From the NCBI RefSeq assembly GCF_004214895.1, contig NZ_CP035952.1, positions 1,178,001-1,242,000 on the forward strand: 64,000 nucleotides of DNA, in the 5' to 3' direction. Numbering within the stretch: position 1 is the first letter of the stretch; each line of letters begins with the position of its first letter. This DNA is from Pseudomonas tructae (GTDB taxonomy: Bacteria > Pseudomonadota > Gammaproteobacteria > Pseudomonadales > Pseudomonadaceae). The translations under genes and the position numbers were made by a program. Positions 1 through 64,000 of the stretch are shown here, piece by piece. The notes under the pieces were generated by a model that saw only the letters and a list, made by a program, of their open reading frames with translations, was not told the DNA's origin and made no database searches.

Positions 1-692
1 TCCATCCGCGTCACGGTCGGCACACCGTCGATCTCGTAGTTCTGGATGACGAAGCCGCGCGAGTAGTAGCTGTCGGTCTCGGCGCCCAGGCCGTCGCGCA
101 CGACAATTACCCCCGGGGTCGCTTCAAGGGCATCACTGAGATTGGTCAGGCGCTGGTCATCCAGGCGCTGGCGGGTCATCACGGTCAGCGACTGCGGAGT
201 TTCCTGCGGGGTGAGGTTGAGCCGCGTCGAGCTACTGGAGGAGTAGGTGGTGTACAGCCCGGTGCCTTCGGTGGTGGAGCCCGGGGCCTTGCCGGAAATG
301 CTCACGGCATCCAGTTGCAAGGCGCTGCCCAGTTCCATCGGCAGGTCGATGACGAAGCTGCTGGCGTTGGGTTGGCTCAAGCGCGCGCTGCTGCCAGCAG
401 TCAGTGCCTGCAGCGCCTGGGTCGGGCTCATGCGGCCCTTGACCCCCGGCGATGAGCGCCCGGCCAGCTGGTTGGCGTCGTAGATCACCTGCAGCCCGCT
501 TTGGGCGCTGAATTGGTCCAGGGCATCGGCCAAGGGTTGCGCCGGGATGTTGAAGTCCAGCGCTTGGGCCTGGGCCTGGGCAGATTCGGCGGCCTGCACC
601 GGCAGGCCCAGGGTTACGCTAAACAGGCTGGCGGCAAGAATGGCGCGGGCCAGCGGCAGACGGCTGAATCGGAAATCGCGTGGGTACTGCAT
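1..692 (-). CDS. TonB-dependent siderophore receptor with signalling domain (N-terminal part, cut by window edge)
   Basis: The first ~230 residues are present and the C-terminal barrel lies beyond base 1. An ATG at 690-692 follows GGGGGAGG and opens a signal peptide ending near PVQA-A (~residue 36). An STN domain (about residues 45-120, typical LADALDQFSAQSG start) is the periplasmic signalling domain that contacts a FecR-type anti-sigma. Next comes the start of the plug, with the QETPQSLTVMTRQRL stretch usual in FhuA/FpvA/FoxA-type receptors. It is co-directional with and downstream of fecI/fecR, so it is probably their target and signal source. The ligand cannot be read from this fragment; a ferric siderophore is likely. 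Confidence 0.9.
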   Translation of the reverse strand, partial: MQYPRDFRFSRLPLARAILAASLFSVTLGLPVQAAESAQAQAQALDFNIPAQPLADALDQFSAQSGLQVIYDANQLAGRSSPGVKGRMSPTQALQALTAGSSARLSQPNASSFVIDLPMELGSALQLDAVSISGKAPGSTTEGTGLYTTYSSSSSTRLNLTPQETPQSLTVMTRQRLDDQRLTNLSDALEATPGVIVVRDGLGAETDSYYSRGFVIQNYEIDGVPTVTRM

Positions 693-717
693 GTGTCCTC
701 CCCCAGAGAATACAAAC

Positions 718-736
718 GATAATGCTTCTTATGTGG
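718..736. promoter_or_regulatory. weak Fur-box-like sequence before receptor gene
   Basis: GATAATGCTTCTTATGTGG matches about 12 of 19 positions of the GATAATGATTATCATTATC consensus, with the left half perfect and the right half poor. It lies 26 bp upstream of the receptor start, in the fecR-receptor gap. It could be a weak Fur site or part of the ECF sigma promoter. Confidence 0.25.
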
Positions 737-793
737 AGGTGTGACGCAGCAGGCACGGCAATTACCGAATGCGCGCAAAGTTTTTTTTATGGC

Positions 794-1735
794 TCAGCGC
801 ACGATGACCCATTGCCCGGCCAGATTGCTCACGTTGAGGTTCTGGGTACGCGCCAGGGCATCGATGGCACTGCCGGCCTGGTCGAGGTTGAAGCTGCCAC
901 TGACTCGGCGCCGACCGACTTGTTCGTCGATGTACAGCAGGCGACTGCCCTGGTACTGGGCAAGTTGCTCCAGCACCTGGCGCAATGGCACTTCACGGAC
1001 CCGCAGTTGCCCTTCGCGCCAGGCCAGCAAGCGTTCGGCATCGACTTTCTCGACCTGGTCCAGGCGACTGCCGCTCAGGGTTACGCGTTCACCGGGGGCA
1101 AGCATGCGTTTGTCACCGGCGCTGCTGACCTCGACCTTGCCCTTGAGCAGTACCACTTCATCGTGATCGCGACCGCGGCTGACCGAGAAGCGCGTACCCA
1201 ATACCTGCACCTGGGCGTCATCGATGTCGACCACGAAGGGCCGACCGTCATGGGTCACTTCAATGAACATCTGCCCTTGCACCAAACGCAGCTTGCGCAC
1301 CGGTCCGCGCAGGTCGACATCCACCGCACTGGCACTGTCCAGGGTCAGCCGCGAGCCATCGGCCAGCTGGATCTGCCGGCGCTCGCCAACGGCGGTGGCA
1401 ACATCGCTGTTCAGGCGCTGCAGCAACGGCAGCTGCAGCATGACCAGGCCACTGATCAGCAAGATGCTCGCCGCCACTGCCCAACCGCCCCAGGAGCGCG
1501 GCGCGGCGCGGCGTTCGATCTTGTGCAGGCGACGCGCCGGCAGTTCCAGCTGTTGCCAGAACAGCTCGACCTCGGCAAAGGTCCGGGCGTTTTCGGGGGC
1601 CTGGCGCCACTGTTCGAAGGCCTGGCGCTCTTCGACGCTGAGGTCGCTGGCACGCAGCCGGGTAAACCAGTCCAGGGCTTGTTGTTCCCGGTCGCCTGGT
1701 TCGCTTGGATGAGGTGTGTTGGGCGATGGGTTCAT
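794..1735 (-). CDS. FecR-family anti-sigma / sigma regulator
   Basis: A 313-residue inner-membrane regulator that carries the receptor signal to the ECF sigma factor. The N-terminal cytoplasmic part (about 15-60) is the DUF4880-type helical domain (ALDWFTRLRA...EEWRQ pattern). One membrane segment sits at ~84-104. The periplasmic FecR domain follows (GERRQIQLADGSRLTLDSAS near 117-137), and the C-terminus has an STN-like fold. Its start overlaps the end of the sigma gene by 4 bp (ATGA), so the two are translationally coupled. In this family the protein can be both anti-sigma and required for sigma activity after signalling. Confidence 0.92.
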   Translation of the reverse strand: MNPSPNTPHPSEPGDREQQALDWFTRLRASDLSVEERQAFEQWRQAPENARTFAEVELFWQQLELPARRLHKIERRAAPRSWGGWAVAASILLISGLVMLQLPLLQRLNSDVATAVGERRQIQLADGSRLTLDSASAVDVDLRGPVRKLRLVQGQMFIEVTHDGRPFVVDIDDAQVQVLGTRFSVSRGRDHDEVVLLKGKVEVSSAGDKRMLAPGERVTLSGSRLDQVEKVDAERLLAWREGQLRVREVPLRQVLEQLAQYQGSRLLYIDEQVGRRRVSGSFNLDQAGSAIDALARTQNLNVSNLAGQWVIVR

Positions 1736-2253
1736 GGCAAGTCAGTCTTGTTTCGGTTATGCAGGGCCGCCGCGGCGCAATGGCTCAGGGCTTTGTTCAG
1801 ATGACGTTCGACCGCACGGGGGTCCAGCCCAAGGCGTGCGCCGATGTCCTTGTAGCTCAGCTGTTCGACCCGGGCGAGCAAGAACACCTCGCGGGTCGGC
1901 GAAGGCAAGCCGTCGATCAGGCGTTCAAGATGGTCAAGGGTATTTCCGGCCACGGCACTGCGCTCGGGTGAGGTTTCGTTGAGCAGTTGCTCCAGCGCCT
2001 GCTCGTCATTGATCCCGCGTACCTGGCTGCGCCGAGCATGGTCGATGCTCAGGTTGTTGGCGATGCGGTACAAAAACGCTCGCAAGTTGCCAACCTCGCC
2101 ACGTTCGCTGTGCATCAGCCGCACAAAGGCATCCTGCAGCAGGTCGCGGGCGGTCTCCCGACAACGTACGCGCCGCGTCAGGAACGCCAGCAGTTCACTG
2201 CGGTGATGCTGATAGAGCAGCGCCAGGCTGCGATTGTCCTGGTCGTCGGACAT
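1732..2253 (-). CDS. FecI-type ECF sigma factor
   Basis: 173 residues with sigma-70 region 2 (about 10-78; RDLLQDAFVRLM and YRIANNLSIDHARR) and region 4 (about 115-168; LPSPTREVFLLARVEQLSYKDIG... helix-turn-helix). It directs RNA polymerase to the receptor promoter when the FecR-type protein transduces a siderophore signal. It is first gene of sigma-FecR-receptor, with a Fur-box-like site upstream, which is the usual iron-starvation control. It belongs to the iron-starvation sigma class; I cannot say which siderophore. Confidence 0.93.
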   Translation of the reverse strand: MSDDQDNRSLALLYQHHRSELLAFLTRRVRCRETARDLLQDAFVRLMHSERGEVGNLRAFLYRIANNLSIDHARRSQVRGINDEQALEQLLNETSPERSAVAGNTLDHLERLIDGLPSPTREVFLLARVEQLSYKDIGARLGLDPRAVERHLNKALSHCAAAALHNRNKTDLP

Positions 2254-2311
2254 GGCGGATGCGGGTCTCGAATAGGCAGGCAGTGGAGTCGTTGAAAACG
2301 CAGGCGATGCT

Positions 2312-2330
2312 AGCGTTATTGAGAATTATT
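2312..2330. promoter_or_regulatory. candidate Fur box upstream of the sigma gene
   Basis: On the minus strand this reads AATAATTCTCAATAACGCT, an AT-rich half-palindrome resembling Pseudomonas Fur sites (AATAATTCTCATTATC type). It lies about 60 bp upstream of the FecI-type start, where a promoter would be. The position and the adjacent iron-starvation sigma factor support it; the score is by eye only. Confidence 0.5.
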
Positions 2331-2427
2331 AACAAGTACGTCAAAAGTACGTTGGTCGAAAAGAATAGTGCGCTTGCTAACGATTTCTGGATAATTGGAT
2401 CCCGCCTACCGGATGGAAGCTTTTGTC

Positions 2428-3645
2428 ATGGCTGTGAGCACTGCCTCGTCAACGTCATCTGCCAGCACCGCGACTGCCCAGAGCAGCCCGCTGGTGATGC
2501 GCATCATTGCTGCCTGCGCCCTGGCGCACCTGATCAACGACCTGATCCAGGCGGTGCTGCCGTCGATCTATCCGCTGCTCAAGGCCAACTATGGCCTGAC
2601 GTTCACTCAGGTAGGGCTGATCACCTTGACCTTCCAGGTCACCGCCTCGCTGCTGCAGCCCTGGGTAGGCTTCTACACTGACCGCAAACCGATGCCGAAC
2701 CTGCTGCCGCTGGGCACGCTGTGCACCCTGGTGGGTATTGTCATGCTCGCCTATGTCGGCAGCTTCCCGATGATTCTGCTGGCAGCGGCGCTGGTGGGGA
2801 TCGGCTCGTCGACCTTCCACCCGGAAACCTCGCGTATCGCCCGGCTGGCCTCCGGCGGGCGTTTTGGTCTGGCTCAGTCGACCTTCCAGGTCGGCGGCAA
2901 TGCCGGCTCGGCCTTCGGGCCGTTGCTGGCGGCGGCGATCATCATTCCCTTCGGCCAGGGCAATGTGGTGTGGTTCGGCTTGTTCGCAGTCTGCGCCGTG
3001 CTGGTCACCTATGGCCTGAGCCGCTGGTACAAGGAGCACCTGAGCCTGTTCAAGGCCAAGCAGGGCCAGCGCGCCACCCACGGGCTGTCCCGCCAGCGGG
3101 TGATCGGTGCCTTGGTGGTGCTGGGCCTGCTGGTGTTCTCCAAGTACTTTTACATGGCCAGCTTCACCAGCTATTTCACCTTCTACCTGATCGAGAAATT
3201 CGACCTGTCGGTGGCCAGCTCGCAGTTGCACCTGTTCCTGTTTCTTGGCGCGGTGGCCGCCGGGACCTTCTTTGGCGGGCCGATCGGTGACCGAATCGGG
3301 CGCAAGGCGGTGATCTGGTTCTCGATACTGGGTGTCGCGCCGTTCACCTTGTTGCTGCCCTATGTCGACCTGTTCTGGACCAGCGTGCTCAGTGTGATCA
3401 TCGGCTTTATCCTCGCCTCGGCGTTCTCGGCCATTGTCGTCTACGCCCAGGAACTGGTACCGGGCAATGTCGGCATGATCGCCGGGATCTTCTTCGGCCT
3501 GATGTTCGGCTTTGGCGGTATTGGTGCAGCGGCGCTGGGCTACCTGGCTGACCTCAAGGGTATCGAGTACGTCTACAGCCTCTGTTCGTACTTGCCGCTG
3601 TTCGGCTTGCTGGCGATCCTGCTGCCGTCTACCGGCAAACGCTGA
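2428..3645 (+). CDS. fsr: Fsr-like MFS transporter (fosmidomycin resistance family)
   Basis: An inner-membrane drug:H+ antiporter of about 405 residues and 12 hydrophobic segments, collinear with E. coli Fsr as I remember it. Shared stretches include HLINDLIQ, FHPETSRIARLASGGR, FSKYFYMAS, GPIGDRIGRK and SVIIGFILASAFSAIVVYAQE. The start at 2428 is chosen because GGAAG lies 8 bases upstream; upstream in-frame TTG (2395) and ATG (2413) have no better ribosome site. The natural substrate is unknown; the family exports fosmidomycin and other toxic compounds. Confidence 0.88.
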   Translation: MAVSTASSTSSASTATAQSSPLVMRIIAACALAHLINDLIQAVLPSIYPLLKANYGLTFTQVGLITLTFQVTASLLQPWVGFYTDRKPMPNLLPLGTLCTLVGIVMLAYVGSFPMILLAAALVGIGSSTFHPETSRIARLASGGRFGLAQSTFQVGGNAGSAFGPLLAAAIIIPFGQGNVVWFGLFAVCAVLVTYGLSRWYKEHLSLFKAKQGQRATHGLSRQRVIGALVVLGLLVFSKYFYMASFTSYFTFYLIEKFDLSVASSQLHLFLFLGAVAAGTFFGGPIGDRIGRKAVIWFSILGVAPFTLLLPYVDLFWTSVLSVIIGFILASAFSAIVVYAQELVPGNVGMIAGIFFGLMFGFGGIGAAALGYLADLKGIEYVYSLCSYLPLFGLLAILLPSTGKR

Positions 3646-3652
3646 GGTTGCA

Positions 3653-4210
3653 TCAGCGATGCCGATGGGCGCCGCTCATCGGCTGCCCGGTCAGCTCACC
3701 GATCAGCGCGGCCAGGCGTTCGGTTTGCGCGCGGTTGAGGCGGTCGCTGCGCAGTACTTGCTCACCAACGCCGAAACTGAATTCCCAGTCCAGGTCCATC
3801 AGGTAGTACGCGGTACCGTCAAGCGGGCTGCACCAGGTCGTGTGCGGCGCTTCAATGGCGTCGCCCATGAACTGCATCAAAGTTTCTTCGTCGACCAGGG
3901 CGTGCTGGCATTGCCCAGGTAAGGTGAAGTTCTCGCCCGCGCAGACAAACGGCTGGCCGCGCTCGAATTCGAACAGGCGCACGACCTGCGCAAGGTCCAC
4001 CTCGACCCCAAGGCGCCCGAACAGCTCGGCGCTCGGCCGGTACAGCGGGCTGCACCAGAGGCTGTCATCACAGTCGCAGGTTTCATCCACTGCGCCGTTC
4101 GCAGCAGGCTCCAGCCAGTCCAGCGCCAGCAGCTGTCGCTCCAGGGCTTTCCAGTCCGGCGCGGGCAGGTGGCGATAGCGCGGGAATATGAACTGATGAT
4201 GCTCGGACAT
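3653..4210 (-). CDS. conserved-looking hypothetical protein, 185 aa
   Basis: I do not recognise a family. It is soluble, acidic and rich in Trp and Cys (CDCDDSLWCSPLYR near 40-60 and TTWCSPLDGTAYYL near 125), with no signal peptide or membrane segment. An ATG at 4210 has AGAGGA 7 bases upstream and is preferred over the ATG at 4228. It is convergent with the Fsr gene, with only 7 bp between stops. The paired W-C-S-P motifs suggest an internal duplication or a metal/structural site; this is inference. Confidence 0.7.
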   Translation of the reverse strand: MSEHHQFIFPRYRHLPAPDWKALERQLLALDWLEPAANGAVDETCDCDDSLWCSPLYRPSAELFGRLGVEVDLAQVVRLFEFERGQPFVCAGENFTLPGQCQHALVDEETLMQFMGDAIEAPHTTWCSPLDGTAYYLMDLDWEFSFGVGEQVLRSDRLNRAQTERLAALIGELTGQPMSGAHRHR

Positions 4211-4228
4211 GCGCTGATCCTCTTCCAT

Positions 4229-4581
4229 GATGGCGCGAGGGTAGCACAGCGAGATTGACGTCTGGCCCGGGCTTCCCCTAGAGTGCCGTCCTTCCTTTTT
4301 GCCTGTAGTCGACCCATGAAGTGCTTTTCCCGTCCATGCGCAATTCAGCCGGCTGTTCTACAAGCCGTTGTGTGCGACTGGCCGTGTGACACGGTGCTCA
4401 AGCGTCGGCGCAGCGTCTTGTTCGCCTTTACCTTCTCGCCTCACCGTCACACCTCCTGACCTGGCGGTTGTATGCCCGGCGTTTTGCCGTGGCCGGCATG
4501 CCAGTAACCGAATCCTTTACGGTCATGTAGGCGCCTGCGCAGGTGCGATGTCGTGCTTGCGCCGGTGAGTCTGGAGTTGTG
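4229..4581. other. 353-bp intergenic region before the second MFS gene
   Basis: No recognised gene. The only notable open frame is a 47-codon Cys/Arg-rich one on the plus strand (ATG 4317 to TGA 4460) without a clear ribosome site. It could be a leader peptide or chance. The region must hold the divergent promoters of the 185-aa protein and the MFS gene; I cannot place them. Confidence 0.4.
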
Positions 4582-5751
4582 ATGAATACGCGTTTGTTGC
4601 TGGGCTTGTTGTTTGCGGTGTCGGTGGTCGGTTTCAGCCTTGGGGCGAGCTTGCCGTTGGTCTCGCTGCGCTTGCTCGACGCCGGTGCCAGTACTTTGCA
4701 GATCGGCATCGTCTCGGCCATTCCGGCGGCGGGGATGATGCTCTCGGCGTTCATGGTCGATGCCTGTTGCCGGCATCTGACCCGGCGCACCATCTACCTG
4801 CTGAGTTTTGGGTTGTGCACCCTGAGCATCGGCTTGCTCGAATGGGGCTTCTCTTCGCTCTATTGGCTCGGCCTGCTGCGCCTGTGCCTGGGGATCGGCA
4901 TGGGCATCGCGATCATCCTCGGTGAGTCGTGGGTCAACGAGCTGAGCCCGGAGCACAACCGCGGCAAGATCATGGCGCTGTACGCCACGGCCTTCACCGG
5001 CTTTCAGATGCTCGGCCCGGCGATGCTGGCGCTGCTCGGGGCGCAGAGCACCTGGGTGACCACGGTGGTGACCGGCTGCTACGGCCTGGCGCTGCTGTGC
5101 ATCGTGCTGACGGTACCCAATGATCATGTCGAGCATGGCGAGGAGGGCGGCAAGAGCTTTTCCCTGGCGGGCTTTTTTCGCGTCGCGCCAGCCTTGTGCA
5201 TGGGCGTACTGTTCTTCTCGTTCTTCGATGCGGTGATTCTTTCACTGCTGCCGGTGTACGCCACCAACCATGCCTACGCCGTGGGCGTTGCAGCGTTGAT
5301 GGTGACGGTGATCCTCACGGGCGACATGCTGTTCCAGTTGCCCATCGGCTGGCTGGCCGACCGCTGCGAACGCACCACCGTGCACCTGGTGTGCGGCGTG
5401 GTGGCGATGCTGATCGGCCTGGCGCTGCCGTGGCTGATCGGCCTGCAATGGTTGTTGTGGCCAGCTCTGGTGGTGCTCGGCGCCGTGGCGGGCGGGGTCT
5501 ATACCCTGGCACTGGTGTTGATCGGCCAGCAGTTCAAAGGCCAGGACCTGGTCACCGCCAATGCCAGTGTCGGTTTGCTCTGGGGTGTCGGCAGCCTGCT
5601 TGGGCCGCTGATCAGTGGCGCGGCCATGGACGTGGCGCCCCATGGCCTGCCGATGGCGTTGACGGCCATGGCTGCGCTGTTCGTGGTGTTCGCTCGCAGT
5701 GCCCGGCGCCGAGCCTTTCGCGCGCAGCGCGCCGATCAGGGCGCGGCGTAG
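4582..5751 (+). CDS. MFS transporter, YcaD-like
   Basis: 389 residues with about 12 membrane segments. The start at 4582 has GGAG 5 bases upstream. Family-like features are the early ASLPLVSLRLLDAGAS loop, GESWVNELSPEHNRGKIMALYATAFTGFQMLGP in the middle of the N-half, and LPIGWLADRCERTTV at the domain junction. This resembles the YcaD/YfkF-type branch of the major facilitator superfamily, whose substrates are mostly unknown. It stands alone, with the convergent ppk2 ending 13 bp downstream. Confidence 0.82.
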   Translation: MNTRLLLGLLFAVSVVGFSLGASLPLVSLRLLDAGASTLQIGIVSAIPAAGMMLSAFMVDACCRHLTRRTIYLLSFGLCTLSIGLLEWGFSSLYWLGLLRLCLGIGMGIAIILGESWVNELSPEHNRGKIMALYATAFTGFQMLGPAMLALLGAQSTWVTTVVTGCYGLALLCIVLTVPNDHVEHGEEGGKSFSLAGFFRVAPALCMGVLFFSFFDAVILSLLPVYATNHAYAVGVAALMVTVILTGDMLFQLPIGWLADRCERTTVHLVCGVVAMLIGLALPWLIGLQWLLWPALVVLGAVAGGVYTLALVLIGQQFKGQDLVTANASVGLLWGVGSLLGPLISGAAMDVAPHGLPMALTAMAALFVVFARSARRRAFRAQRADQGAA

Positions 5752-5764
5752 TACAGTTGCCGCT

Positions 5765-6574
5765 TCAGAAACGCTCGGGAACCATGCGCGAGGTGTAGCG
5801 AGTGCTTTTGTAGCGCCCGATCTTGCCGCGTTTGGGCAGCTCGATCTTCTGTTTGTGGGTGATGTCCTCGTAAGGCACCTGTTTGAGCAGGTGGCTGATG
5901 ATGTTCAGGCGCACCCGTCGCTTGTCCTCGGAAACGGCCACATACCAGGGAGCCCAGGAGGTGTCTGAGGCGGCGAACATGTCATCGCGCGCGCGGGTGT
6001 AGTCGTCCCAGCGGGTGAAGGACTTGAGGTCCATCGGCGTCAGTTTCCAGATTTTGCGGCCGTCGGTAATACGCTCTTTCAAGCGCCGTTCCTGCTCCTG
6101 AGGGCTGACTTCCAGCCAGTACTTGACGAGCACGATGCCGGATTCGACCAGCATCTTCTCGAACGATGGCGCCACCGAGAGGAACTTGTTGGCCTGCTCT
6201 TCGGTGCAGAAACCCATCACCCGTTCCACGCCGGCGCGGTTGTACCAACTGCGGTCGAAGATCACCACCTCCCCGGCCGAGGGCATATGCTGTACGTAGC
6301 GCTGGGCGTACATCTGGCTTTTTTCCCGCTCGGTCGGTGCGGGCAACGCCACCACACGAAACACCCGCGGGCTGACGCGTTCAGTGATGGCCTTGATGGT
6401 ACCGCCCTTGCCAGCACCGTCGCGACCTTCGAAGACGATGCAGACTTTCAGACCCTTGGCCACCACCCACTGCTGCAACTTGACCAGTTCGACGTGCAGG
6501 GCTTTGAGCGCTTGCTCGTATTCTTTGCGGGGGAGGCGTTCGCTGTTGCTTTGCTTTTCCTTCTTTTTAGCCAT
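5765..6574 (-). CDS. ppk2: polyphosphate kinase 2
   Basis: 269 residues, a one-domain PPK2. It transfers phosphate between polyphosphate and nucleoside diphosphates in the cytoplasm. Walker A is G50-RDGAGKGG-58, and the catalytic FDRSWYNRAGVE stretch begins at ~106 (D107, R108). The C-terminal YEDITHKQKIELP and R-Y-x-S-T-R-Y motifs are usual for the family. The Lys-rich N-terminus is short, so this is the single-domain class that usually phosphorylates NDPs. It lies beyond the terminator of the ychF operon, so it has its own promoter in 6575-6663. Confidence 0.95.
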   Translation of the reverse strand: MAKKKEKQSNSERLPRKEYEQALKALHVELVKLQQWVVAKGLKVCIVFEGRDGAGKGGTIKAITERVSPRVFRVVALPAPTEREKSQMYAQRYVQHMPSAGEVVIFDRSWYNRAGVERVMGFCTEEQANKFLSVAPSFEKMLVESGIVLVKYWLEVSPQEQERRLKERITDGRKIWKLTPMDLKSFTRWDDYTRARDDMFAASDTSWAPWYVAVSEDKRRVRLNIISHLLKQVPYEDITHKQKIELPKRGKIGRYKSTRYTSRMVPERF

Positions 6575-6663
6575 GGACCGATACCTGATCTGTGGGCGAG
6601 AGCCGTGTGAATGCGGCCTTGAGTATAGATCTGGGTATTGGCCGGCGTTTGGGCGCAGCGCAG

Positions 6664-6702
6664 GAAAAGAAAAACCCCTTGAAGCATGGCCTCAAGGGGT
6701 TT
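6664..6702 (-). terminator. intrinsic terminator of the ychF transcript
   Basis: Inverted repeat AAACCCCTTGA (6672-6682) / TCAAGGGGTTT (6692-6702), 11 bp perfect with a 9-nt loop. On the minus strand it is followed by a T-rich tract (complement of 6664-6671). It lies 38 bp past the ychF stop. Confidence 0.9.
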
Positions 6703-6739
6703 CGGGCTCATCCGGATCCGGCAGGACCGAGCAGGCGGA

Positions 6740-7840
6740 TCAGACGTTGAAGCGGAAGTGCATCACGTCACCGTCCTTGACGATGTAGTCCTTGCCTTCC
6801 AGACGCCATTTGCCGGCTTCTTTCGCGCCGCTTTCACCCTTGTACTGGATGAAGTCGTCATAGGCGACAACTTCGGCACGGATGAAGCCCTTCTCGAAGT
6901 CGGTGTGGATCACGCCAGCAGCCTGTGGTGCGGTAGCGCCGACGCGCACGGTCCAGGCACGGACTTCCTGCACGCCGGCAGTGAAGTAGGTCTGCAGGTT
7001 GAGCAAGCCGTAGCCTGCGCGGATCACGCGGTTCAGGCCTGGCTCTTCCAGGCCCAGGGCCTCGAGGAACATGTCCTTCTCTTCGCCTTCGTCGAGCTCG
7101 GCGATTTCCGCTTCGATCTTGTTGCACACCGGCACCACGACTGCGCCTTCTTCTTCAGCGATGGCGCGCACGGTGTTCAGGTGCGGGTTGTTGTCGAAGC
7201 CGTCTTCGGCAACGTTGGCGATGTACATCACCGGCTTGCTGGTCAGCAGGTGGAAGCCGCGAATCACAGCCTTCTCGTCGTCGGCCATGCTCTTCATAAG
7301 GCTGCGCGCAGGCTTGCCTTCGGTGAAGTGCGGGATCAGTTTTTCGAGGATGGCTTTCTGCGCCAGAGCGTCCTTGTCACCGCCTTTGGCGTTGCGCGCA
7401 ACCTTCTGCAGTTGCTTCTCGCAGCTGTCGAGGTCGGCGAAGATCAGTTCCAGGTCGATGATTTCGATATCGCGCTTGGGGTCGACGCTGTTGGAGACGT
7501 GAATCACGTTCTCGTCTTCGAAGCAGCGCACCACGTGGGCGATGGCGTCGGTCTCGCGGATGTTGGCGAGGAACTTGTTGCCCAGGCCTTCACCTTTCGA
7601 GGCGCCGGCAACCAGGCCGGCGATGTCGACGAATTCCATGGTGGTCGGCAGTACGCGGTTCGGCTTGACGATGGCCGCCAGGGCATCCAGGCGTGCATCG
7701 GGCATGGGGACGATGCCGCTGTTCGGCTCGATGGTGCAGAACGGGAAGTTCTCAGCAGCGATGCCGGATTTGGTCAAGGCGTTGAACAGAGTGGACTTGC
7801 CGACGTTGGGCAGGCCGACGATGCCGCAATTGAAACCCAT
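6740..7840 (-). CDS. ychF: redox-regulated ATPase YchF (Obg family)
   Basis: 366 residues, full length. The G1 loop is GLPNVGKST (9-17). The G4-region NVAED variant replaces the usual NKxD and goes with the family's ATP rather than GTP preference. The C-terminal TGS domain ends in [12 protein letters not shown]. It is a cytoplasmic ribosome-associated ATPase linked to translation quality and the oxidative stress response. The gene follows pth by 21 bp on the same strand, the standard pth-ychF arrangement. Confidence 0.97.
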
Positions 7841-7861
7841 GGTGATTCCCTCTTCGAAGAG

Positions 7862-8446
7862 TCAGGCCTTTTGGCTGTGCAGCTCTCTCATCGCACGCGT
7901 CCAGTCGCCGGCGAGGATGTCCGGCAGCACGCCGAGGGCAAAATCGATACTGGCGTCCAGCTTCTCCTGCTCGGCGCGGGGCGCCTTGCCGAGGACGAAA
8001 CCGGAGACCCTGCTGCTGTCACCCGGGTGGCCGATGCCAAGCCGCAGACGGTGAAAGTCGTTCTGGTTGCCGAGCTGGGCGATGATATCGCGCAGCCCGT
8101 TGTGCCCACCGTGGCCGCCGCCCTTCTTGAGCTTGGCGACGCCCGGAGGCAGGTCGAGTTCGTCGTGGGCCACCAGGATGGCATCTGGCGGGATACGGAA
8201 AAAATTCGCCAGTGCAGCAACGGCCTGGCCGCTGCGGTTCATGTAGGTGGTCGGAATCAGTAGACGAACGTCGTTGCCCTGATGGCTGAATTTAGCCGTC
8301 AGGCCGAAATACTTGCGATCAGCGGTCAGGTTGACGCGCTGTGCGTTGGCAATGCGTTCTACGAAAAGAGCCCCTGCGTTATGCCGGGTCTGTTCGTATT
8401 CGGGGCCGGGGTTTCCCAGGCCGACGATCAGTTGGATGGCGGTCAC
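7862..8446 (-). CDS. pth: peptidyl-tRNA hydrolase
   Basis: 194 residues. It cleaves the ester of peptidyl-tRNA to recycle tRNA after drop-off. Signature features are the N-terminal [18 protein letters not shown] (Asn12 and catalytic His22) and the central [10 protein letters not shown] and [13 protein letters not shown]. It sits between rplY and ychF on the minus strand, as in other pseudomonads. Confidence 0.97.
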
Positions 8447-8526
8447 GTCAGGGGCTCTTCCTTGGAGTTGTGAGGCCCCTGTGCTTGACGCATCAGGGGC
8501 CCGAGCAACACCTGCGGAGTAACGAA

Positions 8527-9117
8527 TTACTCTGCGGCTGCTTCTGGTGCTACTTTTGGAGCGTGGACGTTGGCAACTGCCAGGTCGTTGCCGTGAGCCA
8601 GAGCGACGAACTCAACGCCTTTCGGAGCTTTGAGGTCCGACAGGTGGATGATCGCGCCGACTTCAGCGTTGGCCAGGTCAACTTCGATGAACTCAGGCAG
8701 GTCTTTGGCTTCGCAGGAAACTTCGATATCAGCCACTACGTGGGAGATTTCGCCGCCTTTCTTGACCGGGGCTTCTTCGTTGATGAAGTGCACAGGTACT
8801 TTGGCGGTCAGTTTCTGGCCAGCAACAACGCGGACGAAGTCAGCGTGCATGATGAACTGCTTGGACGGGTGACGCTGCATCGCTTTGACAACGACGTTTT
8901 CTTTCTTGCCGTCGATGTTCAGTTCGATAACGTGGCTGTAGGCAGCTTCGTTTTCGAACAGTTTGGCGATTTCCTTGGCCACGATGGTCAGGGATTGAGC
9001 TTCTTTGTCACCACCGTAAACAACGGCAGGGATCTGGGCGGCGAGACGACGCAGGCGGCGGCTCGCACCTTTCCCCAGGTCGGTACGCGCTTGGGCGTTC
9101 AGGATGAAATCAGTCAT
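8527..9117 (-). CDS. rplY: 50S ribosomal protein L25, CTC (general stress) form
   Basis: 196 residues, so the long two-domain CTC/TL5 type rather than the ~95-aa E. coli form. The N-terminal 5S rRNA-binding part ([18 protein letters not shown]) is followed by a beta-rich C-terminal domain ([18 protein letters not shown]). The ATG at 9117 has GGAGATACAAA before it; a longer frame from 9168 lacks a ribosome site. The C-terminal tail is Ala/Glu-rich. Confidence 0.96.
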
Positions 9118-9179
9118 TTTGTATCTCCAAAATAGCCATCTCCCGCAGGCGTTTGCGACCAGCGCCAAACGGGGTGGGC

Positions 9180-9218
9180 AAAAAAGCCCCGCCCCAACAA
9201 CCAGTGTTGGGGCGGGGC
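9180..9218 (-). terminator. intrinsic terminator between prs and rplY
   Basis: GCCCCGCCCCAACA / TGTTGGGGCGGGGC stem at 9186-9218 with a run of six A on the plus strand (9180-9185), giving a U-tract on the minus strand. It would end the prs transcript and leave rplY-pth-ychF on a separate promoter in 9118-9179 or on read-through. Confidence 0.88.
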
Positions 9219-9254
9219 GCTTTTCGTCAACAAGAGGTTCGCGAGGGAAAACCC

Positions 9255-10196
9255 TCAGCGGAACATCGCGCTGATCGATTCTTCATTGCTGATGCGGCGG
9301 ACCGCCTCGGCAACAACCGGTGCGATATCCAGTTGACGGATACGGTCACAGGCTTGTGCTGCAGCGGACAGCGGGATGGTGTTGGTCACCACCAGTGCGT
9401 CCAGCACGGAGTTCTCGATATTCTCGATCGCCCGACCCGACAGGACAGGGTGCGTGCAGTAGGCGTAAACCTTGGCAGCGCCGTGTTCTTTCAGGGCCTT
9501 GGCCGCGTGGCACAGGGTGCCGGCGGTGTCGACCATGTCGTCGACGAGAATACAGGTACGTCCTTCGACGTCGCCGATGATATGCATCACTTCGGAGTGA
9601 TTGGCCTTCTCGCGGCGTTTGTCGATGATACCCAGATCAACGCCCAGGGACTTGGCAACAGCACGTGCACGCACGACGCCACCGATGTCCGGGGACACGA
9701 TCATGAGGTTCTCGAAACGCTGGTCTTCGATGTCATCCACCAGAACGGGGGAGCCGTAGATGTTATCTACCGGAATATCGAAGAAACCCTGGATCTGGTC
9801 AGCGTGCAGGTCGACGGTGAGAACACGGTCGATACCTACGACGGTGAGCATGTCAGCGACGACTTTGGCGCTGATAGCTACACGCGCCGAACGCGGACGG
9901 CGATCCTGGCGGGCATATCCGAAGTAAGGAATCACGGCAGTGATTCGGGAAGCTGAGGAGCGGCGGAAGGCATCGGCCATCACTACCAGTTCCATCAGGT
10001 TATCGTTGGTTGGCGCGCAAGTCGGCTGAATGATGAAAACGTCCTTACCGCGAACATTTTCATTAATCTCAGTGCTGATTTCGCCGTCGGAGAATTTACC
10101 GACAGAAACATCACCGAGTGGGATATGCAGCTGACGTACGACACGCCGAGCCAGATCGGGGTTAGCGTTCCCCGTAAAGACCATCATCTTGGACAC
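9255..10196 (-). CDS. prs: ribose-phosphate pyrophosphokinase
   Basis: 313 residues. It makes PRPP from ribose-5-phosphate and ATP for nucleotide, His, Trp and NAD synthesis. A GTG start at 10196 gives [15 protein letters not shown], matching the family length; the frame runs on upstream but overlaps the tRNA. Key parts are the flexible-loop/ATP region [13 protein letters not shown], the catalytic [20 protein letters not shown] stretch and the PRPP loop [15 protein letters not shown]. It is downstream of ispE and tRNA-Gln on the same strand. Confidence 0.96.
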
Positions 10197-10244
10197 GCGC
10201 AGTACCTGAAGGCTGAGGGTATACCTGGATGAGTATAAGGAAAA

Positions 10245-10319
10245 TGGCAGGGGCGGCTGGATTCGAACCAACGCATGGCAGGATCAAAACCTGCTGCCTT
10301 ACCGCTTGGCGACGCCCCT
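10245..10319 (-). tRNA. tRNA-Gln (anticodon TTG)
   Basis: 75 nt on the minus strand, starting AGGGGCG and ending CGCCCCTGCCA, so CCA is encoded. The 7-bp acceptor stem pairs fully. The D-loop AAGCGGTAAGG, anticodon loop TTTTGAT (anticodon TTG) and T-loop GGTTCGAATCC are all present. It lies between ispE and prs, its standard position in Pseudomonas. Confidence 0.97.
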
Positions 10320-10353
10320 GTATCTGTTGCTGCGAGTACCTGGTACTCGGTTC

Positions 10354-11205
10354 CTAGAGCAGACTCTGCAGCTTTCGGTGCAACATCGAAATGTTGCTTC
10401 CTTTGGCTACAAACCCTGTTTGGGTCTCTGCAAGAAGGGCCAAAACTTTATCAGCTTCAGCTTTGTTTGGGAAGGCCCCAAACACACAACTTCCAGTTCC
10501 GGTCAGTCGGGCTTCAGTGTATTTGTTTAACAGATACAATGAATTGCGTACCTCTGGGTAACGCTGCTCTACCACCGGTTGGCAGTCATTTCGACTGTTT
10601 CCCTTGGGAACGGGGCGCATCTTAAGGGGCAAGGAATCACGTGTCAACTGCGGATCGGAAAAAATTTCTGCTGTGCTAACAAATACTTGCGGGACCAGCA
10701 CAACATACCAGGGCTCCTCGGGGTCCACTGGGGTGAGCTTCTCGCCCACGCCCTCGGCGAATGCCGCGTGGCCACGGACGAAAACCGGCACGTCGGCGCC
10801 CAGGCTCAGGCCCAGCTCGGCCAGTTGGTCTTCGCTCAAGCCCAATTGCCATAAATAGTTGAGGCCCAGCAGGGTAGTGGCGGCGTCGGAGCTGCCACCA
10901 CCAATGCCGCCGCCCATGGGCAGGATCTTTTTCAGCCAGATATCCACGCCCTTGTCGCAGCCGGTCAGGGCCTTGAGCTTGCGCGCGGCCTTGACGATCA
11001 GGTTGCTTTCATGGGGAACGTTGTCGATCTCGCTGTGCAGGCGAACTTCACCGTCTTCGCGCAGGGCAAAGGACAGCTCGTCGGCATGGTCGAGAAACTG
11101 GAACAGGGTTTCCAGCTCATGATAGCCATCAGCACGGCGGCCAAGAATGTGCAGCATCAGGTTGAGCTTGGCCGGTGCCGGCAGGGTCAGGGTTGCAGTG
11201 TTCAT
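10354..11205 (-). CDS. ispE: 4-diphosphocytidyl-2-C-methyl-D-erythritol kinase
   Basis: 283 residues. It is a GHMP kinase that phosphorylates CDP-ME in the MEP isoprenoid pathway. It has the N-terminal [21 protein letters not shown] and the GHMP ATP loop [17 protein letters not shown] near 94-110; the C-terminal [10 protein letters not shown] is the third motif. It follows lolB with a 3-bp gap and precedes tRNA-Gln and prs. Confidence 0.96.
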
Positions 11206-11208
11206 AAA

Positions 11209-11826
11209 TCAGTGGCCCAGTTGCCGAGGTTGCCAGTCCTTGACCACCAGGGTCACGTCGAGGTTTTGCCCGTGCAACTTGATGCGCTCGGGCAACCAGT
11301 AGCCGTTCTGTTCGGCGTAGCTCAGGTACTGCACGTCCCAGCCATCTTGCTTGAGGCTGGCCAGGCGGCTGTCGCTGTCGAGGGTCAGCTGGCTCTTGCT
11401 GTCAGGGGCAGGCAGGCCGCGAATCCACCAGACCAGATGCGATACCGGCAGTTCCCAGCCCAGTTGTTCTTCGAGCAGGGCTTCGGGGCTTTGCGCTTCG
11501 AAGCGCCCCTGGTTGGCGACTTCCAGGGTCACGCCGCCGGGACGTCCGGTCAGGCGTGCAGCACCGCGGCCCAGCGGGCCGGACAGGCGAATATCGTAGT
11601 AGTCCTGGCGTTGCAACCAGAACAGGGTGCCGCTGCCGGAGTCTTTCGGCGCGCGGATCCCGACCTTGCCGTTGATCTGCCAGCCATCGAGGGTGCTCAG
11701 TTGTTGCTTGTGTTCGCGCCACAGCTGCGGGCTACCCTCACCCCGCAGGGCCTCACGGGAGCCGAAGCCGGCACAGCCGGCAAGCAGGGCGATCAGGCAG
11801 AAGGTAATGCAGTGGCGCAAAAACAT
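11209..11826 (-). CDS. lolB: outer-membrane lipoprotein receptor LolB
   Basis: 205 residues. It accepts lipoproteins from LolA at the inner face of the outer membrane. The signal peptide ends in the lipobox LLAG-C18. The body has the LolB pattern: [24 protein letters not shown] near 50-73, [12 protein letters not shown], and [13 protein letters not shown]. It lies between the TPR lipoprotein (stop 5 bp upstream) and ispE in one minus-strand operon. Confidence 0.95.
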
Positions 11827-11830
11827 AGGC

Positions 11831-13555
11831 TTATAGAGTCTCGGATCCGGTCAGGCGCAGGACGGTCTTGCGCAGGATAGGGCTTTCGGGCTGGGCTTCG
11901 AAGCCCTTGGCCCAGACCTGGCGGGCTTCGCGGCGCTTGCCATTGGCCCAGAGCACTTCACCCAGGTGGGCGGCCACTTCATGGTCGGGGAAGCGCTCCA
12001 GCGCCTGGCGCAGCAGGCGCTCGGCTTCGTCGAGATTGCCCAGGCGGTAGTTGACCCAGCCGAGGCTGTCGAGCACCGCCGGATCGTCCGGGGTGATCTG
12101 GTGCGCCTTGTCGATCAGGGTCTTGGCTTCGGCGTAGCGGCTGGTACGGTCAGCCAGGGTGTAGCCCAGGGCGTTGAGGGCCATGGCGTTTTCCGGCTCG
12201 CGGCTGATGATGCTGCGCAGGTCCTTTTCCATCTGGGCCAGGTCGTTGCGTTTTTCCGCAAGCATCGCCCGGGTGTAGAGCAGGTTGAGGTCGTCCGGAT
12301 ACTGTTTGATGGCCTGCTGCAGTACTTGCAGGGCCTGGGCGTCCTTGTCGTTGTTGCCCAGCGCTTCGGCTTCGATCAGGTACAGCTGGATGGCGTAGTC
12401 GGGCTGGGCCTCGCGGGCTGCGGCAAGGCGCCGTGAGGCCTCGGCGCTACGGCCGTTGCCGATGAGAATATCGGCCTGACGCAGTTGCGCCGGCAGGTAG
12501 TCGTTACCGGGGCCGACCAGGGCGTATTCGTTCAGGGCGCCTTGCGGGTCGTTGCGCTCCTCGAAGATGCGGCCCAGGTTCAGGTGCGCGGCATCGACAT
12601 GGCTGTCGCGGGCGATCAGCTCTTCGAGGTAGCTGGCACCTTCGTCCCAGTCCTTGGTTTCCAGGCTGACCAGGGCCAGCGAGTAACGCAGCTCGTCGTC
12701 ATCCGGATACTGCTGGACCAGGCTGACGAACTCGGCCTTGGCATCGGCCAGCCGATCCTGTTCGACCAGCATGCGTGCGTAGGTCAGGCGCAGACGCTTG
12801 TCGTCCGGGTACTGGCGAATGGTTTTTTGCAGCAGCGGCAGGGCTTCCTTGCCGCGGTCCAGGCCTTGCAGCAGACGGGCGCGCAGCAGCACCGGGGCAA
12901 TCTCGCCAGCCTCGGGCGGGTGTTCTTCGAGCAGGTCGAGGGCCGCCTGGGCCTTGCCGTCCTGCTGCAGCAACAGGGCTTTGCCGAACACCAACTGACT
13001 GTTGTCGGGATATTTCACCAGCAGGCGATCGAAACTGTTCTGCAGGCCGGCGCGGGTGTCAGCGTCGGTTTCCAGCGCCGACAGGGCGAGGAAATCGAAG
13101 TGGGTGTCGCCCTGGCCCTGGAGGACATTCTCCATGAACACCATCGACTCGTCGTAGCGACCACTGCGGGCCAGTTGGATGGCGGCGGCGCGCTGGGCAT
13201 CGAGGTTGTCCGGATCGTTTTTCGCCCAGATCAGCGAGGTGTCGAGGGCGGCCTGGTCGGCGCCCAGGTATTCGGCAATGCGGTAGGCACGCTCGGAGAT
13301 ACCCGGGTCCTGGGTCTTGATCGCCTGGCTGACATAGTTGTCCAGGGCAATGTCGAAACGGTCGCGCTGGCCGGCCAGCTCGGCGCTCAGCAGGCTGTAG
13401 ATGGTGTCCTGGCTGAACGACCCATAGACGATGGGCTTGGCCGGTTGCACCGGGACGGCATCTGCAGGCGCCTTGGCATCCGGAGAATTCGGAGCCAGGG
13501 TCTGGCAGCCCTGGAGCAAGGCAAGGGCAAGGAGCAACGCGTAGGATCTATTCAT
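11831..13555 (-). CDS. TPR-repeat lipoprotein (PA4667-like)
   Basis: 574 residues. The lipobox LLQG-C17 marks it as a lipoprotein. The rest is a long array of tetratricopeptide repeats from about residue 75 to the end (for example [35 protein letters not shown], given here as a type of unit). It lies upstream of lolB and divergent from hemA, as PA4667 does in P. aeruginosa. The role is probably scaffolding in the envelope; the partner is unknown. Confidence 0.88.
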
Positions 13556-13731
13556 AATCGGGATTTGGGCGGCTTACCAGCGGTCGGCTCATCATGACAC
13601 AAGCGCCGGGGCAAACCCATAAGCGAAGGTCTCGGTAGGGGTAGACTATAGAGACAATAGCGAGCGGTGGTTGTTCTGCGCCCTGCGAAGTAGGACAATT
13701 ATCGGCTTCTCGTCACAATCAGCGACCTTGC

Positions 13732-15009
13732 ATGGCCTTTCTTGCCCTCGGTATCAACCATAAGACTGCCTCGGTAGACGTACGCGAGCGCGTGGCGTTT
13801 ACCCCTGAGCAGCTGGTGGACGCCTTGCAGCAGCTCTGCCGACTGACCGCCAGCCGCGAAGCCGCGATCCTTTCGACCTGCAACCGCAGTGAACTTTATA
13901 TAGAGCAGGACCACCTGGCGGCAGAGAGTGTGCTGCGCTGGCTGGCCGAATATCATCAGCTGAGCCTCGATGAGCTGCGCGCCAGCGCCTACATCCATGA
14001 AGATCACGATGCCGTGCGACACATGATGCGGGTGGCCTCGGGCCTGGACTCGCTGGTGCTGGGCGAGCCGCAGATCCTCGGGCAGATGAAGTCGGCCTAT
14101 GCCGTGGCCCGCGAAGCCGGCACCATTGGCCCGTTGCTCGGACGGCTGTTCCAGGCCACCTTCAGTGCCGCCAAGCAGGTGCGCACGGATACCGCCATCG
14201 GTGAAAACCCGGTGTCGGTGGCGTTCGCTGCGGTCAGCCTGGCCAAGCAGATTTTCAGTGACCTTGGTCGTAGCCAGGCGCTGTTGATCGGTGCGGGCGA
14301 AACCATCACCCTGGTGGCTCGTCACCTGCACGAGCAAGGCGTACGGCGCATCGTCGTTGCCAACCGGACTCTGGAGCGCGCCAGTATCCTGGCCGAACAG
14401 TTCGGTGCCCATGCGGTGCTGTTGGCTGACATCCCCCAGGAGCTGGTCAACAGCGATATCGTCATCAGTTCCACCGCCAGCCAGTTGCCGATCCTGGGCA
14501 AGGGTGCGGTGGAGAGCGCCCTGAAGCAGCGTCGGCACAAGCCGATCTTCATGGTCGACATCGCCGTGCCGCGGGATATCGAGCCGCAGGTTGGCGAGCT
14601 CGATGACGTTTACCTGTACACCGTCGATGACCTGCACGAAGTGGTCGCCGAGAACCTCAAGAGCCGCCAGGGCGCTGCCCAGGCCGCCGAAGAGCTGGTC
14701 TCGGTAGGCGCCGAAGACTTCATGCTGCGCCTGCGTGAGCTGGCTGCAGTGGATGTACTCAAGGCTTACCGTCAGCAGAGCGAACGCCTGCGTGACGAGG
14801 AACTGCAAAAGGCCCAGCGTTTACTGGCCAACGGTGCCAGCGCCGATGAAGTGCTGGTGCAACTGGCCCGTGGCCTGACGAATAAGTTGCTGCATGCGCC
14901 CAGCGTGCAGCTGAAAAAGCTCTCTGCCGAAGGCCGCCTCGATGCGCTGGCCATGGCCCAGGAACTCTTTGCCCTCTCCGAGGGTTCGACGGATAAAACC
15001 CCGCAATGA
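13732..15009 (+). CDS. hemA: glutamyl-tRNA reductase
   Basis: 425 residues. First step of C5 tetrapyrrole synthesis, reducing Glu-tRNA to glutamate-1-semialdehyde. The catalytic Cys50 lies in STCNRSE. An NADPH-binding [13 protein letters not shown] stretch sits in the middle domain, and a C-terminal dimerisation helix region follows. Its stop overlaps the prfA start by 4 bp (ATGA). It is divergent from the TPR lipoprotein across a 176-bp region that must hold both promoters. Confidence 0.97.
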
Positions 15010-16088
15010 AAGCGTCGCTGCTCAATAAACTGGATACGCTCCAGGACCGTTTCGAGGAATTGACTGCCCTGCTGGGCGATGCCGAAGTCATTTCCGACCA
15101 GACCCGCTTTCGCGCCTATTCCCGTGAATATGCCGAAGTCGAGCCGGTAGCCGTTGCCTATGCCCAGTGGCGCAAGGTTCAGGATGACCTGGCCGGCGCC
15201 CAGGCGCTGCTCAAGGACAGCGATCCGGACCTGCGCGAAATGGCCGTGGAAGAGGTGCGTGAGGCGAAGGATCAACTGGCGCTGCTGGAAAACCAGCTGC
15301 AGCGCATGTTATTGCCAAAGGACCCCAATGATGGGCGCAACGTGTTCCTGGAAATCCGCGCCGGTACCGGCGGTGACGAAGCGGCGATCTTCTCTGGCGA
15401 CCTGTTCCGCATGTACTCGCGCTACGCTGAAAAGCGCGGCTGGCGCCTGGAAATTCTCTCGGAGAACGAAGGCGAGCATGGCGGCTACAAGGAAATCATC
15501 GCCCGGGTCGAAGGCGACAGCGTGTATGGCAAACTGAAGTTCGAGTCCGGTGCCCACCGCGTTCAGCGTGTACCCGAGACCGAGTCCCAGGGCCGTATCC
15601 ACACTTCGGCCTGCACCGTGGCGGTGCTGCCGGAGCCGGACGAGCAGGTAGCGATCGAAATCAACCCGGCGGACTTGCGAGTCGACACCTACCGCGCCTC
15701 CGGGGCCGGCGGTCAGCACATCAACAAGACCGACTCGGCGATCCGTATCACGCACTTGCCCACCGGCATCGTCGTCGAGTGCCAGGAAGAACGTTCCCAG
15801 CACAAGAACCGGGCGCGGGCAATGTCCTGGCTGTCGGCCAAGCTTAACGACATCCAGACCAGCGCGGCGCAGAACGCCATGGCCAGCGAGCGCAAGCTGC
15901 TGGTCGGCTCGGGCGATCGTTCCGAGCGAATTCGAACCTACAACTATCCACAGGGGCGGGTGACCGATCACCGTATCAACCTGACCCTGTATTCCCTGGA
16001 TGACGTTCTGGCCGGGGGAGTCGATGCGGTAATCGAGCCATTGCTGGCCGAGTACCAGGCGGATCAACTGGCGGCACTGGGTGAGTAA
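15006..16088 (+). CDS. prfA: peptide chain release factor 1
   Basis: 360 residues, full length. It reads UAA/UAG. The catalytic GGQ is in [15 protein letters not shown] near 229-243. The codon-recognition PxT motif appears as PET in [14 protein letters not shown] rather than the textbook PAT/PVT; as far as I recall this is normal in Pseudomonas. It is translationally coupled to hemA and followed directly by prmC, which methylates its GGQ glutamine. Confidence 0.97.
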
Positions 16089-16919
16089 ATGACGATTATT
16101 GCCAGCTTGCTCCGCGGTGCGGAGTTGCCGGATTCGCCGACGGCGCGTCTGGACATCGAACTGCTGTTGGCTGCGGCCATCGGCAAGTCGCGCAGTTACC
16201 TGCACACCTGGCCGGAGCGCATTGTCAGCAGTGAAGCTGCGCTGACCTTCGCCGACTACCTGCAGCGCCGCCGCGCTGGCGAGCCGGTGGCCTACATTCT
16301 CGGTCAGCAGGGTTTTTGGAAACTCGACCTGGAAGTGGCCCCGCATACCTTGATTCCGCGCCCGGAAACCGAGCTGCTGGTTGAAACCGCCCTGCAGTTG
16401 CTGCCGGCCAGCAGAGTCAGTCTGCTCGACCTGGGCACCGGGACTGGCGCGATTGCCCTGGCCCTGGCCAGTGAGCGTCCACAATGGCAGGTCAGCGCCG
16501 TCGACCGCGTGCTCGAAGCCGTGGCCCTGGCCGAACGCAACCGCCAGCGCTTGCAACTGGACAACGTCAACGTGCGCAGCAGTCACTGGTTCGACGCCCT
16601 GGCTGGCGAGCGCTACGACCTGATCATCAGCAACCCGCCGTACATTGCCGCCGCCGACCCGCACCTGGTGGCCGGTGACGTACGTTTTGAGCCAAGCAGC
16701 GCGCTGGTTTCCGGTGAAGACGGCCTGGACGATCTGCGTAGTATTGTCAGCCAGGCACCGGAACACCTGTTGCCTGCTGGCTGGTTGCTGCTCGAGCACG
16801 GTTATGACCAGGCCGCTGCCGTGCGCGAACTGCTGGCCAAATATGGTTTCGAGCAGATCGAAAGCCGCCTTGACCTCAACGGTCACGAGCGCATCACCCT
16901 GGGGCGGCTGTCGTGCTGA
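16089..16919 (+). CDS. prmC: release factor glutamine methyltransferase
   Basis: 276 residues. It methylates the GGQ glutamine of RF1/RF2 using SAM. The N-terminal helical RF-binding domain is followed by a Rossmann methyltransferase: LDLGTGTGAIALALA (SAM site) and the catalytic SNPPYIA motif near 180. The start codon follows the prfA stop with no gap; the end overlaps moeB by 7 bp. Confidence 0.97.
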   Translation: MTIIASLLRGAELPDSPTARLDIELLLAAAIGKSRSYLHTWPERIVSSEAALTFADYLQRRRAGEPVAYILGQQGFWKLDLEVAPHTLIPRPETELLVETALQLLPASRVSLLDLGTGTGAIALALASERPQWQVSAVDRVLEAVALAERNRQRLQLDNVNVRSSHWFDALAGERYDLIISNPPYIAAADPHLVAGDVRFEPSSALVSGEDGLDDLRSIVSQAPEHLLPAGWLLLEHGYDQAAAVRELLAKYGFEQIESRLDLNGHERITLGRLSC

Positions 16920-17668
16920 GCGATCAGGAGCTGTTGCGCTACAGCCGGCAGATCCTCCTGGCGCAGGTAGATGTCGCCGGTCAGCTGCGTCTGAAAAACA
17001 GCCGGGCGCTGATCGTCGGCCTCGGCGGCCTTGGTTCGCCGGTGGCGCTGTACCTGGCGGCGGCCGGCGTCGGCGAGTTGCACCTGGCCGATTTCGACAC
17101 AGTGGACGTCACCAACCTGCAGCGCCAGGTTCTGCACGACAGCGCTTCGGTAGGCCTGAGCAAGGTCGATTCTGCGATTGCCCGACTCACGGCGATCAAC
17201 CCTGAAATCACCCTGATGGCTCATCGCTCGGCCCTCGATGAAGACTCCCTGGCCACTGCCGTCAAGGCCGTCGACCTGGTGCTCGATTGCTCGGACAACT
17301 TCGCTACTCGCGAAGCGGTCAATGCCGCCTGCGTCGCCCAGGGCAAACCACTGGTCAGCGGCGCGGCGATTCGCCTGGAAGGGCAACTGTCGGTGTTCGA
17401 CCCACGTCTTGCGCACAGCCCGTGCTACCACTGCCTGTACGGCCATGGCAGCGAAGCCGAACTGACCTGCAGCGAAGCCGGCGTGCTCGGCCCGCTGGTA
17501 GGATTGGTTGGCAGCCTGCAAGCACTGGAGGCGCTCAAGCTGCTGGCCGGCTTTGGTGAGCCGCTGGTAGGGCGTCTGCTATTGATCGATGCCCTGGGTA
17601 GCCGCTTCCGTGAACTGCGGGTCAAGCGTGACCCAGGTTGCCGTGTCTGTGGCGGGCAACATGGCTGA
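16913..17668 (+). CDS. moeB: molybdopterin-synthase adenylyltransferase
   Basis: 251 residues with a GTG start. An E1-like enzyme that adenylates the C-terminus of MoaD for molybdenum cofactor synthesis. It has the nucleotide loop [17 protein letters not shown] (36-52) and the DxxDxxNLQRQ region ([13 protein letters not shown]). Two CxxC zinc motifs (CYHC and CRVC) are present, and a possible catalytic Cys lies in LTCSEAG. It may also serve ThiS-type partners. It is embedded in the hemA-murI operon. Confidence 0.94.
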
Positions 17669-18461
17669 AGGTACAGCGGCGCCGGTCGGCGTCTTTGATT
17701 CCGGGGTCGGCGGCCTGTCGGTGCTGGCTGAGATTCAGCGCCTGCTGCCCAACGAGTCGCTGTTGTATGTCGGCGATTGCGGGCATATCCCCTATGGCGA
17801 GAAGTCGCCGGAATTTATCCGCCAGCGCTGTCGTGTGGTTGCCGAGTTTTTTCGCGAGCAGGGCGCCAAGGCCATGGTCCTGGCGTGTAATACCGCGACC
17901 GTGGCGGCAGTGGCTGACCTGCGCGAGCACTATCGGCAATGGCCGCTGGTGGGCATGGAGCCAGCGGTGAAGCCTGCCGCCGCCGCTACCCGCAGTGGTG
18001 TTGTCGGTGTGCTGGCCACCACGGGTACCCTGCAAAGTGCCAAGTTCGCCGCCTTGCTCGATCGCTTCGCCAGTGATGTACAGGTCGTCACCCAGCCTTG
18101 CCCGGGGCTGGTGGAGTGCATCGAGGCGGGTGACCTGAACAGCCCGGCGGTGCGCGAACTGCTGCAAGGCTATGTAAAACCTTTGCTCGACGCCGGCTGC
18201 GACACGCTGATCCTGGGCTGTACCCACTATCCCTTCCTCAAGCCCCTACTGGCGCAAATGATCCCGGCCTCGGTGGCAATTATCGATACCGGGGCCGCCG
18301 TTGCCCGGCAATTACAGCGCCTGCTGGGCGAGCGTCAGTTGCTGGCTGCGGGACCGGCGCGCGCGACGCAATTCTGGACCAGTGCCAGCCCTGAACATCT
18401 GAGAAACATCCTTCCAATTCTGTGGAATAAATCTGACAGTGTGCGAAGCTTTCCAGTGTAA
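17661..18461 (+). CDS. murI: glutamate racemase
   Basis: 266 residues. It supplies D-glutamate for peptidoglycan. The two catalytic cysteines lie in ACNTATVA and GCTHYPFL, and the N-terminus has [12 protein letters not shown]. The ATG at 17661 overlaps the moeB end by 8 bp; the open frame extends upstream only inside moeB. Last gene of the hemA operon. Confidence 0.96.
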
Positions 18462-18521
18462 GAAAGTGTGAAAAGCACTGAACATTGGCTGAACTAACGC
18501 AACGCTACCGATTTCTATTTA

Positions 18522-18537
18522 TTGTCTGGTGAGACAA
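18522..18537. repeat. short hairpin in the pagL leader
   Basis: TTGTCT-GGTG-AGACAA, a perfect 6-bp stem with a 4-nt loop, lies 38 bp upstream of the pagL start. It has no T-tract, so it is not a normal terminator. It may be an operator or mRNA structure; chance cannot be excluded. Confidence 0.3.
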
Positions 18538-18574
18538 CAAACCAACAACAGCATTAAGAAAAAGGACGTTTCTC

Positions 18575-19093
18575 ATGAAGAAACTGCTTTGCTTGGCTGC
18601 TCTTGCAGCCGTCACCCTGGGGCAATCTCTTCCAACTCAAGCAGCGGACGTGTCGTTCTCGGTAGGGCAGACCGGCGACTCGACCATGACCTATCGACTG
18701 GGCCTGCAATCGAACTGGGATGTCAGTTGGTGGCAAACTAGCGTAGGACGTATTACTGGCTACTGGGATGGTGCCTACACCTACTGGGAGGGTGATGAAA
18801 CCGCCAGCAATCACAGCCTGTCGTTTTCGCCAGTATTCGTTTACGAGTTTGCCGGCGAGTCAGTCAAACCCTACATCGAAGCCGGTATCGGTGTAGCGGC
18901 GTTTTCCAGTACTGAGGTCGAGAGCAACGAACTTGGCTCTTCCTTTCAATTCGAAGACCGCATTGGCTTTGGTTTGCGCTTTGCCGGTGGACATGAAGTG
19001 GGCGTGCGCGCCATTCATTACTCCAACGCCGGGTTGCAAACACCCAACGATGGTGTCGAGAGCTACTCATTGCACTACCGCATGTCGCTCTGA
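18575..19093 (+). CDS. pagL: lipid A 3-O-deacylase PagL
   Basis: 172 residues with a signal peptide cleaved near TQA-A (23/24), then an eight-stranded outer-membrane barrel. It removes the 3-hydroxyacyl chain at position 3 of lipid A. The catalytic triad is visible as His148, Ser150 (AIHYSNAG) and Glu162; the spacing of 2 and 12 residues matches the known PagL triad. It lies downstream of murI as in P. aeruginosa, after a 113-bp gap with its own promoter region. Confidence 0.93.
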   Translation: MKKLLCLAALAAVTLGQSLPTQAADVSFSVGQTGDSTMTYRLGLQSNWDVSWWQTSVGRITGYWDGAYTYWEGDETASNHSLSFSPVFVYEFAGESVKPYIEAGIGVAAFSSTEVESNELGSSFQFEDRIGFGLRFAGGHEVGVRAIHYSNAGLQTPNDGVESYSLHYRMSL

Positions 19094-19114
19094 GCCGGCG
19101 CAGCGCCCTGTGTT

Positions 19115-19837
19115 TTACACAGGGCTTGCCGGTTGTTCAGGTAATGGCCAGAGGCTATTGAGGTTGAGTGCTTCGAACAGTAACTCCGGCGCGTGTTCAG
19201 GCAGGCGCTTGATGATGACATCGGCAGCCGTGTCTGGCGTCCACTGCTCAGGCATGACCTGAATCGACACCACGGGCACTTTCAACGTCTGCGGGGCGAC
19301 CAGGGTCAAGTCGATGCCCTGATTTTTCAAGGCTTGCCGGGCGCTGCGAAACACCTCTGTGACACTATTGCTCGGCGTGGCTGGCTGGCTTGGTTCGAAC
19401 AATTGCAGTGAGGAATAGTGGCTGAGAATCGCCAACACCTGTGGTGCCTGGCCTTTCTCCAGCAACGGGGTTGCAGATTGTAGGCAATGCACCGAAGCGC
19501 TCAGGTTGGTGCTGGTGATGGCCTCGAAAATCGCGGTGGGTGCGATGCTGATGTCCAGGTAATCACAGGTGCCAGCATTCACCAACAGGCAGTCAAGCGC
19601 CCCCCAGCTTTCGCTGAGCTGCTTGCTGGCCGCCGCTGCTTGCGTGGCATCCGTCAAGTTACCGTCGAGCAGTAACAACTGCTCGGGGTTTTGCAGTGAC
19701 AACCCCTGCAGTTCGGGGGACGCACGACCGCTGGCGGCAACCTTCCAGCCGTGTTCAAGCAACTGCTGCACCAATGCCAGGCCTAGGCCACTAGCGGCGC
19801 CGGTGACCCACACTCTGCGCGAGACGGGATTGATCAC
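19115..19837 (-). CDS. short-chain dehydrogenase-like protein lacking the catalytic YxxxK
   Basis: 240 residues. The Rossmann dinucleotide loop TGAASGLG (12-19) and the NAG motif (87-89) are intact. Ser-rich SHYSS (139-143) stands where the catalytic Ser is expected. At the place of the YxxxK pair the sequence reads NSVTEVFRSARQAL, so neither Tyr nor Lys is present. It may therefore bind NAD(P) without normal SDR catalysis. It is the last gene of the photolyase operon; its start overlaps the phrB stop (ATGA). Confidence 0.85.
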   Translation of the reverse strand: MINPVSRRVWVTGAASGLGLALVQQLLEHGWKVAASGRASPELQGLSLQNPEQLLLLDGNLTDATQAAAASKQLSESWGALDCLLVNAGTCDYLDISIAPTAIFEAITSTNLSASVHCLQSATPLLEKGQAPQVLAILSHYSSLQLFEPSQPATPSNSVTEVFRSARQALKNQGIDLTLVAPQTLKVPVVSIQVMPEQWTPDTAADVIIKRLPEHAPELLFEALNLNSLWPLPEQPASPV

Positions 19838-21276
19838 GATGCTGCCCTCTGTTCCTGCCGCGTGGGTAAATTCTGAAAAGCATCCAACGCACGTTGGCGA
19901 CTGCTACCGAGGTCCACAATGGGCTGTGGATAGAGTTTAGAAGCAAAAAGATCGCCAGTAATCACTGGATTGTGGATTTTTTTTGCATCCAGATCAGCCA
20001 ACTCCGGTACCCATTGCCGAATGAAGCGACCGTCAGCGTCAAAGCGTCGTGACTGGCTGAGCGGATTGAAGATGCGGAAGTATGGCGCGGCATCGGTGCC
20101 GGTCGATGCGCTCCACTGCCAGCCACCGTTGTTGGCGGCGAGGTCGCCGTCGATGAGGTGACGCATGAAAAAGCGTTCGCCTTCACGCCAGTCGATCAGC
20201 AGGTTCTTGCTCAGGAACATGGCGACCACCATGCGCAGGCGGTTGTGCATCCAGCCAGTGGCGAGCAGTTGGCGCATGGCTGCATCGATGATCGGGATGC
20301 CGGTTTGCCCCTGCTGCCAGGCTTTGAGATCGTCTGGCGCGTGGCGCCAGGGCAGGGCTTGGGTTTGTGCGCGAAAGGCACGGTGCTTGCTGACGCGCGG
20401 GTAGCCAACCAGGATGTGCTTGTAGAATTCGCGCCAGAGCAGCTCGTTGATCCAGGTCGTCAGGCCCTGGTTGCCACTGTCGAACTCGCCATAGTTGTTG
20501 CTCAATGCCGCGTGCAGGCACTGGCGCGGTGAAATCACCCCTGCAGCCAGGTACGCCGAGAGCTGGCTGGTACCGGCGACAGCGGGAAAGTCGCGTTGTG
20601 TCTGATAGTCGGTGGCGCATTCATCGATGAAATGCTGCAGTCGGTGTTGCGCCTCCTGTTCGCCAGCAGGCCAGAGGTCTCGTAGTGACTGGGGCGGTAG
20701 CTCAAAGCCGGGCACTTGGTGGGGCAGCGGGTCGCTGGCAACGGCCATTGACGCCTGCGCCTTGGGCGCATGGCCCAGGCGTGGCAGGCTCAGGTGCAGG
20801 CGCTCATGACAGGCCTTGCGAAACTGGCTGAACACCTGAAAGTAGCCGCCGCTACGGGTGAGGATGCTGCCCGGGTGCAACAGCAATTGATCCAGGTAGG
20901 TGTGGGTGGTGATGCCGGCCTGCTCCAGGTGGGCACTGACAGCCTGGTCGCGGGCGCTTTCATTGGCGCCGTATTCTTCGTTGAAGTGCACGCCCTGCAC
21001 CTTGTGCTCCCGGCACAGTTCAAGCAGCACCTGGGGGGCCTGTTGCCAGGTATCGGCATGGCGGATCAGCAGGGGGATGTTCAACTGCGCCAGTGCCGTG
21101 CTCAGGCTTTGCAGGTTGCGCAACCAGAAGTCGACTTTGCACGGCGCATCGTCATGGGCCAGCCATTGGCTCGGGCTCAGCAGCCATACTGCCAGGGTCG
21201 GGCCGCGTTCGCAGGCCGCTGTCAGAGCAGTGTTGTCGAGTACGCGCAAATCGCTGCGCAGCCAGATCAATTGCAT
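19834..21276 (-). CDS. phrB: deoxyribodipyrimidine photolyase (CPD class I)
   Basis: 480 residues. Light-driven repair of cyclobutane pyrimidine dimers. The N-terminal antenna domain starts MQLIWLRSDLRVLDNTAL. The C-terminal FAD domain has WINELLWREFYKHIL, TGIPIIDAAMRQL, GWMHNRLRMVVAMFL and NGGWQWSASTGTDAAPYFRIFNP (FAD and DNA contacts). A long upstream open frame to 21591 is antisense to or overlaps the regulator gene and is ignored. It is overlapped by the MerR gene upstream (10 bp) and the SDR gene downstream. Confidence 0.97.
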   Translation of the reverse strand: MQLIWLRSDLRVLDNTALTAACERGPTLAVWLLSPSQWLAHDDAPCKVDFWLRNLQSLSTALAQLNIPLLIRHADTWQQAPQVLLELCREHKVQGVHFNEEYGANESARDQAVSAHLEQAGITTHTYLDQLLLHPGSILTRSGGYFQVFSQFRKACHERLHLSLPRLGHAPKAQASMAVASDPLPHQVPGFELPPQSLRDLWPAGEQEAQHRLQHFIDECATDYQTQRDFPAVAGTSQLSAYLAAGVISPRQCLHAALSNNYGEFDSGNQGLTTWINELLWREFYKHILVGYPRVSKHRAFRAQTQALPWRHAPDDLKAWQQGQTGIPIIDAAMRQLLATGWMHNRLRMVVAMFLSKNLLIDWREGERFFMRHLIDGDLAANNGGWQWSASTGTDAAPYFRIFNPLSQSRRFDADGRFIRQWVPELADLDAKKIHNPVITGDLFASKLYPQPIVDLGSSRQRALDAFQNLPTRQEQRAAS

Positions 21277-22160
21277 GTCGTGTGTCCTGATAGCCTGTGC
21301 AGGCACTCGAGCGCCGCCTGGGGCGTTTCGAGGGCAAATACCGTCTCGTCGTTCCATGCTTGCAGCGCCTGCTTGTGAATGCTGACTGCGCGCCCGCACA
21401 GGAGTTTCGCAATGTCGATGTGGGCCAGGTTTCGTTGCAGGCGCGACACATCGAGTGCCTTGTCGATGCTCAGCAGCAGCGCCCATGGCCGCAGGCGGTC
21501 CACGGCCAGGGCCAGCTCGTTGCCGGGGAGCGCCCAGTCGAAGACCTGTACCGGGTGCCCGGCGTTGCTCGCCAGCCAGGCGCTCAGCCACAACCGCGGG
21601 TCGAAGGCCAGGTCGCAGCCGTTGACCAGCAGCAACGGGGCGCCGCCAAGCTGGTGATTGTTGTGATAAATCCGTGCGCCCAGCTTGCTGCGCAGCCAGG
21701 AGTGGAAGAACACCCGCTCAAGGCTTGCGGCGAACTGGCCCTGCCAGCGCCGCTCCAGCTCCTCGAGCAGTGGCAGCAACAGTTGCTGACACAGCGTCGC
21801 CGCAGGGTAGAGGGCCATGGCCTGGTTAAGCTGCTGGTCGAGGCGGCGCTCGGCGAGGCTGGCGATGGCTTCGATCAATTGCTCGCGCAATGTTTGCCAG
21901 GTGTTTCCTGGCGTTGTCCGAGGAGTGCTGGGCGCAGCGTCGAGCAGGCTCTTGACCTGGCTGACGGCGACGCCGCGGTTGAGCCAGGCGAGAATCTGCT
22001 GAATGCGCTGGATGTCTTCCTGGCTGTATAGACGGTGCCCTTTGCCGGTTCGTTGCGGCACGATCAAACCGTAGCGCCGCTCCCACGCGCGCAGGGTGAC
22101 CGGATTGATGCCGGTCAGCCGCGTCACATCGCGGATCGGCAGCAGCGCTTCAGATGGCAT
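21267..22160 (-). CDS. MerR-family regulator of the LitR/CarH type (PplR-like)
   Basis: 297 residues. The N-terminal MerR helix-turn-helix covers about 5-75 (IRDVTRLTGINPVTLRAWERRYGL). The C-terminal ~200 residues have the layout of a B12-binding photosensor domain: a helical cap with ERVFFHSWLRSKL, then a Rossmann-like part with LLVNGCDL. I do not see the E/DxHxxG cobalamin motif, so it fits the class II LitR group, which I recall being studied in P. putida as light regulators. It sits in the photolyase operon, overlapping both neighbours, so it likely autoregulates through the TGTACA repeats upstream. Confidence 0.9.
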   Translation of the reverse strand: MPSEALLPIRDVTRLTGINPVTLRAWERRYGLIVPQRTGKGHRLYSQEDIQRIQQILAWLNRGVAVSQVKSLLDAAPSTPRTTPGNTWQTLREQLIEAIASLAERRLDQQLNQAMALYPAATLCQQLLLPLLEELERRWQGQFAASLERVFFHSWLRSKLGARIYHNNHQLGGAPLLLVNGCDLAFDPRLWLSAWLASNAGHPVQVFDWALPGNELALAVDRLRPWALLLSIDKALDVSRLQRNLAHIDIAKLLCGRAVSIHKQALQAWNDETVFALETPQAALECLHRLSGHTTCN

Positions 22161-23118
22161 TGCGCAGGCTCAGGTTTTCCGGGTGTGGCTGCAAGTAGAC
22201 CTGCTGGGCCAGGTAGTGATCCGGGTGGTTGCGCAAATGATGTTTGAGCAGGGTCAGCGGTACCACCAGCGGCACCACGCCGTCATGGTACTGGTTGATC
22301 AGCTGGCGGATCTCCTGTTTGTCGGCATCGTTCAGGGCGTCGCGCAGGTAGCCGCTCAGGTGCAGCAGCACATTGCTATGAGTGCCACGGCTGGCACAGC
22401 GGGTCAGGGCTTGCATCAACTGGCTGAAGTAGCGCGGGGCGAGGATTTGCGGATCGTCGTCTCGGGTCATGCTGCCGAGCAGCTTGCCCAGTACCTTGTA
22501 CTGCTGTGGGTTGTGGGCCATCAGCTGATACTTGTAACGGGCGTGAAATGCGATCAGTGCGCCGCGGCTGAGGCCCCTGGCGAGCAACTGTTGCCAATCG
22601 GCGTAGGCGTAAACGCGGGTAATGAAGTTCTCTCGCAATACGGGATCAAACAGCCGACCATCTTCCTCCACCGGCAGGTCCGGGCGTAGCGTGCAGAATG
22701 CGTCGGCGAACACTCCGCGGCCACCCTCGGGCGCCGGATAACCATTGGCCTGGTAGACCTTGACCCGTTCCAGGCCGCACGACGGTGACTTGTGCATGAA
22801 GATATAGCCGCAGATATCATTCAGGTCCTGGGCCATCTGTTGCCCGTAGGCACGCAGCGGGCCGCTAAGATCCAGGCCGGGATCGCGGCTGTACACCGCT
22901 TGCGGGTCGGCGGGGTCGCCGACCAGGCGAATAGGTGGGCGAGGTACGCCCAGGCCGATGGCGACTTCCGGGCAGACCGGGAGCAAATCGAAGTGTTCGC
23001 CGAGCACCTCGGTGCACCAGCGTGACGCCTTGTGACCGCCATTGAAGCGCACCGCCTGGCCCAGCAGGCAAGCGCTGATGGCGATACGGGGCTTGCGCGA
23101 CAGGTCACGAGCGTCCAT
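22150..23118 (-). CDS. DUF523-DUF1722 fusion protein (TudS-like plus YbgA)
   Basis: 322 residues. The N-terminal DUF523 domain (about 8-150) has three conserved cysteines: C17 in SACLLG, C49 in CPE and C114 in SPSCG. In TudS-type thiouracil desulfurases such cysteines hold a [4Fe-4S] cluster. The C-terminal DUF1722/YbgA domain (about 185-320) has FHARYKYQLMAHNPQQYKVLG. It is first in the DUF523-regulator-phrB-SDR operon, with tandem TGTACA repeats in its promoter region. A role in processing sulfur-modified or photodamaged bases is inference. Confidence 0.9.
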   Translation of the reverse strand: MDARDLSRKPRIAISACLLGQAVRFNGGHKASRWCTEVLGEHFDLLPVCPEVAIGLGVPRPPIRLVGDPADPQAVYSRDPGLDLSGPLRAYGQQMAQDLNDICGYIFMHKSPSCGLERVKVYQANGYPAPEGGRGVFADAFCTLRPDLPVEEDGRLFDPVLRENFITRVYAYADWQQLLARGLSRGALIAFHARYKYQLMAHNPQQYKVLGKLLGSMTRDDDPQILAPRYFSQLMQALTRCASRGTHSNVLLHLSGYLRDALNDADKQEIRQLINQYHDGVVPLVVPLTLLKHHLRNHPDHYLAQQVYLQPHPENLSLRNAI

Positions 23119-23138
23119 GTGGCAGGTCCTGAAAAATA

Positions 23139-23214
23139 TTGTACAAGTAAATTAAGTTGTACAGATAAATCTCATCATAGAGATAAAGCTGTGCAAGTCA
23201 AATGCGCTGTACAA
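23139..23214. promoter_or_regulatory. tandem TGTACA repeats, candidate LitR-type operators of the photolyase operon
   Basis: Four near-identical octamers: TTGTACAA (23139), TTGTACAG (23157), CTGTGCAA (23189) and CTGTACAA (23207). Each pair starts 18 bp apart (TGTACA-N12-TGTACA). On the minus strand a promoter-like TTGACT (23196-23201) - 16 bp - TATGAT (23174-23179) lies between them. One pair therefore overlaps the -35 region and the other lies just after the predicted start of transcription. This is a repressor-like layout for the adjacent MerR/LitR protein. Confidence 0.7.
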
Positions 23215-23268
23215 CGTTTGTTCAGGTCACCCGAGCGTGATGGGAGGGCTCAGAGGCCGCCCCAGGGG

Positions 23269-26374
<3,106 letters not shown>

Positions 26375-26378
26375 GCCT

Positions 26379-26433
26379 CATCGCGGGGCAAGCCCGCTCC
26401 CACAGACTGTAGGAGCGGGCTTGCCCCGCGATG
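26379..26433. repeat. inverted pair of REP elements
   Basis: Two head-to-head copies of the CGCGGGGCAAGCCCGCTCC type repeat (26379-26403 and 26411-26433) separated by 7 bp, between the convergent hemH and uraA genes. The pair can fold into one long hairpin and may act as bidirectional terminator or mRNA stabiliser. Confidence 0.93.
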
Positions 26434-26442
26434 GGTTTCAGA

Positions 26443-27717
26443 TCAAGGCAACTGATCGTCCAGTGCCTTGTTCTTCCAGCCATCATTGCCCGGCAACAGC
26501 AGGTTCAGGGCAATGGCCACCACGGCGCACAGGGCGATGCCCTTCAGGCCCCAGTCATCCGGGCCGGTGCCCGTGCCGATCAGCACGCCGCCGATACCGA
26601 ACACCAGGGTTACCGAAACGATCACCAGATTGCGTGCCTCGCTGAGGTCGATCTTGTGGCGGATCATGGTGTTCATGCCCACCGCTGCAATCGAGCCGAA
26701 CAGCAGGCAGAGGATGCCGCCCATCACCGGTACCGGAATACTCTGTAGCAGCGCGCCGAACTTGCCGATGAAGGCCAGGGTGATGGCAAACACTGCCGCC
26801 CAGGTCATGATCTTCGGGTTGTAGTTCTTGGTCAGCATCACCGCGCCTGTCACTTCGGCGTAAGTGGTATTGGGCGGCCCGCCGAACAGGCCGGCGGTGG
26901 TCGTGGCGATACCGTCACCGAGCAGGGTACGGTGCAGGCCAGGCTTCTTCAGGTAGTCGCGGCCAGTCACGCTGCCCACGGCAATTACCCCACCGATGTG
27001 TTCGATCGCCGGCGCCAGGGCAACCGGTACGATGAACAGGATCGCCTGCCAGTTGAAGGCCGGTGCAGTGAAGTGCGGCAGGGCCAGCCATGGCGCGGCA
27101 GCGATCTTGGCAGTGTCGACCACACCGAAGTAGAACGACAGGCCAAAGCCCACCAGCACGCCGGCGATGATTGGTACCAGGCGGAAGATGCCCTTGCCGA
27201 ACACGGCGACAATCAGGGTGGTCAGCAGTGCTGGCATCGAGATCATCATGGCGGTGCTGTAAGGCAGCAGCTCGGCGCCGTCACCGGCCTTGCCCATGGC
27301 CATGTTGGCGGCAATCGGCGCCATGGCCAGGCCGATGGAGATGATCACCGGGCCAATCACGACCGGAGGCAGCAGACGGTCGATGAAACCGGTGCCCTTG
27401 ATCTTCACGGCAAGGCCCAGGAAGGTGTAGACGAAACCGGCAGCCATGACCCCGCCCATGGTCTCGGCCAGGCCGAACTGGCCCTTGGCGAGGATGATCG
27501 GGGTAATGAAGGCGAAGCTCGAGGCCAGGAACACGGGTACCTGGCGGCCTGTCACCAGCTGGAACAGCAGAGTTCCCAGACCCGCCGTGAACAGCGCGAC
27601 GTTGGGGTCCAGACCGGTGATCAGTGGCATCAGTACCAGCGCGCCGAAGGCGACGAAGAGCATCTGCGCGCCGGAAACGACCTGGCGCCAGAGCGGGTCG
27701 TTGAACTCATCCTGCAT
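26443..27717 (-). CDS. uraA: uracil permease (NCS2 family)
   Basis: 424 residues with about 14 hydrophobic segments, the nucleobase:cation symporter 2 fold. Features are QMLFVAFGALVLMPLITGLDPN at the start, AFITPIILAKGQFG, and the family signature AIEHIGGVIAVGSVTGRDY with the substrate-region Glu; GGPPNTTYAEVTGA marks the second half. It imports uracil across the inner membrane. It lies 2 bp after upp in the same operon, so uptake is coupled to salvage. Confidence 0.95.
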   Translation of the reverse strand: MQDEFNDPLWRQVVSGAQMLFVAFGALVLMPLITGLDPNVALFTAGLGTLLFQLVTGRQVPVFLASSFAFITPIILAKGQFGLAETMGGVMAAGFVYTFLGLAVKIKGTGFIDRLLPPVVIGPVIISIGLAMAPIAANMAMGKAGDGAELLPYSTAMMISMPALLTTLIVAVFGKGIFRLVPIIAGVLVGFGLSFYFGVVDTAKIAAAPWLALPHFTAPAFNWQAILFIVPVALAPAIEHIGGVIAVGSVTGRDYLKKPGLHRTLLGDGIATTTAGLFGGPPNTTYAEVTGAVMLTKNYNPKIMTWAAVFAITLAFIGKFGALLQSIPVPVMGGILCLLFGSIAAVGMNTMIRHKIDLSEARNLVIVSVTLVFGIGGVLIGTGTGPDDWGLKGIALCAVVAIALNLLLPGNDGWKNKALDDQLP

Positions 27718-27719
27718 GT

Positions 27720-28358
27720 TCAGGCGTCCTTCTGCTTGGTACCGAAGATCTTGTCACCGGCATCGCCCAGGCCAGGGATGATGTAGCCGTGCTCGTTCAG
27801 GCGCTCGTCGATCGAGGCGGTGTAGATCTGCACGTCCGGGTGGGCTTTTTCCACCACCGCGATGCCTTCGGGAGCCGCAACCAGAACCATGGCGCGGATG
27901 TCCTTGCAGCCAGCTTTTTTCAGCAGGTCGATGGTGGCAACCATCGAGGCGCCGGTGGCCAGCATCGGGTCGATGATCAGGGCCAGGCGTTCGTTGATTT
28001 CCGGTGCCAGTTTTTCCAGGTAGGTGTGCGCTTCGAGGGTTTCCTCGTTACGGGCCACGCCCACGGCGCTGACCTTGGCGCCCGGAATCAGGCTGAGCAC
28101 GCCGTCGAGCATGCCGATGCCGGCCCGCAGGATCGGTACTACAGTGATCTTCTTGCCGGCGATTTTCTCGACCTGGACCTTGCCGCACCAGCCATCGATC
28201 TCATAGCTTTCCAGGGGCAGGTCTTTGGTGGCTTCGTAAGTCAGGAGCGTGCCGACTTCCTGGGCGAGTTCGCGAAAATTCTTCGTGCTGATGTCAGCGC
28301 GGCGCATCAGGCCGAGCTTGTGGCGGATCAGCGGATGGCGGATCTCACGGGTAGGCAT
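27720..28358 (-). CDS. upp: uracil phosphoribosyltransferase
   Basis: 212 residues. Converts uracil and PRPP to UMP. It shows the N-terminal [17 protein letters not shown], the [13 protein letters not shown] stretch, the PRPP loop [18 protein letters not shown] and the C-terminal uracil-binding [17 protein letters not shown]. First gene of upp-uraA; the promoter lies in the 164-bp region shared with the divergent hpt. Confidence 0.97.
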
Positions 28359-28433
28359 AGGGAAAAGCTCCGGGGGGCGGGCAAAAAAACCGCGCTAGAT
28401 TAATCTATTCAGCCATGCATGTCCTCAGACTTA

Positions 28434-28449
28434 CTGGACGTTAGTCCAG
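28434..28449. repeat. short perfect hairpin in the upp-hpt divergent region
   Basis: CTGGAC-GTTA-GTCCAG, 6-bp stem, 4-nt loop, between the divergent upp and hpt starts. It could be an operator or leader structure; there is no T-tract. Confidence 0.3.
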
Positions 28450-28522
28450 AAATGCTTGATCTGATGCGATTGGGTGCGTACCTTTGCCCGCTTTTCTCAA
28501 TTGCCGCCCTTTGGAGAGCGCC

Positions 28523-29080
28523 ATGTCCGCCGATCTCGAGCACATCCGTCAAGTCATGCGCGAGGCTGACTGCCTGCACACTGAAGCTGAAGTCGAGGCC
28601 GCCATTGCCCGTGTGGGCGCGCAAATCACCGAGGTACTGGCCGACAGCAACCCGGTGGTGTTCTGCGTGATGAACGGTGGCCTGATCTTCGCTGGCAAAC
28701 TGCTCACCCACCTGCAGTTTCCGCTGGAATCCTCCTACCTGCACGCTACCCGCTACCGCAACCAGACCAGCGGCGGCGACCTGTTCTGGAAGGCCAAGCC
28801 GGAAGTGTCGTTCATCGATCGCGATGTGCTGATTATCGACGACATCCTTGATGAAGGTCATACCCTCAGCGCAATTATCGATTTCTGCAAGCACGCCGGC
28901 GCCCGTGCCGTGCATACTGCGGTGCTGATCGACAAGGACCATGACCGCAAGGCCAGCGCCGACCTCAAGGCTGATTTCTGTGGCCTGAGCTGCATCGACC
29001 GCTACGTGTTCGGTTACGGTATGGATTACAAAGGCTACTGGCGCAATGCCGCCGGTATTTACGCCGTCAAAGGACTCTGA
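28523..29080 (+). CDS. hpt: hypoxanthine-guanine phosphoribosyltransferase
   Basis: 185 residues. Purine salvage from hypoxanthine or guanine with PRPP. The PRPP-binding motif VLIIDDILDEGHTLSAIIDF is clear, and VFCVMNGGLIFAGKL lies upstream of it. The ATG at 28523 has TTGGAGAG upstream; an in-frame extension to 28484 lacks a ribosome site. The next gene starts 3 bp after the stop. Confidence 0.95.
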   Translation: MSADLEHIRQVMREADCLHTEAEVEAAIARVGAQITEVLADSNPVVFCVMNGGLIFAGKLLTHLQFPLESSYLHATRYRNQTSGGDLFWKAKPEVSFIDRDVLIIDDILDEGHTLSAIIDFCKHAGARAVHTAVLIDKDHDRKASADLKADFCGLSCIDRYVFGYGMDYKGYWRNAAGIYAVKGL

Positions 29081-29083
29081 CTC

Positions 29084-29557
29084 ATGCGCCAGCCCGGTTT
29101 TCTCGATCAATCATTGTTTACCGAGCTGGCCAGCAAGGCTGCGGCAAATCCGCGCGGCCGTCAGCACCACAACTTCCATGACATGGAAGAACCCTGCCAC
29201 CGCATGGCCGTAGGCATGCAGCCTTCTACCTATATTCCGCCGCACCGTCACCAGGCGTCGGACAAGGCTGAGTGCCTGCTTGTTCTTCGAGGGGCACTGG
29301 GTCTGCTGGTTTTCAATGATCAGGGCGAGGTTGTTGACAAGCGGGTGCTTCAGGCGGGGGGCGAATGCCTAGGTGTCGACCTGCCGACCGGTGTATTCCA
29401 TGGGTTGGTAGTGCTTGAGCCGGACACTGTGATGTTTGAGTGCAAGGCCGGTCCGTTCCGTCCGGTTGCACAGGGCGATTTCAGTACCTGGGCACCGCGT
29501 GAAGGTGAGCCGGGTGTCGCCGAGTATCACGCCTGGATGCGCGCGCAGTTCGACTGA
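29084..29557 (+). CDS. WbuC-family cupin-fold protein
   Basis: 157 residues. A small cupin with the metal-binding pattern PHRHQASDKAECLLVLRGALGLLVF and GVFHGLVVLEPDTVMFECKAGPF downstream. It resembles the WbuC family often found near O-antigen genes, but here it is co-transcribed with hpt, as in P. aeruginosa (PA4644 position). Function unknown. Confidence 0.8.
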   Translation: MRQPGFLDQSLFTELASKAAANPRGRQHHNFHDMEEPCHRMAVGMQPSTYIPPHRHQASDKAECLLVLRGALGLLVFNDQGEVVDKRVLQAGGECLGVDLPTGVFHGLVVLEPDTVMFECKAGPFRPVAQGDFSTWAPREGEPGVAEYHAWMRAQFD

Positions 29558-29622
29558 AATTGCCTTGGGCCCGCGAACGTTTTCTCATGCTAGAGTGCCA
29601 GGCTGCCCCCAAGGAGCCTGAC

Positions 29623-30090
29623 ATGCGTGCGATCCTCCCGTTGTTATTGCTGTTGAGCATGCCGCTTGCCGCGACGCCCCTGCACGGTCAGTTCCTGCCG
29701 CCCGATGATCTCGGGGTGCGCAAGGAGGCTGCTGATTCCCAACAGCTGTTGCAAGTCACCAGCTACTCGGTGGTGGTAGGCAATCAGCGCCAGTCCAACC
29801 AGCAACCTATTCCTGTCACTTCGCCGTTGATTCTGCGCCTAAAAGGCAAGCCGATGAGCAAGGGGGCGACCATCAGCCAGGTGCTGATCAGCTTCGATGC
29901 CGAAAGCAAAAGCCTGAAAAAACCGGTGTTCGACGACAAGAGCAAGACCCTGACACTGAACTACCCGCTGGCCCAGTACCGGGTGATGCTCGACCTGCTG
30001 CGCAACGATACTGTCTATGTGCAGTTCCTCAGTTATCCCAATGGTCACATCTGGGCCGATCTGCACACCGGCAGCGTACGCGCGCGTTGA
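29623..30090 (+). CDS. secreted/periplasmic hypothetical protein, 155 aa
   Basis: An N-terminal signal peptide (MRAILPLLLLLSMPLAATP, cleavage near residue 16-20) is followed by a mainly beta-strand soluble domain. The ATG at 29623 has AAGGAG 6 bases upstream. No family is recognised. It is in the hpt-cupin-this-PA4642-like run, a conserved Pseudomonas order. Confidence 0.75.
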   Translation: MRAILPLLLLLSMPLAATPLHGQFLPPDDLGVRKEAADSQQLLQVTSYSVVVGNQRQSNQQPIPVTSPLILRLKGKPMSKGATISQVLISFDAESKSLKKPVFDDKSKTLTLNYPLAQYRVMLDLLRNDTVYVQFLSYPNGHIWADLHTGSVRAR

Positions 30091-30160
30091 GTGCCGGCGC
30101 TGCCCGGGGGTAAACTGCCGGCCCGTGAAAATGTCCGTGATGGTTCAGTTGGAGTCGGCA

Positions 30161-30451
30161 ATGCGTAAAGACAAGAAGCAAGTGATTGGTGATGAGATCA
30201 GCGACGACTACATCAAGTCGTTCCTGCAGTACGAGCCGGCCGATAACCTCACTTCGCCGTCGCATCACAAGCTGATCAAGGGCTACCGTGGCCTGCGCAT
30301 CGATGACTTCGAGCGTTATGTCGGCTTCTTCGTCGAAGCAGGTCATGACCTGGACGGCAAGGACGAGCACGGCCAGACGTTTGTCGAAGCCATCAAGGAC
30401 CAGCGCAACAGCGCCGAGTACATCGAGATCATCGACAAAGCGCGTGGCTGA
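30161..30451 (+). CDS. PA4642-like small conserved protein
   Basis: 96 residues, cytoplasmic and charged, starting MRKDKKQVIGDEISDD. The motif HKLIKGYRGLRIDDFERYVGFF is what I remember from the PA4642 family of Pseudomonas. The ATG at 30161 has GGAG upstream. The EYIEIIDKAR tail and the repeat-like HGQTFVEAIKDQRNS suggest an ankyrin-like helix pair. Function unknown. Confidence 0.82.
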   Translation: MRKDKKQVIGDEISDDYIKSFLQYEPADNLTSPSHHKLIKGYRGLRIDDFERYVGFFVEAGHDLDGKDEHGQTFVEAIKDQRNSAEYIEIIDKARG

Positions 30452-30465
30452 CTACACCGCGCTAT

Positions 30466-30565
30466 AAAAAGCGCCCTTCAGTGGGAGCGGGCTTGCCCCG
30501 CGATTGCGATCTGCCAGGCCAATCGCATCGCGGGGCAAGCCCGCTCCCACCTAAGGGCGTTTTTT
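30466..30565 (+). terminator. terminator whose two stem halves flank a REP pair
   Basis: AAAAAGCGCCCTT (30466-30478) and AAGGGCGTTTTT (30553 on) are complementary and end in a T-run, so together they make an intrinsic terminator for the hpt-PA4642-like operon. The 70 bp between the halves is a complete inverted REP pair. The layout looks like a REP insertion into a terminator loop. Confidence 0.75.
30481..30550. repeat. inverted pair of REP elements
   Basis: GTGGGAGCGGGCTTGCCCCG-CGATTG and its inverted copy CAATCGCATCGCGGGGCAAG-CCCGCTCCCAC, with a ~20-bp centre, nested inside the terminator stem. Same family as the copies near 26.4, 36.8 and 40.0 kb. Confidence 0.93.
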
Positions 30566-30577
30566 TATGCCGGCAGG

Positions 30578-32083
30578 TTATGCGTAGCTCTGTGCCGGGC
30601 TGCTTTCGACCAGGCCCAGGGCCTCGTCGTTGTACGCACTGATCTTGTGGTACAGGGCCGCGTCGCTGGCCAGGACCTTTTCCCGGGCCGGGAAAATTTC
30701 CTTGAGCTTGGCAGCCCAGGCGCCCTTGGCCTGCTCGGGGAAGCAGCGCTCGATCAGTTCCAGCATGATCGACACGGTCACCGATGCACCTGGCGAGGCA
30801 CCGAGCAGGGCGGCCAGGGAGCCGTCCTTGGCCGCGACCAGTTCGGTACCGAACTGCAGGATGCCGCCTTTTTTCGGGTCTTTCTTGATGATCTGCACAC
30901 GCTGGCCTGCCACTTCCAGACGCCAGTCCTCGGCTTTGGCCTCGGGGTAGAAGCGCCGCAGCGAGTCCAGGCGCTGTTCCATCGACTGCATCACTTCGCT
31001 GACCAGGTACTTGGTCAGGTCCATGTTGTCGCGGGCTACGGCCAGCATCGGGCCGATGTTGCCCATGCGTACCGACAGCGGCAGATCGAGGAACGAGCCG
31101 TGCTTGAGGAACTTGGTGGTGAAGCCGGCATAGGGGCCGAACAGCAGCGAAGTCTTGCCGTCGACGACCCGAGTGTCCAGGTGCGGCACTGACATCGGTG
31201 GCGAACCTACCGCAGCCTGGCTGTAGACCTTGGCCTGGTGGTGCTTGACCACTTCGGGGTTATCGCAACGCAGCCACTGGCCGCTGACCGGGAAACCGCC
31301 AAAGCCCTTGCTCTCTTCGATGCCCGACAATTGCAGCAGCGGCAGGGCCGCGCCACCCGCGCCGAGGAAAACGAAGCGGGCGTCGACTTCGCGGCTGCTG
31401 CCGCTGTTGACGTCCTTGATGCTGACGGTCCAGCCACTGCCATTACGGCGTAGGCCGGTGACCTTCTTGCAGTACTTGACCTGGGCCTCGGGGGCATTGG
31501 CCAGGTGCTTGAGCAGCTTGTTGGTCAGCGCGCCGAAGTTGACGTCGGTGCCTTTCATGACGCGTGTGGCGGCGATTTGCTGGTCGGCAGGGCGCCCCGG
31601 CATCATCAGCGGCATCCACTCGTTCATCACCGCCTTGTCTTCGGTGTATTCCATCTCGGTGAAGGCATGGTGCTGCTTGAGCATTTCAAAACGCTTCTTG
31701 AGGAAGCTGATGCCCTTTTCACCTTCGACGTAGCTCAGGTGTGGCACGGGGTTGATGAACGCCCGTGGCGAGCTGAACGCACCTTTCTTGCTCAGGTAGG
31801 CCCAGAACTGCCGGGACACCTCGAACTGGGTATTGATGTGCACCGCTTTCTTGATATCGATGCTGCCGTCGGCGGCCTGTGGCGTGTAGTTCAGTTCACA
31901 CAGCCCGGCATGGCCGGTCCCGGCGTTGTTCCACGGGTTGGAACTTTCCGCGGCACCCGAATCCATCAACTCGACGACTTCCAGCTTGATTGCCGGGTCG
32001 AGTTCCTTGAGCAGTACGGCCAGGGTGGCACTCATGATGCCTGCCCCTACCAGTACTACATCGACTGCTTCGTTCTGCGCCAT
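30578..32083 (-). CDS. mqo: malate:quinone oxidoreductase
   Basis: 501 residues. Membrane-associated FAD enzyme that oxidises malate to oxaloacetate and passes electrons to quinone. The FAD motif [20 protein letters not shown] is at the N-terminus, followed by [21 protein letters not shown]. The stretches [17 protein letters not shown] and [18 protein letters not shown] are also usual for Mqo. The ATG at 32083 has GGAGACG upstream; an in-frame extension to 32176 has none. Several pseudomonads have more than one mqo; this one is in the mqoB (PA4640) position. Confidence 0.95.
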
Positions 32084-32688
32084 TAACGCGTCTCCAAAAT
32101 CTTCAGCACCAAATTGACAGCATAGGATCCCTGGCTTGCCAGGATCGCCATGTCCGATTCTTCGCAGTTTTTGCAACTTCAGCGGACACCACCAACCGGG
32201 CTTTGCGTTGCCTATGAACGCATTTTACAGCCGGTGCGGCAATTCGACTTATGGTCAAGGTATCCGTCGTGCGTTATGGACCGGCTTCAGGCACCCATTT
32301 GAGATGAGCGCTGTTGCCAGCTGTTCAGGGCTGTTCGGGACACTTTAGGTGCTTTTGCACATGCCAGACTGTTCATTGCTCGCCACACTCTCGTGAAGTT
32401 GTGAAAACCTGTTTTTTCACGCTCTTTTGGAGTCGTGAACCTCAAAATGGACTGCGCAATGGCAAATCCGGCAGGTTCAGGCAGAGCAGGGGGCCGAATG
32501 ACGCAGGCACACTGGCTGGTGCAAGACCTGTGTGGAAGGCTCTCTGTGGGCGGTGCGGGGGATGCGCAATGTTGTGCATTGGCGGTACTGCGAGGCCCGA
32601 TCAGGAGACGTCCTTATAATCGGGGGGAGATTATAGCGATGTCGCGGGCAGAAAAGCTCTTAATTAGCGACTTTTATTGAGGCAAAAC
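32084..32688. other. 605-bp region without a recognised gene
   Basis: It holds the mqo promoter and, near 32.6 kb, a TATAAT and a palindrome. Short open frames are present but none has coding character or a recognised product. A 20-bp hairpin GTGAAAA-N6-TTTTCAC sits at 32401-32420. The region is long for this gene-dense window, so a small RNA is possible; I see no decisive sign of one. Confidence 0.4.
32615..32635. repeat. perfect palindrome TATAATC-N7-GATTATA with overlapping -10 hexamer
   Basis: A 7-bp inverted repeat with a G-rich 7-nt spacer. It contains the consensus -10 TATAAT, but no good -35 lies 17 bp upstream, as expected for an activator- or repressor-controlled promoter. A 13-codon open frame (ATG 32640, MSRAEKLLISDFY) follows directly. 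Confidence 0.4.
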
Positions 32689-32922
32689 TCAGGCGGCGAG
32701 GCTACGTTGCAGCCAGTTTCCACTGACACGCTTTGAAACACGGGCGCTGGAGGGCAGTGGTTGGTTGAGCCAGGCCAGGCGAATTTCGTAGATTTCCACC
32801 CAGCCGCTGCTCGCGGGGGGCTGTGCGCACTGCTTGAAAGCCTGGCAATGGCCCAGGGCGTCGAGGCGGGCGAAGCAGCGTTGAGGGTTGCGTTTGAACA
32901 GCAGAGTCAGAAGCGAGGGCAT
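32689..32922 (-). CDS. small hypothetical protein, 77 aa
   Basis: Starts MPSLLTLLFKRNPQRC; soluble, basic, with WVEIYEIRLAWLNQPLPSSARVS in the middle. I believe similar short proteins occur in other pseudomonads, but I cannot name a family. No signal peptide or membrane helix is evident. It stands alone between the long gap and the YajG-like gene. Confidence 0.6.
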   Translation of the reverse strand: MPSLLTLLFKRNPQRCFARLDALGHCQAFKQCAQPPASSGWVEIYEIRLAWLNQPLPSSARVSKRVSGNWLQRSLAA

Positions 32923-33098
32923 GGCAGGTATCCCCTAGGAAGAAACTGGTGCAAGGATAACCAGGCCGTGATGAAACGATTATGACAGCGAACCGGGGCC
33001 GGGCTCGCCGGTCTTATTCGTTGATGGCACGCCGATAGCTGGCCTGCCCCTTGCTGGTTATACTGGCGGCCTTTGCTGCCTATTCTGGAGAGATGAGC

Positions 33099-33683
33099 AT
33101 GTTGCAACGTTTGTTGTTCGGTTTGATCGCGGTGACCAGTCTGACCTTGGCCGGTTGTGCCCACAGCCCGCAACAACTCAGCCCGCAACCGAAACTCACC
33201 GCCCAGCTGGCGCCGGTCGGTCATGGCCAGCCAGTGGTGGTCAAGGTGGTCGATGGCCGTGCTTCGCAAACCCTGGGCACCCGCGGCGGCCTGTACCCGG
33301 AAACCAGTGCTATCACCGTCACCGGCAACGATATCCTGCCAAAACTGCAGGCCCAGGCGGAAGCCGCCGTGCGTCTGCTGGGCTTCACCCCGACGCCGAA
33401 CGCCTACAACGCGCCACAACTGACCGTGACCCTGACCGAACTCAAGTACCAGTCGCCCAAAGAGGGCATGTACGTGACCGAAGCCACCATTGGTGCAACC
33501 TTCAAGGCTGACGTGGCCAATGCCAACCGTCGTTACAGCGGCCGCTACGGCGCCTCGCTTGACCAGCGCTTCGGCATGGCACCCAACCAGGAAACCAACA
33601 CCAAGTTGGTGAGTGACGTGCTCAGCGACGCACTGACCCGCTTGTTCAAGGACCAGGCTGTCGGCCAGATCCTCGGCGAGTAA
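33099..33683 (+). CDS. yajG: YajG-family lipoprotein
   Basis: 194 residues. The signal peptide ends in lipobox TLAG-C20 (MLQRLLFG start at 33099; GGAG 8 bases upstream, which favours it over the ATG at 33093). The domain contains VVVKVVDGRASQTLGTRGG and the C-terminal ETNTKLVSDVLSDALTRLFKD, as in E. coli YajG. It is an outer-membrane or periplasm-facing lipoprotein of unknown function. Confidence 0.88.
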   Translation: MLQRLLFGLIAVTSLTLAGCAHSPQQLSPQPKLTAQLAPVGHGQPVVVKVVDGRASQTLGTRGGLYPETSAITVTGNDILPKLQAQAEAAVRLLGFTPTPNAYNAPQLTVTLTELKYQSPKEGMYVTEATIGATFKADVANANRRYSGRYGASLDQRFGMAPNQETNTKLVSDVLSDALTRLFKDQAVGQILGE

Positions 33684-33695
33684 GCCCGCCCATTA

Positions 33696-33732
33696 AAAAG
33701 CCCGATGTCTGCAGGGCAGGCATCGGGCTTTT
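33696..33732 (+). terminator. intrinsic terminator after the YajG-like gene
   Basis: AAAAGCCCGATG (33696-33707) / CATCGGGCTTTT (33721-33732), 12-bp perfect stem with a 13-nt loop. The symmetric A/T flanks make it work in both directions, serving also the convergent 68-aa gene. Confidence 0.92.
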
Positions 33733-33745
33733 GCGTTTGCGGGGC

Positions 33746-33952
33746 TCAGGCGGCTTCTACGTAGAAATCCAGAACACTGATGCCGGTGGGGCCGTCGACT
33801 TCGGGCAGGTCGTCATGGGCATGCCCGCCCAGGGCGCAGTACACCAGCCACTGGCGGTCCTGGACGTTGAACGCCAGGCCATCGATCAGTGCCTGCTGCT
33901 CGTCGCTTTGGGCGATCAGGTAGAGGCGGTCCTGGTTTTCGGCGTGCAGCAT
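33746..33952 (-). CDS. small conserved-looking protein, 68 aa
   Basis: Begins MLHAENQDRLYLIAQSDEQQ and ends GISVLDFYVEAA. Cytoplasmic, acidic. The ATG at 33952 has GGAG 6 bases upstream and the stop sits 14 bp from the shared terminator, both good signs that it is real. No family recognised. Confidence 0.68.
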   Translation of the reverse strand: MLHAENQDRLYLIAQSDEQQALIDGLAFNVQDRQWLVYCALGGHAHDDLPEVDGPTGISVLDFYVEAA

Positions 33953-34122
33953 GACAAGCTCCGGTGCGTGGTAACGGCCGATAGAGTGGCGTGTCTTGAT
34001 GACGAGCGTATGACGGCGGGAATTAATCGTCGTTTGTCGTAAAGCACAGGCAGGGGCACGACGCTTGGGTAGAATGCCCGCCGTGTTGAAGGTATTGATG
34101 TACTTCTTTTTGAGGTTTTGTG

Positions 34123-34383
34123 ATGTCGTTGCAAGTGATCTGGGGGCTGTTCGCCGCCCATCCGGCCAAGCTGATCAACCTGCTGGCCCTGATGCTGACC
34201 TGCCCGGGCGGGCTGCTGCTGCACAGTGCCCGCCGTCGTGCGGCGCAAACCCTGGCGGGCATGGCCGCCGATGAGGCGGTTGTCGAGGGCATGAGCCTGC
34301 GCATCAACCGTTTCTACTACATTCTCGGTTTTGCCTTTTTGGCGCTGGCCCTGTTGCTGTCCTGGTTCAGCACCTGGGCGTGA
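34123..34383 (+). CDS. small membrane protein, 86 aa
   Basis: Two hydrophobic segments, at about 15-35 (LINLLALMLTCPGGLLLHSA) and 63-83 (YYILGFAFLALALLLSWF), joined by a charged Arg/Ala/Glu loop, so a hairpin inner-membrane protein. The ATG at 34123 has GAGG 7 bases upstream; the GTG at 34120 is less likely. Function unknown. Confidence 0.7.
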   Translation: MSLQVIWGLFAAHPAKLINLLALMLTCPGGLLLHSARRRAAQTLAGMAADEAVVEGMSLRINRFYYILGFAFLALALLLSWFSTWA

Positions 34384-34388
34384 AGCCT

Positions 34389-34418
34389 ATCGCGGGGCGA
34401 CCCGACTTGCCCCGCGAT
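34389..34418. repeat. degenerate REP hairpin between convergent genes
   Basis: ATCGCGGGGC-N10-GCCCCGCGAT, perfect 10-bp arms with a shortened, altered centre (GACCCGACTT) compared with the other REPs in the window. It lies between the stops at 34383 and 34423 and probably acts as a terminator. Confidence 0.8.
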
Positions 34419-34422
34419 GAAT

Positions 34423-35589
34423 TTACAGCGCCAATCCCGCCTTGACCCGGTACTGATTGCGCACCGGCGTCGCATACTGCTGCACCAGGTACGGCTGTTG
34501 CTCGGCCGGGCAAGCGTCCAGGCGGCGCTGCCATTCGGCCTGGGCGCGGGCCAGTTCATCGGCCGGGAAGACCTTGGCCGCTGTCGGTACATCCAGCGCC
34601 GGGTCGGCATCGGCCCACTGTGCATACGCCAGGTAATGCACCGGGAACAACCGGTATCCGGCGAGGATCTGGCGGTCGATTTCTGCTGCCAGTTGCTTGG
34701 CGTCTTCGACAAACGCGCTCACCGGTGGTGCGAAGTTGATGTGCACACGACCCTTGTAGCCGGTAATGCCCTGGGCGATGCTGACGTCGTCTTCGCCTGG
34801 CGCTTTGCTGTAGCTGCCGGTGGTGGCGCGGATGTACAGCTCGCGCGCCTTGGCCTGGTCGCACGGGTCATACTCGTAGCTGATCGACACCGGGCTCAGG
34901 TTCAGCGACTGGATGACCGCGCCGAACGGTTCGTCCTTGCGGCTCATGTGGAACATTTTCAGGATGGCCGAATCGGTACGGTCATCACCATCCTTGGCCC
35001 GGCCCTCGGCCTGGGCGATCCAGATCGATTGGCCGTCGTTGCGGATCGAATGGTTGATGTAAGCCGACAGCAGTTGGTAAGCGGCGAGCTTTTCCCGGCG
35101 GCCGGTGATCGAGCGGTGCACGATGAAGCTCTTGTTCAGGCGCATCATGTCGCTGACGAACGGCTTTTGCAGCAGGTTGTCACCGATGGCGATGCGCGGC
35201 GTCGGCAGGCCGGCGTGATACACGGCATAGTTGACGAACGCCGGGTCCATGACGATATCGCGGTGGTTGGCCAGAAACAGATAGGCGGTACCGGCCTTGA
35301 GCTGCTCGACGCCGGTGTAGGTCACGCCGTCGGTCGCCCGCTCGATGGTATGGTCGACGTAGTACTCGACCTTGTCCTGCAGGGTCGAGACGCAGCTGAC
35401 ACCGGCAAACTCTTTGCGCAGGCGCCGGGCGATCAGCGGCTTGAGCAACCAGCCAAAGGCCCCGGCCATGCGCGGGAAGCGAAAGTGGGTGAGGATATCG
35501 AGGAATGCCGGGTCGCTGAGCAGTCGTGCCAGAACGGCAGGGACTTCAGCGTCGTCGTACGGTCGGATGGCATCGAATTCGCCCATCAT
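34423..35589 (-). CDS. 1-acylglycerol-3-phosphate/PlsB-type acyltransferase family protein
   Basis: 388 residues. The acyltransferase box NHRDIVMD (HxxxxD) lies near 110-117 and the second-block SFIVHR and AEGRAKDG follow, placing it in the PlsB/PlsC lysophospholipid acyltransferase superfamily. The length and the long C-terminal part (about 250-388) differ from short PlsC proteins, and no membrane helix is strong, so it may be peripheral. Two adjacent ATGs (35589, 35586) are possible. Its substrate is not inferable. Confidence 0.82.
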   Translation of the reverse strand: MMGEFDAIRPYDDAEVPAVLARLLSDPAFLDILTHFRFPRMAGAFGWLLKPLIARRLRKEFAGVSCVSTLQDKVEYYVDHTIERATDGVTYTGVEQLKAGTAYLFLANHRDIVMDPAFVNYAVYHAGLPTPRIAIGDNLLQKPFVSDMMRLNKSFIVHRSITGRREKLAAYQLLSAYINHSIRNDGQSIWIAQAEGRAKDGDDRTDSAILKMFHMSRKDEPFGAVIQSLNLSPVSISYEYDPCDQAKARELYIRATTGSYSKAPGEDDVSIAQGITGYKGRVHINFAPPVSAFVEDAKQLAAEIDRQILAGYRLFPVHYLAYAQWADADPALDVPTAAKVFPADELARAQAEWQRRLDACPAEQQPYLVQQYATPVRNQYRVKAGLAL

Positions 35590-35711
35590 GCTCTCTTGTT
35601 GGAAACGGCTAGGGTAATAGGTAGGGGCCGGGGTCTGAAAAACGGCTCAGACACACGCAGGACCTGTAAATAGACCGGCAATTATACGCATAAGTCACTC
35701 AGGAGGCCGCG

Positions 35712-35894
35712 ATGCTGGAGACAGCGATCTACGATTGTCCTTATTGTGGTGAAGAAGTCGAGACGACGGTGGACCTGTCCGGCGGTGATCAGGAGTACAT
35801 CGAGGACTGCCAGGTGTGCTGCAAGCCGATCAGGTTCGTACTGCAGGTGCATGGCGAGGAATGGATGCTGGACATCTATGGTGAGAATGATTGA
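35712..35894 (+). CDS. CPXCG-motif cysteine-rich protein
   Basis: 60 residues with two zinc-type cysteine pairs, CPYCG (9-13) and CQVCC (33-37), matching the CPXCG family of small rubredoxin-knuckle proteins. Highly acidic. Its stop overlaps the next start by one base (TGATG), so the two are coupled. Function unknown. Confidence 0.87.
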   Translation: MLETAIYDCPYCGEEVETTVDLSGGDQEYIEDCQVCCKPIRFVLQVHGEEWMLDIYGEND

Positions 35895-36154
35895 TGCAGC
35901 GAATCTACGAGCCTGAAAGCTTGCTGGAAGCCGAGATGCTCATTGGCATGCTGGCCAGTGAAGGCATCACTGTGCACCTGGTCGGCCGCGACCTCATGGG
36001 CGCCATGGGCGACTTGCCGATGCACGGCCTGCTGGGCCTGGCGGTGGCGGATGAGCAGGCCGGCTGCGCACGCCAGTTGATCGCCGCGTACAATAGCGCC
36101 CAGCCCCTTGCCGGCGACGAACCGGAGAACATTCCCGGAACCCTGATTTGCTAG
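35894..36154 (+). CDS. DUF2007-family putative signal-transducing protein
   Basis: 86 residues, MQRIYEPESLLEAEMLIGMLASEGITVHLVGRDLMGAMGDLP. This is the DUF2007 pattern: a small ferredoxin-like alpha/beta domain with GLLGLAVADEQAGCARQLI. It is coupled to the CPXCG gene upstream and 12 bp before the HMCES gene. Role unknown. Confidence 0.86.
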   Translation: MQRIYEPESLLEAEMLIGMLASEGITVHLVGRDLMGAMGDLPMHGLLGLAVADEQAGCARQLIAAYNSAQPLAGDEPENIPGTLIC

Positions 36155-36166
36155 GTTTTTGCCCTC

Positions 36167-36790
36167 ATGTGTGGACGTTATGCGCTGTTTCGCTGGTCTC
36201 CCGCCTTTGCTGCCCTGCCGGGATTTCCCAGTGACCAGCAAGCGCAATGGAATATTTCACCCGGCGCATCCGTGCTGATCCAGCGCCGCCTCGACGATGG
36301 CCAGATGGAGCTGGCGCGGGCGCGCTGGGGGCTGACCCCGGCCTGGCTCACTGACCTTTCGCGCACCCCGGCTCATGCCCGGGCCGAGACCCTGGCCGAA
36401 CAGCCGATGTTTCGCGAAGCCTTTCGCCAGCGCCGCTGCCTGTTGCCGGCCAACGGCTTTTACGAATGGCGCGGCACCCAGCGCAAGCGGCCGTACTGGC
36501 TGACGCCGGGGGAGGGCTCTTCGCTGTTCTTTGCGGCGATCTGGGAGCAGTATCCGGTGCAGGATCAGGTCTGGCTGAGTGCAGCAGTGGTGACCCAGGC
36601 GGCGATGAACCAGCGCAGGCCGCTGATTCTCGATGCTGCCGGGCAGGCGGCATGGCTTGATCCCCAGACCCCGCCGGCGCGCTTGTACGAGCTGCTGGCG
36701 AGCAGCCAGGCGCCGTTGCGTGAGCGGGTGCTGGCGAATATGGTCAATGACCCGAAACTCAATGGGCCGGAGTGTTTGACTCCGGCTTAA
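36167..36790 (+). CDS. yedK: SOS response-associated peptidase family (HMCES/YedK)
   Basis: 207 residues. It senses abasic sites in single-stranded DNA and forms a DNA-protein crosslink through Cys2 (MCGRYALF). The active-site pocket shows the family motifs NISPGA (Asn), RWGLTPAWL, ARAETL, the Glu-containing CLLPANGFYEW and the C-terminal MVNDPKLNGPECL. The catalytic Cys2 confirms the start. It ends a three-gene run with the CPXCG and DUF2007 proteins. Confidence 0.95.
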   Translation: MCGRYALFRWSPAFAALPGFPSDQQAQWNISPGASVLIQRRLDDGQMELARARWGLTPAWLTDLSRTPAHARAETLAEQPMFREAFRQRRCLLPANGFYEWRGTQRKRPYWLTPGEGSSLFFAAIWEQYPVQDQVWLSAAVVTQAAMNQRRPLILDAAGQAAWLDPQTPPARLYELLASSQAPLRERVLANMVNDPKLNGPECLTPA

Positions 36791-36805
36791 GAGCATCGCG
36801 GGACG

Positions 36806-36830
36806 GTGGGAGCGGGCTTGCCCCGCGATG
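36806..36830. repeat. single REP element
   Basis: GTGGGAGCGGGCTTGCCCCG-CGATG between the yedK-like stop and the convergent chemoreceptor stop. A partner fragment (CATCGCGGGA, 36794-36803) is truncated. Confidence 0.9.
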
Positions 36831-36835
36831 AGGCC

Positions 36836-38977
36836 TCACACCCTGAACTGATTGATCAAGCGCCGCTGTTGCTCGGCCAGCTTGGTCAGCTCGGCACTGG
36901 CGGTACTCGACTCGTCCGCGCCGCCCGCCACTTCGTTGGCCACCTGGCCGATGTTGATCACATTGCGATTGATGTCCTCGGCCACCGCGCTCTGCTCTTC
37001 GGCGGCGCTGGCAATCTGCGTGTTCATGTCGTTGATTACCGATACCGCCTGGGTGATGCTCTCCAGCGCCTCGGCGGCGCGCGCGGCTTGCTGCACGCTG
37101 TCGTCGGTCTTGCCCTGGCTGTCTTCCATGACCCGCACCACGTCGCGGGTACCCTGCTGCAGTTGCTGGATCATCTGCTGGATTTCTTCGGTGGCTTGCT
37201 GGGTTTTCTGCGCAAGGTTGCGCACCTCGTCGGCAACCACGGCAAAACCACGGCCCTGCTCACCGGCACGGGCAGCCTCGATGGCGGCGTTGAGCGCCAG
37301 CAGGTTGGTCTGCTCGGCAATTGCGCGAATGGCAATCAGGATGGCGTTGATGTTCTCGCTGTCGCGGGCCAGGTTCTGCACCACACCGACAGCGCGGCCG
37401 ATTTCCTCGGCCAGGGCGCTGATCGAATGGGAGGTATCGCGCACGATGGCCAGACCCTTGTGAGCGGCCTGGTCGGCGTTGCTGGCAGCTTGGGCGGCAT
37501 GGGTGGCGTTGCGTGCGACGTCCTGGGCAGTGGCGGTCATTTCGTGCACGGCGGTGGCCACCAGATCGATTTCGGCCATCTGCTTGTGCACGCCCTGGTT
37601 GGTGCGGATGGCGATGTCGGCGGTGTGCTCCGACGAGTCGCTGACCTTCTGTACCGAGGCCACTACCTGGCTGATCATGGCCTGCAGCTTGCTCAGGAAG
37701 GTGTTGAAGCCCGTGGCGATCGATCCCAGCTCGTCGGCGCGGTCGCTGCTCAGGCGGCGGGTCAGGTCGCCTTCGCCCTGGGCGATATCATCGAGCATTG
37801 CCACCATCTGCCGCAGTGGCCGGGCAATACCTTTGGCCAGCAACCAGATCACCAGCAGGCCAAGGGCGGCGATGCCCAGGCCGACCAGGGTCATGCCGGT
37901 GATGTCGGCGCGGCGCTGGGCGCCGAGGTCGTTTTGCAGTTTTTCCACATCCGCCATCACCGCGTTGATCGGCAGTTCCAGCAGCAGGGTCCAGCGGGCA
38001 TCGGTATTGGCGATCTTGAACGGCAGGTACAGCTCGATGCGGCCAGCGGCCTGATCGACTTCATAATGCAGGTTCTCACCCTTGAGTTGCGCCAGGGTGC
38101 CGGCGGCATTGGCGTCGAGGACATCGCTGGCTTTCTCGCCGAACTTGCCCGGGTCTTTGGTGAAGGCCACCAGGCGGCCATTGCCGGACACCAGCGCCAG
38201 TTCGCCGGCACCGTTGTAGAGCTGGCGGTCGGCGTTGATGAGCATGTCCTGGATGAAGTTGACTGAGAGGTCGGCGCCGGCAATGCCCTGGAATGTGCCG
38301 TCGATCATGATCGGCTCGACGAACGAGGCGAGCATCACCACCTTGTTGCCCACCTTGTAAGGTGCCGGGTCGATCACGCAGGCCTTTTTCGACTCCCGCG
38401 GGCACAGGTAGTACTCACTGGCACGCACGCCGGTGGCGAGAATGGTCTGATCATTGACGTCGGCCAGTTTGTCCAGGCCCAGGCTGCCGTCTTCGTTGCG
38501 GAACCACCAGGGCAGGAAACGCCCGCTGGCGCTGTCGATGCCGGTGACCGGGGTACCGACGAAGCGCGCGTCATCGTGATCCAGGGCGTTGCTTTCCCAG
38601 CCCAGGTAAGCACCGAGGATAAGCGGGTTGGTCAGTGCGGTCTGCTTGAGCAGGGCGATCAGTTGTTGCCGTTCGATCTTGAGCAGGGCATTGCCGCTGG
38701 CGTCCTGCATGCCGAGCATGGCGTTGCTGCTGGCAAGGCCCCGGGCAATCAGCAAGGGTGCTTCCAGGCCGCGCTGGATCTCGCTGACCTGGGTCCGCGC
38801 CAGGGCGGTCAGGCGCTGCTCGATCACCGCCTCGAACTGTTGCTGGGTGCGGGTCTGTACCAGCTCCTGGGTCCGCTCACCGGCATACACGGCGTAGAGC
38901 ACCAGGGCGGCAACAATGCTCAGGACAATGGCGCCAGCAAGGGCTGCGACGGAAAACTGGATCGACCGGAACTTCAT
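36836..38977 (-). CDS. methyl-accepting chemotaxis protein with dCache sensor
   Basis: 713 residues. TM1 is at ~10-33 and TM2 at ~358-381, bounding a ~320-residue periplasmic double-Cache domain. HAMP ([24 protein letters not shown]) and a long coiled coil follow. The highly conserved hairpin tip [20 protein letters not shown] binds CheA/CheW. No CheR/CheB pentapeptide is present at the C-terminus (INQFRV). The sensor has [11 protein letters not shown] near 150 and a Cys pair in [10 protein letters not shown]. The ligand is unknown; the residues differ from the amino-acid-type signature as I know it. A FliA-type promoter is upstream. Confidence 0.95.
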
Positions 38978-39016
38978 GAGGGGGCTCCAAGCGCAAGGAA
39001 AGGCGTCTGCCTTGCG

Positions 39017-39044
39017 TTATCGGCCTGCTGCTGCGAAAGCATGA
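39017..39044 (-). promoter_or_regulatory. FliA (sigma-28)-type promoter of the chemoreceptor gene
   Basis: On the minus strand TCATG - 15 bp - GCCGATAA, against the Pseudomonas-type consensus TCAAG-N15-GCCGATAA. The -10 is perfect and the -35 has one mismatch. It lies 40 bp upstream of the MCP start, and chemoreceptors are typical FliA targets. Confidence 0.75.
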
Positions 39045-39132
39045 GCGCCGTCTGGAGAAATCTTCGTCAGGGATATGGCGGGCTCAGGCGAGTCGGCCTA
39101 GGATACGCGGCATGTTCGAAGGGAGTGTTTTC

Positions 39133-39948
39133 ATGCGTAAGTCATTTGTAATCGGTGCATTGAGCGCCAGCGTCCTGCTCGCGGGTTGCCAGGCAGTGAA
39201 CACCACCAGCGGCGGCGCCGTGGGTGTCGAGCGTAAGCAATATATGTTCAGCATGCTGTCGACCGATGAGGTCAACCAGATGTACGCCCAGTCGTACCAG
39301 CAAACTCTGGGCGAGGCTTCGAGCAAGGGTGTGCTCGACAAGACCAGCGCCAACGCCAAGCGCGTGCAGGCTATTGCCAGCCGCCTGATCGCCCAGGCGC
39401 CGCAGTTCCGCCCGGATTCGGCGCAATGGAACTGGGAAGTGAACCTGATCAAGAGCGACGAGCTCAATGCCAACTGCGGGCCGGGTGGCAAGATCTTCGT
39501 CTACAGCGGCCTGATCGAGCAGCTCAAGCTGACTGACGACGAACTCGCCGCCGTGATGGGCCATGAAATCGCCCACGCCCTGCGCGAGCATGGTCGTGAA
39601 GCGATGTCCAAGGCTTATGGCGTGCAGATGGCGCGCCAGGGTGCCGGGGCCTTGCTGGGCCTGGGCCAGGACAGCCTGGCCATTGCCGACACCGTGGTGC
39701 AGTACAGCCTGACCCTGCCCAACAGTCGCGCCAACGAGAACGAAGCCGACCTGATCGGCCTGGAGCTGGCAGCACGCGCCGGCTACAACCCGAATGCCGC
39801 GATCAGCCTGTGGGGCAAGATGGCCCAGGCCTCGGGCGGCTCGCAGCCGGAGTTCATGAGCACTCACCCGGCGTCGGCCAGCCGTCAGGCTGCGTTGCAG
39901 GCGGCGATTCCCAAGGTGATGCCGTTGTACGAGCAAGCGCGCAAGTAA
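39133..39948 (+). CDS. M48-family zinc metalloprotease lipoprotein (LoiP/YcaL-like)
   Basis: 271 residues. The signal peptide ends in lipobox LLAG-C19. The catalytic motif is MGHEIAHALREHGRE (HExxH) with the third ligand in ENEADLIGLELAARAG. Length and layout fit the small periplasmic M48 proteases LoiP and YcaL that act in outer-membrane protein quality control. The ATG at 39133 has GGGAG 8 bases upstream. A REP pair follows the stop. Confidence 0.92.
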   Translation: MRKSFVIGALSASVLLAGCQAVNTTSGGAVGVERKQYMFSMLSTDEVNQMYAQSYQQTLGEASSKGVLDKTSANAKRVQAIASRLIAQAPQFRPDSAQWNWEVNLIKSDELNANCGPGGKIFVYSGLIEQLKLTDDELAAVMGHEIAHALREHGREAMSKAYGVQMARQGAGALLGLGQDSLAIADTVVQYSLTLPNSRANENEADLIGLELAARAGYNPNAAISLWGKMAQASGGSQPEFMSTHPASASRQAALQAAIPKVMPLYEQARK

Positions 39949-39950
39949 AA

Positions 39951-40001
39951 ATCGCGGGGCAAGCCCGCTCCCACACTGTGGGAGCGGGCTTGCCCCGCGA
40001 T
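39951..40001. repeat. inverted pair of REP elements
   Basis: ATCGCGGGGCAAG-CCCGCTCCCACA and its inverted copy, separated by only 1-3 bp, between the convergent M48 protease and mneA-type genes. Near-perfect 51-bp palindrome. Confidence 0.94.
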
Positions 40002-40006
40002 TGCGA

Positions 40007-40594
40007 TCAGCCTATCCAGCCACTGACCTGCATGGCCGAGTACACCGCCACCGCAGCCAGGACGAAGAACGCCGCCGATGCCAGGCGGCGGATCAGGGTC
40101 AATGGCAGCTTCTCGGCAGCGAAGTTGCCCGCCAGTACCACTGGCACGTTGGCAATCAGCATGCCCAGGGTGGTGCCGATAATCACCATGATCAGGTGCG
40201 GATACTGCGCCGCCAGCATCACCGTGGCGACCTGGGTCTTGTCGCCGATTTCGGCGATGAAGAACGCAATCAGGGTGGTCAGGAACGGGCCGAAGCGCCG
40301 CGCGGTGCTGGCGTCGTCATCGTCCATCTTGTCCGGGATCAGCGTCCACAGCGCCGTGGCGGCAAAGCTTGCGGCGAGAATCCAGTGCAGGGTGGCGGCG
40401 CTGAAGAATGTGCTGACCCAGGCCCCGACCGCGCCTGCAGCCGCATGGTTGGCCAGGGTGGCGGCGATGATGCCGGCAATGATCGGCCAGGGTTTGCGAA
40501 AGCGGGCGGCAAGGATCAGCGCGAGCAGTTGGGTCTTGTCGCCAATTTCGGCGAGGGCCACGATCGCGGTGGGGACGAGCAATGATTCCAGCAT
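40007..40594 (-). CDS. mneA: TMEM165/GDT1-family manganese exporter
   Basis: 195 residues with six to seven membrane helices. The family's two EIGDKT motifs are present (E16-T21 and E115-T120, each at the start of an inverted repeat half), which form the cation site. The acidic loop KMDDDD lies between the halves. Bacterial members export Mn2+. The gene follows a yybP-ykoY-type manganese riboswitch, which supports Mn2+ as the substrate. The gene name is by family analogy. Confidence 0.9.
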   Translation of the reverse strand: MLESLLVPTAIVALAEIGDKTQLLALILAARFRKPWPIIAGIIAATLANHAAAGAVGAWVSTFFSAATLHWILAASFAATALWTLIPDKMDDDDASTARRFGPFLTTLIAFFIAEIGDKTQVATVMLAAQYPHLIMVIIGTTLGMLIANVPVVLAGNFAAEKLPLTLIRRLASAAFFVLAAVAVYSAMQVSGWIG

Positions 40595-40624
40595 CAGGGT
40601 TCCTACGGGGGCGGGTCGACACGG

Positions 40625-40673
40625 CTATGACACGTACAGCCTTCCCGCCCCGGGTAAGGTGTGCGTGTCATAG
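40625..40673 (-). promoter_or_regulatory. expression-platform hairpin of the Mn riboswitch
   Basis: On the minus strand CTATGACACG (40673-40664) pairs perfectly with CGTGTCATAG (40634-40625) around a GC-rich ~29-nt loop. The first arm directly follows the aptamer's 3' CAAGAC element, so aptamer folding and this hairpin could exclude each other. No U-tract follows, which points to translational or anti-structure control rather than simple termination. Confidence 0.5.
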
Positions 40674-40800
40674 GTCTTGTCAAACCCTGGGTCCGTCTGT
40701 GCGGACCGTGGGTCGCACGCGCCATGGTCTGTTGACCAAGTATGTTGACGCGTACCGGGCGAGCTGGGTGCTCGCGGGAGACTACTCCCCTAGGACGGAG
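40671..40800 (-). promoter_or_regulatory. yybP-ykoY manganese riboswitch
   Basis: The minus strand carries the conserved GGGGAGTAG (complement of 40782-40790) near the 5' end. A CGTCAACATACT stretch follows (complement of 40738-40751), then a hairpin with an ACAGACC loop and TTTGACAAGACC at the 3' end. These are the landmark elements of the yybP-ykoY class, which senses Mn2+ and turns expression on. The element starts within a few bases of the predicted transcription start and leads to the TMEM165/GDT1 exporter. Confidence 0.85.
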
Positions 40801-40803
40801 CGG

Positions 40804-40832
40804 ATTCTGCCTAGGCAAATCCGTTTCGGCAA
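40804..40832 (-). promoter_or_regulatory. sigma-70-type promoter of the riboswitch-mneA transcript
   Basis: On the minus strand TTGCCG - 17 bp - CAGAAT, with the expected transcription start about 7 bp on, just upstream of the aptamer. It overlaps the 3' end of the rsmC-like gene slightly (its stop is at 40842), which suggests a compact but separate transcription unit. Confidence 0.55.
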
Positions 40833-40841
40833 GCGCTCTTT

Positions 40842-41840
40842 TTAACCGCGTGTTGCCTGGTAGATGCGAAAGCCTTGCCCTTCGTCGCGGATCCGGCAAT
40901 TGCCCAGCGCCTCTTCGATCAGCGGCTGATAGCGCAGGAAGCTATTGGCCACCAGGCGAATTTCGCCACCTTTTTTCAGATGATTCGCTGATTTTCGCAG
41001 CAGGTTTTCCGATGCCTGGTAGTTGGTGTGCACCCCGGTGTGAAACGGCGGGTTGCTCAGGATCACATCCAGCTCGCGCGGCGCGGCGTCGATACCGTCG
41101 CCGCTGATCACCTCACCCTCAAGGCCGTTGGCCGCCAGGGTCAAACGACTGCTGGCCACGGCAAAGGCATCGACATCGAGCAGGGTGATGCGGTTTTGCG
41201 GATAGCGCCGCTTGATTGCCGCCCCCAGCACCCCGGCACCGCAACCAAAATCAAGCACGTGGCCGACCGGTAACTGGTCGAGGTTTTCCAGCAGCAGGGC
41301 GCTGCCACGGTCCAGGCGGCCATGGCTGAACACACCCGGCAGGCTGACGATTTGCAGTGGGCCATCAGCCAGTTGCAGTTCGAAATGCTCGGCCAGGCTT
41401 TCCAGGGGCTTGGCCTCAGGCGCGTGCTCTACCGTGACTTGCCACAGCTGGCAGTGGCGGGCGCTGTCGAGCTTGCGTGGTTTGCCAAAGGCATGCAGCT
41501 GCTTGGCGGCGCCTTCAATACCGCCGCGCTTCTCGCCGACCAGGTACAGCTCGCGACCCGCCAGGCGCGAGGCCAGGGCGTTGAGCAGGTAGTTGGTAAG
41601 GTCGCGGGACTTGGGCAAGAACAGCACGGCGCCCGCAAAGGCCTGGGTCGGTGCCTCTACCCCATAATGGCTGCGCCCGGCAAAACGTGCCTGAAGCGCC
41701 GCCTGGTCACCCGCGTGCCAGCTCCAGCCATGGGCTAGCGCAAGCTTGCCGAGCAGGTCGTCGGCAGGCAGGCCGGCCAGCAACAGCGAGCCCTGGAAAA
41801 GATCAGCCTGACGAAGCAACACTTCACTGCGCGGGTCCAT
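40842..41840 (-). CDS. rsmC: 16S rRNA (guanine-1207-N2)-methyltransferase RsmC
   Basis: 332 residues with the tandem duplicated methyltransferase fold of RsmC. The N-terminal half is a degenerate domain with no SAM loop. The C-terminal half has [20 protein letters not shown] (SAM site near 192-211) and the catalytic [14 protein letters not shown]. It modifies G1207 in the 30S subunit. RlmG is the close alternative, but the length (332 rather than about 375) favours RsmC. Confidence 0.88.
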
Positions 41841-41891
41841 GGACGGCGACTCCTGAAAAAAGGGGCGCAGTTTACCAGAGCCGGCCCAGGC

Positions 41892-42854
41892 TTAGACCAG
41901 GCGTCGCGGGCTGCCGGCGAAAAACGCCTCGGCGTTTTCGCTCAACTGCTCGACGATACGTTGCCGCGACTCGACCGCACCCCAGGCGCTGTGCGGGGTG
42001 ACGATCAGGCGCGGAATGTCCGCTGCCAGCAGCGGGTTGCCGTTGACCGGTGGCTCGACGCTCAACACATCGGTGGCAGCGCCTCCCAGATGACCGGCGC
42101 GCAGGGCGTCAGCCAGTGCCTGCTCGTCGATCAGCCCGCCGCGGGCGGTGTTGACCACGAACGCGCCAGGCTTGAGCAGGGCCAGTTCACGGGCGCCCAG
42201 CAGGTTGCGGGTGTGTTCGTTGAGCGGGCAGTGCAGGGTCAGGGCGTCGACCTGCGGCAGCAATTCATCCAGGGCCAGGCGGTCTTCGCGAGGCGGGCGG
42301 CCGGGCAACTGGCCGAGCAACACGCGCATGCCGAACGCTTCAGCCAGGCGCGCCACCGCGCCGCCCAGTTCACCATGGCCGAGCAGGCCGAGGGTTTTGC
42401 CCTCCAGCTCAACGATGGGGAAGTCCAGCAGGCAGAACTGCTGGGCGTTGGCCCATTGCCCGTCGGCGACGGCCTTTTGGTAGTCGCTCAGGCGCGTTGC
42501 CAGAGCCAGCAGCAAGGTCAGGGTGTGCTGTGCCACTGACGGGGTGCCGTAGCCCTGGCAGTTGCTGACCAGCACGCCCTGGGCGCGGGCCGCCTGCAGG
42601 TCGACATTGTTGGTGCCGGTGGCAGCGACCAGAATCAGCTTCAACTCGGGGCAGGCTGCCAAGGTGGCGGCGTCGATCATGACCTTGTTGCTGATCGCCA
42701 CGGTTGCACCCTGCAGGCGCTCGGTGACTTGCCCGGGGGCGGTCGTCGGGTAGAGTTGCAGTTCATCGAAACAGGCCTTGAGGCGACCCAGCGCCAGGTC
42801 ACCCAGGTCCAGGGAGCTATGGTCGAGAAACACGGCGCGACGGGGTGTGGGCAT
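41892..42854 (-). CDS. D-2-hydroxyacid dehydrogenase (hydroxypyruvate/glyoxylate reductase type)
   Basis: 320 residues. NAD(P)-dependent. The nucleotide loop is LGLLGHGELGGAVARLAEAFGM. Catalytic Arg lies in NTARGGLID, then the Glu region SVEPPVNGNPLL and catalytic His in VTPHSAWGAVESR. The GHGELG loop is typical of HprA/GhrB-like glycerate dehydrogenases. The ATG at 42854 has GGAG 7 bases upstream. It is third in an oxidoreductase-MerR-dehydrogenase run. Confidence 0.9.
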   Translation of the reverse strand: MPTPRRAVFLDHSSLDLGDLALGRLKACFDELQLYPTTAPGQVTERLQGATVAISNKVMIDAATLAACPELKLILVAATGTNNVDLQAARAQGVLVSNCQGYGTPSVAQHTLTLLLALATRLSDYQKAVADGQWANAQQFCLLDFPIVELEGKTLGLLGHGELGGAVARLAEAFGMRVLLGQLPGRPPREDRLALDELLPQVDALTLHCPLNEHTRNLLGARELALLKPGAFVVNTARGGLIDEQALADALRAGHLGGAATDVLSVEPPVNGNPLLAADIPRLIVTPHSAWGAVESRQRIVEQLSENAEAFFAGSPRRLV

Positions 42855-42874
42855 AGGGCGGCTCCAGTGAGGGC

Positions 42875-43243
42875 TCAAGCGTTGTAGGCAAAGCAGTCGT
42901 ACTGGCTGTGCTCGAGGCTGATCTCCAGTTCGAGCAGGCCTTGATGTTGCAGTTGCAGCGCCTGGATCTGCGCCTGCACCTGGGCTTTCTTGCCAGCAAT
43001 TGCCTGGCGGACCTTTTCTATCGGCAACCCGGCCTGTTCGTCAGCGACCAGGGTTTGCATCTCCTTGAGACTGAAACCGAGCTTTTGCGCGCACTTGATC
43101 AGGCTCAGCAGGGCGATGCTCTGCTGGTCATACAGGCGATAGCTGCCCTGGCGCCTGGGCGCCGGCAACAGGCCGATGCGCTCATAGTGGCGAATGCTCT
43201 TGATGGTTGCCCCGGACAACTGCGCGGCTTTGCCGATGTACAT
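42875..43243 (-). CDS. MerR-family transcriptional regulator, 122 aa
   Basis: Helix-turn-helix at 1-70 (MYIGKAAQLSGATIKSIRHYERIGLLP), then the MerR dimerisation helix. The C-terminus (QYDCFAYNA) has a single cysteine and not the CueR/MerR metal-site pair, so metal sensing of that kind is unlikely. The gene starts 11 bp after the oxidoreductase stop and ends 20 bp before the dehydrogenase, so it probably regulates this three-gene operon in response to a small organic or redox signal. Confidence 0.88.
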   Translation of the reverse strand: MYIGKAAQLSGATIKSIRHYERIGLLPAPRRQGSYRLYDQQSIALLSLIKCAQKLGFSLKEMQTLVADEQAGLPIEKVRQAIAGKKAQVQAQIQALQLQHQGLLELEISLEHSQYDCFAYNA

Positions 43244-43254
43244 CGAACGTCCTG

Positions 43255-43833
43255 TTAGTACCGCCGAGCGAGCATGCGCGCCTGTTGCAGCCAGGCATCG
43301 CGTTGCTGCTGGGTAGAGCTGATGATGGGGCCAAACGTTAACGTCTTTTTCGCCTTGATTCCACAGAAGCCCAGGGTTGTGCGGCGCATCTGCTGCAGGG
43401 CCGGCATGCGATAGACCCAGCGGTAGTACCAGGGCGGGGTGTCCATGCTCACCAGCAGGTCGGCGCTGCGGCCCTTGAGCAGTTGCGCAGGAAAGGGCGA
43501 GCCTGTGCGGTACTGGAAGGCGAAGCCAGGCAGCAGGATGCGGTCGAGAAAGCCCTTGAGCAATGCCGGAATACCGCCCCACCAGACCGGGAAAACCAGT
43601 ACCAGGTGCTCGGCCCAATGGATCAACTGCTGAGCGTGCAGCAGGTCTGGCTCCAGGGCTTGGACCTGTTGATAGCCGTCGCGCAGGATCGGGTCGAAGG
43701 CCAGCTTGCCCAGTTCCAGCAGGCAGACGTCGTGCCCCTGCTCGCGGGCGCTGGTGAGGTAGCTGTTGCTTAATGCAGCGCAGAAGCTGCTGCTGGAAGG
43801 GTGGCCGAGTACCACCAGGATTCGCGTGCTCAT
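43255..43833 (-). CDS. NAD(P)H oxidoreductase, flavodoxin-like (KefF/MdaB type)
   Basis: 192 residues from the ATG at 43833. N-terminal ILVVLGHPSSSSFCAALSNSYL is the flavin phosphate loop. LVLVFPVWWGGIPALLKGFLDRILLPGFAF is the central signature of the NQO1/KefF/MdaB quinone reductase family, with FGPI near the C-terminus. It likely reduces quinones by two electrons to limit oxidative stress. A MerR regulator follows directly. A longer frame starts at TTG 43854 but has no better ribosome site. Confidence 0.86.
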   Translation of the reverse strand: MSTRILVVLGHPSSSSFCAALSNSYLTSAREQGHDVCLLELGKLAFDPILRDGYQQVQALEPDLLHAQQLIHWAEHLVLVFPVWWGGIPALLKGFLDRILLPGFAFQYRTGSPFPAQLLKGRSADLLVSMDTPPWYYRWVYRMPALQQMRRTTLGFCGIKAKKTLTFGPIISSTQQQRDAWLQQARMLARRY

Positions 43834-43964
43834 CGACGGCAGGTCCATGGTCAAAAGCGCGCAGGCTAATGCTTGCCCCTAGGAGGAGAGTCAAGGCTGT
43901 CGCCCGAAAGGGCGAAGGCGTAAGGTATCGCCCCCAACTTCCTACTATGGCGCAAGGAGCCCCC

Positions 43965-44594
43965 ATGTACTGGGCCGAATTTCTGACTGTGGCGTTGATT
44001 CACCTGCTGGCGGTGGCCAGCCCCGGCCCCGATTTTGCCGTGGTGGTACGCGAAAGTGTTACCCATGGCCGGCGCGCTGGCACCTGGACCGCATTTGGCG
44101 TCGGTATGGCAATTTTCCTGCATGTCGGTTATTCGCTACTGGGGATCGGCCTGATCGTGTCGCAGTCGATCATGCTGTTCAATGCGCTGAAATGGCTGGC
44201 GGCGGCTTACCTGCTGTACATCGGCTTCAAGGCCCTGCGTGCTGGCCCTGCGGCGCCCGGCAGTGAAGCCGTGCAGGCTTCGACGGTCGAACGCACGCCA
44301 CGGGCCGCGTTCGTCGCCGGCTTCATGACCAACGGCCTGAATCCCAAGGCGACGTTGTTCTTCCTGTCGCTGTTCACCGTGGTCATCAACCCGCACACGC
44401 CTCTGGCAATCCAGGCCGGGTACGGTGTGTACCTGGCCGTGGCGACCGGCCTGTGGTTCTGCCTGGTGGCGATGCTGTTCAGCCAGCAGCGGGTGCGCGC
44501 AGCTTTCGCCCGCATGGGCCACTGGTTTGACCGCACCATGGGCGCGGTGCTGATTGCCCTGGGGGTGAAGATCGCATTCACCCAGATGCATTGA
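43965..44594 (+). CDS. LysE/RhtB-family amino acid exporter
   Basis: 209 residues with six hydrophobic segments. N-terminal VALIHLLAVASPGPDFAVVVRESVTHGRRAG is the RhtB-type signature, and AAFVAGFMTNGLNPKATLFFLSLFTVV is the second conserved block. It exports amino acids or derivatives across the inner membrane. The ATG at 43965 has AAGGAG upstream; the in-frame extension to 43773 lies antisense to the oxidoreductase gene and is ignored. Confidence 0.9.
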   Translation: MYWAEFLTVALIHLLAVASPGPDFAVVVRESVTHGRRAGTWTAFGVGMAIFLHVGYSLLGIGLIVSQSIMLFNALKWLAAAYLLYIGFKALRAGPAAPGSEAVQASTVERTPRAAFVAGFMTNGLNPKATLFFLSLFTVVINPHTPLAIQAGYGVYLAVATGLWFCLVAMLFSQQRVRAAFARMGHWFDRTMGAVLIALGVKIAFTQMH

Positions 44595-44663
44595 TGCTTT
44601 GAAGCCACTCGTCCCTGCGCCGGGCAAATCATTCCTTTGGCTGATTTGGCCGTTGCGGTGGCG

Positions 44664-44709
44664 TTCTAGAGTAAGGCATGTCTTGCCCAGCCTGTTGTGC
44701 ACTCTAGAA
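44664..44709. repeat. 9-bp inverted repeat in the acyl-CoA ligase leader
   Basis: TTCTAGAGT (44664-44672) and ACTCTAGAA (44701-44709), perfect, 28 bp apart. The right arm ends just before the ribosome site (AGGGA). CTAG is rare in this genome's DNA, so two symmetric copies are notable. It could be a split operator or a leader hairpin masking the ribosome site. Confidence 0.4.
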
Positions 44710-44720
44710 AAGGGACTCCT

Positions 44721-46403
44721 ATGTTGCAGACTCGCGTCATTCCTCCCGCCGAGGGCGCCTATCAGTTTCCGTTGTTGATCAAGCGCCTGTTGATGTCGGG
44801 CAGCCGCTACGAGAAAACCCGCGAAATCGTCTACCGCGACCAGTTGCGCTATAGCTACCTGACCCTCAACGAGCGTATCGCGCGGCTGGCCAATGTGCTT
44901 ACCGCGGCTGGGGTCAAGGCCGGTGACACCGTGGCGGTGATGGACTGGGACAGTCATCGTTATCTCGAGTGCATGTTCGCCATCCCGATGATCGGTGCGG
45001 TGGCGCACACCATCAACGTGCGCCTGTCGCCGGAGCAGATCCTCTACACCATGAACCACGCTGACGACCGCTTGGTGCTGGTCAACAGCGACTTCGTCGG
45101 CCTTTACCAGACCATCGCCGGGCAATTGACCACGGTGGAGAAAACCCTGCTGCTGACCGATGGCGAGCAGAAAACCGCCGACCTGCCCAACCTGGTCGGC
45201 GAGTATGAGCAACTGCTGGCGGCGGCCAGCCCGGTGTATGAGTTCCCCGATTTCGACGAGAACTCGGTGGCTACCACCTTCTACACCACCGGTACCACCG
45301 GCAACCCCAAGGGCGTGTATTTCACCCATCGGCAACTGGTGCTGCACACCCTGGCGACGACCTCGGTCATCGGCAGTATCGACAGTGTGCGCCTGCTCGG
45401 CAGCAACGATGTGTACATGCCCATCACCCCGATGTTCCACGTTCACGCCTGGGGCATCCCCTACGTGGCGACCATGCTCGGAATCAAGCAGGTCTACCCG
45501 GGGCGCTACGAGCCGGAAATGCTCTGTGAGCTGTGGCGCAAGGAGAAGGTGACCTTCTCGCATTGCGTGCCGACCATCCTGCAGATGCTGCTCAACGCCA
45601 AGGGCGCCCAGCAGCAGGACTTCGGTGGCTGGAAGATCATCATTGGCGGCAGCTCGCTGAACCGCGCCTTGTATGAAGCGGCCAAGGCTCGCGGGATTCA
45701 GTTGACTGCAGCCTATGGTATGTCCGAGACCTGCCCGCTGGTGGCCTGCGCCCACCTCAACGACGAGTTGCTGGCCGGCAGCGAAGACGAATGCATCACC
45801 TACCGGATCAAGGCCGGTGTGCCGGTGCCACTGGTGGAAGCGGCAACCGTCGACGGCAATGGCAACTTCCTCCCAGCCGATGGCGAAACCCAGGGCGAGC
45901 TGGTGTTGCGCGCGCCCTGGCTGAGCATGGGCTACTTCCGCGAGCCTGAGAAGGGCGCCGAGCTCTGGCAGGGTGGCTGGTTGCACACCGGTGACGTGGC
46001 GACCCTCGACAGCATGGGCATAATCGACATTCGCGACCGCATCAAGGACGTGATCAAGACCGGTGGCGAATGGATTTCATCACTGGAGCTCGAAGACCTG
46101 ATCAGCCGCCATCCGGCGATCCGCGAAGTGGCCGTGGTCGGCGTCGCCGATCCACAGTGGGGCGAGCGGCCGTTTGCCTTGCTGGTGATCCAGGACGGCC
46201 AGAGCATCGATGCCAAGGGCCTCAAGGAACACCTCAAGCCGTTCGTGGAGCTGGGGCACATCAACAAGTGGGCGATCCCCACCCAGATCGCCCTTGTTAC
46301 TGAAATTCCCAAGACCAGTGTCGGCAAGCTCGACAAGAAGCGCATCCGCCTGGACATCAGCCAGTGGCAAGCCAGTAACAGCACCTTCCTGTCGACCCTG
46401 TAA
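44721..46403 (+). CDS. fatty-acid--CoA ligase (AlkK-like, probably medium chain)
   Basis: 560 residues. Adenylate-forming enzyme that activates fatty acids to acyl-CoA for beta-oxidation. The AMP-binding P-loop is TTFYTTGTTGNPKG (near 182-195). A5-type YGMSETCP, GWLHTGDVATLD and the C-terminal hinge and catalytic Lys region (IPKTSVGKLDKKRIR) are intact. It resembles the P. putida chromosomal AlkK-like ligase I remember (PP_0763), used for medium chains. The ATG at 44721 has AGGGA upstream. Confidence 0.92.
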   Translation: MLQTRVIPPAEGAYQFPLLIKRLLMSGSRYEKTREIVYRDQLRYSYLTLNERIARLANVLTAAGVKAGDTVAVMDWDSHRYLECMFAIPMIGAVAHTINVRLSPEQILYTMNHADDRLVLVNSDFVGLYQTIAGQLTTVEKTLLLTDGEQKTADLPNLVGEYEQLLAAASPVYEFPDFDENSVATTFYTTGTTGNPKGVYFTHRQLVLHTLATTSVIGSIDSVRLLGSNDVYMPITPMFHVHAWGIPYVATMLGIKQVYPGRYEPEMLCELWRKEKVTFSHCVPTILQMLLNAKGAQQQDFGGWKIIIGGSSLNRALYEAAKARGIQLTAAYGMSETCPLVACAHLNDELLAGSEDECITYRIKAGVPVPLVEAATVDGNGNFLPADGETQGELVLRAPWLSMGYFREPEKGAELWQGGWLHTGDVATLDSMGIIDIRDRIKDVIKTGGEWISSLELEDLISRHPAIREVAVVGVADPQWGERPFALLVIQDGQSIDAKGLKEHLKPFVELGHINKWAIPTQIALVTEIPKTSVGKLDKKRIRLDISQWQASNSTFLSTL

Positions 46404-46735
46404 AACCTGGCGGGTCGTGCCCATCCGGGCGCGACCCGCACGCCAGACGCTTGGCCGCCTTGTCAATTTGCCAAATTCAGCCATTCTTCCCCAGCCAGCG
46501 TAGTGGCCTGTCGTTATAGCCCACGTCAGAGAGGTTGGGATGCAAATCACACTTTAGAGGGATCAAGCAGTTCAACCTGCTGGCTATAGTCGGTTCAGGG
46601 GATTTTCAGGAACGGGGGATCGCACATGCATGTGCCCAGCCACTCGCTCGACCAAAAGGCGCGCTCACGCCGGTCGACGATGCGTTTCTGCAAAGGACTC
46701 ACTGCCATAAAAATAAAGTACATGGAGTAGCGTCG
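46404..46735. other. 332-bp regulatory region before the DUF1302-DUF1329 pair
   Basis: No gene seen. It contains a TATAGT -10-like hexamer near 46583, a small hairpin (AGCAG-N6-CTGCT, 46566-46581), and the 14-bp palindrome at 46622-46635. It probably holds the promoter and activator sites of the DUF1302 operon, perhaps for the LuxR-type regulator at 50.2 kb. Confidence 0.45.
46622..46635. promoter_or_regulatory. perfect 14-bp palindrome upstream of DUF1302
   Basis: GCACATGCATGTGC, fully symmetric with no spacer, about 100 bp upstream of the DUF1302 start. It has the look of a dimeric repressor site; no regulator can be assigned. Confidence 0.4.
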
Positions 46736-48625
46736 ATGACATCAGCAAATCTGTTCTGGCGCCGGGCAAAACTGCCGCTGGCCGTCAGCCTCGCTTCTAC
46801 GCTCGCCGGTCCTGCATTCGGCGTCAGTTTCAATATCGGGGAAATCGAAGGCTCGTTCGACTCGTCGCTGTCGGTGGGGGCGAGCTGGTCGACAGCCAAG
46901 CCGAACAGGGACCTGATCGGTGTCAACAACGGCGGCAAGGGCCTGTCGCAAACCTCCGATGACGGCCACCTGAACTTCAAGCGCGGTGAGACCTTCTCGA
47001 AGATCTTCAAGGGCATCCATGACCTGGAGCTCAAGTACGGCGATACCGGGGTATTCGTCCGTGGCAAGTACTGGTACGACTTTGAACTCAAGGATGAGCA
47101 TCGCGAGTTCAAGGACATCAGCGACATCAACCGCAAAGAGGGTGCCAAGTCGTCCGGCGGGCAGATTCTCGACGCCTTCGTTTACCACAACTACTCGATC
47201 GCTGATCATCCGGGCTCGGTGCGCCTGGGCAAGCAGGTGGTCAGCTGGGGTGAAAGTACCTTTATCGGTGGCGGTATCAACTCGATCAACCCGATCGACG
47301 TGGCCGCGTTCCGCCGGCCTGGTGCCGAGGTCAAGGAAGGCCTGATCCCGGTCAACATGTTCTACGTTTCGCAGAGCCTGACCGACAACCTCTCGGCCGA
47401 AGCCTTCTACCAGATCGAGTGGGACCAGACCGTCGTCGACAACTGCGGCACCTTCTTCTCCCAGCCGGACATCATTGCCGACGGTTGTACCGATAACCTG
47501 CGCGTGCTCAACAGCAGCCGTACGGTACCGGGTGCTGCCCAGCAGTTCCTCGCCAGCCGTGGCGTGAACATCAACGAAGAAGGCGTGATGGTCCGTCGCG
47601 GCCCGGACCGCGATGCCCGCGACAGTGGCCAGTTCGGCGTTGCCATGCGCTACATGTTCGAGCCGCTGGACACCGAGTTCGGCGCCTACTTCATGAACTA
47701 CCACAGCCGTGCGCCGATCTTCAGCGCCACGGGCGCCGCACCGTCGGTGTATGCCGGCCTGGCAGGGCTGCCAGCCAACCTGCGGCCACTGGCGCCGTTG
47801 ATCGTTGCCGGTAACTCGAAGTACTTCGTCGAGTACCCCGAAGACATCCGCCTGTACGGCTTGAGCTTCTCCACCACCTTGCCCACCGGCACGGCCTGGA
47901 GCGGTGAAATCAGTTACCGGCCGAACGCGCCGGTGCAGTTGAACACCACCGACATCCTGTTTGCCGGTGTGCGCCCGATCGGTGGGACGCTGGCCAACGC
48001 TTCATTGCTCAATGGTGTGCCGGGCCAGGACCTGCACGGTTACACCCGCAAGGAAATCACCCAGTTCCAGACCACCTTCACGCACTTCTTCGATCAGGTC
48101 ATGGGCGCCAGCCGCCTGACCCTGGTCGGTGAAGTGGGCGTAACCCATGTCGGCGGCCTGGAAAGCTCGAGCAAGATGCGCTACGGCCGTGACCCGGTCT
48201 ACGGCCCAGGCCCGCTGCCTTCTACCGGTGGTGCCAACACCTGCTCGCAGATACTCAATGCCGGGACCATCGCTGGCGCCGGGCCTGGCACCTCGACGGC
48301 CAACCTCAACCGCAAGTGCGAAAACGACGGTTACACCACCAGCACTGCCTGGGGTTACCGTGGTCGGGCGATCTGGGACTACAACGACGTGTTCGCCGGG
48401 GTCAACCTCAAGCCGAACATCGCCTGGTCTCATGACGTTTCCGGTTACTCGCCTGGCCCAGGGGCCAACTTCGAGGAAGGGCGCAAGGCGATCAGCCTGG
48501 GCCTGGATGCCGAGTACCAGAACACCTACACCACCAGCCTGTCGTACACCAACTTCTTCGACGGCAAGTACACCACCGTGGATGATCGCGACTTCATCGC
48601 ACTCAGCTTCGGCGTGAACTTCTAA
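46736..48625 (+). CDS. DUF1302-family outer membrane protein
   Basis: 629 residues. The signal peptide ends near AFG-V (residue ~28) and the remainder is rich in beta strands and aromatic girdles, ending in DRDFIALSFGVNF with a C-terminal Phe typical of outer-membrane barrels. DUF1302 proteins are usually paired with DUF1329, as here. The ATG at 46736 has GGAG upstream. Proposed role: channel or export/import of hydrophobic or lipid-like compounds; inference from the neighbouring acyl-CoA ligase. Confidence 0.88.
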   Translation: MTSANLFWRRAKLPLAVSLASTLAGPAFGVSFNIGEIEGSFDSSLSVGASWSTAKPNRDLIGVNNGGKGLSQTSDDGHLNFKRGETFSKIFKGIHDLELKYGDTGVFVRGKYWYDFELKDEHREFKDISDINRKEGAKSSGGQILDAFVYHNYSIADHPGSVRLGKQVVSWGESTFIGGGINSINPIDVAAFRRPGAEVKEGLIPVNMFYVSQSLTDNLSAEAFYQIEWDQTVVDNCGTFFSQPDIIADGCTDNLRVLNSSRTVPGAAQQFLASRGVNINEEGVMVRRGPDRDARDSGQFGVAMRYMFEPLDTEFGAYFMNYHSRAPIFSATGAAPSVYAGLAGLPANLRPLAPLIVAGNSKYFVEYPEDIRLYGLSFSTTLPTGTAWSGEISYRPNAPVQLNTTDILFAGVRPIGGTLANASLLNGVPGQDLHGYTRKEITQFQTTFTHFFDQVMGASRLTLVGEVGVTHVGGLESSSKMRYGRDPVYGPGPLPSTGGANTCSQILNAGTIAGAGPGTSTANLNRKCENDGYTTSTAWGYRGRAIWDYNDVFAGVNLKPNIAWSHDVSGYSPGPGANFEEGRKAISLGLDAEYQNTYTTSLSYTNFFDGKYTTVDDRDFIALSFGVNF

Positions 48626-48652
48626 GAACACGGATTCAGGACGACCATAAAG

Positions 48653-50017
48653 ATGAAAACCACCAAGACTCTGTTGCAAGCCGGTGTGCTGGGCCTGTCG
48701 TTGTTGGCAACCGGCGTCATGGCGGCGGTGTCCGCCGACGAGGCGGCCAAGCTGGGCGCAAGCCTCACCCCCATGGGCGCGGAAAAGGCCGGCAACGCTG
48801 ACGGCTCGATCAGCGCCTGGCAGCCGCTCAGCAAGACTGCCGGCACTGTCGACGCCAAGGGCTTCCTCTCCAACCCTTACGGTAGCGAGCAGCCCAAGTT
48901 CACCATCACTGCGCAGAACGTCGACCAGTACAAGGACAAACTGTCCCCAGGCCAGGTCGCCATGTTCAAGCGCTACCCGGACACCTTCAAGATCCCGGTG
49001 TACCCGACCCACCGCGGCGCCACCGTGCCGGATGATGTATTTGCCGCGATCAAGCAAAACGCCACCAAGACCAACCTGGTTGCCGGCGGCAACGGACTGG
49101 AAAACTTTACCACTGCAGTACCGTTCCCGATTCCCAAGAGCGGTGTCGAAGTCATCTGGAACCACATCACTCGCTATCGCGGCGGTAGTGTGACCCGTCT
49201 GGTGACCCAGGCTACGCCGCAAACCAACGGCTCCTACAGCCTGGTGTACTTCCAGGACCAGTTCGTCTTTCGTGACAAAATGAAGGACTTCGATCCGGCC
49301 AACCCGGGCAACGTGCTGTTCTACTTCAAGCAGGAGGTCACTGCGCCGGCGCGTCTGGCCGGTACCGTGCTGTTGGTCCACGAGACCCTGGACCAGGTCA
49401 AGGAACCGCGCAAGGCGTGGGTCTACAACGCCGGTCAGCGCCGGGTGCGCCAGGCACCGCAGGTGTCCTACGATGGTCCGGGTACCGCTGCCGATGGCCT
49501 GCGCACGTCCGACAACCTGGACATGTTCAACGGTGCGCCGGACCGTTACGACTGGAAGCTGGAAGGCAAGAAAGAGATGTACATTGCCTCCAACAGCTAC
49601 AAGCTCGACGACCCCAAGCTCAAGTACGGCGACATCATCAAGGCTGGGCACATCAACCAAGACCTGAGCCGTTATGAACTGCGCCGGGTCTGGCACGTGG
49701 TTGCGACTCTCAAGCCTGGCCAGCGTCATATTTATGCCAAGCGTGACTTCTACATCGACGAAGACACCTGGCAGGCCGCGGTGATCGACCAGTACGATGG
49801 TCGCAACCAACTGTGGCGCGTTTCCGAGGCCCACTCCCAGGACTACTACAACGTCCAGGTGCCATGGTACACCCTGGAAGCCATCTATGACCTGCAGTCG
49901 GGTCGTTACCTGGCCCTGGGCATGAAGAACGAGGAAAAGAAAGCCTACGACTTCGGCTTCACTGCCGCCAAGGCTGAGTTCCAGCCTGCAGCGCTTCGCC
50001 AGGCAGGTGTGCGCTAA
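48653..50017 (+). CDS. DUF1329-family periplasmic/outer-membrane-associated protein
   Basis: 454 residues with a Sec signal peptide (cleavage near VMA-A, residue 25). No lipobox is visible. The body has SADEAAKLGASLTPMGAEKAGNADGSI and later LRRVWHVVATLKPGQRHIYAKRDFYID, standard DUF1329 features. DUF1329 resembles LolA/LolB-type lipid-binding folds, so it may carry a hydrophobic molecule to or from the DUF1302 protein. It lies 27 bp after DUF1302 in one operon ending at a strong terminator. Confidence 0.88.
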   Translation: MKTTKTLLQAGVLGLSLLATGVMAAVSADEAAKLGASLTPMGAEKAGNADGSISAWQPLSKTAGTVDAKGFLSNPYGSEQPKFTITAQNVDQYKDKLSPGQVAMFKRYPDTFKIPVYPTHRGATVPDDVFAAIKQNATKTNLVAGGNGLENFTTAVPFPIPKSGVEVIWNHITRYRGGSVTRLVTQATPQTNGSYSLVYFQDQFVFRDKMKDFDPANPGNVLFYFKQEVTAPARLAGTVLLVHETLDQVKEPRKAWVYNAGQRRVRQAPQVSYDGPGTAADGLRTSDNLDMFNGAPDRYDWKLEGKKEMYIASNSYKLDDPKLKYGDIIKAGHINQDLSRYELRRVWHVVATLKPGQRHIYAKRDFYIDEDTWQAAVIDQYDGRNQLWRVSEAHSQDYYNVQVPWYTLEAIYDLQSGRYLALGMKNEEKKAYDFGFTAAKAEFQPAALRQAGVR

Positions 50018-50043
50018 GTTTCAAACCTCCGTGTGATCTCCCA

Positions 50044-50072
50044 GAACGCCCCGGCTTGCCGGGGCGTTTCTG
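50044..50072 (+). terminator. intrinsic terminator after DUF1329
   Basis: AGAACGCCCCGGC / GCCGGGGCGTTTCT, 13-bp stem with one small bulge-free loop (TT) and a T-rich 3' side, 27 bp past the DUF1329 stop. It works mainly for the plus strand. Confidence 0.88.
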
Positions 50073-50221
50073 TTTGCCTGTCCTGATCGGCTCGGGTTTG
50101 TCGCTTTTTGTTGTAGTCTTTTTTCCGCAAAGCGAAGCAATCATCTTCAAATGTGCGGGTTAACCCGCTAGTCTGCCCTGATCCGTACTGCCGACGATTC
50201 TCTAACTAAAACGAGCCGGCC

Positions 50222-52942
50222 ATGACTGATCTGTCCCGTACGCAAGGGTTCGCCAGCCAGGCCATGAGCATCCTGGAGGGCCGCTTCTTTCGCCCGCCAT
50301 TGCCCGAAGGCCATGTGCCACGGGGGCGGTTGTGCCAGCGTTTGCACGCGGGGCTCGGTGGCCGCCTGTTGCTGGTCAACGCACCGGCGGGGTTCGGCAA
50401 GAGTTCGTTGGCGGTGGAGTTCTGCCAGGGCTTGCCCAACCACTGGAGCAGCCTTTGGCTGGGGCTGAGCCGGCGCGACAACGACCCCGGGCGTTTCCTT
50501 GAACGGCTGCTTGAAGGCTTGCAGCAGTATTGCCCGGCGCTTGGCGGCCAGGCTCTGGGCTTGCTGAAAATGCGCCAACGGCATCAGCCCTTCGCCTTCG
50601 AAGAATGGCTTGACGGTCTGCTCGACGAGCTGGCCCGCCACCTGCAACCGCATAATCCCTTGCTGCTGGTGCTCGATGACTACCACCTGGCCCAAGGCCC
50701 GGTACTCGATCGTTGCCTGCAGTTCTTCCTCAATCATCTGCCGCCGGGCCTGGTGCTGCTGGTCACCAGCCGTCAACGGCCGGACTGGCACCTGGCGCGT
50801 TTACGCCTGTCACACCAGTTGCTCGAACTCAGTGAGCAGGATCTGCGCCTGACTACGGATGAATCCCTGGCCGTGCTTGGCCGACAACCCACGGTGTTGC
50901 GCGGCCAGGCGCTGGACAACCTGATCCAGCGCAGTGATGGCTGGGTCGCCGGTTTGCGATTCTGGTTGCTGGCGGCCCATGAAGCGGGCGTCGACAGCGC
51001 CTTGCCCCAGGCCCTGCACGGCGGCGAGGGGCTGATTCGCGATTACCTGCTCGAAGAGGTGATCGAGATGCTGCCGGCTGAAGTGCAGGGCTTTCTTTAC
51101 GACACGGCCTGCCAGGAGCGTTTTTGCGCCGAGCTCTGCGATGCCTTGCGCGAAAGCCATGACGGCGCCGAGATCCTGCGCTACCTGCAGGCCCATCAGG
51201 TATTCCTGGTGCCGCTGGACGAACACGGACGCTGGTTCCGCTACCACCATCTGTTCTCCGACCTGCTGCGCACGCGCCAGGCCAGCTTGCCGCTGTCGAG
51301 CCTGCATCTGCGCGCCTGTCGCTGGTTCCACGGCCAGGGCCTGCTCGATGAAGCGGTCGAGCAGGCCTTGCGCGCCGGGCACCTGGATGTGGCGGCCAAC
51401 CTGGTGCAGAACCTTTCCGAAGAGCAGCTGTTGGCCGAGCAGAACGTCGGTATGTTGTTGCGCTGGAAGATGGACCTGCCCGACAGCCTGTTGATCAGTA
51501 CGCCACGGCTGATCGTGCTGTACAGCTGGGCGTTGGGCCTGGCCGGGCAACTGGATGCCGCCGAAGACCTCGCCAGCCATTTGAGCCGCTTCCTGCCGGC
51601 GCCTTCGGCGACCGCGCAAAAATCCATGCTGGCCCAGTGGCTGGCCTTGAGCGGCGTGATCGCCCGCAGCCGCGGTGATCGCCAGCGAACCGTTGCATAC
51701 TGTTCCCAAGCCCTTCACAGCCTGCCGTTCAAACGCTACGGACAGCGCCTGGTGTGCCTGTCGACCTTGTCCAACCTGGCCATTGCCGATGCCGATTTCT
51801 GGCGTGCCCGTGGCTGGAACCGCGAGGCCCTGGAGCTGGCACAGCGGGTAGGCAATCCGCTGTTCGAGGCCCTGGCCCATTACGACCGGGCACGGGTGCT
51901 GCATGCCCGTGGCGAGGTGCTGCGCGCCCTGGATGAAGTGCGCCAGGGGCTGCAGCGCTTGCAGGGTTTGTCGGCGCAACGGCTGTATGCGGCGCGGGCG
52001 CGGCTGACCTTGTACGAAGGCTTCCTGCTGGTGGCGCGCCTGCAACCGGAGGCCGGGCGCAGCCGCCTGCGTGCCGGGTTGATCGAGGCGCGTGCCTGCC
52101 GCGATATCAGCGTACTGATCGGCCATTGCGTGATCGCGTCGCTGGAGGGGCGCGAGGGGCGCTTCGCCGAGGCTTTCGCGGAACTGGCCGAAGCCGAGCG
52201 GCTGATGCATATCTGGGACGTGCCGCCGATTTTCTATCTGGCGATGATCACCCTGGTCAAATGCGAACTGTGGCTGGCGCAGGGCCGAATTGACCTGGCC
52301 GAATCCTGGCTGTTGCGCCTGGGCCAGACCTACGGCGGCGAACAGGCGGCCGCGGCGCCTGAGTTCCATCCGCTGCTGCCCCTGCATATCGAACTGCAGC
52401 AAGCCTTGCTGGAGCGTACTCAGGGCCGACTGGAGCAGGCCGGGCGGCGCTTGCAGGCATTGTACGAACGTGGTCAGGACAACGGTGGGCAGATGCTTTG
52501 TGTCACCGCGCTGTGCCAGTGGATAAGTTTGCTATTGGCCAGCAATCACCAAGACCAGGCCCGCAATTTGTTGGTGCTGGCCCTGGAGTCGGCCCGCGGT
52601 GGCGCGCTGCAACCTTTCCAGCGCCTGCTGCACGACCACCCGCAGTGGCTGCGCGAGCAACTGTGCCTGCAGCCCCAGGGCCCGGCACAAAGTAGCCTGA
52701 TGGGCCTGCTTCCGCTGCTTGAAGCGGAACCACCCGCTGGCGGTGGCGAGGCCTTGAGCGCCCGAGAAAAGGCGGTGCTCGAGCTGATTGCCCAAGGTTG
52801 TTCGAACCAGGAAATCAGCGAGCGGTTGTTCATCTCGTTGCACACGGTGAAAACCCACGCCAGCCATATCAACAGCAAGCTGGGCGTCGAGCGCCGCACC
52901 CAGGCAGTGGCCCGGGCTCAAGCCTTGGGGCTGCTGAGCTAA
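50222..52942 (+). CDS. MalT-like large LuxR-family ATP-dependent regulator (LAL)
   Basis: 906 residues. The N-terminal STAND ATPase has Walker A APAGFGKSS (54-62) and the Walker-B-like LLVLDDYHL (~147-155). A long central region of TPR-like helical pairs spans about 380-820, and the C-terminal LuxR HTH is at about 840-900 (LSAREKAVLELIAQGCSNQEI). Such proteins bind a small-molecule inducer and activate nearby operons. The location after the fatty-acid/DUF1302/DUF1329 genes suggests these are targets and the inducer is lipid-related; inference. Confidence 0.93.
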   Translation: MTDLSRTQGFASQAMSILEGRFFRPPLPEGHVPRGRLCQRLHAGLGGRLLLVNAPAGFGKSSLAVEFCQGLPNHWSSLWLGLSRRDNDPGRFLERLLEGLQQYCPALGGQALGLLKMRQRHQPFAFEEWLDGLLDELARHLQPHNPLLLVLDDYHLAQGPVLDRCLQFFLNHLPPGLVLLVTSRQRPDWHLARLRLSHQLLELSEQDLRLTTDESLAVLGRQPTVLRGQALDNLIQRSDGWVAGLRFWLLAAHEAGVDSALPQALHGGEGLIRDYLLEEVIEMLPAEVQGFLYDTACQERFCAELCDALRESHDGAEILRYLQAHQVFLVPLDEHGRWFRYHHLFSDLLRTRQASLPLSSLHLRACRWFHGQGLLDEAVEQALRAGHLDVAANLVQNLSEEQLLAEQNVGMLLRWKMDLPDSLLISTPRLIVLYSWALGLAGQLDAAEDLASHLSRFLPAPSATAQKSMLAQWLALSGVIARSRGDRQRTVAYCSQALHSLPFKRYGQRLVCLSTLSNLAIADADFWRARGWNREALELAQRVGNPLFEALAHYDRARVLHARGEVLRALDEVRQGLQRLQGLSAQRLYAARARLTLYEGFLLVARLQPEAGRSRLRAGLIEARACRDISVLIGHCVIASLEGREGRFAEAFAELAEAERLMHIWDVPPIFYLAMITLVKCELWLAQGRIDLAESWLLRLGQTYGGEQAAAAPEFHPLLPLHIELQQALLERTQGRLEQAGRRLQALYERGQDNGGQMLCVTALCQWISLLLASNHQDQARNLLVLALESARGGALQPFQRLLHDHPQWLREQLCLQPQGPAQSSLMGLLPLLEAEPPAGGGEALSAREKAVLELIAQGCSNQEISERLFISLHTVKTHASHINSKLGVERRTQAVARAQALGLLS

Positions 52943-53002
52943 GCGCCAGGCAGACTGCGGTAATCTGGTACGTACGTCCCGCTAATAGGCGCTGCGCGCG
53001 CC

Positions 53003-53030
53003 TCAAGCTATCGCTGTGTGCGGCCGATAC
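53003..53030 (+). promoter_or_regulatory. FliA (sigma-28)-type promoter of the receiver-TPR/kinase pair
   Basis: TCAAG (53003-53007) - 15 bp - GCCGATAC (53023-53030), against TCAAG-N15-GCCGATAA: -35 perfect, -10 seven of eight. It lies 112 bp upstream of the start codon, leaving a ~100-nt leader. It ties the response-regulator pair to the flagellar/chemotaxis regulon. Confidence 0.72.
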
Positions 53031-53141
53031 TCTGCGAGTGCGGCCCGATTCATCGCCGCCGTGAAGTTACCCGCGAAGCCGAGCCTGTCCGTGAAGGTGT
53101 CTCTGCGTCCTTTTTTTTATTTGCCATGACAGGTTTCGTGG

Positions 53142-54749
53142 ATGCAGGTCTACAGCCAAAAAAGCTTTCTGATTGTCGATGACTTTTCTGATTTTCGCAG
53201 CTCGGCCCGTTCGATGCTGCGCGAGCTGGGTGTCCGTGACGTCGACACCGCCGACAGTGGCGAGCAGGCCCTGCGCATGTGCGCGCAGAAGCGCTACGAC
53301 TTCATCCTGCAGGATTTTCACCTGGGCGATGGCAAGAAGAACGGCCAGCAAGTGCTCGAAGACCTGATCCTCGACAAACTGATCAGCCATGAGTGCGTCT
53401 TTCTCATGGTCACTGCCGAAAGCAGCCAGGCCATTGTCCTCAGTGCCCTGGAGCACGAGCCCGATGCCTACCTGACCAAACCGTTCAACCGCATCGGCCT
53501 GGCCCAGCGCCTGGAAAAGCTGGTGCAGCGCAAGACGTTGCTCAAGCCTATTCTCCAGGCCCTGGACCGCGGCCGCCCGGCTGAAGTGCTGGCAGCCTGC
53601 GCGGAGCTGTGCAAGAAAGACCCACGCTTCGCCCCCTTGTGCCTGCGCTATCGCGCCGATGCCCTGCGCGACCTCAATCGTTTCGATGAACTGGAGAAAT
53701 TCCTCACCACCATCATCTCCAGTCGCGCCACGCCCTGGGCCTACGCCGCCCTCGGCGGCTTGTTGTTCAAGCGTAACCAGCTGGCCCAGGCCCAGGGCGT
53801 GTACGAGCAAGCGCTCAAGGCCTTCCCGATGATGCCCGGGCTGTACGACGGCCTTGCCGAAGTACTGGTGGCCCTGGGTGAAGGCAAGCGTGCCCAGGGC
53901 GTGCTCGAAGAGGCCGTGCGTCTCTCGCCGCTGGCCGTGCGGCGGCAGATGATGCTGGGCAAGCTGGCCCTGAGCAACGACGACTATGACACCTCGTCCA
54001 AGGCCTACCGGCATGCCGTCAGCCAGGGCCAGAGCTCGCGCTACAAAGACCCGGAGAGCAACCTGGGGCTGGTGCAGGCCTTGATGAACAAGAACGCTGG
54101 CAACGGTCTGGATGCGCGAACCCGGGTCGAGATCAACACCGTGCTCAGCGAAGTGGCCAAAGAGAACGTCGAGGACCAGGGCCTGCAGGTGCGTGCGCGG
54201 TTGATGAAAGCCGCCAGCCTGCAGCAGGCCGGCGACGCCGAAACCGCCGCCAAGCTGACCGAGCAGGCCATGGCCCGGCTGGAAAAAATGGACCAGTTCT
54301 TCTCGGTGGAAGCGGCGCTGGTGGTGGCCACGCAACTGCAGAAACTGGGGCAGGAATCCGCGGGTACCTCGATCCTGAAAAGCTGTGTGGAAACCTACGG
54401 TGACGACCCCAAGGTGATGCAGAGCGTGGCGCAACTGACCGATGACCCGAACGTGCTGGGGGCGGTGACCGAAGCGGTCGACCTCAACCGCCAGGGCGTG
54501 CGTAGCTATCAGGCCGGCCAGCTCAGCGAAGCCTTGGCGCAATTCCGCCGGGCCCTGACACTGCAACCGAAGAACATCAGTATTGCCCTCAACACCGCTC
54601 AGGCGCTGCTGCGCATCGGTGGCGAGACCCCACCCGCAGCGATCATGGACGAGTGCCGCGCCTGCCTGGGCAGTGTCACTGGCATCCCGAAAAGCGACAA
54701 CCGCTACGATCGTTACCGCAAACTGCACCTTCGGGCATTTGGCGCATGA
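53142..54749 (+). CDS. response regulator: CheY-like receiver fused to TPR repeats
   Basis: 535 residues. The receiver domain (5-125) is complete: acidic pair D13/D14, phospho-acceptor D58 (LQDFHLG), T91 and K113 (LTKPF). TPR-like helices fill 140-520, with clear units near 185-260 and 475-510 (QAGQLSEALAQFRRALTLQPKN). There is no DNA-binding domain, so the output is protein-protein contact. The stop overlaps the histidine kinase start (ATGA), making an obvious pair. Confidence 0.93.
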   Translation: MQVYSQKSFLIVDDFSDFRSSARSMLRELGVRDVDTADSGEQALRMCAQKRYDFILQDFHLGDGKKNGQQVLEDLILDKLISHECVFLMVTAESSQAIVLSALEHEPDAYLTKPFNRIGLAQRLEKLVQRKTLLKPILQALDRGRPAEVLAACAELCKKDPRFAPLCLRYRADALRDLNRFDELEKFLTTIISSRATPWAYAALGGLLFKRNQLAQAQGVYEQALKAFPMMPGLYDGLAEVLVALGEGKRAQGVLEEAVRLSPLAVRRQMMLGKLALSNDDYDTSSKAYRHAVSQGQSSRYKDPESNLGLVQALMNKNAGNGLDARTRVEINTVLSEVAKENVEDQGLQVRARLMKAASLQQAGDAETAAKLTEQAMARLEKMDQFFSVEAALVVATQLQKLGQESAGTSILKSCVETYGDDPKVMQSVAQLTDDPNVLGAVTEAVDLNRQGVRSYQAGQLSEALAQFRRALTLQPKNISIALNTAQALLRIGGETPPAAIMDECRACLGSVTGIPKSDNRYDRYRKLHLRAFGA

Positions 54750-55438
54750 ACCAGGACAACCAGGGGCTGGATTTTTCGACGGTGATCGCCTCCACCGTAC
54801 ACGACATGAAAAACTCCCTGGCGGCCCTGACCCAGGCTCACAGCCAGTGGCTGGCGCGCCTGCCCGAGGCCCTGCGCAGTGGCAGTGAGCAGGGGGTGAT
54901 GGAGCATGAGTTCAGCCATCTCAACGGCATGCTGGTGCAGTTGCTGGGCCTGTACAAACTGGGCGTCAACCAGTTGCCCATGTGCCCTGACTACCACGAG
55001 CTCGATGACTTTCTCGAAGCGCAACTGGCAGCCCAGCAGAACCTGCTGCAGCACCGCGATATCCTTGCCAGTTGCCGAATCGAAACCGCCAGCCCGCTGG
55101 GTTTTTTCGATCGTGAACTGGTGGGCTCGGTGGTTGCCAATATCATCAACAACGCCATTCGCTATGCCGGGCATACCTTGCTGATCAGCGTCAGCGACGA
55201 AGGTGATCAATTGGTGCTGAGCATCAACGACGACGGCCCGGGCTTCCCGGTACGCATGCTCGAGCGCCAGCAGGAGTACGTGCAGGGCATCGATGGCCAG
55301 AGCGGCAGCACTGGCCTTGGCTTGTACTTCGCGGCGCGAATTGCCGGCCTGCACGAGCGCAATGGCGTGAAAGGGCGGATCGAGATCGCCAATGGCGGTG
55401 TTCTGGGCGGGGGGCTGTTCAGGCTCTACCTGCCTTAA
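54746..55438 (+). CDS. soluble sensor histidine kinase (HWE/HisKA-type, no membrane segment)
   Basis: 230 residues. The His box is STVHDMKNSLAAL (His19). The N box is VANIINNAIRYAG, G1 is NDDGPGFP and G2 is GSTGLGLYFA, so the ATPase domain is complete. There is no TM segment, sensor domain or signal peptide; the short protein is kinase core only, so its input must come through a partner, perhaps the TPR part of the receiver protein. It is coupled to the receiver gene. Confidence 0.92.
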   Translation: MNQDNQGLDFSTVIASTVHDMKNSLAALTQAHSQWLARLPEALRSGSEQGVMEHEFSHLNGMLVQLLGLYKLGVNQLPMCPDYHELDDFLEAQLAAQQNLLQHRDILASCRIETASPLGFFDRELVGSVVANIINNAIRYAGHTLLISVSDEGDQLVLSINDDGPGFPVRMLERQQEYVQGIDGQSGSTGLGLYFAARIAGLHERNGVKGRIEIANGGVLGGGLFRLYLP

Positions 55439-55944
55439 TGGCTTCAGAGGATTTTAGGCGGCACAAGTGCGAAGGTGGGCCTGCGCGAGAAGTAATAGTG
55501 GTCTGCCCAAGAGGGCTGTTCGAGAGACACACAGGGGCAATGGCACAACTTCGTTCGTGTGCCGGTGGAGCGTCTGGACGACTACAGTTAGAGCGCTTGC
55601 ATGACATGAACGGCCCAGCGCTATGTGGTCTTGACGACAACATAGATGGCAATCTTCGGCTGCACTGCTCTTCTGTGGGTAAAACGGGACTCTCAGGATA
55701 AGCAAACGCGCATTTTCCTGCACATCAATTTGTGGAATCAGAGCTTTACGCGCCTTGTGTGCCATCTGCCAATGCTCGCTTACAGATCAAGATGGCCCAA
55801 AGCTGGCGCTTGGCCCAAGTCGAGATGCGGCGACAGTCAGGCGGCGAGCTGTCGAAAATTGATGGCGCGAGGGGATTGCTGGTTCGAGTACCGGGATTGC
55901 TCAGGGTGGCCCAACACATTGATATCATTAGAGTTGAATATTTT
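55439..55944. other. left part of accessory island, no recognised gene
   Basis: About 500 bp in which no open frame has coding character comparable to neighbours. The longest small frames (for example 86 codons at 55732-55992 plus, 103 codons at 55454-55765 minus) have no recognised product and no good ribosome site. Base composition shifts toward lower GC rightwards. It may hold gene remnants from past insertions. Confidence 0.5.
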
Positions 55945-55971
55945 GCCGTAAAAAAATTACGGCAGTTTTTT
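55945..55971 (+). terminator. intrinsic terminator upstream of the ATPase gene
   Basis: GCCGTAA-N5-TTACGGC (55945-55963), a perfect 7-bp stem, followed by AG and six T (55966-55971). It would stop plus-strand transcription coming from the kinase side, insulating the island, or act as an attenuator on a leader transcript. Confidence 0.8.
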
Positions 55972-55982
55972 CGGCCCTGCGA

Positions 55983-55988
55983 TATGAT
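55983..55988 (+). promoter_or_regulatory. -10-like hexamer of the ATPase-Toprim cassette
   Basis: TATGAT 35 bp upstream of the ATPase start, just after the terminator. No good -35 is seen 16-18 bp upstream (it would overlap the terminator stem or T-run), so the promoter may be weak or activated. Confidence 0.4.
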
Positions 55989-56022
55989 CTAGTCTGTTTC
56001 TGCACGTTCGGAAGGTCTAATT

Positions 56023-57171
56023 ATGTTGAGTAAATTCGAAGTTAAAGGATTTAAAGGGTTCAGAGATACATTTATTTTTGATTTGAAGCAGAAGAATGAA
56101 TATAAGTTCAATACTGAGGCGGTTAATAATGGAATTATTAGAAACAGTATTGTATATGGGCGTAATGGTTGTGGTAAGACAAATTTAAGTTATGCTTTGT
56201 TTGATATTGTCAATAACATTGGGGATAAAGCAAGTCGTCGAAAATTTTACGCGAGAAATTATTTGAACGCTGGTAGCGTCGAGCGCAAGGCTGTATTTAG
56301 TTATACCTTCAAGTTCGATGATGATGAGCTTGTCTATAATTACGAGAAGGAGTCTTCTGCAAAGATTCTCAAAGAGACGGTGATGATTAATGGCCGCACA
56401 TGTATAGTTGCTGATCGAAGTGGGGCGGTAAATATAGTTGTTGACTTGCCGGGTGCTGATACCTTGAATAAGGATATTGATGATCTTTTTGATATATCAG
56501 GGGCGGCGGTTTCAATTGTTTCTTATATTCGTTCAAATACGCTGTTGCCAGATGTTGGTGAGTCGGCGGTGTTTAATAAATTTGTAAAATTTGTTCATGG
56601 TATGTTGTTGGTGCGCTCTCTCGAAAGCAACTCGTTTGTCGGGTTGAATGAGTCCGAGAAAAACGTATGTGAAGATATTGTGGAGAACGGCGGTATTGAG
56701 GATTTTGAGATTTTCCTCAACAAGAATGGGATTAAGTGTAAGTTGGTAGAGATATCCGATAACGATGGAAAGGATATTGCATTCGATTTTGATGGGAGTT
56801 TGATTCCGTTTGCCGAGATTGCTTCCACCGGAACCCGGACTCTATGCCTATTCTATTTTTGGTTAATGCGTATTCGAGAGGTCGGGCGAATCAGCTTGGT
56901 ATGCATTGACGAATTCGATGCCTTCTATCATCACGAATTATCGCTGTCCGTAGTCGAAGTACTCAAGCACTCGGGCATTCAGGTGATCCTGACAACTCAT
57001 AATACCGCCATTATGAGTAACGACCTGCTGAGGGCCGATTGTTATTTTATCATGGACGAAACTCGGATTGTTTCCCTTGCGGACACAACGGACAAGGAGA
57101 TCAGGCAGGCCCATAATCTTGAAAAAATATACAAGGCAGGAGGTTTTAGTCTGGAGAGAATCAGCGGATGA
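56023..57171 (+). CDS. ABC/AAA15-type ATPase of a putative defence cassette
   Basis: 382 residues. Walker A is GRNGCGKT (46-53). A signature-like STGTR lies at 268-272, Walker B is SLVCIDEFD (291-299, catalytic E297) and the switch His is in TTH (324-326). The start KFEVKGFKGFRD is the usual AAA15/SMC-like head; the ending LRADCYFIMDETRIVSLAD, then AHNLEKIYKAGGF, is what I know from RloA-type ATPases. No coiled-coil of SMC length is present. Codon use is AT-rich (ATA, AAT, TTA frequent), unlike neighbours, indicating transfer. It overlaps the next gene by 4 bp. Confidence 0.85.
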   Translation: MLSKFEVKGFKGFRDTFIFDLKQKNEYKFNTEAVNNGIIRNSIVYGRNGCGKTNLSYALFDIVNNIGDKASRRKFYARNYLNAGSVERKAVFSYTFKFDDDELVYNYEKESSAKILKETVMINGRTCIVADRSGAVNIVVDLPGADTLNKDIDDLFDISGAAVSIVSYIRSNTLLPDVGESAVFNKFVKFVHGMLLVRSLESNSFVGLNESEKNVCEDIVENGGIEDFEIFLNKNGIKCKLVEISDNDGKDIAFDFDGSLIPFAEIASTGTRTLCLFYFWLMRIREVGRISLVCIDEFDAFYHHELSLSVVEVLKHSGIQVILTTHNTAIMSNDLLRADCYFIMDETRIVSLADTTDKEIRQAHNLEKIYKAGGFSLERISG

Positions 57172-57971
57172 GTAAGTCGCAGCATATTCTTTTCGTATTC
57201 GAAGGCGAGCGTGCTGAAAAACTAATTAGTCGCAAGTTTATTGAGTATTATTTCTCCGATGCCCTTGGGAGTGTTGTAACAACGGCATTTTGCGGAGAGA
57301 TTTATCAGTTGCTGGAGAAAATGAAAGATGATGACTTTGGGCTTGGTAGCATTGATTTGTTTCCGTTGTTGCAGGAGATACCCCAGAATCAGTTGCTAAA
57401 GTCGTATCGGAGAGATCAGTTCTCTGAAATATATTTGTTTTTTGATTATGATCCTCATGCTAGCAAAGCCTGCGATGTAAAAATACAAGAGCTGTTGGGG
57501 TTTTTTACGCAAGAAACCGATCATGGTAAACTGTTCATCAGTTATCCTATGGTTGAAGCGGTTCGTTGCCTACATGAGGACTGTGGGGTCGATTGTTTCT
57601 CCACCTTGGCGGTACCCTTGGCCTATGGTAATGCGTTCAAGGATTTTTCTTCCAAATATGCTTCGAATACGTTCAGGCAGGTCAATGTGTGGTCGCGCCA
57701 GTACTGGGACGAAATCGTACTTCGGCACTGCGAGAAAGCTAATCTGATCGTAAATGGACAGTCGGAGCTTCCAGAGACGCCCATCGAGTCGCATGAAATA
57801 TTTGAAGGGCAGCTGCGTTTCATTAATGAAAGCGGGCTCGTATATGTGCTCAGCTCTTTCCCATTGATGCTTGCCAGCTATTACGGTATGCCCAAGGTAC
57901 GAAGCTTTTTGCGAGGCTCGCTTAGCGGTAACAACTGCCCACATCGTCAACTGCTGGAGGCTTTGCCTTGA
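57168..57971 (+). CDS. Toprim-like partner protein of the ATPase (unassigned family)
   Basis: 267 residues. I see ILFVFEGE near the start (E12) and IYLFFDYDPHASK near 89-100 (D93-x-D95), which fit a Toprim nuclease-type Glu plus DxD, followed by YPMVEAVRCL at 126-135. I could not place it in RloB, DUF4435 (AriB) or OLD families by eye, though the gene arrangement is the same. ATPase plus Toprim pairs of this type are usually anti-phage modules. Translation is coupled to the ATPase (ATGA). Low GC as for the partner. Confidence 0.7.
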   Translation: MSKSQHILFVFEGERAEKLISRKFIEYYFSDALGSVVTTAFCGEIYQLLEKMKDDDFGLGSIDLFPLLQEIPQNQLLKSYRRDQFSEIYLFFDYDPHASKACDVKIQELLGFFTQETDHGKLFISYPMVEAVRCLHEDCGVDCFSTLAVPLAYGNAFKDFSSKYASNTFRQVNVWSRQYWDEIVLRHCEKANLIVNGQSELPETPIESHEIFEGQLRFINESGLVYVLSSFPLMLASYYGMPKVRSFLRGSLSGNNCPHRQLLEALP

Positions 57972-58013
57972 CGGAGAGGCTGTGCCCTGTCATTCATTCC
58001 CACGAGGTTTCCC

Positions 58014-58652
58014 ATGGCCACCAATCTCCTGATCCGCGAAACCTTCCCCGTCGGCCCGTTGCAGTGCAATTGCACCATCATTGGCGATCCGATCAGCAAA
58101 AAGGCCATCGTCGTCGATCCGGGCGGCAACCCCGAGCAGATTCTTGCCCGCCTCGATGCCCATGGCTTGAAGGTGGTGAGTATCATCCATACCCACGCGC
58201 ACCTGGACCATTTCCTCGCTTCCGGGCAGTTGAAGGAGAAGACCGGCGCCACCTTGCACCTGCACAAGGACGACCAGTTTCTCTGGGATAACCTGGAAAT
58301 GCAGTGCCAGATGTTCGGCGTGCCCTACACGCCGGTACCGGCGCCGGACCGCTGGTTGGCCGACGATGAAGAGCTGGCCTGCGGCTGCGGGGTGGCCTTG
58401 CACACCCCGGGGCATACGCCGGGTTCGATGAGCTTCTGGTTCGCTGACGCCAAGCTGCTGATTGCAGGCGATACGCTTTTTCGTCGTGGGATTGGTCGCA
58501 CCGATTTGTGGGGTGGCGATCAGGCGACTATCGTTCGTTCCATCAAGCAGCGCCTGTACAGCCTGGATGAAGAGGCCACGGTGGTGACCGGGCATGGTCC
58601 GGACACGCGCCTGGGCGATGAAATGCGCCAGAACCCGTTTGTGCGGGCCTGA
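58014..58652 (+). CDS. MBL-fold hydrolase, glyoxalase II-like (GloC/YcbL type)
   Basis: 212 residues. The metal site has HTHAHLDH (His/Asp cluster) and the second-half motif LHTPGHTPGSMSFW; GDTLFRRGIGRTDL and the late VTGHGPDTRLGDE complete the pattern. Type-II glyoxalase activity (hydrolysis of S-lactoylglutathione) is probable. It begins 42 bp after the island's last gene and marks the return to core genome. The ATG at 58014 has GAGG-like sequence 10 bases upstream. Confidence 0.9.
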   Translation: MATNLLIRETFPVGPLQCNCTIIGDPISKKAIVVDPGGNPEQILARLDAHGLKVVSIIHTHAHLDHFLASGQLKEKTGATLHLHKDDQFLWDNLEMQCQMFGVPYTPVPAPDRWLADDEELACGCGVALHTPGHTPGSMSFWFADAKLLIAGDTLFRRGIGRTDLWGGDQATIVRSIKQRLYSLDEEATVVTGHGPDTRLGDEMRQNPFVRA

Positions 58653-58747
58653 ACGTTCAGGGAATTTTTTTGCTTTGCTGCAATCCAAGGCTGGCATAGA
58701 TCCGAATCAGATCCGCTGCACTTTCGAATTACAGTAGGAGCTTGTCC

Positions 58748-59443
58748 ATGTTCACCATGCGTCGTTTGATTATCGTCGCTACCGCTGCCGCGCTGATGTC
58801 CGGTTGTGCCAGCCCCAACCCGTATGACAGCCAGGGTCAGGCGCAGCAGGGTTCCACAGGGATGAGCAAAACCGCCAAGTACGGCGGCCTGGGCGCGCTG
58901 GCCGGGGCCATTGCCGGCGCGGCCATCGACCATAACAACCGTGGCAAGGGTGCGCTGATCGGCGCTGCCGCCGTGGGCGCCGCCGCCGCAGGTTACGGCT
59001 ACTACGCCGACAAACAGGAAGCCGCCTTGCGTGCAAGCATGGCCAACACCGGTGTCGAGGTTCAGCGCCAGGGCGACCAGATCAAACTGATCATGCCGGG
59101 CAACATCACCTTCGCCACCGACTCGGCCAACATTGCCCCGAGCTTCTACTCGCCGCTGAACAACCTGGCCAACTCGTTCAAGCAGTTCAACCAGAACACC
59201 ATTGAAGTGGTCGGTTACACCGACAGCACCGGCAGCCGCCAGCACAACATGGACCTGTCCCAGCGTCGTGCGCAATCGGTGGTCACTTACCTGACTTCCC
59301 AAGGTGTCGATGGCAGCCGTGTCAGCGCCCGTGGCCTGGGCCCGGACCAACCGATCGCCAGCAACGGCGATGCCAATGGTCGTGCGCAGAATCGTCGGGT
59401 AGAGGTCAACCTCAAGCCGATTCCCGGGCAGCAGTATCAGTAA
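58748..59443 (+). CDS. OmpA-family lipoprotein (YiaD-like)
   Basis: 231 residues. The lipobox LMSG-C20 is followed by an Ala/Gly-rich glycine-zipper region (GGLGALAGAIAGAAIDHNNRGKGALIG), then the C-terminal OmpA peptidoglycan-binding domain (GYTDSTGSRQHNMDLSQRRA). Such proteins anchor the outer membrane to the cell wall. The ATG at 58748 has AGGAG upstream; a TTG at 58742 is less likely. A terminator follows 12 bp after the stop. Confidence 0.92.
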   Translation: MFTMRRLIIVATAAALMSGCASPNPYDSQGQAQQGSTGMSKTAKYGGLGALAGAIAGAAIDHNNRGKGALIGAAAVGAAAAGYGYYADKQEAALRASMANTGVEVQRQGDQIKLIMPGNITFATDSANIAPSFYSPLNNLANSFKQFNQNTIEVVGYTDSTGSRQHNMDLSQRRAQSVVTYLTSQGVDGSRVSARGLGPDQPIASNGDANGRAQNRRVEVNLKPIPGQQYQ

Positions 59444-59455
59444 GTTGCAGGGGTG

Positions 59456-59482
59456 AAAAAGGGGAGCCTGGCTCCCCTTTTT
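59456..59482 (+). terminator. intrinsic terminator after the OmpA lipoprotein
   Basis: AAAAAGGGGAGCC / GGCTCCCCTTTTT, perfect 13-bp stem with a 1-nt loop, followed by more T. Works in both directions. Confidence 0.94.
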
Positions 59483-59485
59483 TGT

Positions 59486-59825
59486 GCCTGCGATGACCCT
59501 ATGTTAAGTATCCTGCAACAGCTCTGGACTGGTGTCTGGATCGTCCTAGGACCTATCCTACGAATTCTGTCGCCCTGCAGATGATTGCTCCTGGGGAAGT
59601 ACGCCACTAGGCTCACCAGGTCGCTGAAACATCAGCGATCGGGTTTGGCGACCCGAGCACATCATCCTGCTTCCATGACGTCAGTCGTTATGGCAGTTGT
59701 GCGCGGGAGGGCTTCGGCCCTGCCGGGTTGTCCTGATGTCTCGGTTCGCCAACCTGCGTACAGCTGCCACCATTTTTGTTTGGCGACAGATGTGGTGCAG
59801 CTCCCTTCACATCAGGAGCTCTATC
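59486..59825 (+). other. structured leader region of the DUF3077 gene
   Basis: 340 bp with no gene. Contains a UUCG-tetraloop hairpin AGGGC-TTCG-GCCCT (59708-59721), CGCTG-N6-CAGCG and separated TCGCCAA / TTGGCGA arms (59744-59790). The density of hairpins just upstream of a small gene suggests an RNA control element or a multi-copy element. Confidence 0.45.
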
Positions 59826-60131
59826 ATGAAAAAACTCGTTCCAGACCCACCTGAATTCCACCTTCTCGAAACCACAGAAACCCCATTCGGTCTCTGCGAT
59901 GTCGGTCATCCACAGTTGTTCGCCGTGCGTGCCGGGGTCAATGTCGAAGATGCGCTGGTGCATGCGTCGCTGTATTTGAAATGCGCGAGCCTGACTGGGC
60001 CGCTGGCGGTCGAGCATACCCGTGAGCCGGGGCGAGGGTTTCTTCAGGCGACCCTGCATTCCCATGAGATGGCCAAGGCATTGGTGGATGCGCTGCTTGA
60101 CGGGCTGGAGAGTCGGACGATCAAGGCTTGA
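59826..60131 (+). CDS. DUF3077-family small protein, 101 aa
   Basis: Starts MKKLVPDPPEFHLLETTET, the typical DUF3077 opening (K-x-VPDPP), with LFAVRAGVNVEDALVHASLYLKC in the middle. The ATG at 59826 has AGGAG 8 bases upstream; an in-frame extension to 59697 lies in the structured leader. Pseudomonads carry several copies of this family; function unknown. Confidence 0.82.
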   Translation: MKKLVPDPPEFHLLETTETPFGLCDVGHPQLFAVRAGVNVEDALVHASLYLKCASLTGPLAVEHTREPGRGFLQATLHSHEMAKALVDALLDGLESRTIKA

Positions 60132-60139
60132 GGCAGCTA

Positions 60140-60207
60140 ATCGCGGGTCAAGCCCGCTCCCACACAGATAGCACAAATCTCTGTGGGAGCGGGCTTGACC
60201 CGCGATG
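60140..60207. repeat. inverted pair of REP elements, GGGTC variant
   Basis: TCGCGGGTCAAGCCCGCTCC and its inverted copy, with 20 bp between. The central GGGTCAAG replaces the GGGGCAAG of the other copies in both arms, so the change is compensated. It lies between the convergent DUF3077 and periplasmic-protein genes. Confidence 0.93.
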
Positions 60208-60210
60208 TAC

Positions 60211-60795
60211 TCAGCTTTCGTGTCTGGTCGTGATCTTCAGCACATCGGTGTAGATGATGTCGACGGTCTGGCCATCCTTGAGGTTTTTCATCCGCGCTTG
60301 CAGTTCAGGGTCTTCGACCTTCACTACCTTTTGCGGGCCATCAGGCGGCAACAAAGTGACCTCGTGGGTTTTCAGGTCGATCTTGGTGATCTTCGAGGTG
60401 ACCTTGACCTGCCGGAACGCCTCGCCACCTGGGTTGGGGTTGTCTTTGGTGGCGCGAATTACGCCGGCTTCCTTGCTTACCCCCGGAGCACCGCCAACCT
60501 CGGTGTCGAGCACGGTGGCAACCGAGCGGTTGACCTTGATAGTGACCAAGTCGCCGACTTTGAGGTTATGCAGGTCCTTGGCCTGCTCGCTCAGTTGGAT
60601 GGGGACCTGGGAATCATTGGGGCCGGCCACCGTTACGATGCGCTTGTCGAGGTCGATGGCAAGGACCTTGGTATCCACCACATCTTCGGTTGCGACGGCG
60701 TCGATCAGTTTCTCTTCTGCCTGCACCGTAAAACTGGCGGCAGACAGCAGTGAAACGACAGCAAAGGCGTGGGCAAAGCGGCGCAGCGGTTTCAT
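60211..60795 (-). CDS. periplasmic hypothetical protein, 194 aa
   Basis: Signal peptide MKPLRRFAHAFAVVSLLSAASFTVQA (cleavage near residue 26), then a beta-rich domain with LIDAVATEDVVDTKVLAIDLDKRIVTVAG and TSKITKIDLKTHEVTLLPPDG, a repeated strand pattern suggestive of two related halves. No named family is recognised. The ATG at 60795 has GGAA upstream; the longer frame from 60831 lacks a signal-peptide start. Confidence 0.75.
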   Translation of the reverse strand: MKPLRRFAHAFAVVSLLSAASFTVQAEEKLIDAVATEDVVDTKVLAIDLDKRIVTVAGPNDSQVPIQLSEQAKDLHNLKVGDLVTIKVNRSVATVLDTEVGGAPGVSKEAGVIRATKDNPNPGGEAFRQVKVTSKITKIDLKTHEVTLLPPDGPQKVVKVEDPELQARMKNLKDGQTVDIIYTDVLKITTRHES

Positions 60796-60864
60796 AGGCT
60801 TACATTCCGTGTGATGGCTACTGAAAAACATCGTAGGAAGTGAGCATAGATGCTGCCCGGCAAA

Positions 60865-61767
60865 TTACCTGTCGACCTGTTGTCGCAGTCGCTCCAGCAA
60901 CAAGTCCTTGTCGTGCCACAGCTGGTTGATCCATTGCTGAAAGGCCAAGCGATATGTCTCATCCTGGTCGTAGTTCTTGCCCAGAAACTCAGCCGGGATT
61001 GCCAGCTCTTCCAGGTGCACGACGATGTGCTTCACCCGCCCGCACAACAAGTCCCAGAAGCCCGGTGCACCGTTCGGATAATGAAGGGTGACATTGACGA
61101 TCGACTGCAGTTGCTCGCCCATGGCATCCAGCACAAAGGCAATGCCGCCGGCCTTGGGCTTGAGCAGGTGCTTGAACGGTGACTGTTGCTGGCGATGCTT
61201 GGCTTGGGTGAAGCGCGTGCCCTCGGCAAAGTTGAAGATTGCCGTGGGCTTGCCGCGGAACTTGGCGCAGGTGCGGCGAGTGGTCTGCAGGTCCTTGCCG
61301 GCCTTTTCCGGGTGCTTGGCAAGGTAAGCCTTGGAGTAGCGTTTCATGAACGGGAAGCCCAGCGCCCACCAGGCCAGGCCGATCACCGGCACCCAGATCA
61401 GCACCTGTTTGAGGAAGAACTTCAGCGGGCGGATACGCCGATTGAGCACGTACTGCAGCACCAGGATATCGACCCAGCTCTGGTGGTTGCTGGTCACCAG
61501 GTAGCTGTGCTGGTAGTCCAGCCCGCCCAGGCCTTCGACTTGCCAGCGGGCCTTGCCCAGCAGGTTGATCCAGGCGTTGTTGTTGCTGATCCAGGCTTCG
61601 TGGATATGGCGCATCAGTTCATCGGTGACTCGCTGCGCCGCCGCAAACGGCAGGCACAGCTTGAACAGGCTGACAATGAACAGCGGGGTACAGCAGACGA
61701 TGGTGTTGAGCCCCAGCAGCAGTGAGGCGATAACCCCGCGCAGGGGCGCGGGTAGCAATCCGAGCAT
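60865..61767 (-). CDS. YihG-like 1-acylglycerol-3-phosphate acyltransferase
   Basis: 300 residues. One N-terminal membrane segment (about 12-35), the acyltransferase box NHQSWVD (HxxxxD) at ~93-99, and the second motif NFAEGTRFT at ~178-186. It adds acyl chains to lysophosphatidic acid at the inner membrane and is an auxiliary PlsC of the YihG type. It ends the pta-acyltransferase run, 2 bp from the pta stop, so co-transcribed. Confidence 0.9.
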   Translation of the reverse strand: MLGLLPAPLRGVIASLLLGLNTIVCCTPLFIVSLFKLCLPFAAAQRVTDELMRHIHEAWISNNNAWINLLGKARWQVEGLGGLDYQHSYLVTSNHQSWVDILVLQYVLNRRIRPLKFFLKQVLIWVPVIGLAWWALGFPFMKRYSKAYLAKHPEKAGKDLQTTRRTCAKFRGKPTAIFNFAEGTRFTQAKHRQQQSPFKHLLKPKAGGIAFVLDAMGEQLQSIVNVTLHYPNGAPGFWDLLCGRVKHIVVHLEELAIPAEFLGKNYDQDETYRLAFQQWINQLWHDKDLLLERLRQQVDR

Positions 61768-61769
61768 GT

Positions 61770-63866
61770 TCAGCTTTCCAGTGAGCGGTTGGCCTGAATG
61801 GCAGTCAGGGCAATGGTGTAGACGATGTCATCGACCTGGGCACCGCGTGGCAGGTCGTTGACCGGTTTGCGCAGGCCTTGCAGCATCGGCCCCAGGCTTA
61901 CGCAATCGGCGCTGCGTTGTACCGCCTTGTGGGTGGTGTTGCCGGTGTTCAGGTCAGGGAACACGAACACCGTGGCACGGCCGGCCACCTGGCTGTTGGG
62001 CGCCAGTTGCCGGGCGATGTCCAGGTTGGCCGCCGCGTCGTACTGCAATGGGCCATCGATCAGCAGGCTGCGCTGGGACTCCTGGGCCAGCAGGGTGGCT
62101 TCGCGGACCTTTTCGACCTCTTCGCCGCTGGCCGAGTCACCACTGGAATAGCTGATCATCGCAACCCGCGGGGCAATGCCGAAGGCTTCGGCGGAGTCGG
62201 CGCTCTGCAGGGCGATTTCTGCCAGTTCATTGGCCGTTGGATGCGGATTCATCACGCAGTCGCCGTACACCAGCACCTGTTCGGGGAACAGCATGAAGAA
62301 CACCGAAGACACCAAACTGCAGCCTGGCGCGGTCTTGATCAGTTGCAGGGCCGGGCGGATGGTGTTGGCGGTGGAGTGAACCAGGCCCGAGACCAGGCCG
62401 TCGACTTCGTCCAGGGCCAGCATCATGGTGCCGATCACTACCGGGTCTTCCAGTTGTTGCTCGGCCATCGGTGCGTTGAGGCTCTTGCTCTTGCGCAGGC
62501 TGACCATCGCTTCGACGTAGCGTTCGCGGATCAGGTCCGGGTCAAGAATTTCCAGGCCTTCTGGCAATGTGATGCCCTGGGCGCGAGCGACGGCCTGGAC
62601 GTCGTCAGGTTTGGCCAGCAATACACAGCGGGCAATGCCACGGGCCTGGCAGATGGCTGCGGCCTGCACGGTCATCGGTTCTGCGCCTTCGGGCAGGACG
62701 ATGCGTTTGTTGGCCTGCTGGGCGCGCTGGATCAATTGGTAGCGGAACACCGCCGGCGACAGGCGCAATTCACGCGGGGTACCACAGCGCTGGTGCAGCC
62801 AGTCGGCATCCAGGTGGCTGGCGACGAAATCGGTGATGATCTCTGCGCGTTCGCGGTCGTCTACCGGGATTTCCTTGTTCAGGCCGTTGAGCTGATTGGC
62901 CGTGTCGTAAGAGCCGGTACTCACCGAGAGGATCGGCAAACCGGCAAGCAGGGCGCCCTGGCACAGTTCAAGGATGCGCGGGTCGGGCTTGCTGTCGCTG
63001 GTCAGCAGCAGGCCGGCCAGCGGCACGCCGTTGATTGCCGCCAGGCTCACGGCGAGGATGATGTCGTCGCGGTCGCCTGGGGTCACCACCAGGGTGCCCG
63101 GCTTGAGCAGCGGCACGGTGTTGGCCACGGTGCGGGCGCAAATGATGATCTTGTTCATTCGCCGGCTTTCATAGTCGCCGGCGTTGAGCACCTGGGCGCC
63201 GAGCAACTCGGCCACATCGCGGGTACGCGGGTCGTTCAGGCCCGCCTGGAACGGGATGCAGCCGAGCAGGCGGAAGTCACCGCCGCGCAGCAACGGCGAA
63301 TGCTCGACCAGACGGGCGGCGAAGGCACTCATGTCTTCGTCGGTGCGCACCTTGTTGAGAATCACCCCGAGCACTTTCGGATCACGCGGGCCACCGAACA
63401 ACTGGGCCTGCAACTCGACCCGCCCGGACAATTCGGTGAGCACTTCGTTTTCCGGCGCCGATACCAGGATCACCTCGGCATCCAGGCTCTTGGCCAGGTG
63501 CAGGTTGACCCGTGCGGCGTAGCTGGCGTGGCGGGTTGGGACCATGCCTTCGACCACCACCACGTCCTTGCCGATGCAGGCCTGCTGATAGAGGGTGATG
63601 ATTTCTTCGAGCAGTTCATCGAGCTGGCCATCGCCAAGCATGCGTTCGACATGCGCAAGGCTCAGCGGTTGTGGCGGCTTCAGGCCGTGGGTGCGGGCGA
63701 CCAGTTCGGTGGAGCGCTCCGGACCGGTGTCGCCTGGGTGGGGCTGGGCGATCGGCTTGAAGAAACCGACCTTGAGCCCGGCGCGCTCCAGGGTGCGCAC
63801 CAGGCCGAGGCTGATGGAGGTCAGGCCGACGCCAAAGTCGGTCGGCGCGATAAAAAATGTCTGCAT
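61770..63866 (-). CDS. pta: phosphate acetyltransferase (long form)
   Basis: 698 residues, the multidomain type. The N-terminal P-loop-type BioD-like domain (1-220) has FFIAPTDFGVGLTSISLGLVRTL. The central DRTGG-like domain (about 230-350) has VTPGDRDDIILAVSLA. The catalytic PTA_PTB domain (about 380-698) has IVLPEGAEPMTVQAA, SVFFMLFPEQVLVYGDCV and MISYSSGDSASG. It interconverts acetyl-CoA and acetyl phosphate. The ATG at 63866 opens MQTFFIAP; ackA is not in this window. Confidence 0.95.
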   Translation of the reverse strand: MQTFFIAPTDFGVGLTSISLGLVRTLERAGLKVGFFKPIAQPHPGDTGPERSTELVARTHGLKPPQPLSLAHVERMLGDGQLDELLEEIITLYQQACIGKDVVVVEGMVPTRHASYAARVNLHLAKSLDAEVILVSAPENEVLTELSGRVELQAQLFGGPRDPKVLGVILNKVRTDEDMSAFAARLVEHSPLLRGGDFRLLGCIPFQAGLNDPRTRDVAELLGAQVLNAGDYESRRMNKIIICARTVANTVPLLKPGTLVVTPGDRDDIILAVSLAAINGVPLAGLLLTSDSKPDPRILELCQGALLAGLPILSVSTGSYDTANQLNGLNKEIPVDDRERAEIITDFVASHLDADWLHQRCGTPRELRLSPAVFRYQLIQRAQQANKRIVLPEGAEPMTVQAAAICQARGIARCVLLAKPDDVQAVARAQGITLPEGLEILDPDLIRERYVEAMVSLRKSKSLNAPMAEQQLEDPVVIGTMMLALDEVDGLVSGLVHSTANTIRPALQLIKTAPGCSLVSSVFFMLFPEQVLVYGDCVMNPHPTANELAEIALQSADSAEAFGIAPRVAMISYSSGDSASGEEVEKVREATLLAQESQRSLLIDGPLQYDAAANLDIARQLAPNSQVAGRATVFVFPDLNTGNTTHKAVQRSADCVSLGPMLQGLRKPVNDLPRGAQVDDIVYTIALTAIQANRSLES

Positions 63867-63954
63867 GCGAGCTTCTCGAAATGAGCTGTGCAAAAGAAAC
63901 AATTGCCAAGGGTATCGCTATCGGCCCCCTGAGTGCACCCGCGGTAACCATCGG

Positions 63955-63976
63955 GCAACCCGTTTGTCCGGGTTGC
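63955..63976. repeat. hairpin between pta and the next upstream gene
   Basis: GCAACCCG-N6-CGGGTTGC, perfect 8-bp stem, with no T-tract next to it on either strand. It is likely the terminator or leader structure of a minus-strand gene whose last codons (ending in TGA at 63985-63987) lie at the window edge. That gene cannot be identified from five codons. Confidence 0.4.
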
Positions 63977-64000
63977 GTTCGCTTTCAGGCGATGCCTTGG

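Follow-up and report, generated by a model that had tools for sequence, protein, structure and literature searches.

The DNA examined in this study, referred to here as the window, is a 64,000-nucleotide stretch of the Pseudomonas tructae genome (contig NZ_CP035952.1), in which a two-gene cassette lies between a histidine kinase gene and a metallo-hydrolase gene. Its features are as follows, in the numbering of the window.

55435 to 58027, no strand assigned: variable slot that holds the cassette, from the histidine kinase to the metallo-hydrolase (glyoxalase-like); 122 bp in the closest relative, L201
55943 to 55965, + strand: hairpin followed by six T, terminator-like, just 5' of gene A
56023 to 57171, + strand: gene A, ABC/SMC-type ATPase, PDC-M12A, 382 aa; presumed sensor and restrainer of B
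56155 to 56181, + strand: Walker A of gene A, YGRNGCGKT, residues 45-53; G46, N48, G51 and K52 invariant
56824 to 56832, + strand: ABC signature-like motif of gene A, S268-T-G270; S268 and G270 invariant
56896 to 56913, + strand: Walker B of gene A, residues 292-297, ending in D296-E297, both invariant
56998 to 57000, + strand: His switch of gene A, H326, invariant
57168 to 57171, + strand: ATGA, four bases in which the stop of A overlaps the start of B, coupling
57168 to 57971, + strand: gene B, PDC-M12B, remotely RloB-like, 267 aa; presumed Toprim-type nuclease effector
57201 to 57218, + strand: motif 1 of gene B, E12-G-x-x-x-E17, aligning with RloB E-G-x-x-T-E
57444 to 57458, + strand: motif 2 of gene B, D93-Y-D95-x-H97, aligning with RloB F-D-x-D-x-H
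57543 to 57557, + strand: motif 3 of gene B, Y126-P-M-x-E130, aligning with RloB S-x-P-C-F-E

The two reading frames and their 4-bp overlap stand exactly where a first-pass annotation of this DNA had put them (56023-57171 and 57168-57971, overlapping at 57168-57171). The same annotation had described the whole block as low in GC with distinct codon use. This is true of the two genes, with a GC of 0.406 for A and 0.453 for B against 0.61-0.65 in five other genes measured, and a GC3 of 0.44 and 0.50 against 0.78-0.81 in the same five; the GC of the window is 0.612. It is less true of the first 584 bp of the block (55439-56022), where the GC is a moderate 0.522, and the strongly AT-rich part sets in near 55,900. 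This upstream stretch contains small open reading frames only, of about 100 aa on both strands. A search of 55440-56022 against 398 Pseudomonas genomes, with two candidates scored per genome, matched three, namely its own genome and two others over 33 and 40 bp; the notion of a mobile-element remnant here was considered and rejected. The part between the kinase and gene A, 55440-55930, is itself of moderate GC. The hairpin at 55943-55965 has nine pairs, is followed by six T and is separated from the start of gene A by about 57 bases, and the 101-nt stretch that includes it (55930-56030) folds better than its shuffles (z -3.25). Terminator-like sites (2 against 2.5 in shuffles) showed no excess in our scan, and promoter-like sites (5 against 4.5) no real excess. 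Judging from the sequence, the hairpin could end upstream transcripts or attenuate the expression of A.

Both proteins belong to large families, 2015 homologues being found for A and 1212 for B at E<=1e-3 with the query counted, so that their conservation is well beyond chance. The complete set of ATPase motifs claimed for A is borne out by an alignment of window A with 49 of 120 listed homologues, in which residues G46, N48, G51, K52, S268, G270, D296, E297 and H326 are kept in all 50 proteins. Pfam assigns A to AAA_21 (9.2e-17), the Septu PtuA and retron PtuA ATPase folds are among its best structural matches, and neither A nor B has an NCBIfam match near a cut-off. In PADLOC-DB 2.0.0, A is PDC-M12A (5.5e-146, residues 1-376 on profile positions 1-368/369), with AbiLi (1.8e-35) and AriA (1.5e-19) as the next-best models. 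B is PDC-M12B (1.7e-80 over residues 4-248 with the best of the five PDC-M12B models), and no other PADLOC family, AbiLii included, matches it at E<=1. All five PDC-M12B models match each of the 58 members of our B alignment, which comprises window B and 57 of 120 listed homologues (E<=0.01). By its sequence, the cassette is thus a member of PDC-M12, a candidate phage-defence pair that PADLOC already lists. The first-pass annotation had suggested that the pair might be a new family that fits no named one, and this suggestion has to be given up in view of the matches to PDC-M12A and PDC-M12B, though PDC-M12 is itself a candidate family.

PDC stands for putative or phage defence candidate, and such systems originate from a guilt-by-embedding approach, most of them without validation, according to excerpts of PMC12988326 and PMC12548924. 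Two other PADLOC candidates, PDC-M63AB and PDC-S04, showed no defence on testing, according to an excerpt of PMC12409345. PDC-M12 is named in none of the 5.39 million openly licensed PMC papers searched in full text, and we found no report of the activity of any of its members in those openly licensed full texts.

The Toprim-like pattern of E12 and D93xD95 that had been pointed out in B is conserved across the family. In a set of 137 B proteins of 200-320 aa (the 58 aligned members, window included, together with proteins from the loci of relatives, duplicates being possible), motif 1 is represented by E12, G13 and E17 in 136 proteins each, and motif 2 by D93 in 137, D95 in 133 (the other four have E) and H97 in 135. 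Y126, P127, M128 and E130 of motif 3 are present in all 137, as are K158, W180 and Q215 elsewhere in the protein, and E116 is present in 135.

The partner had been thought to fit neither RloB nor DUF4435 nor OLD, a view that holds for the last two and needs revision for RloB. Window B has zero Pfam matches at E<=1, RloB, DUF4435 and HNH included, and therefore misses the RloB model. Among the 58 aligned members, Pfam RloB matches 22 at E<=1, mostly weakly and at best 1.7e-7, window B not being one of them; PADLOC AbiLii matches 8 (best 1.2e-5) and Pfam Toprim 2 (best 0.02), and AriB is absent from the nine PADLOC families that match these members at E<=0.01. When eight members were scored singly against RloB PF13707, whose cut-off is 31.5 bits, P0074 alone exceeded it with 32.0 bits, and P0005, which is 71% identical to B, reached 20.4 bits. 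We compared profiles with hhalign, whose filter kept 100 of the 137 B proteins, each E-value applying to one comparison. Against 28 diverse RloB proteins (29 listed, L141 left out) the B family gave 86.6% in local mode (E 4.5e-6, 104 columns) and 68.1% in global mode, and E12-G-E17, D93-Y-D95-x-H97 and P127-M-V-E130 fell in register with the three acidic motifs of RloB. The corresponding local and global values were 0.5% and 0.1% for 11 DUF4435 proteins, 0.1% and 0.1% for 20 OLD Toprim domains and 0.3% and 0.1% for a control set of kinases drawn from at most 12 loci, and RloB against DUF4435 gave 63.8% and 24.4%. An RloB set that was narrow, with 11 mostly similar Pseudomonas proteins, gave just 2.0% against B, and a DUF4435 set of three proteins gave 0.7%.

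The predicted structure of B (pLDDT 86.4) was also compared with known folds. The model had no match below 1e-3 in the PDB and a single one in BFVD, an RloB-like protein (E 4.1e-4, prob 0.99) with low TM-scores of 0.30 and 0.37 and an rmsd of 17. OLD-Toprim and the PARIS complex appeared only among unrelated rows of the fold search, which had no clear winner. As far as sequence models can tell, B is remotely RloB-like, yet it is not RloB by the model cut-off.

The two genes are also kept together. We retrieved genome loci for the best 80 of 222 confirmed B relatives, and in 79 of them A immediately precedes B in the same orientation, the exception (L112) starting inside B at a contig end. Of the 80 pairs (L002 counted), 77 have overlapping genes, with overlap lengths that depend on mechanically chosen starts; the pairs that do not overlap have gaps of 2 bp (L051), 243 bp (L072) and 280 bp (L073), the latter two perhaps being start or frame errors. 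A related arrangement was seen at L013:190-2193, where an AbiLi-like ATPase is followed by an RloB gene with a broken frame. The profile of A finds an ATPase adjoining RloB in 38 of 41 RloB loci, and hhalign gives 98.6% between the A family and an RloB-linked ATPase. In a tree, however, the 89 M12 ATPases form a clade of their own, apart from the 37 RloB-partner ATPases (support 0.847 and 0.997) and not nested within them.

The site of the cassette supports its horizontal acquisition. The closest relative found, L201, matches the window with 96% identity as far as 55434 and with 97% from 58028 onwards, and 122 bp lie between these points where the window has 2,593. Kinase DNA was matched in 199 of 278 Pseudomonas genomes drawn (E<=1e-3, own included). 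Of the 29 best non-self loci, 24 have the hydrolase after the kinase within the fetched flank; in the other five it was not found. Measured between aligned blocks, the kinase-hydrolase distance in these 24 loci is 68-223 bp in 11, 472 bp in one, 813-848 bp in seven and 1,166-1,366 bp in five, and the interval 55435-58027 is a slot that varies across the genus. At L206, L219 and L226 it is occupied by a similar-looking gene, about 180-205 aa long. A single-protein search found a B homologue in 2 of 398 Pseudomonas genomes, that of the window and one that is 33% identical; family models found RloB in 11 of 119 and DUF4435 in 6 of 119. Broad vertical descent together with ordinary codon use, which would speak against a mobile role, was thus not seen, and the earlier description of an acquired ATPase and Toprim-like pair with the architecture of RloAB, PARIS and OLD systems is supported.

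Relatives travel on several kinds of carrier, B relatives being present on 14 of 72,556 plasmid records and on 3 of 50,697 phage records, all three from Vibrio cyclitrophicus. Nine E. coli plasmid records of 4.0-4.4 kb carry a PDC-M12-like pair; in one of them (L134, NZ_CP101918.1) no other cargo is larger, and a Rop-family gene is close by. When 5426 E. coli genomes were searched with the pair of one 4.4-kb plasmid, 9 had a near-identical match. All 13 places are on plasmids of 4.0-4.4 kb, and in seven genomes at least 80% is covered at the best place. The filamentous Vibrio phage PQ189311 (10.5 kb; L135:7075-8941) has a PDC-M12-like pair as cargo, flanked by a gene-1-protein-like gene on one side and a putative regulator on the other, and a note in the Vibrio phage record labels the relative's ATPase Paris_II__AAA_21. 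A Fusobacterium match lies in a stretch of a 2.1-Mb record that carries no annotation.

For the surroundings of the pair we considered the nearest open reading frame of at least 120 aa on each side at the 80 loci, which gave 140 picked and 133 scanned, the other seven touching a locus end. At 1e-20, PADLOC found DpdF, mad3 and type I specificity twice each and PDC-S06, PDC-S02, PsyrT, RT, AbiLi and Cas1 once each, counts that cover the best 25 of 73 matching models and in which some models perhaps share one protein. Distal control genes had 0 matches in 39 (90 picked, 51 left out by hand, mostly for touching a locus end), a control too small for a claim of defence-gene enrichment around the pair. 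Pfam on both gene sets added nothing decisive.

The reading that we favour, with moderate confidence, is that the cassette was acquired horizontally, is a two-gene system against phages from the PDC-M12 candidate family, and works in the manner of PARIS and AbiL. ATP-bound A would form an oligomer that holds B inactive and would also be the sensor of infection, such that a phage product that disturbs A would free B. B would be a metal-dependent nuclease of the Toprim fold that uses E12, D93, D95 and perhaps E130. Once freed, it would cut RNA, most likely tRNA, so that translation would stop and the infected cell would yield no phage. It is by analogy with such effectors that B is taken to be probably an RNase, with RNA rather than DNA as its target. 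The restraint of B by A is carried over from a toxin-AAA pair with an RloB homologue (node D44, Clostridium algidicarnis), which, according to an excerpt of PMC10440598, is among the pairs validated in E. coli through neutralisation of toxicity; the same excerpt reports no hit against the BASEL phages for one AAA-toxin pair.

The same two-gene immunity might instead employ B as a DNase in the manner of OLD and GajA, with phage or host DNA destroyed in place of RNA. We consider this unlikely, as the OLD Toprim domains gave 0.1% in the profile comparison and A and B are separate proteins, unlike OLD and GajA. A somewhat smaller chance has to be given to an addiction-type toxin-antitoxin pair that stabilises its carrier elements, phage defence being secondary or absent. 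The confinement of the E. coli relatives to plasmids of about 4 kb would agree with such a role, as would the report, in the excerpt just cited, of an AAA partner that neutralises the toxicity of its RloB homologue. The pair studied here, however, is on a 5.69-Mb contig between genes that are conserved in the genus, and its ATPase also matches phage-defence ATPase models; addiction and defence are in any case mutually compatible. That the cassette is a neutral passenger, recently acquired and inactive in this host, would fit its rarity in Pseudomonas, but neither frame is broken and the motif residues are all in place, and we regard this as very improbable.

The cassette, acquired and intact, belongs to a candidate defence family that is already listed and is not a new family, and a pair that was previously unassigned is now placed in such a system. 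B in turn gains a probable ancestry in RloB and candidate active-site residues for mutation, and together with the family membership these make PDC-M12 directly testable, the 4-kb E. coli plasmids providing a natural form of the pair for laboratory E. coli. If the effector is a tRNase, the group of Toprim tRNases would be widened beyond AriB. A more speculative extension, which we hold to be possible if rather doubtful, is that ATPase-Toprim two-gene immunity has in PDC-M12 a third branch, separate from PARIS and AbiL/RloAB and with a phage trigger and an RNA target of its own, and one that filamentous phages may use as a weapon against rivals.

Among known systems, PDC-M12 itself has both proteins, their order and the operon in common with the cassette. 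OLD and Gabija GajA resemble it in the ABC ATPase and in the Toprim chemistry presumed for B, but combine in one chain what is here divided between two proteins, and the OLD Toprim profile gave 0.1%. Septu PtuAB and retron PtuA share the ATPase fold, and A has some of its best structural matches there; unlike the Septu partner, B is no HNH nuclease, having zero Pfam matches at E<=1. PARIS (AriA with AriB/DUF4435) is likewise composed of two genes, an ABC ATPase and a Toprim-like effector with a key N-terminal Glu, but the AriA score of A (1.5e-19) is weaker than that of AbiLi (1.8e-35) and B has no DUF4435 match (0.5% in the profile test). In PARIS, AriB is held by a hexamer of AriA, and a phage protein such as Ocr acts as the trigger. 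AbiL/RloAB differs in that window B is below the RloB PF13707 cut-off and has no AbiLii match and that the M12 ATPases are a separate clade, yet its ATPase is homologous (AbiLi 1.8e-35; ATPase by RloB in 38/41 loci), its gene order is the same, and its effector appears remotely homologous to B, with the three motifs in register (86.6% local, 68.1% global).
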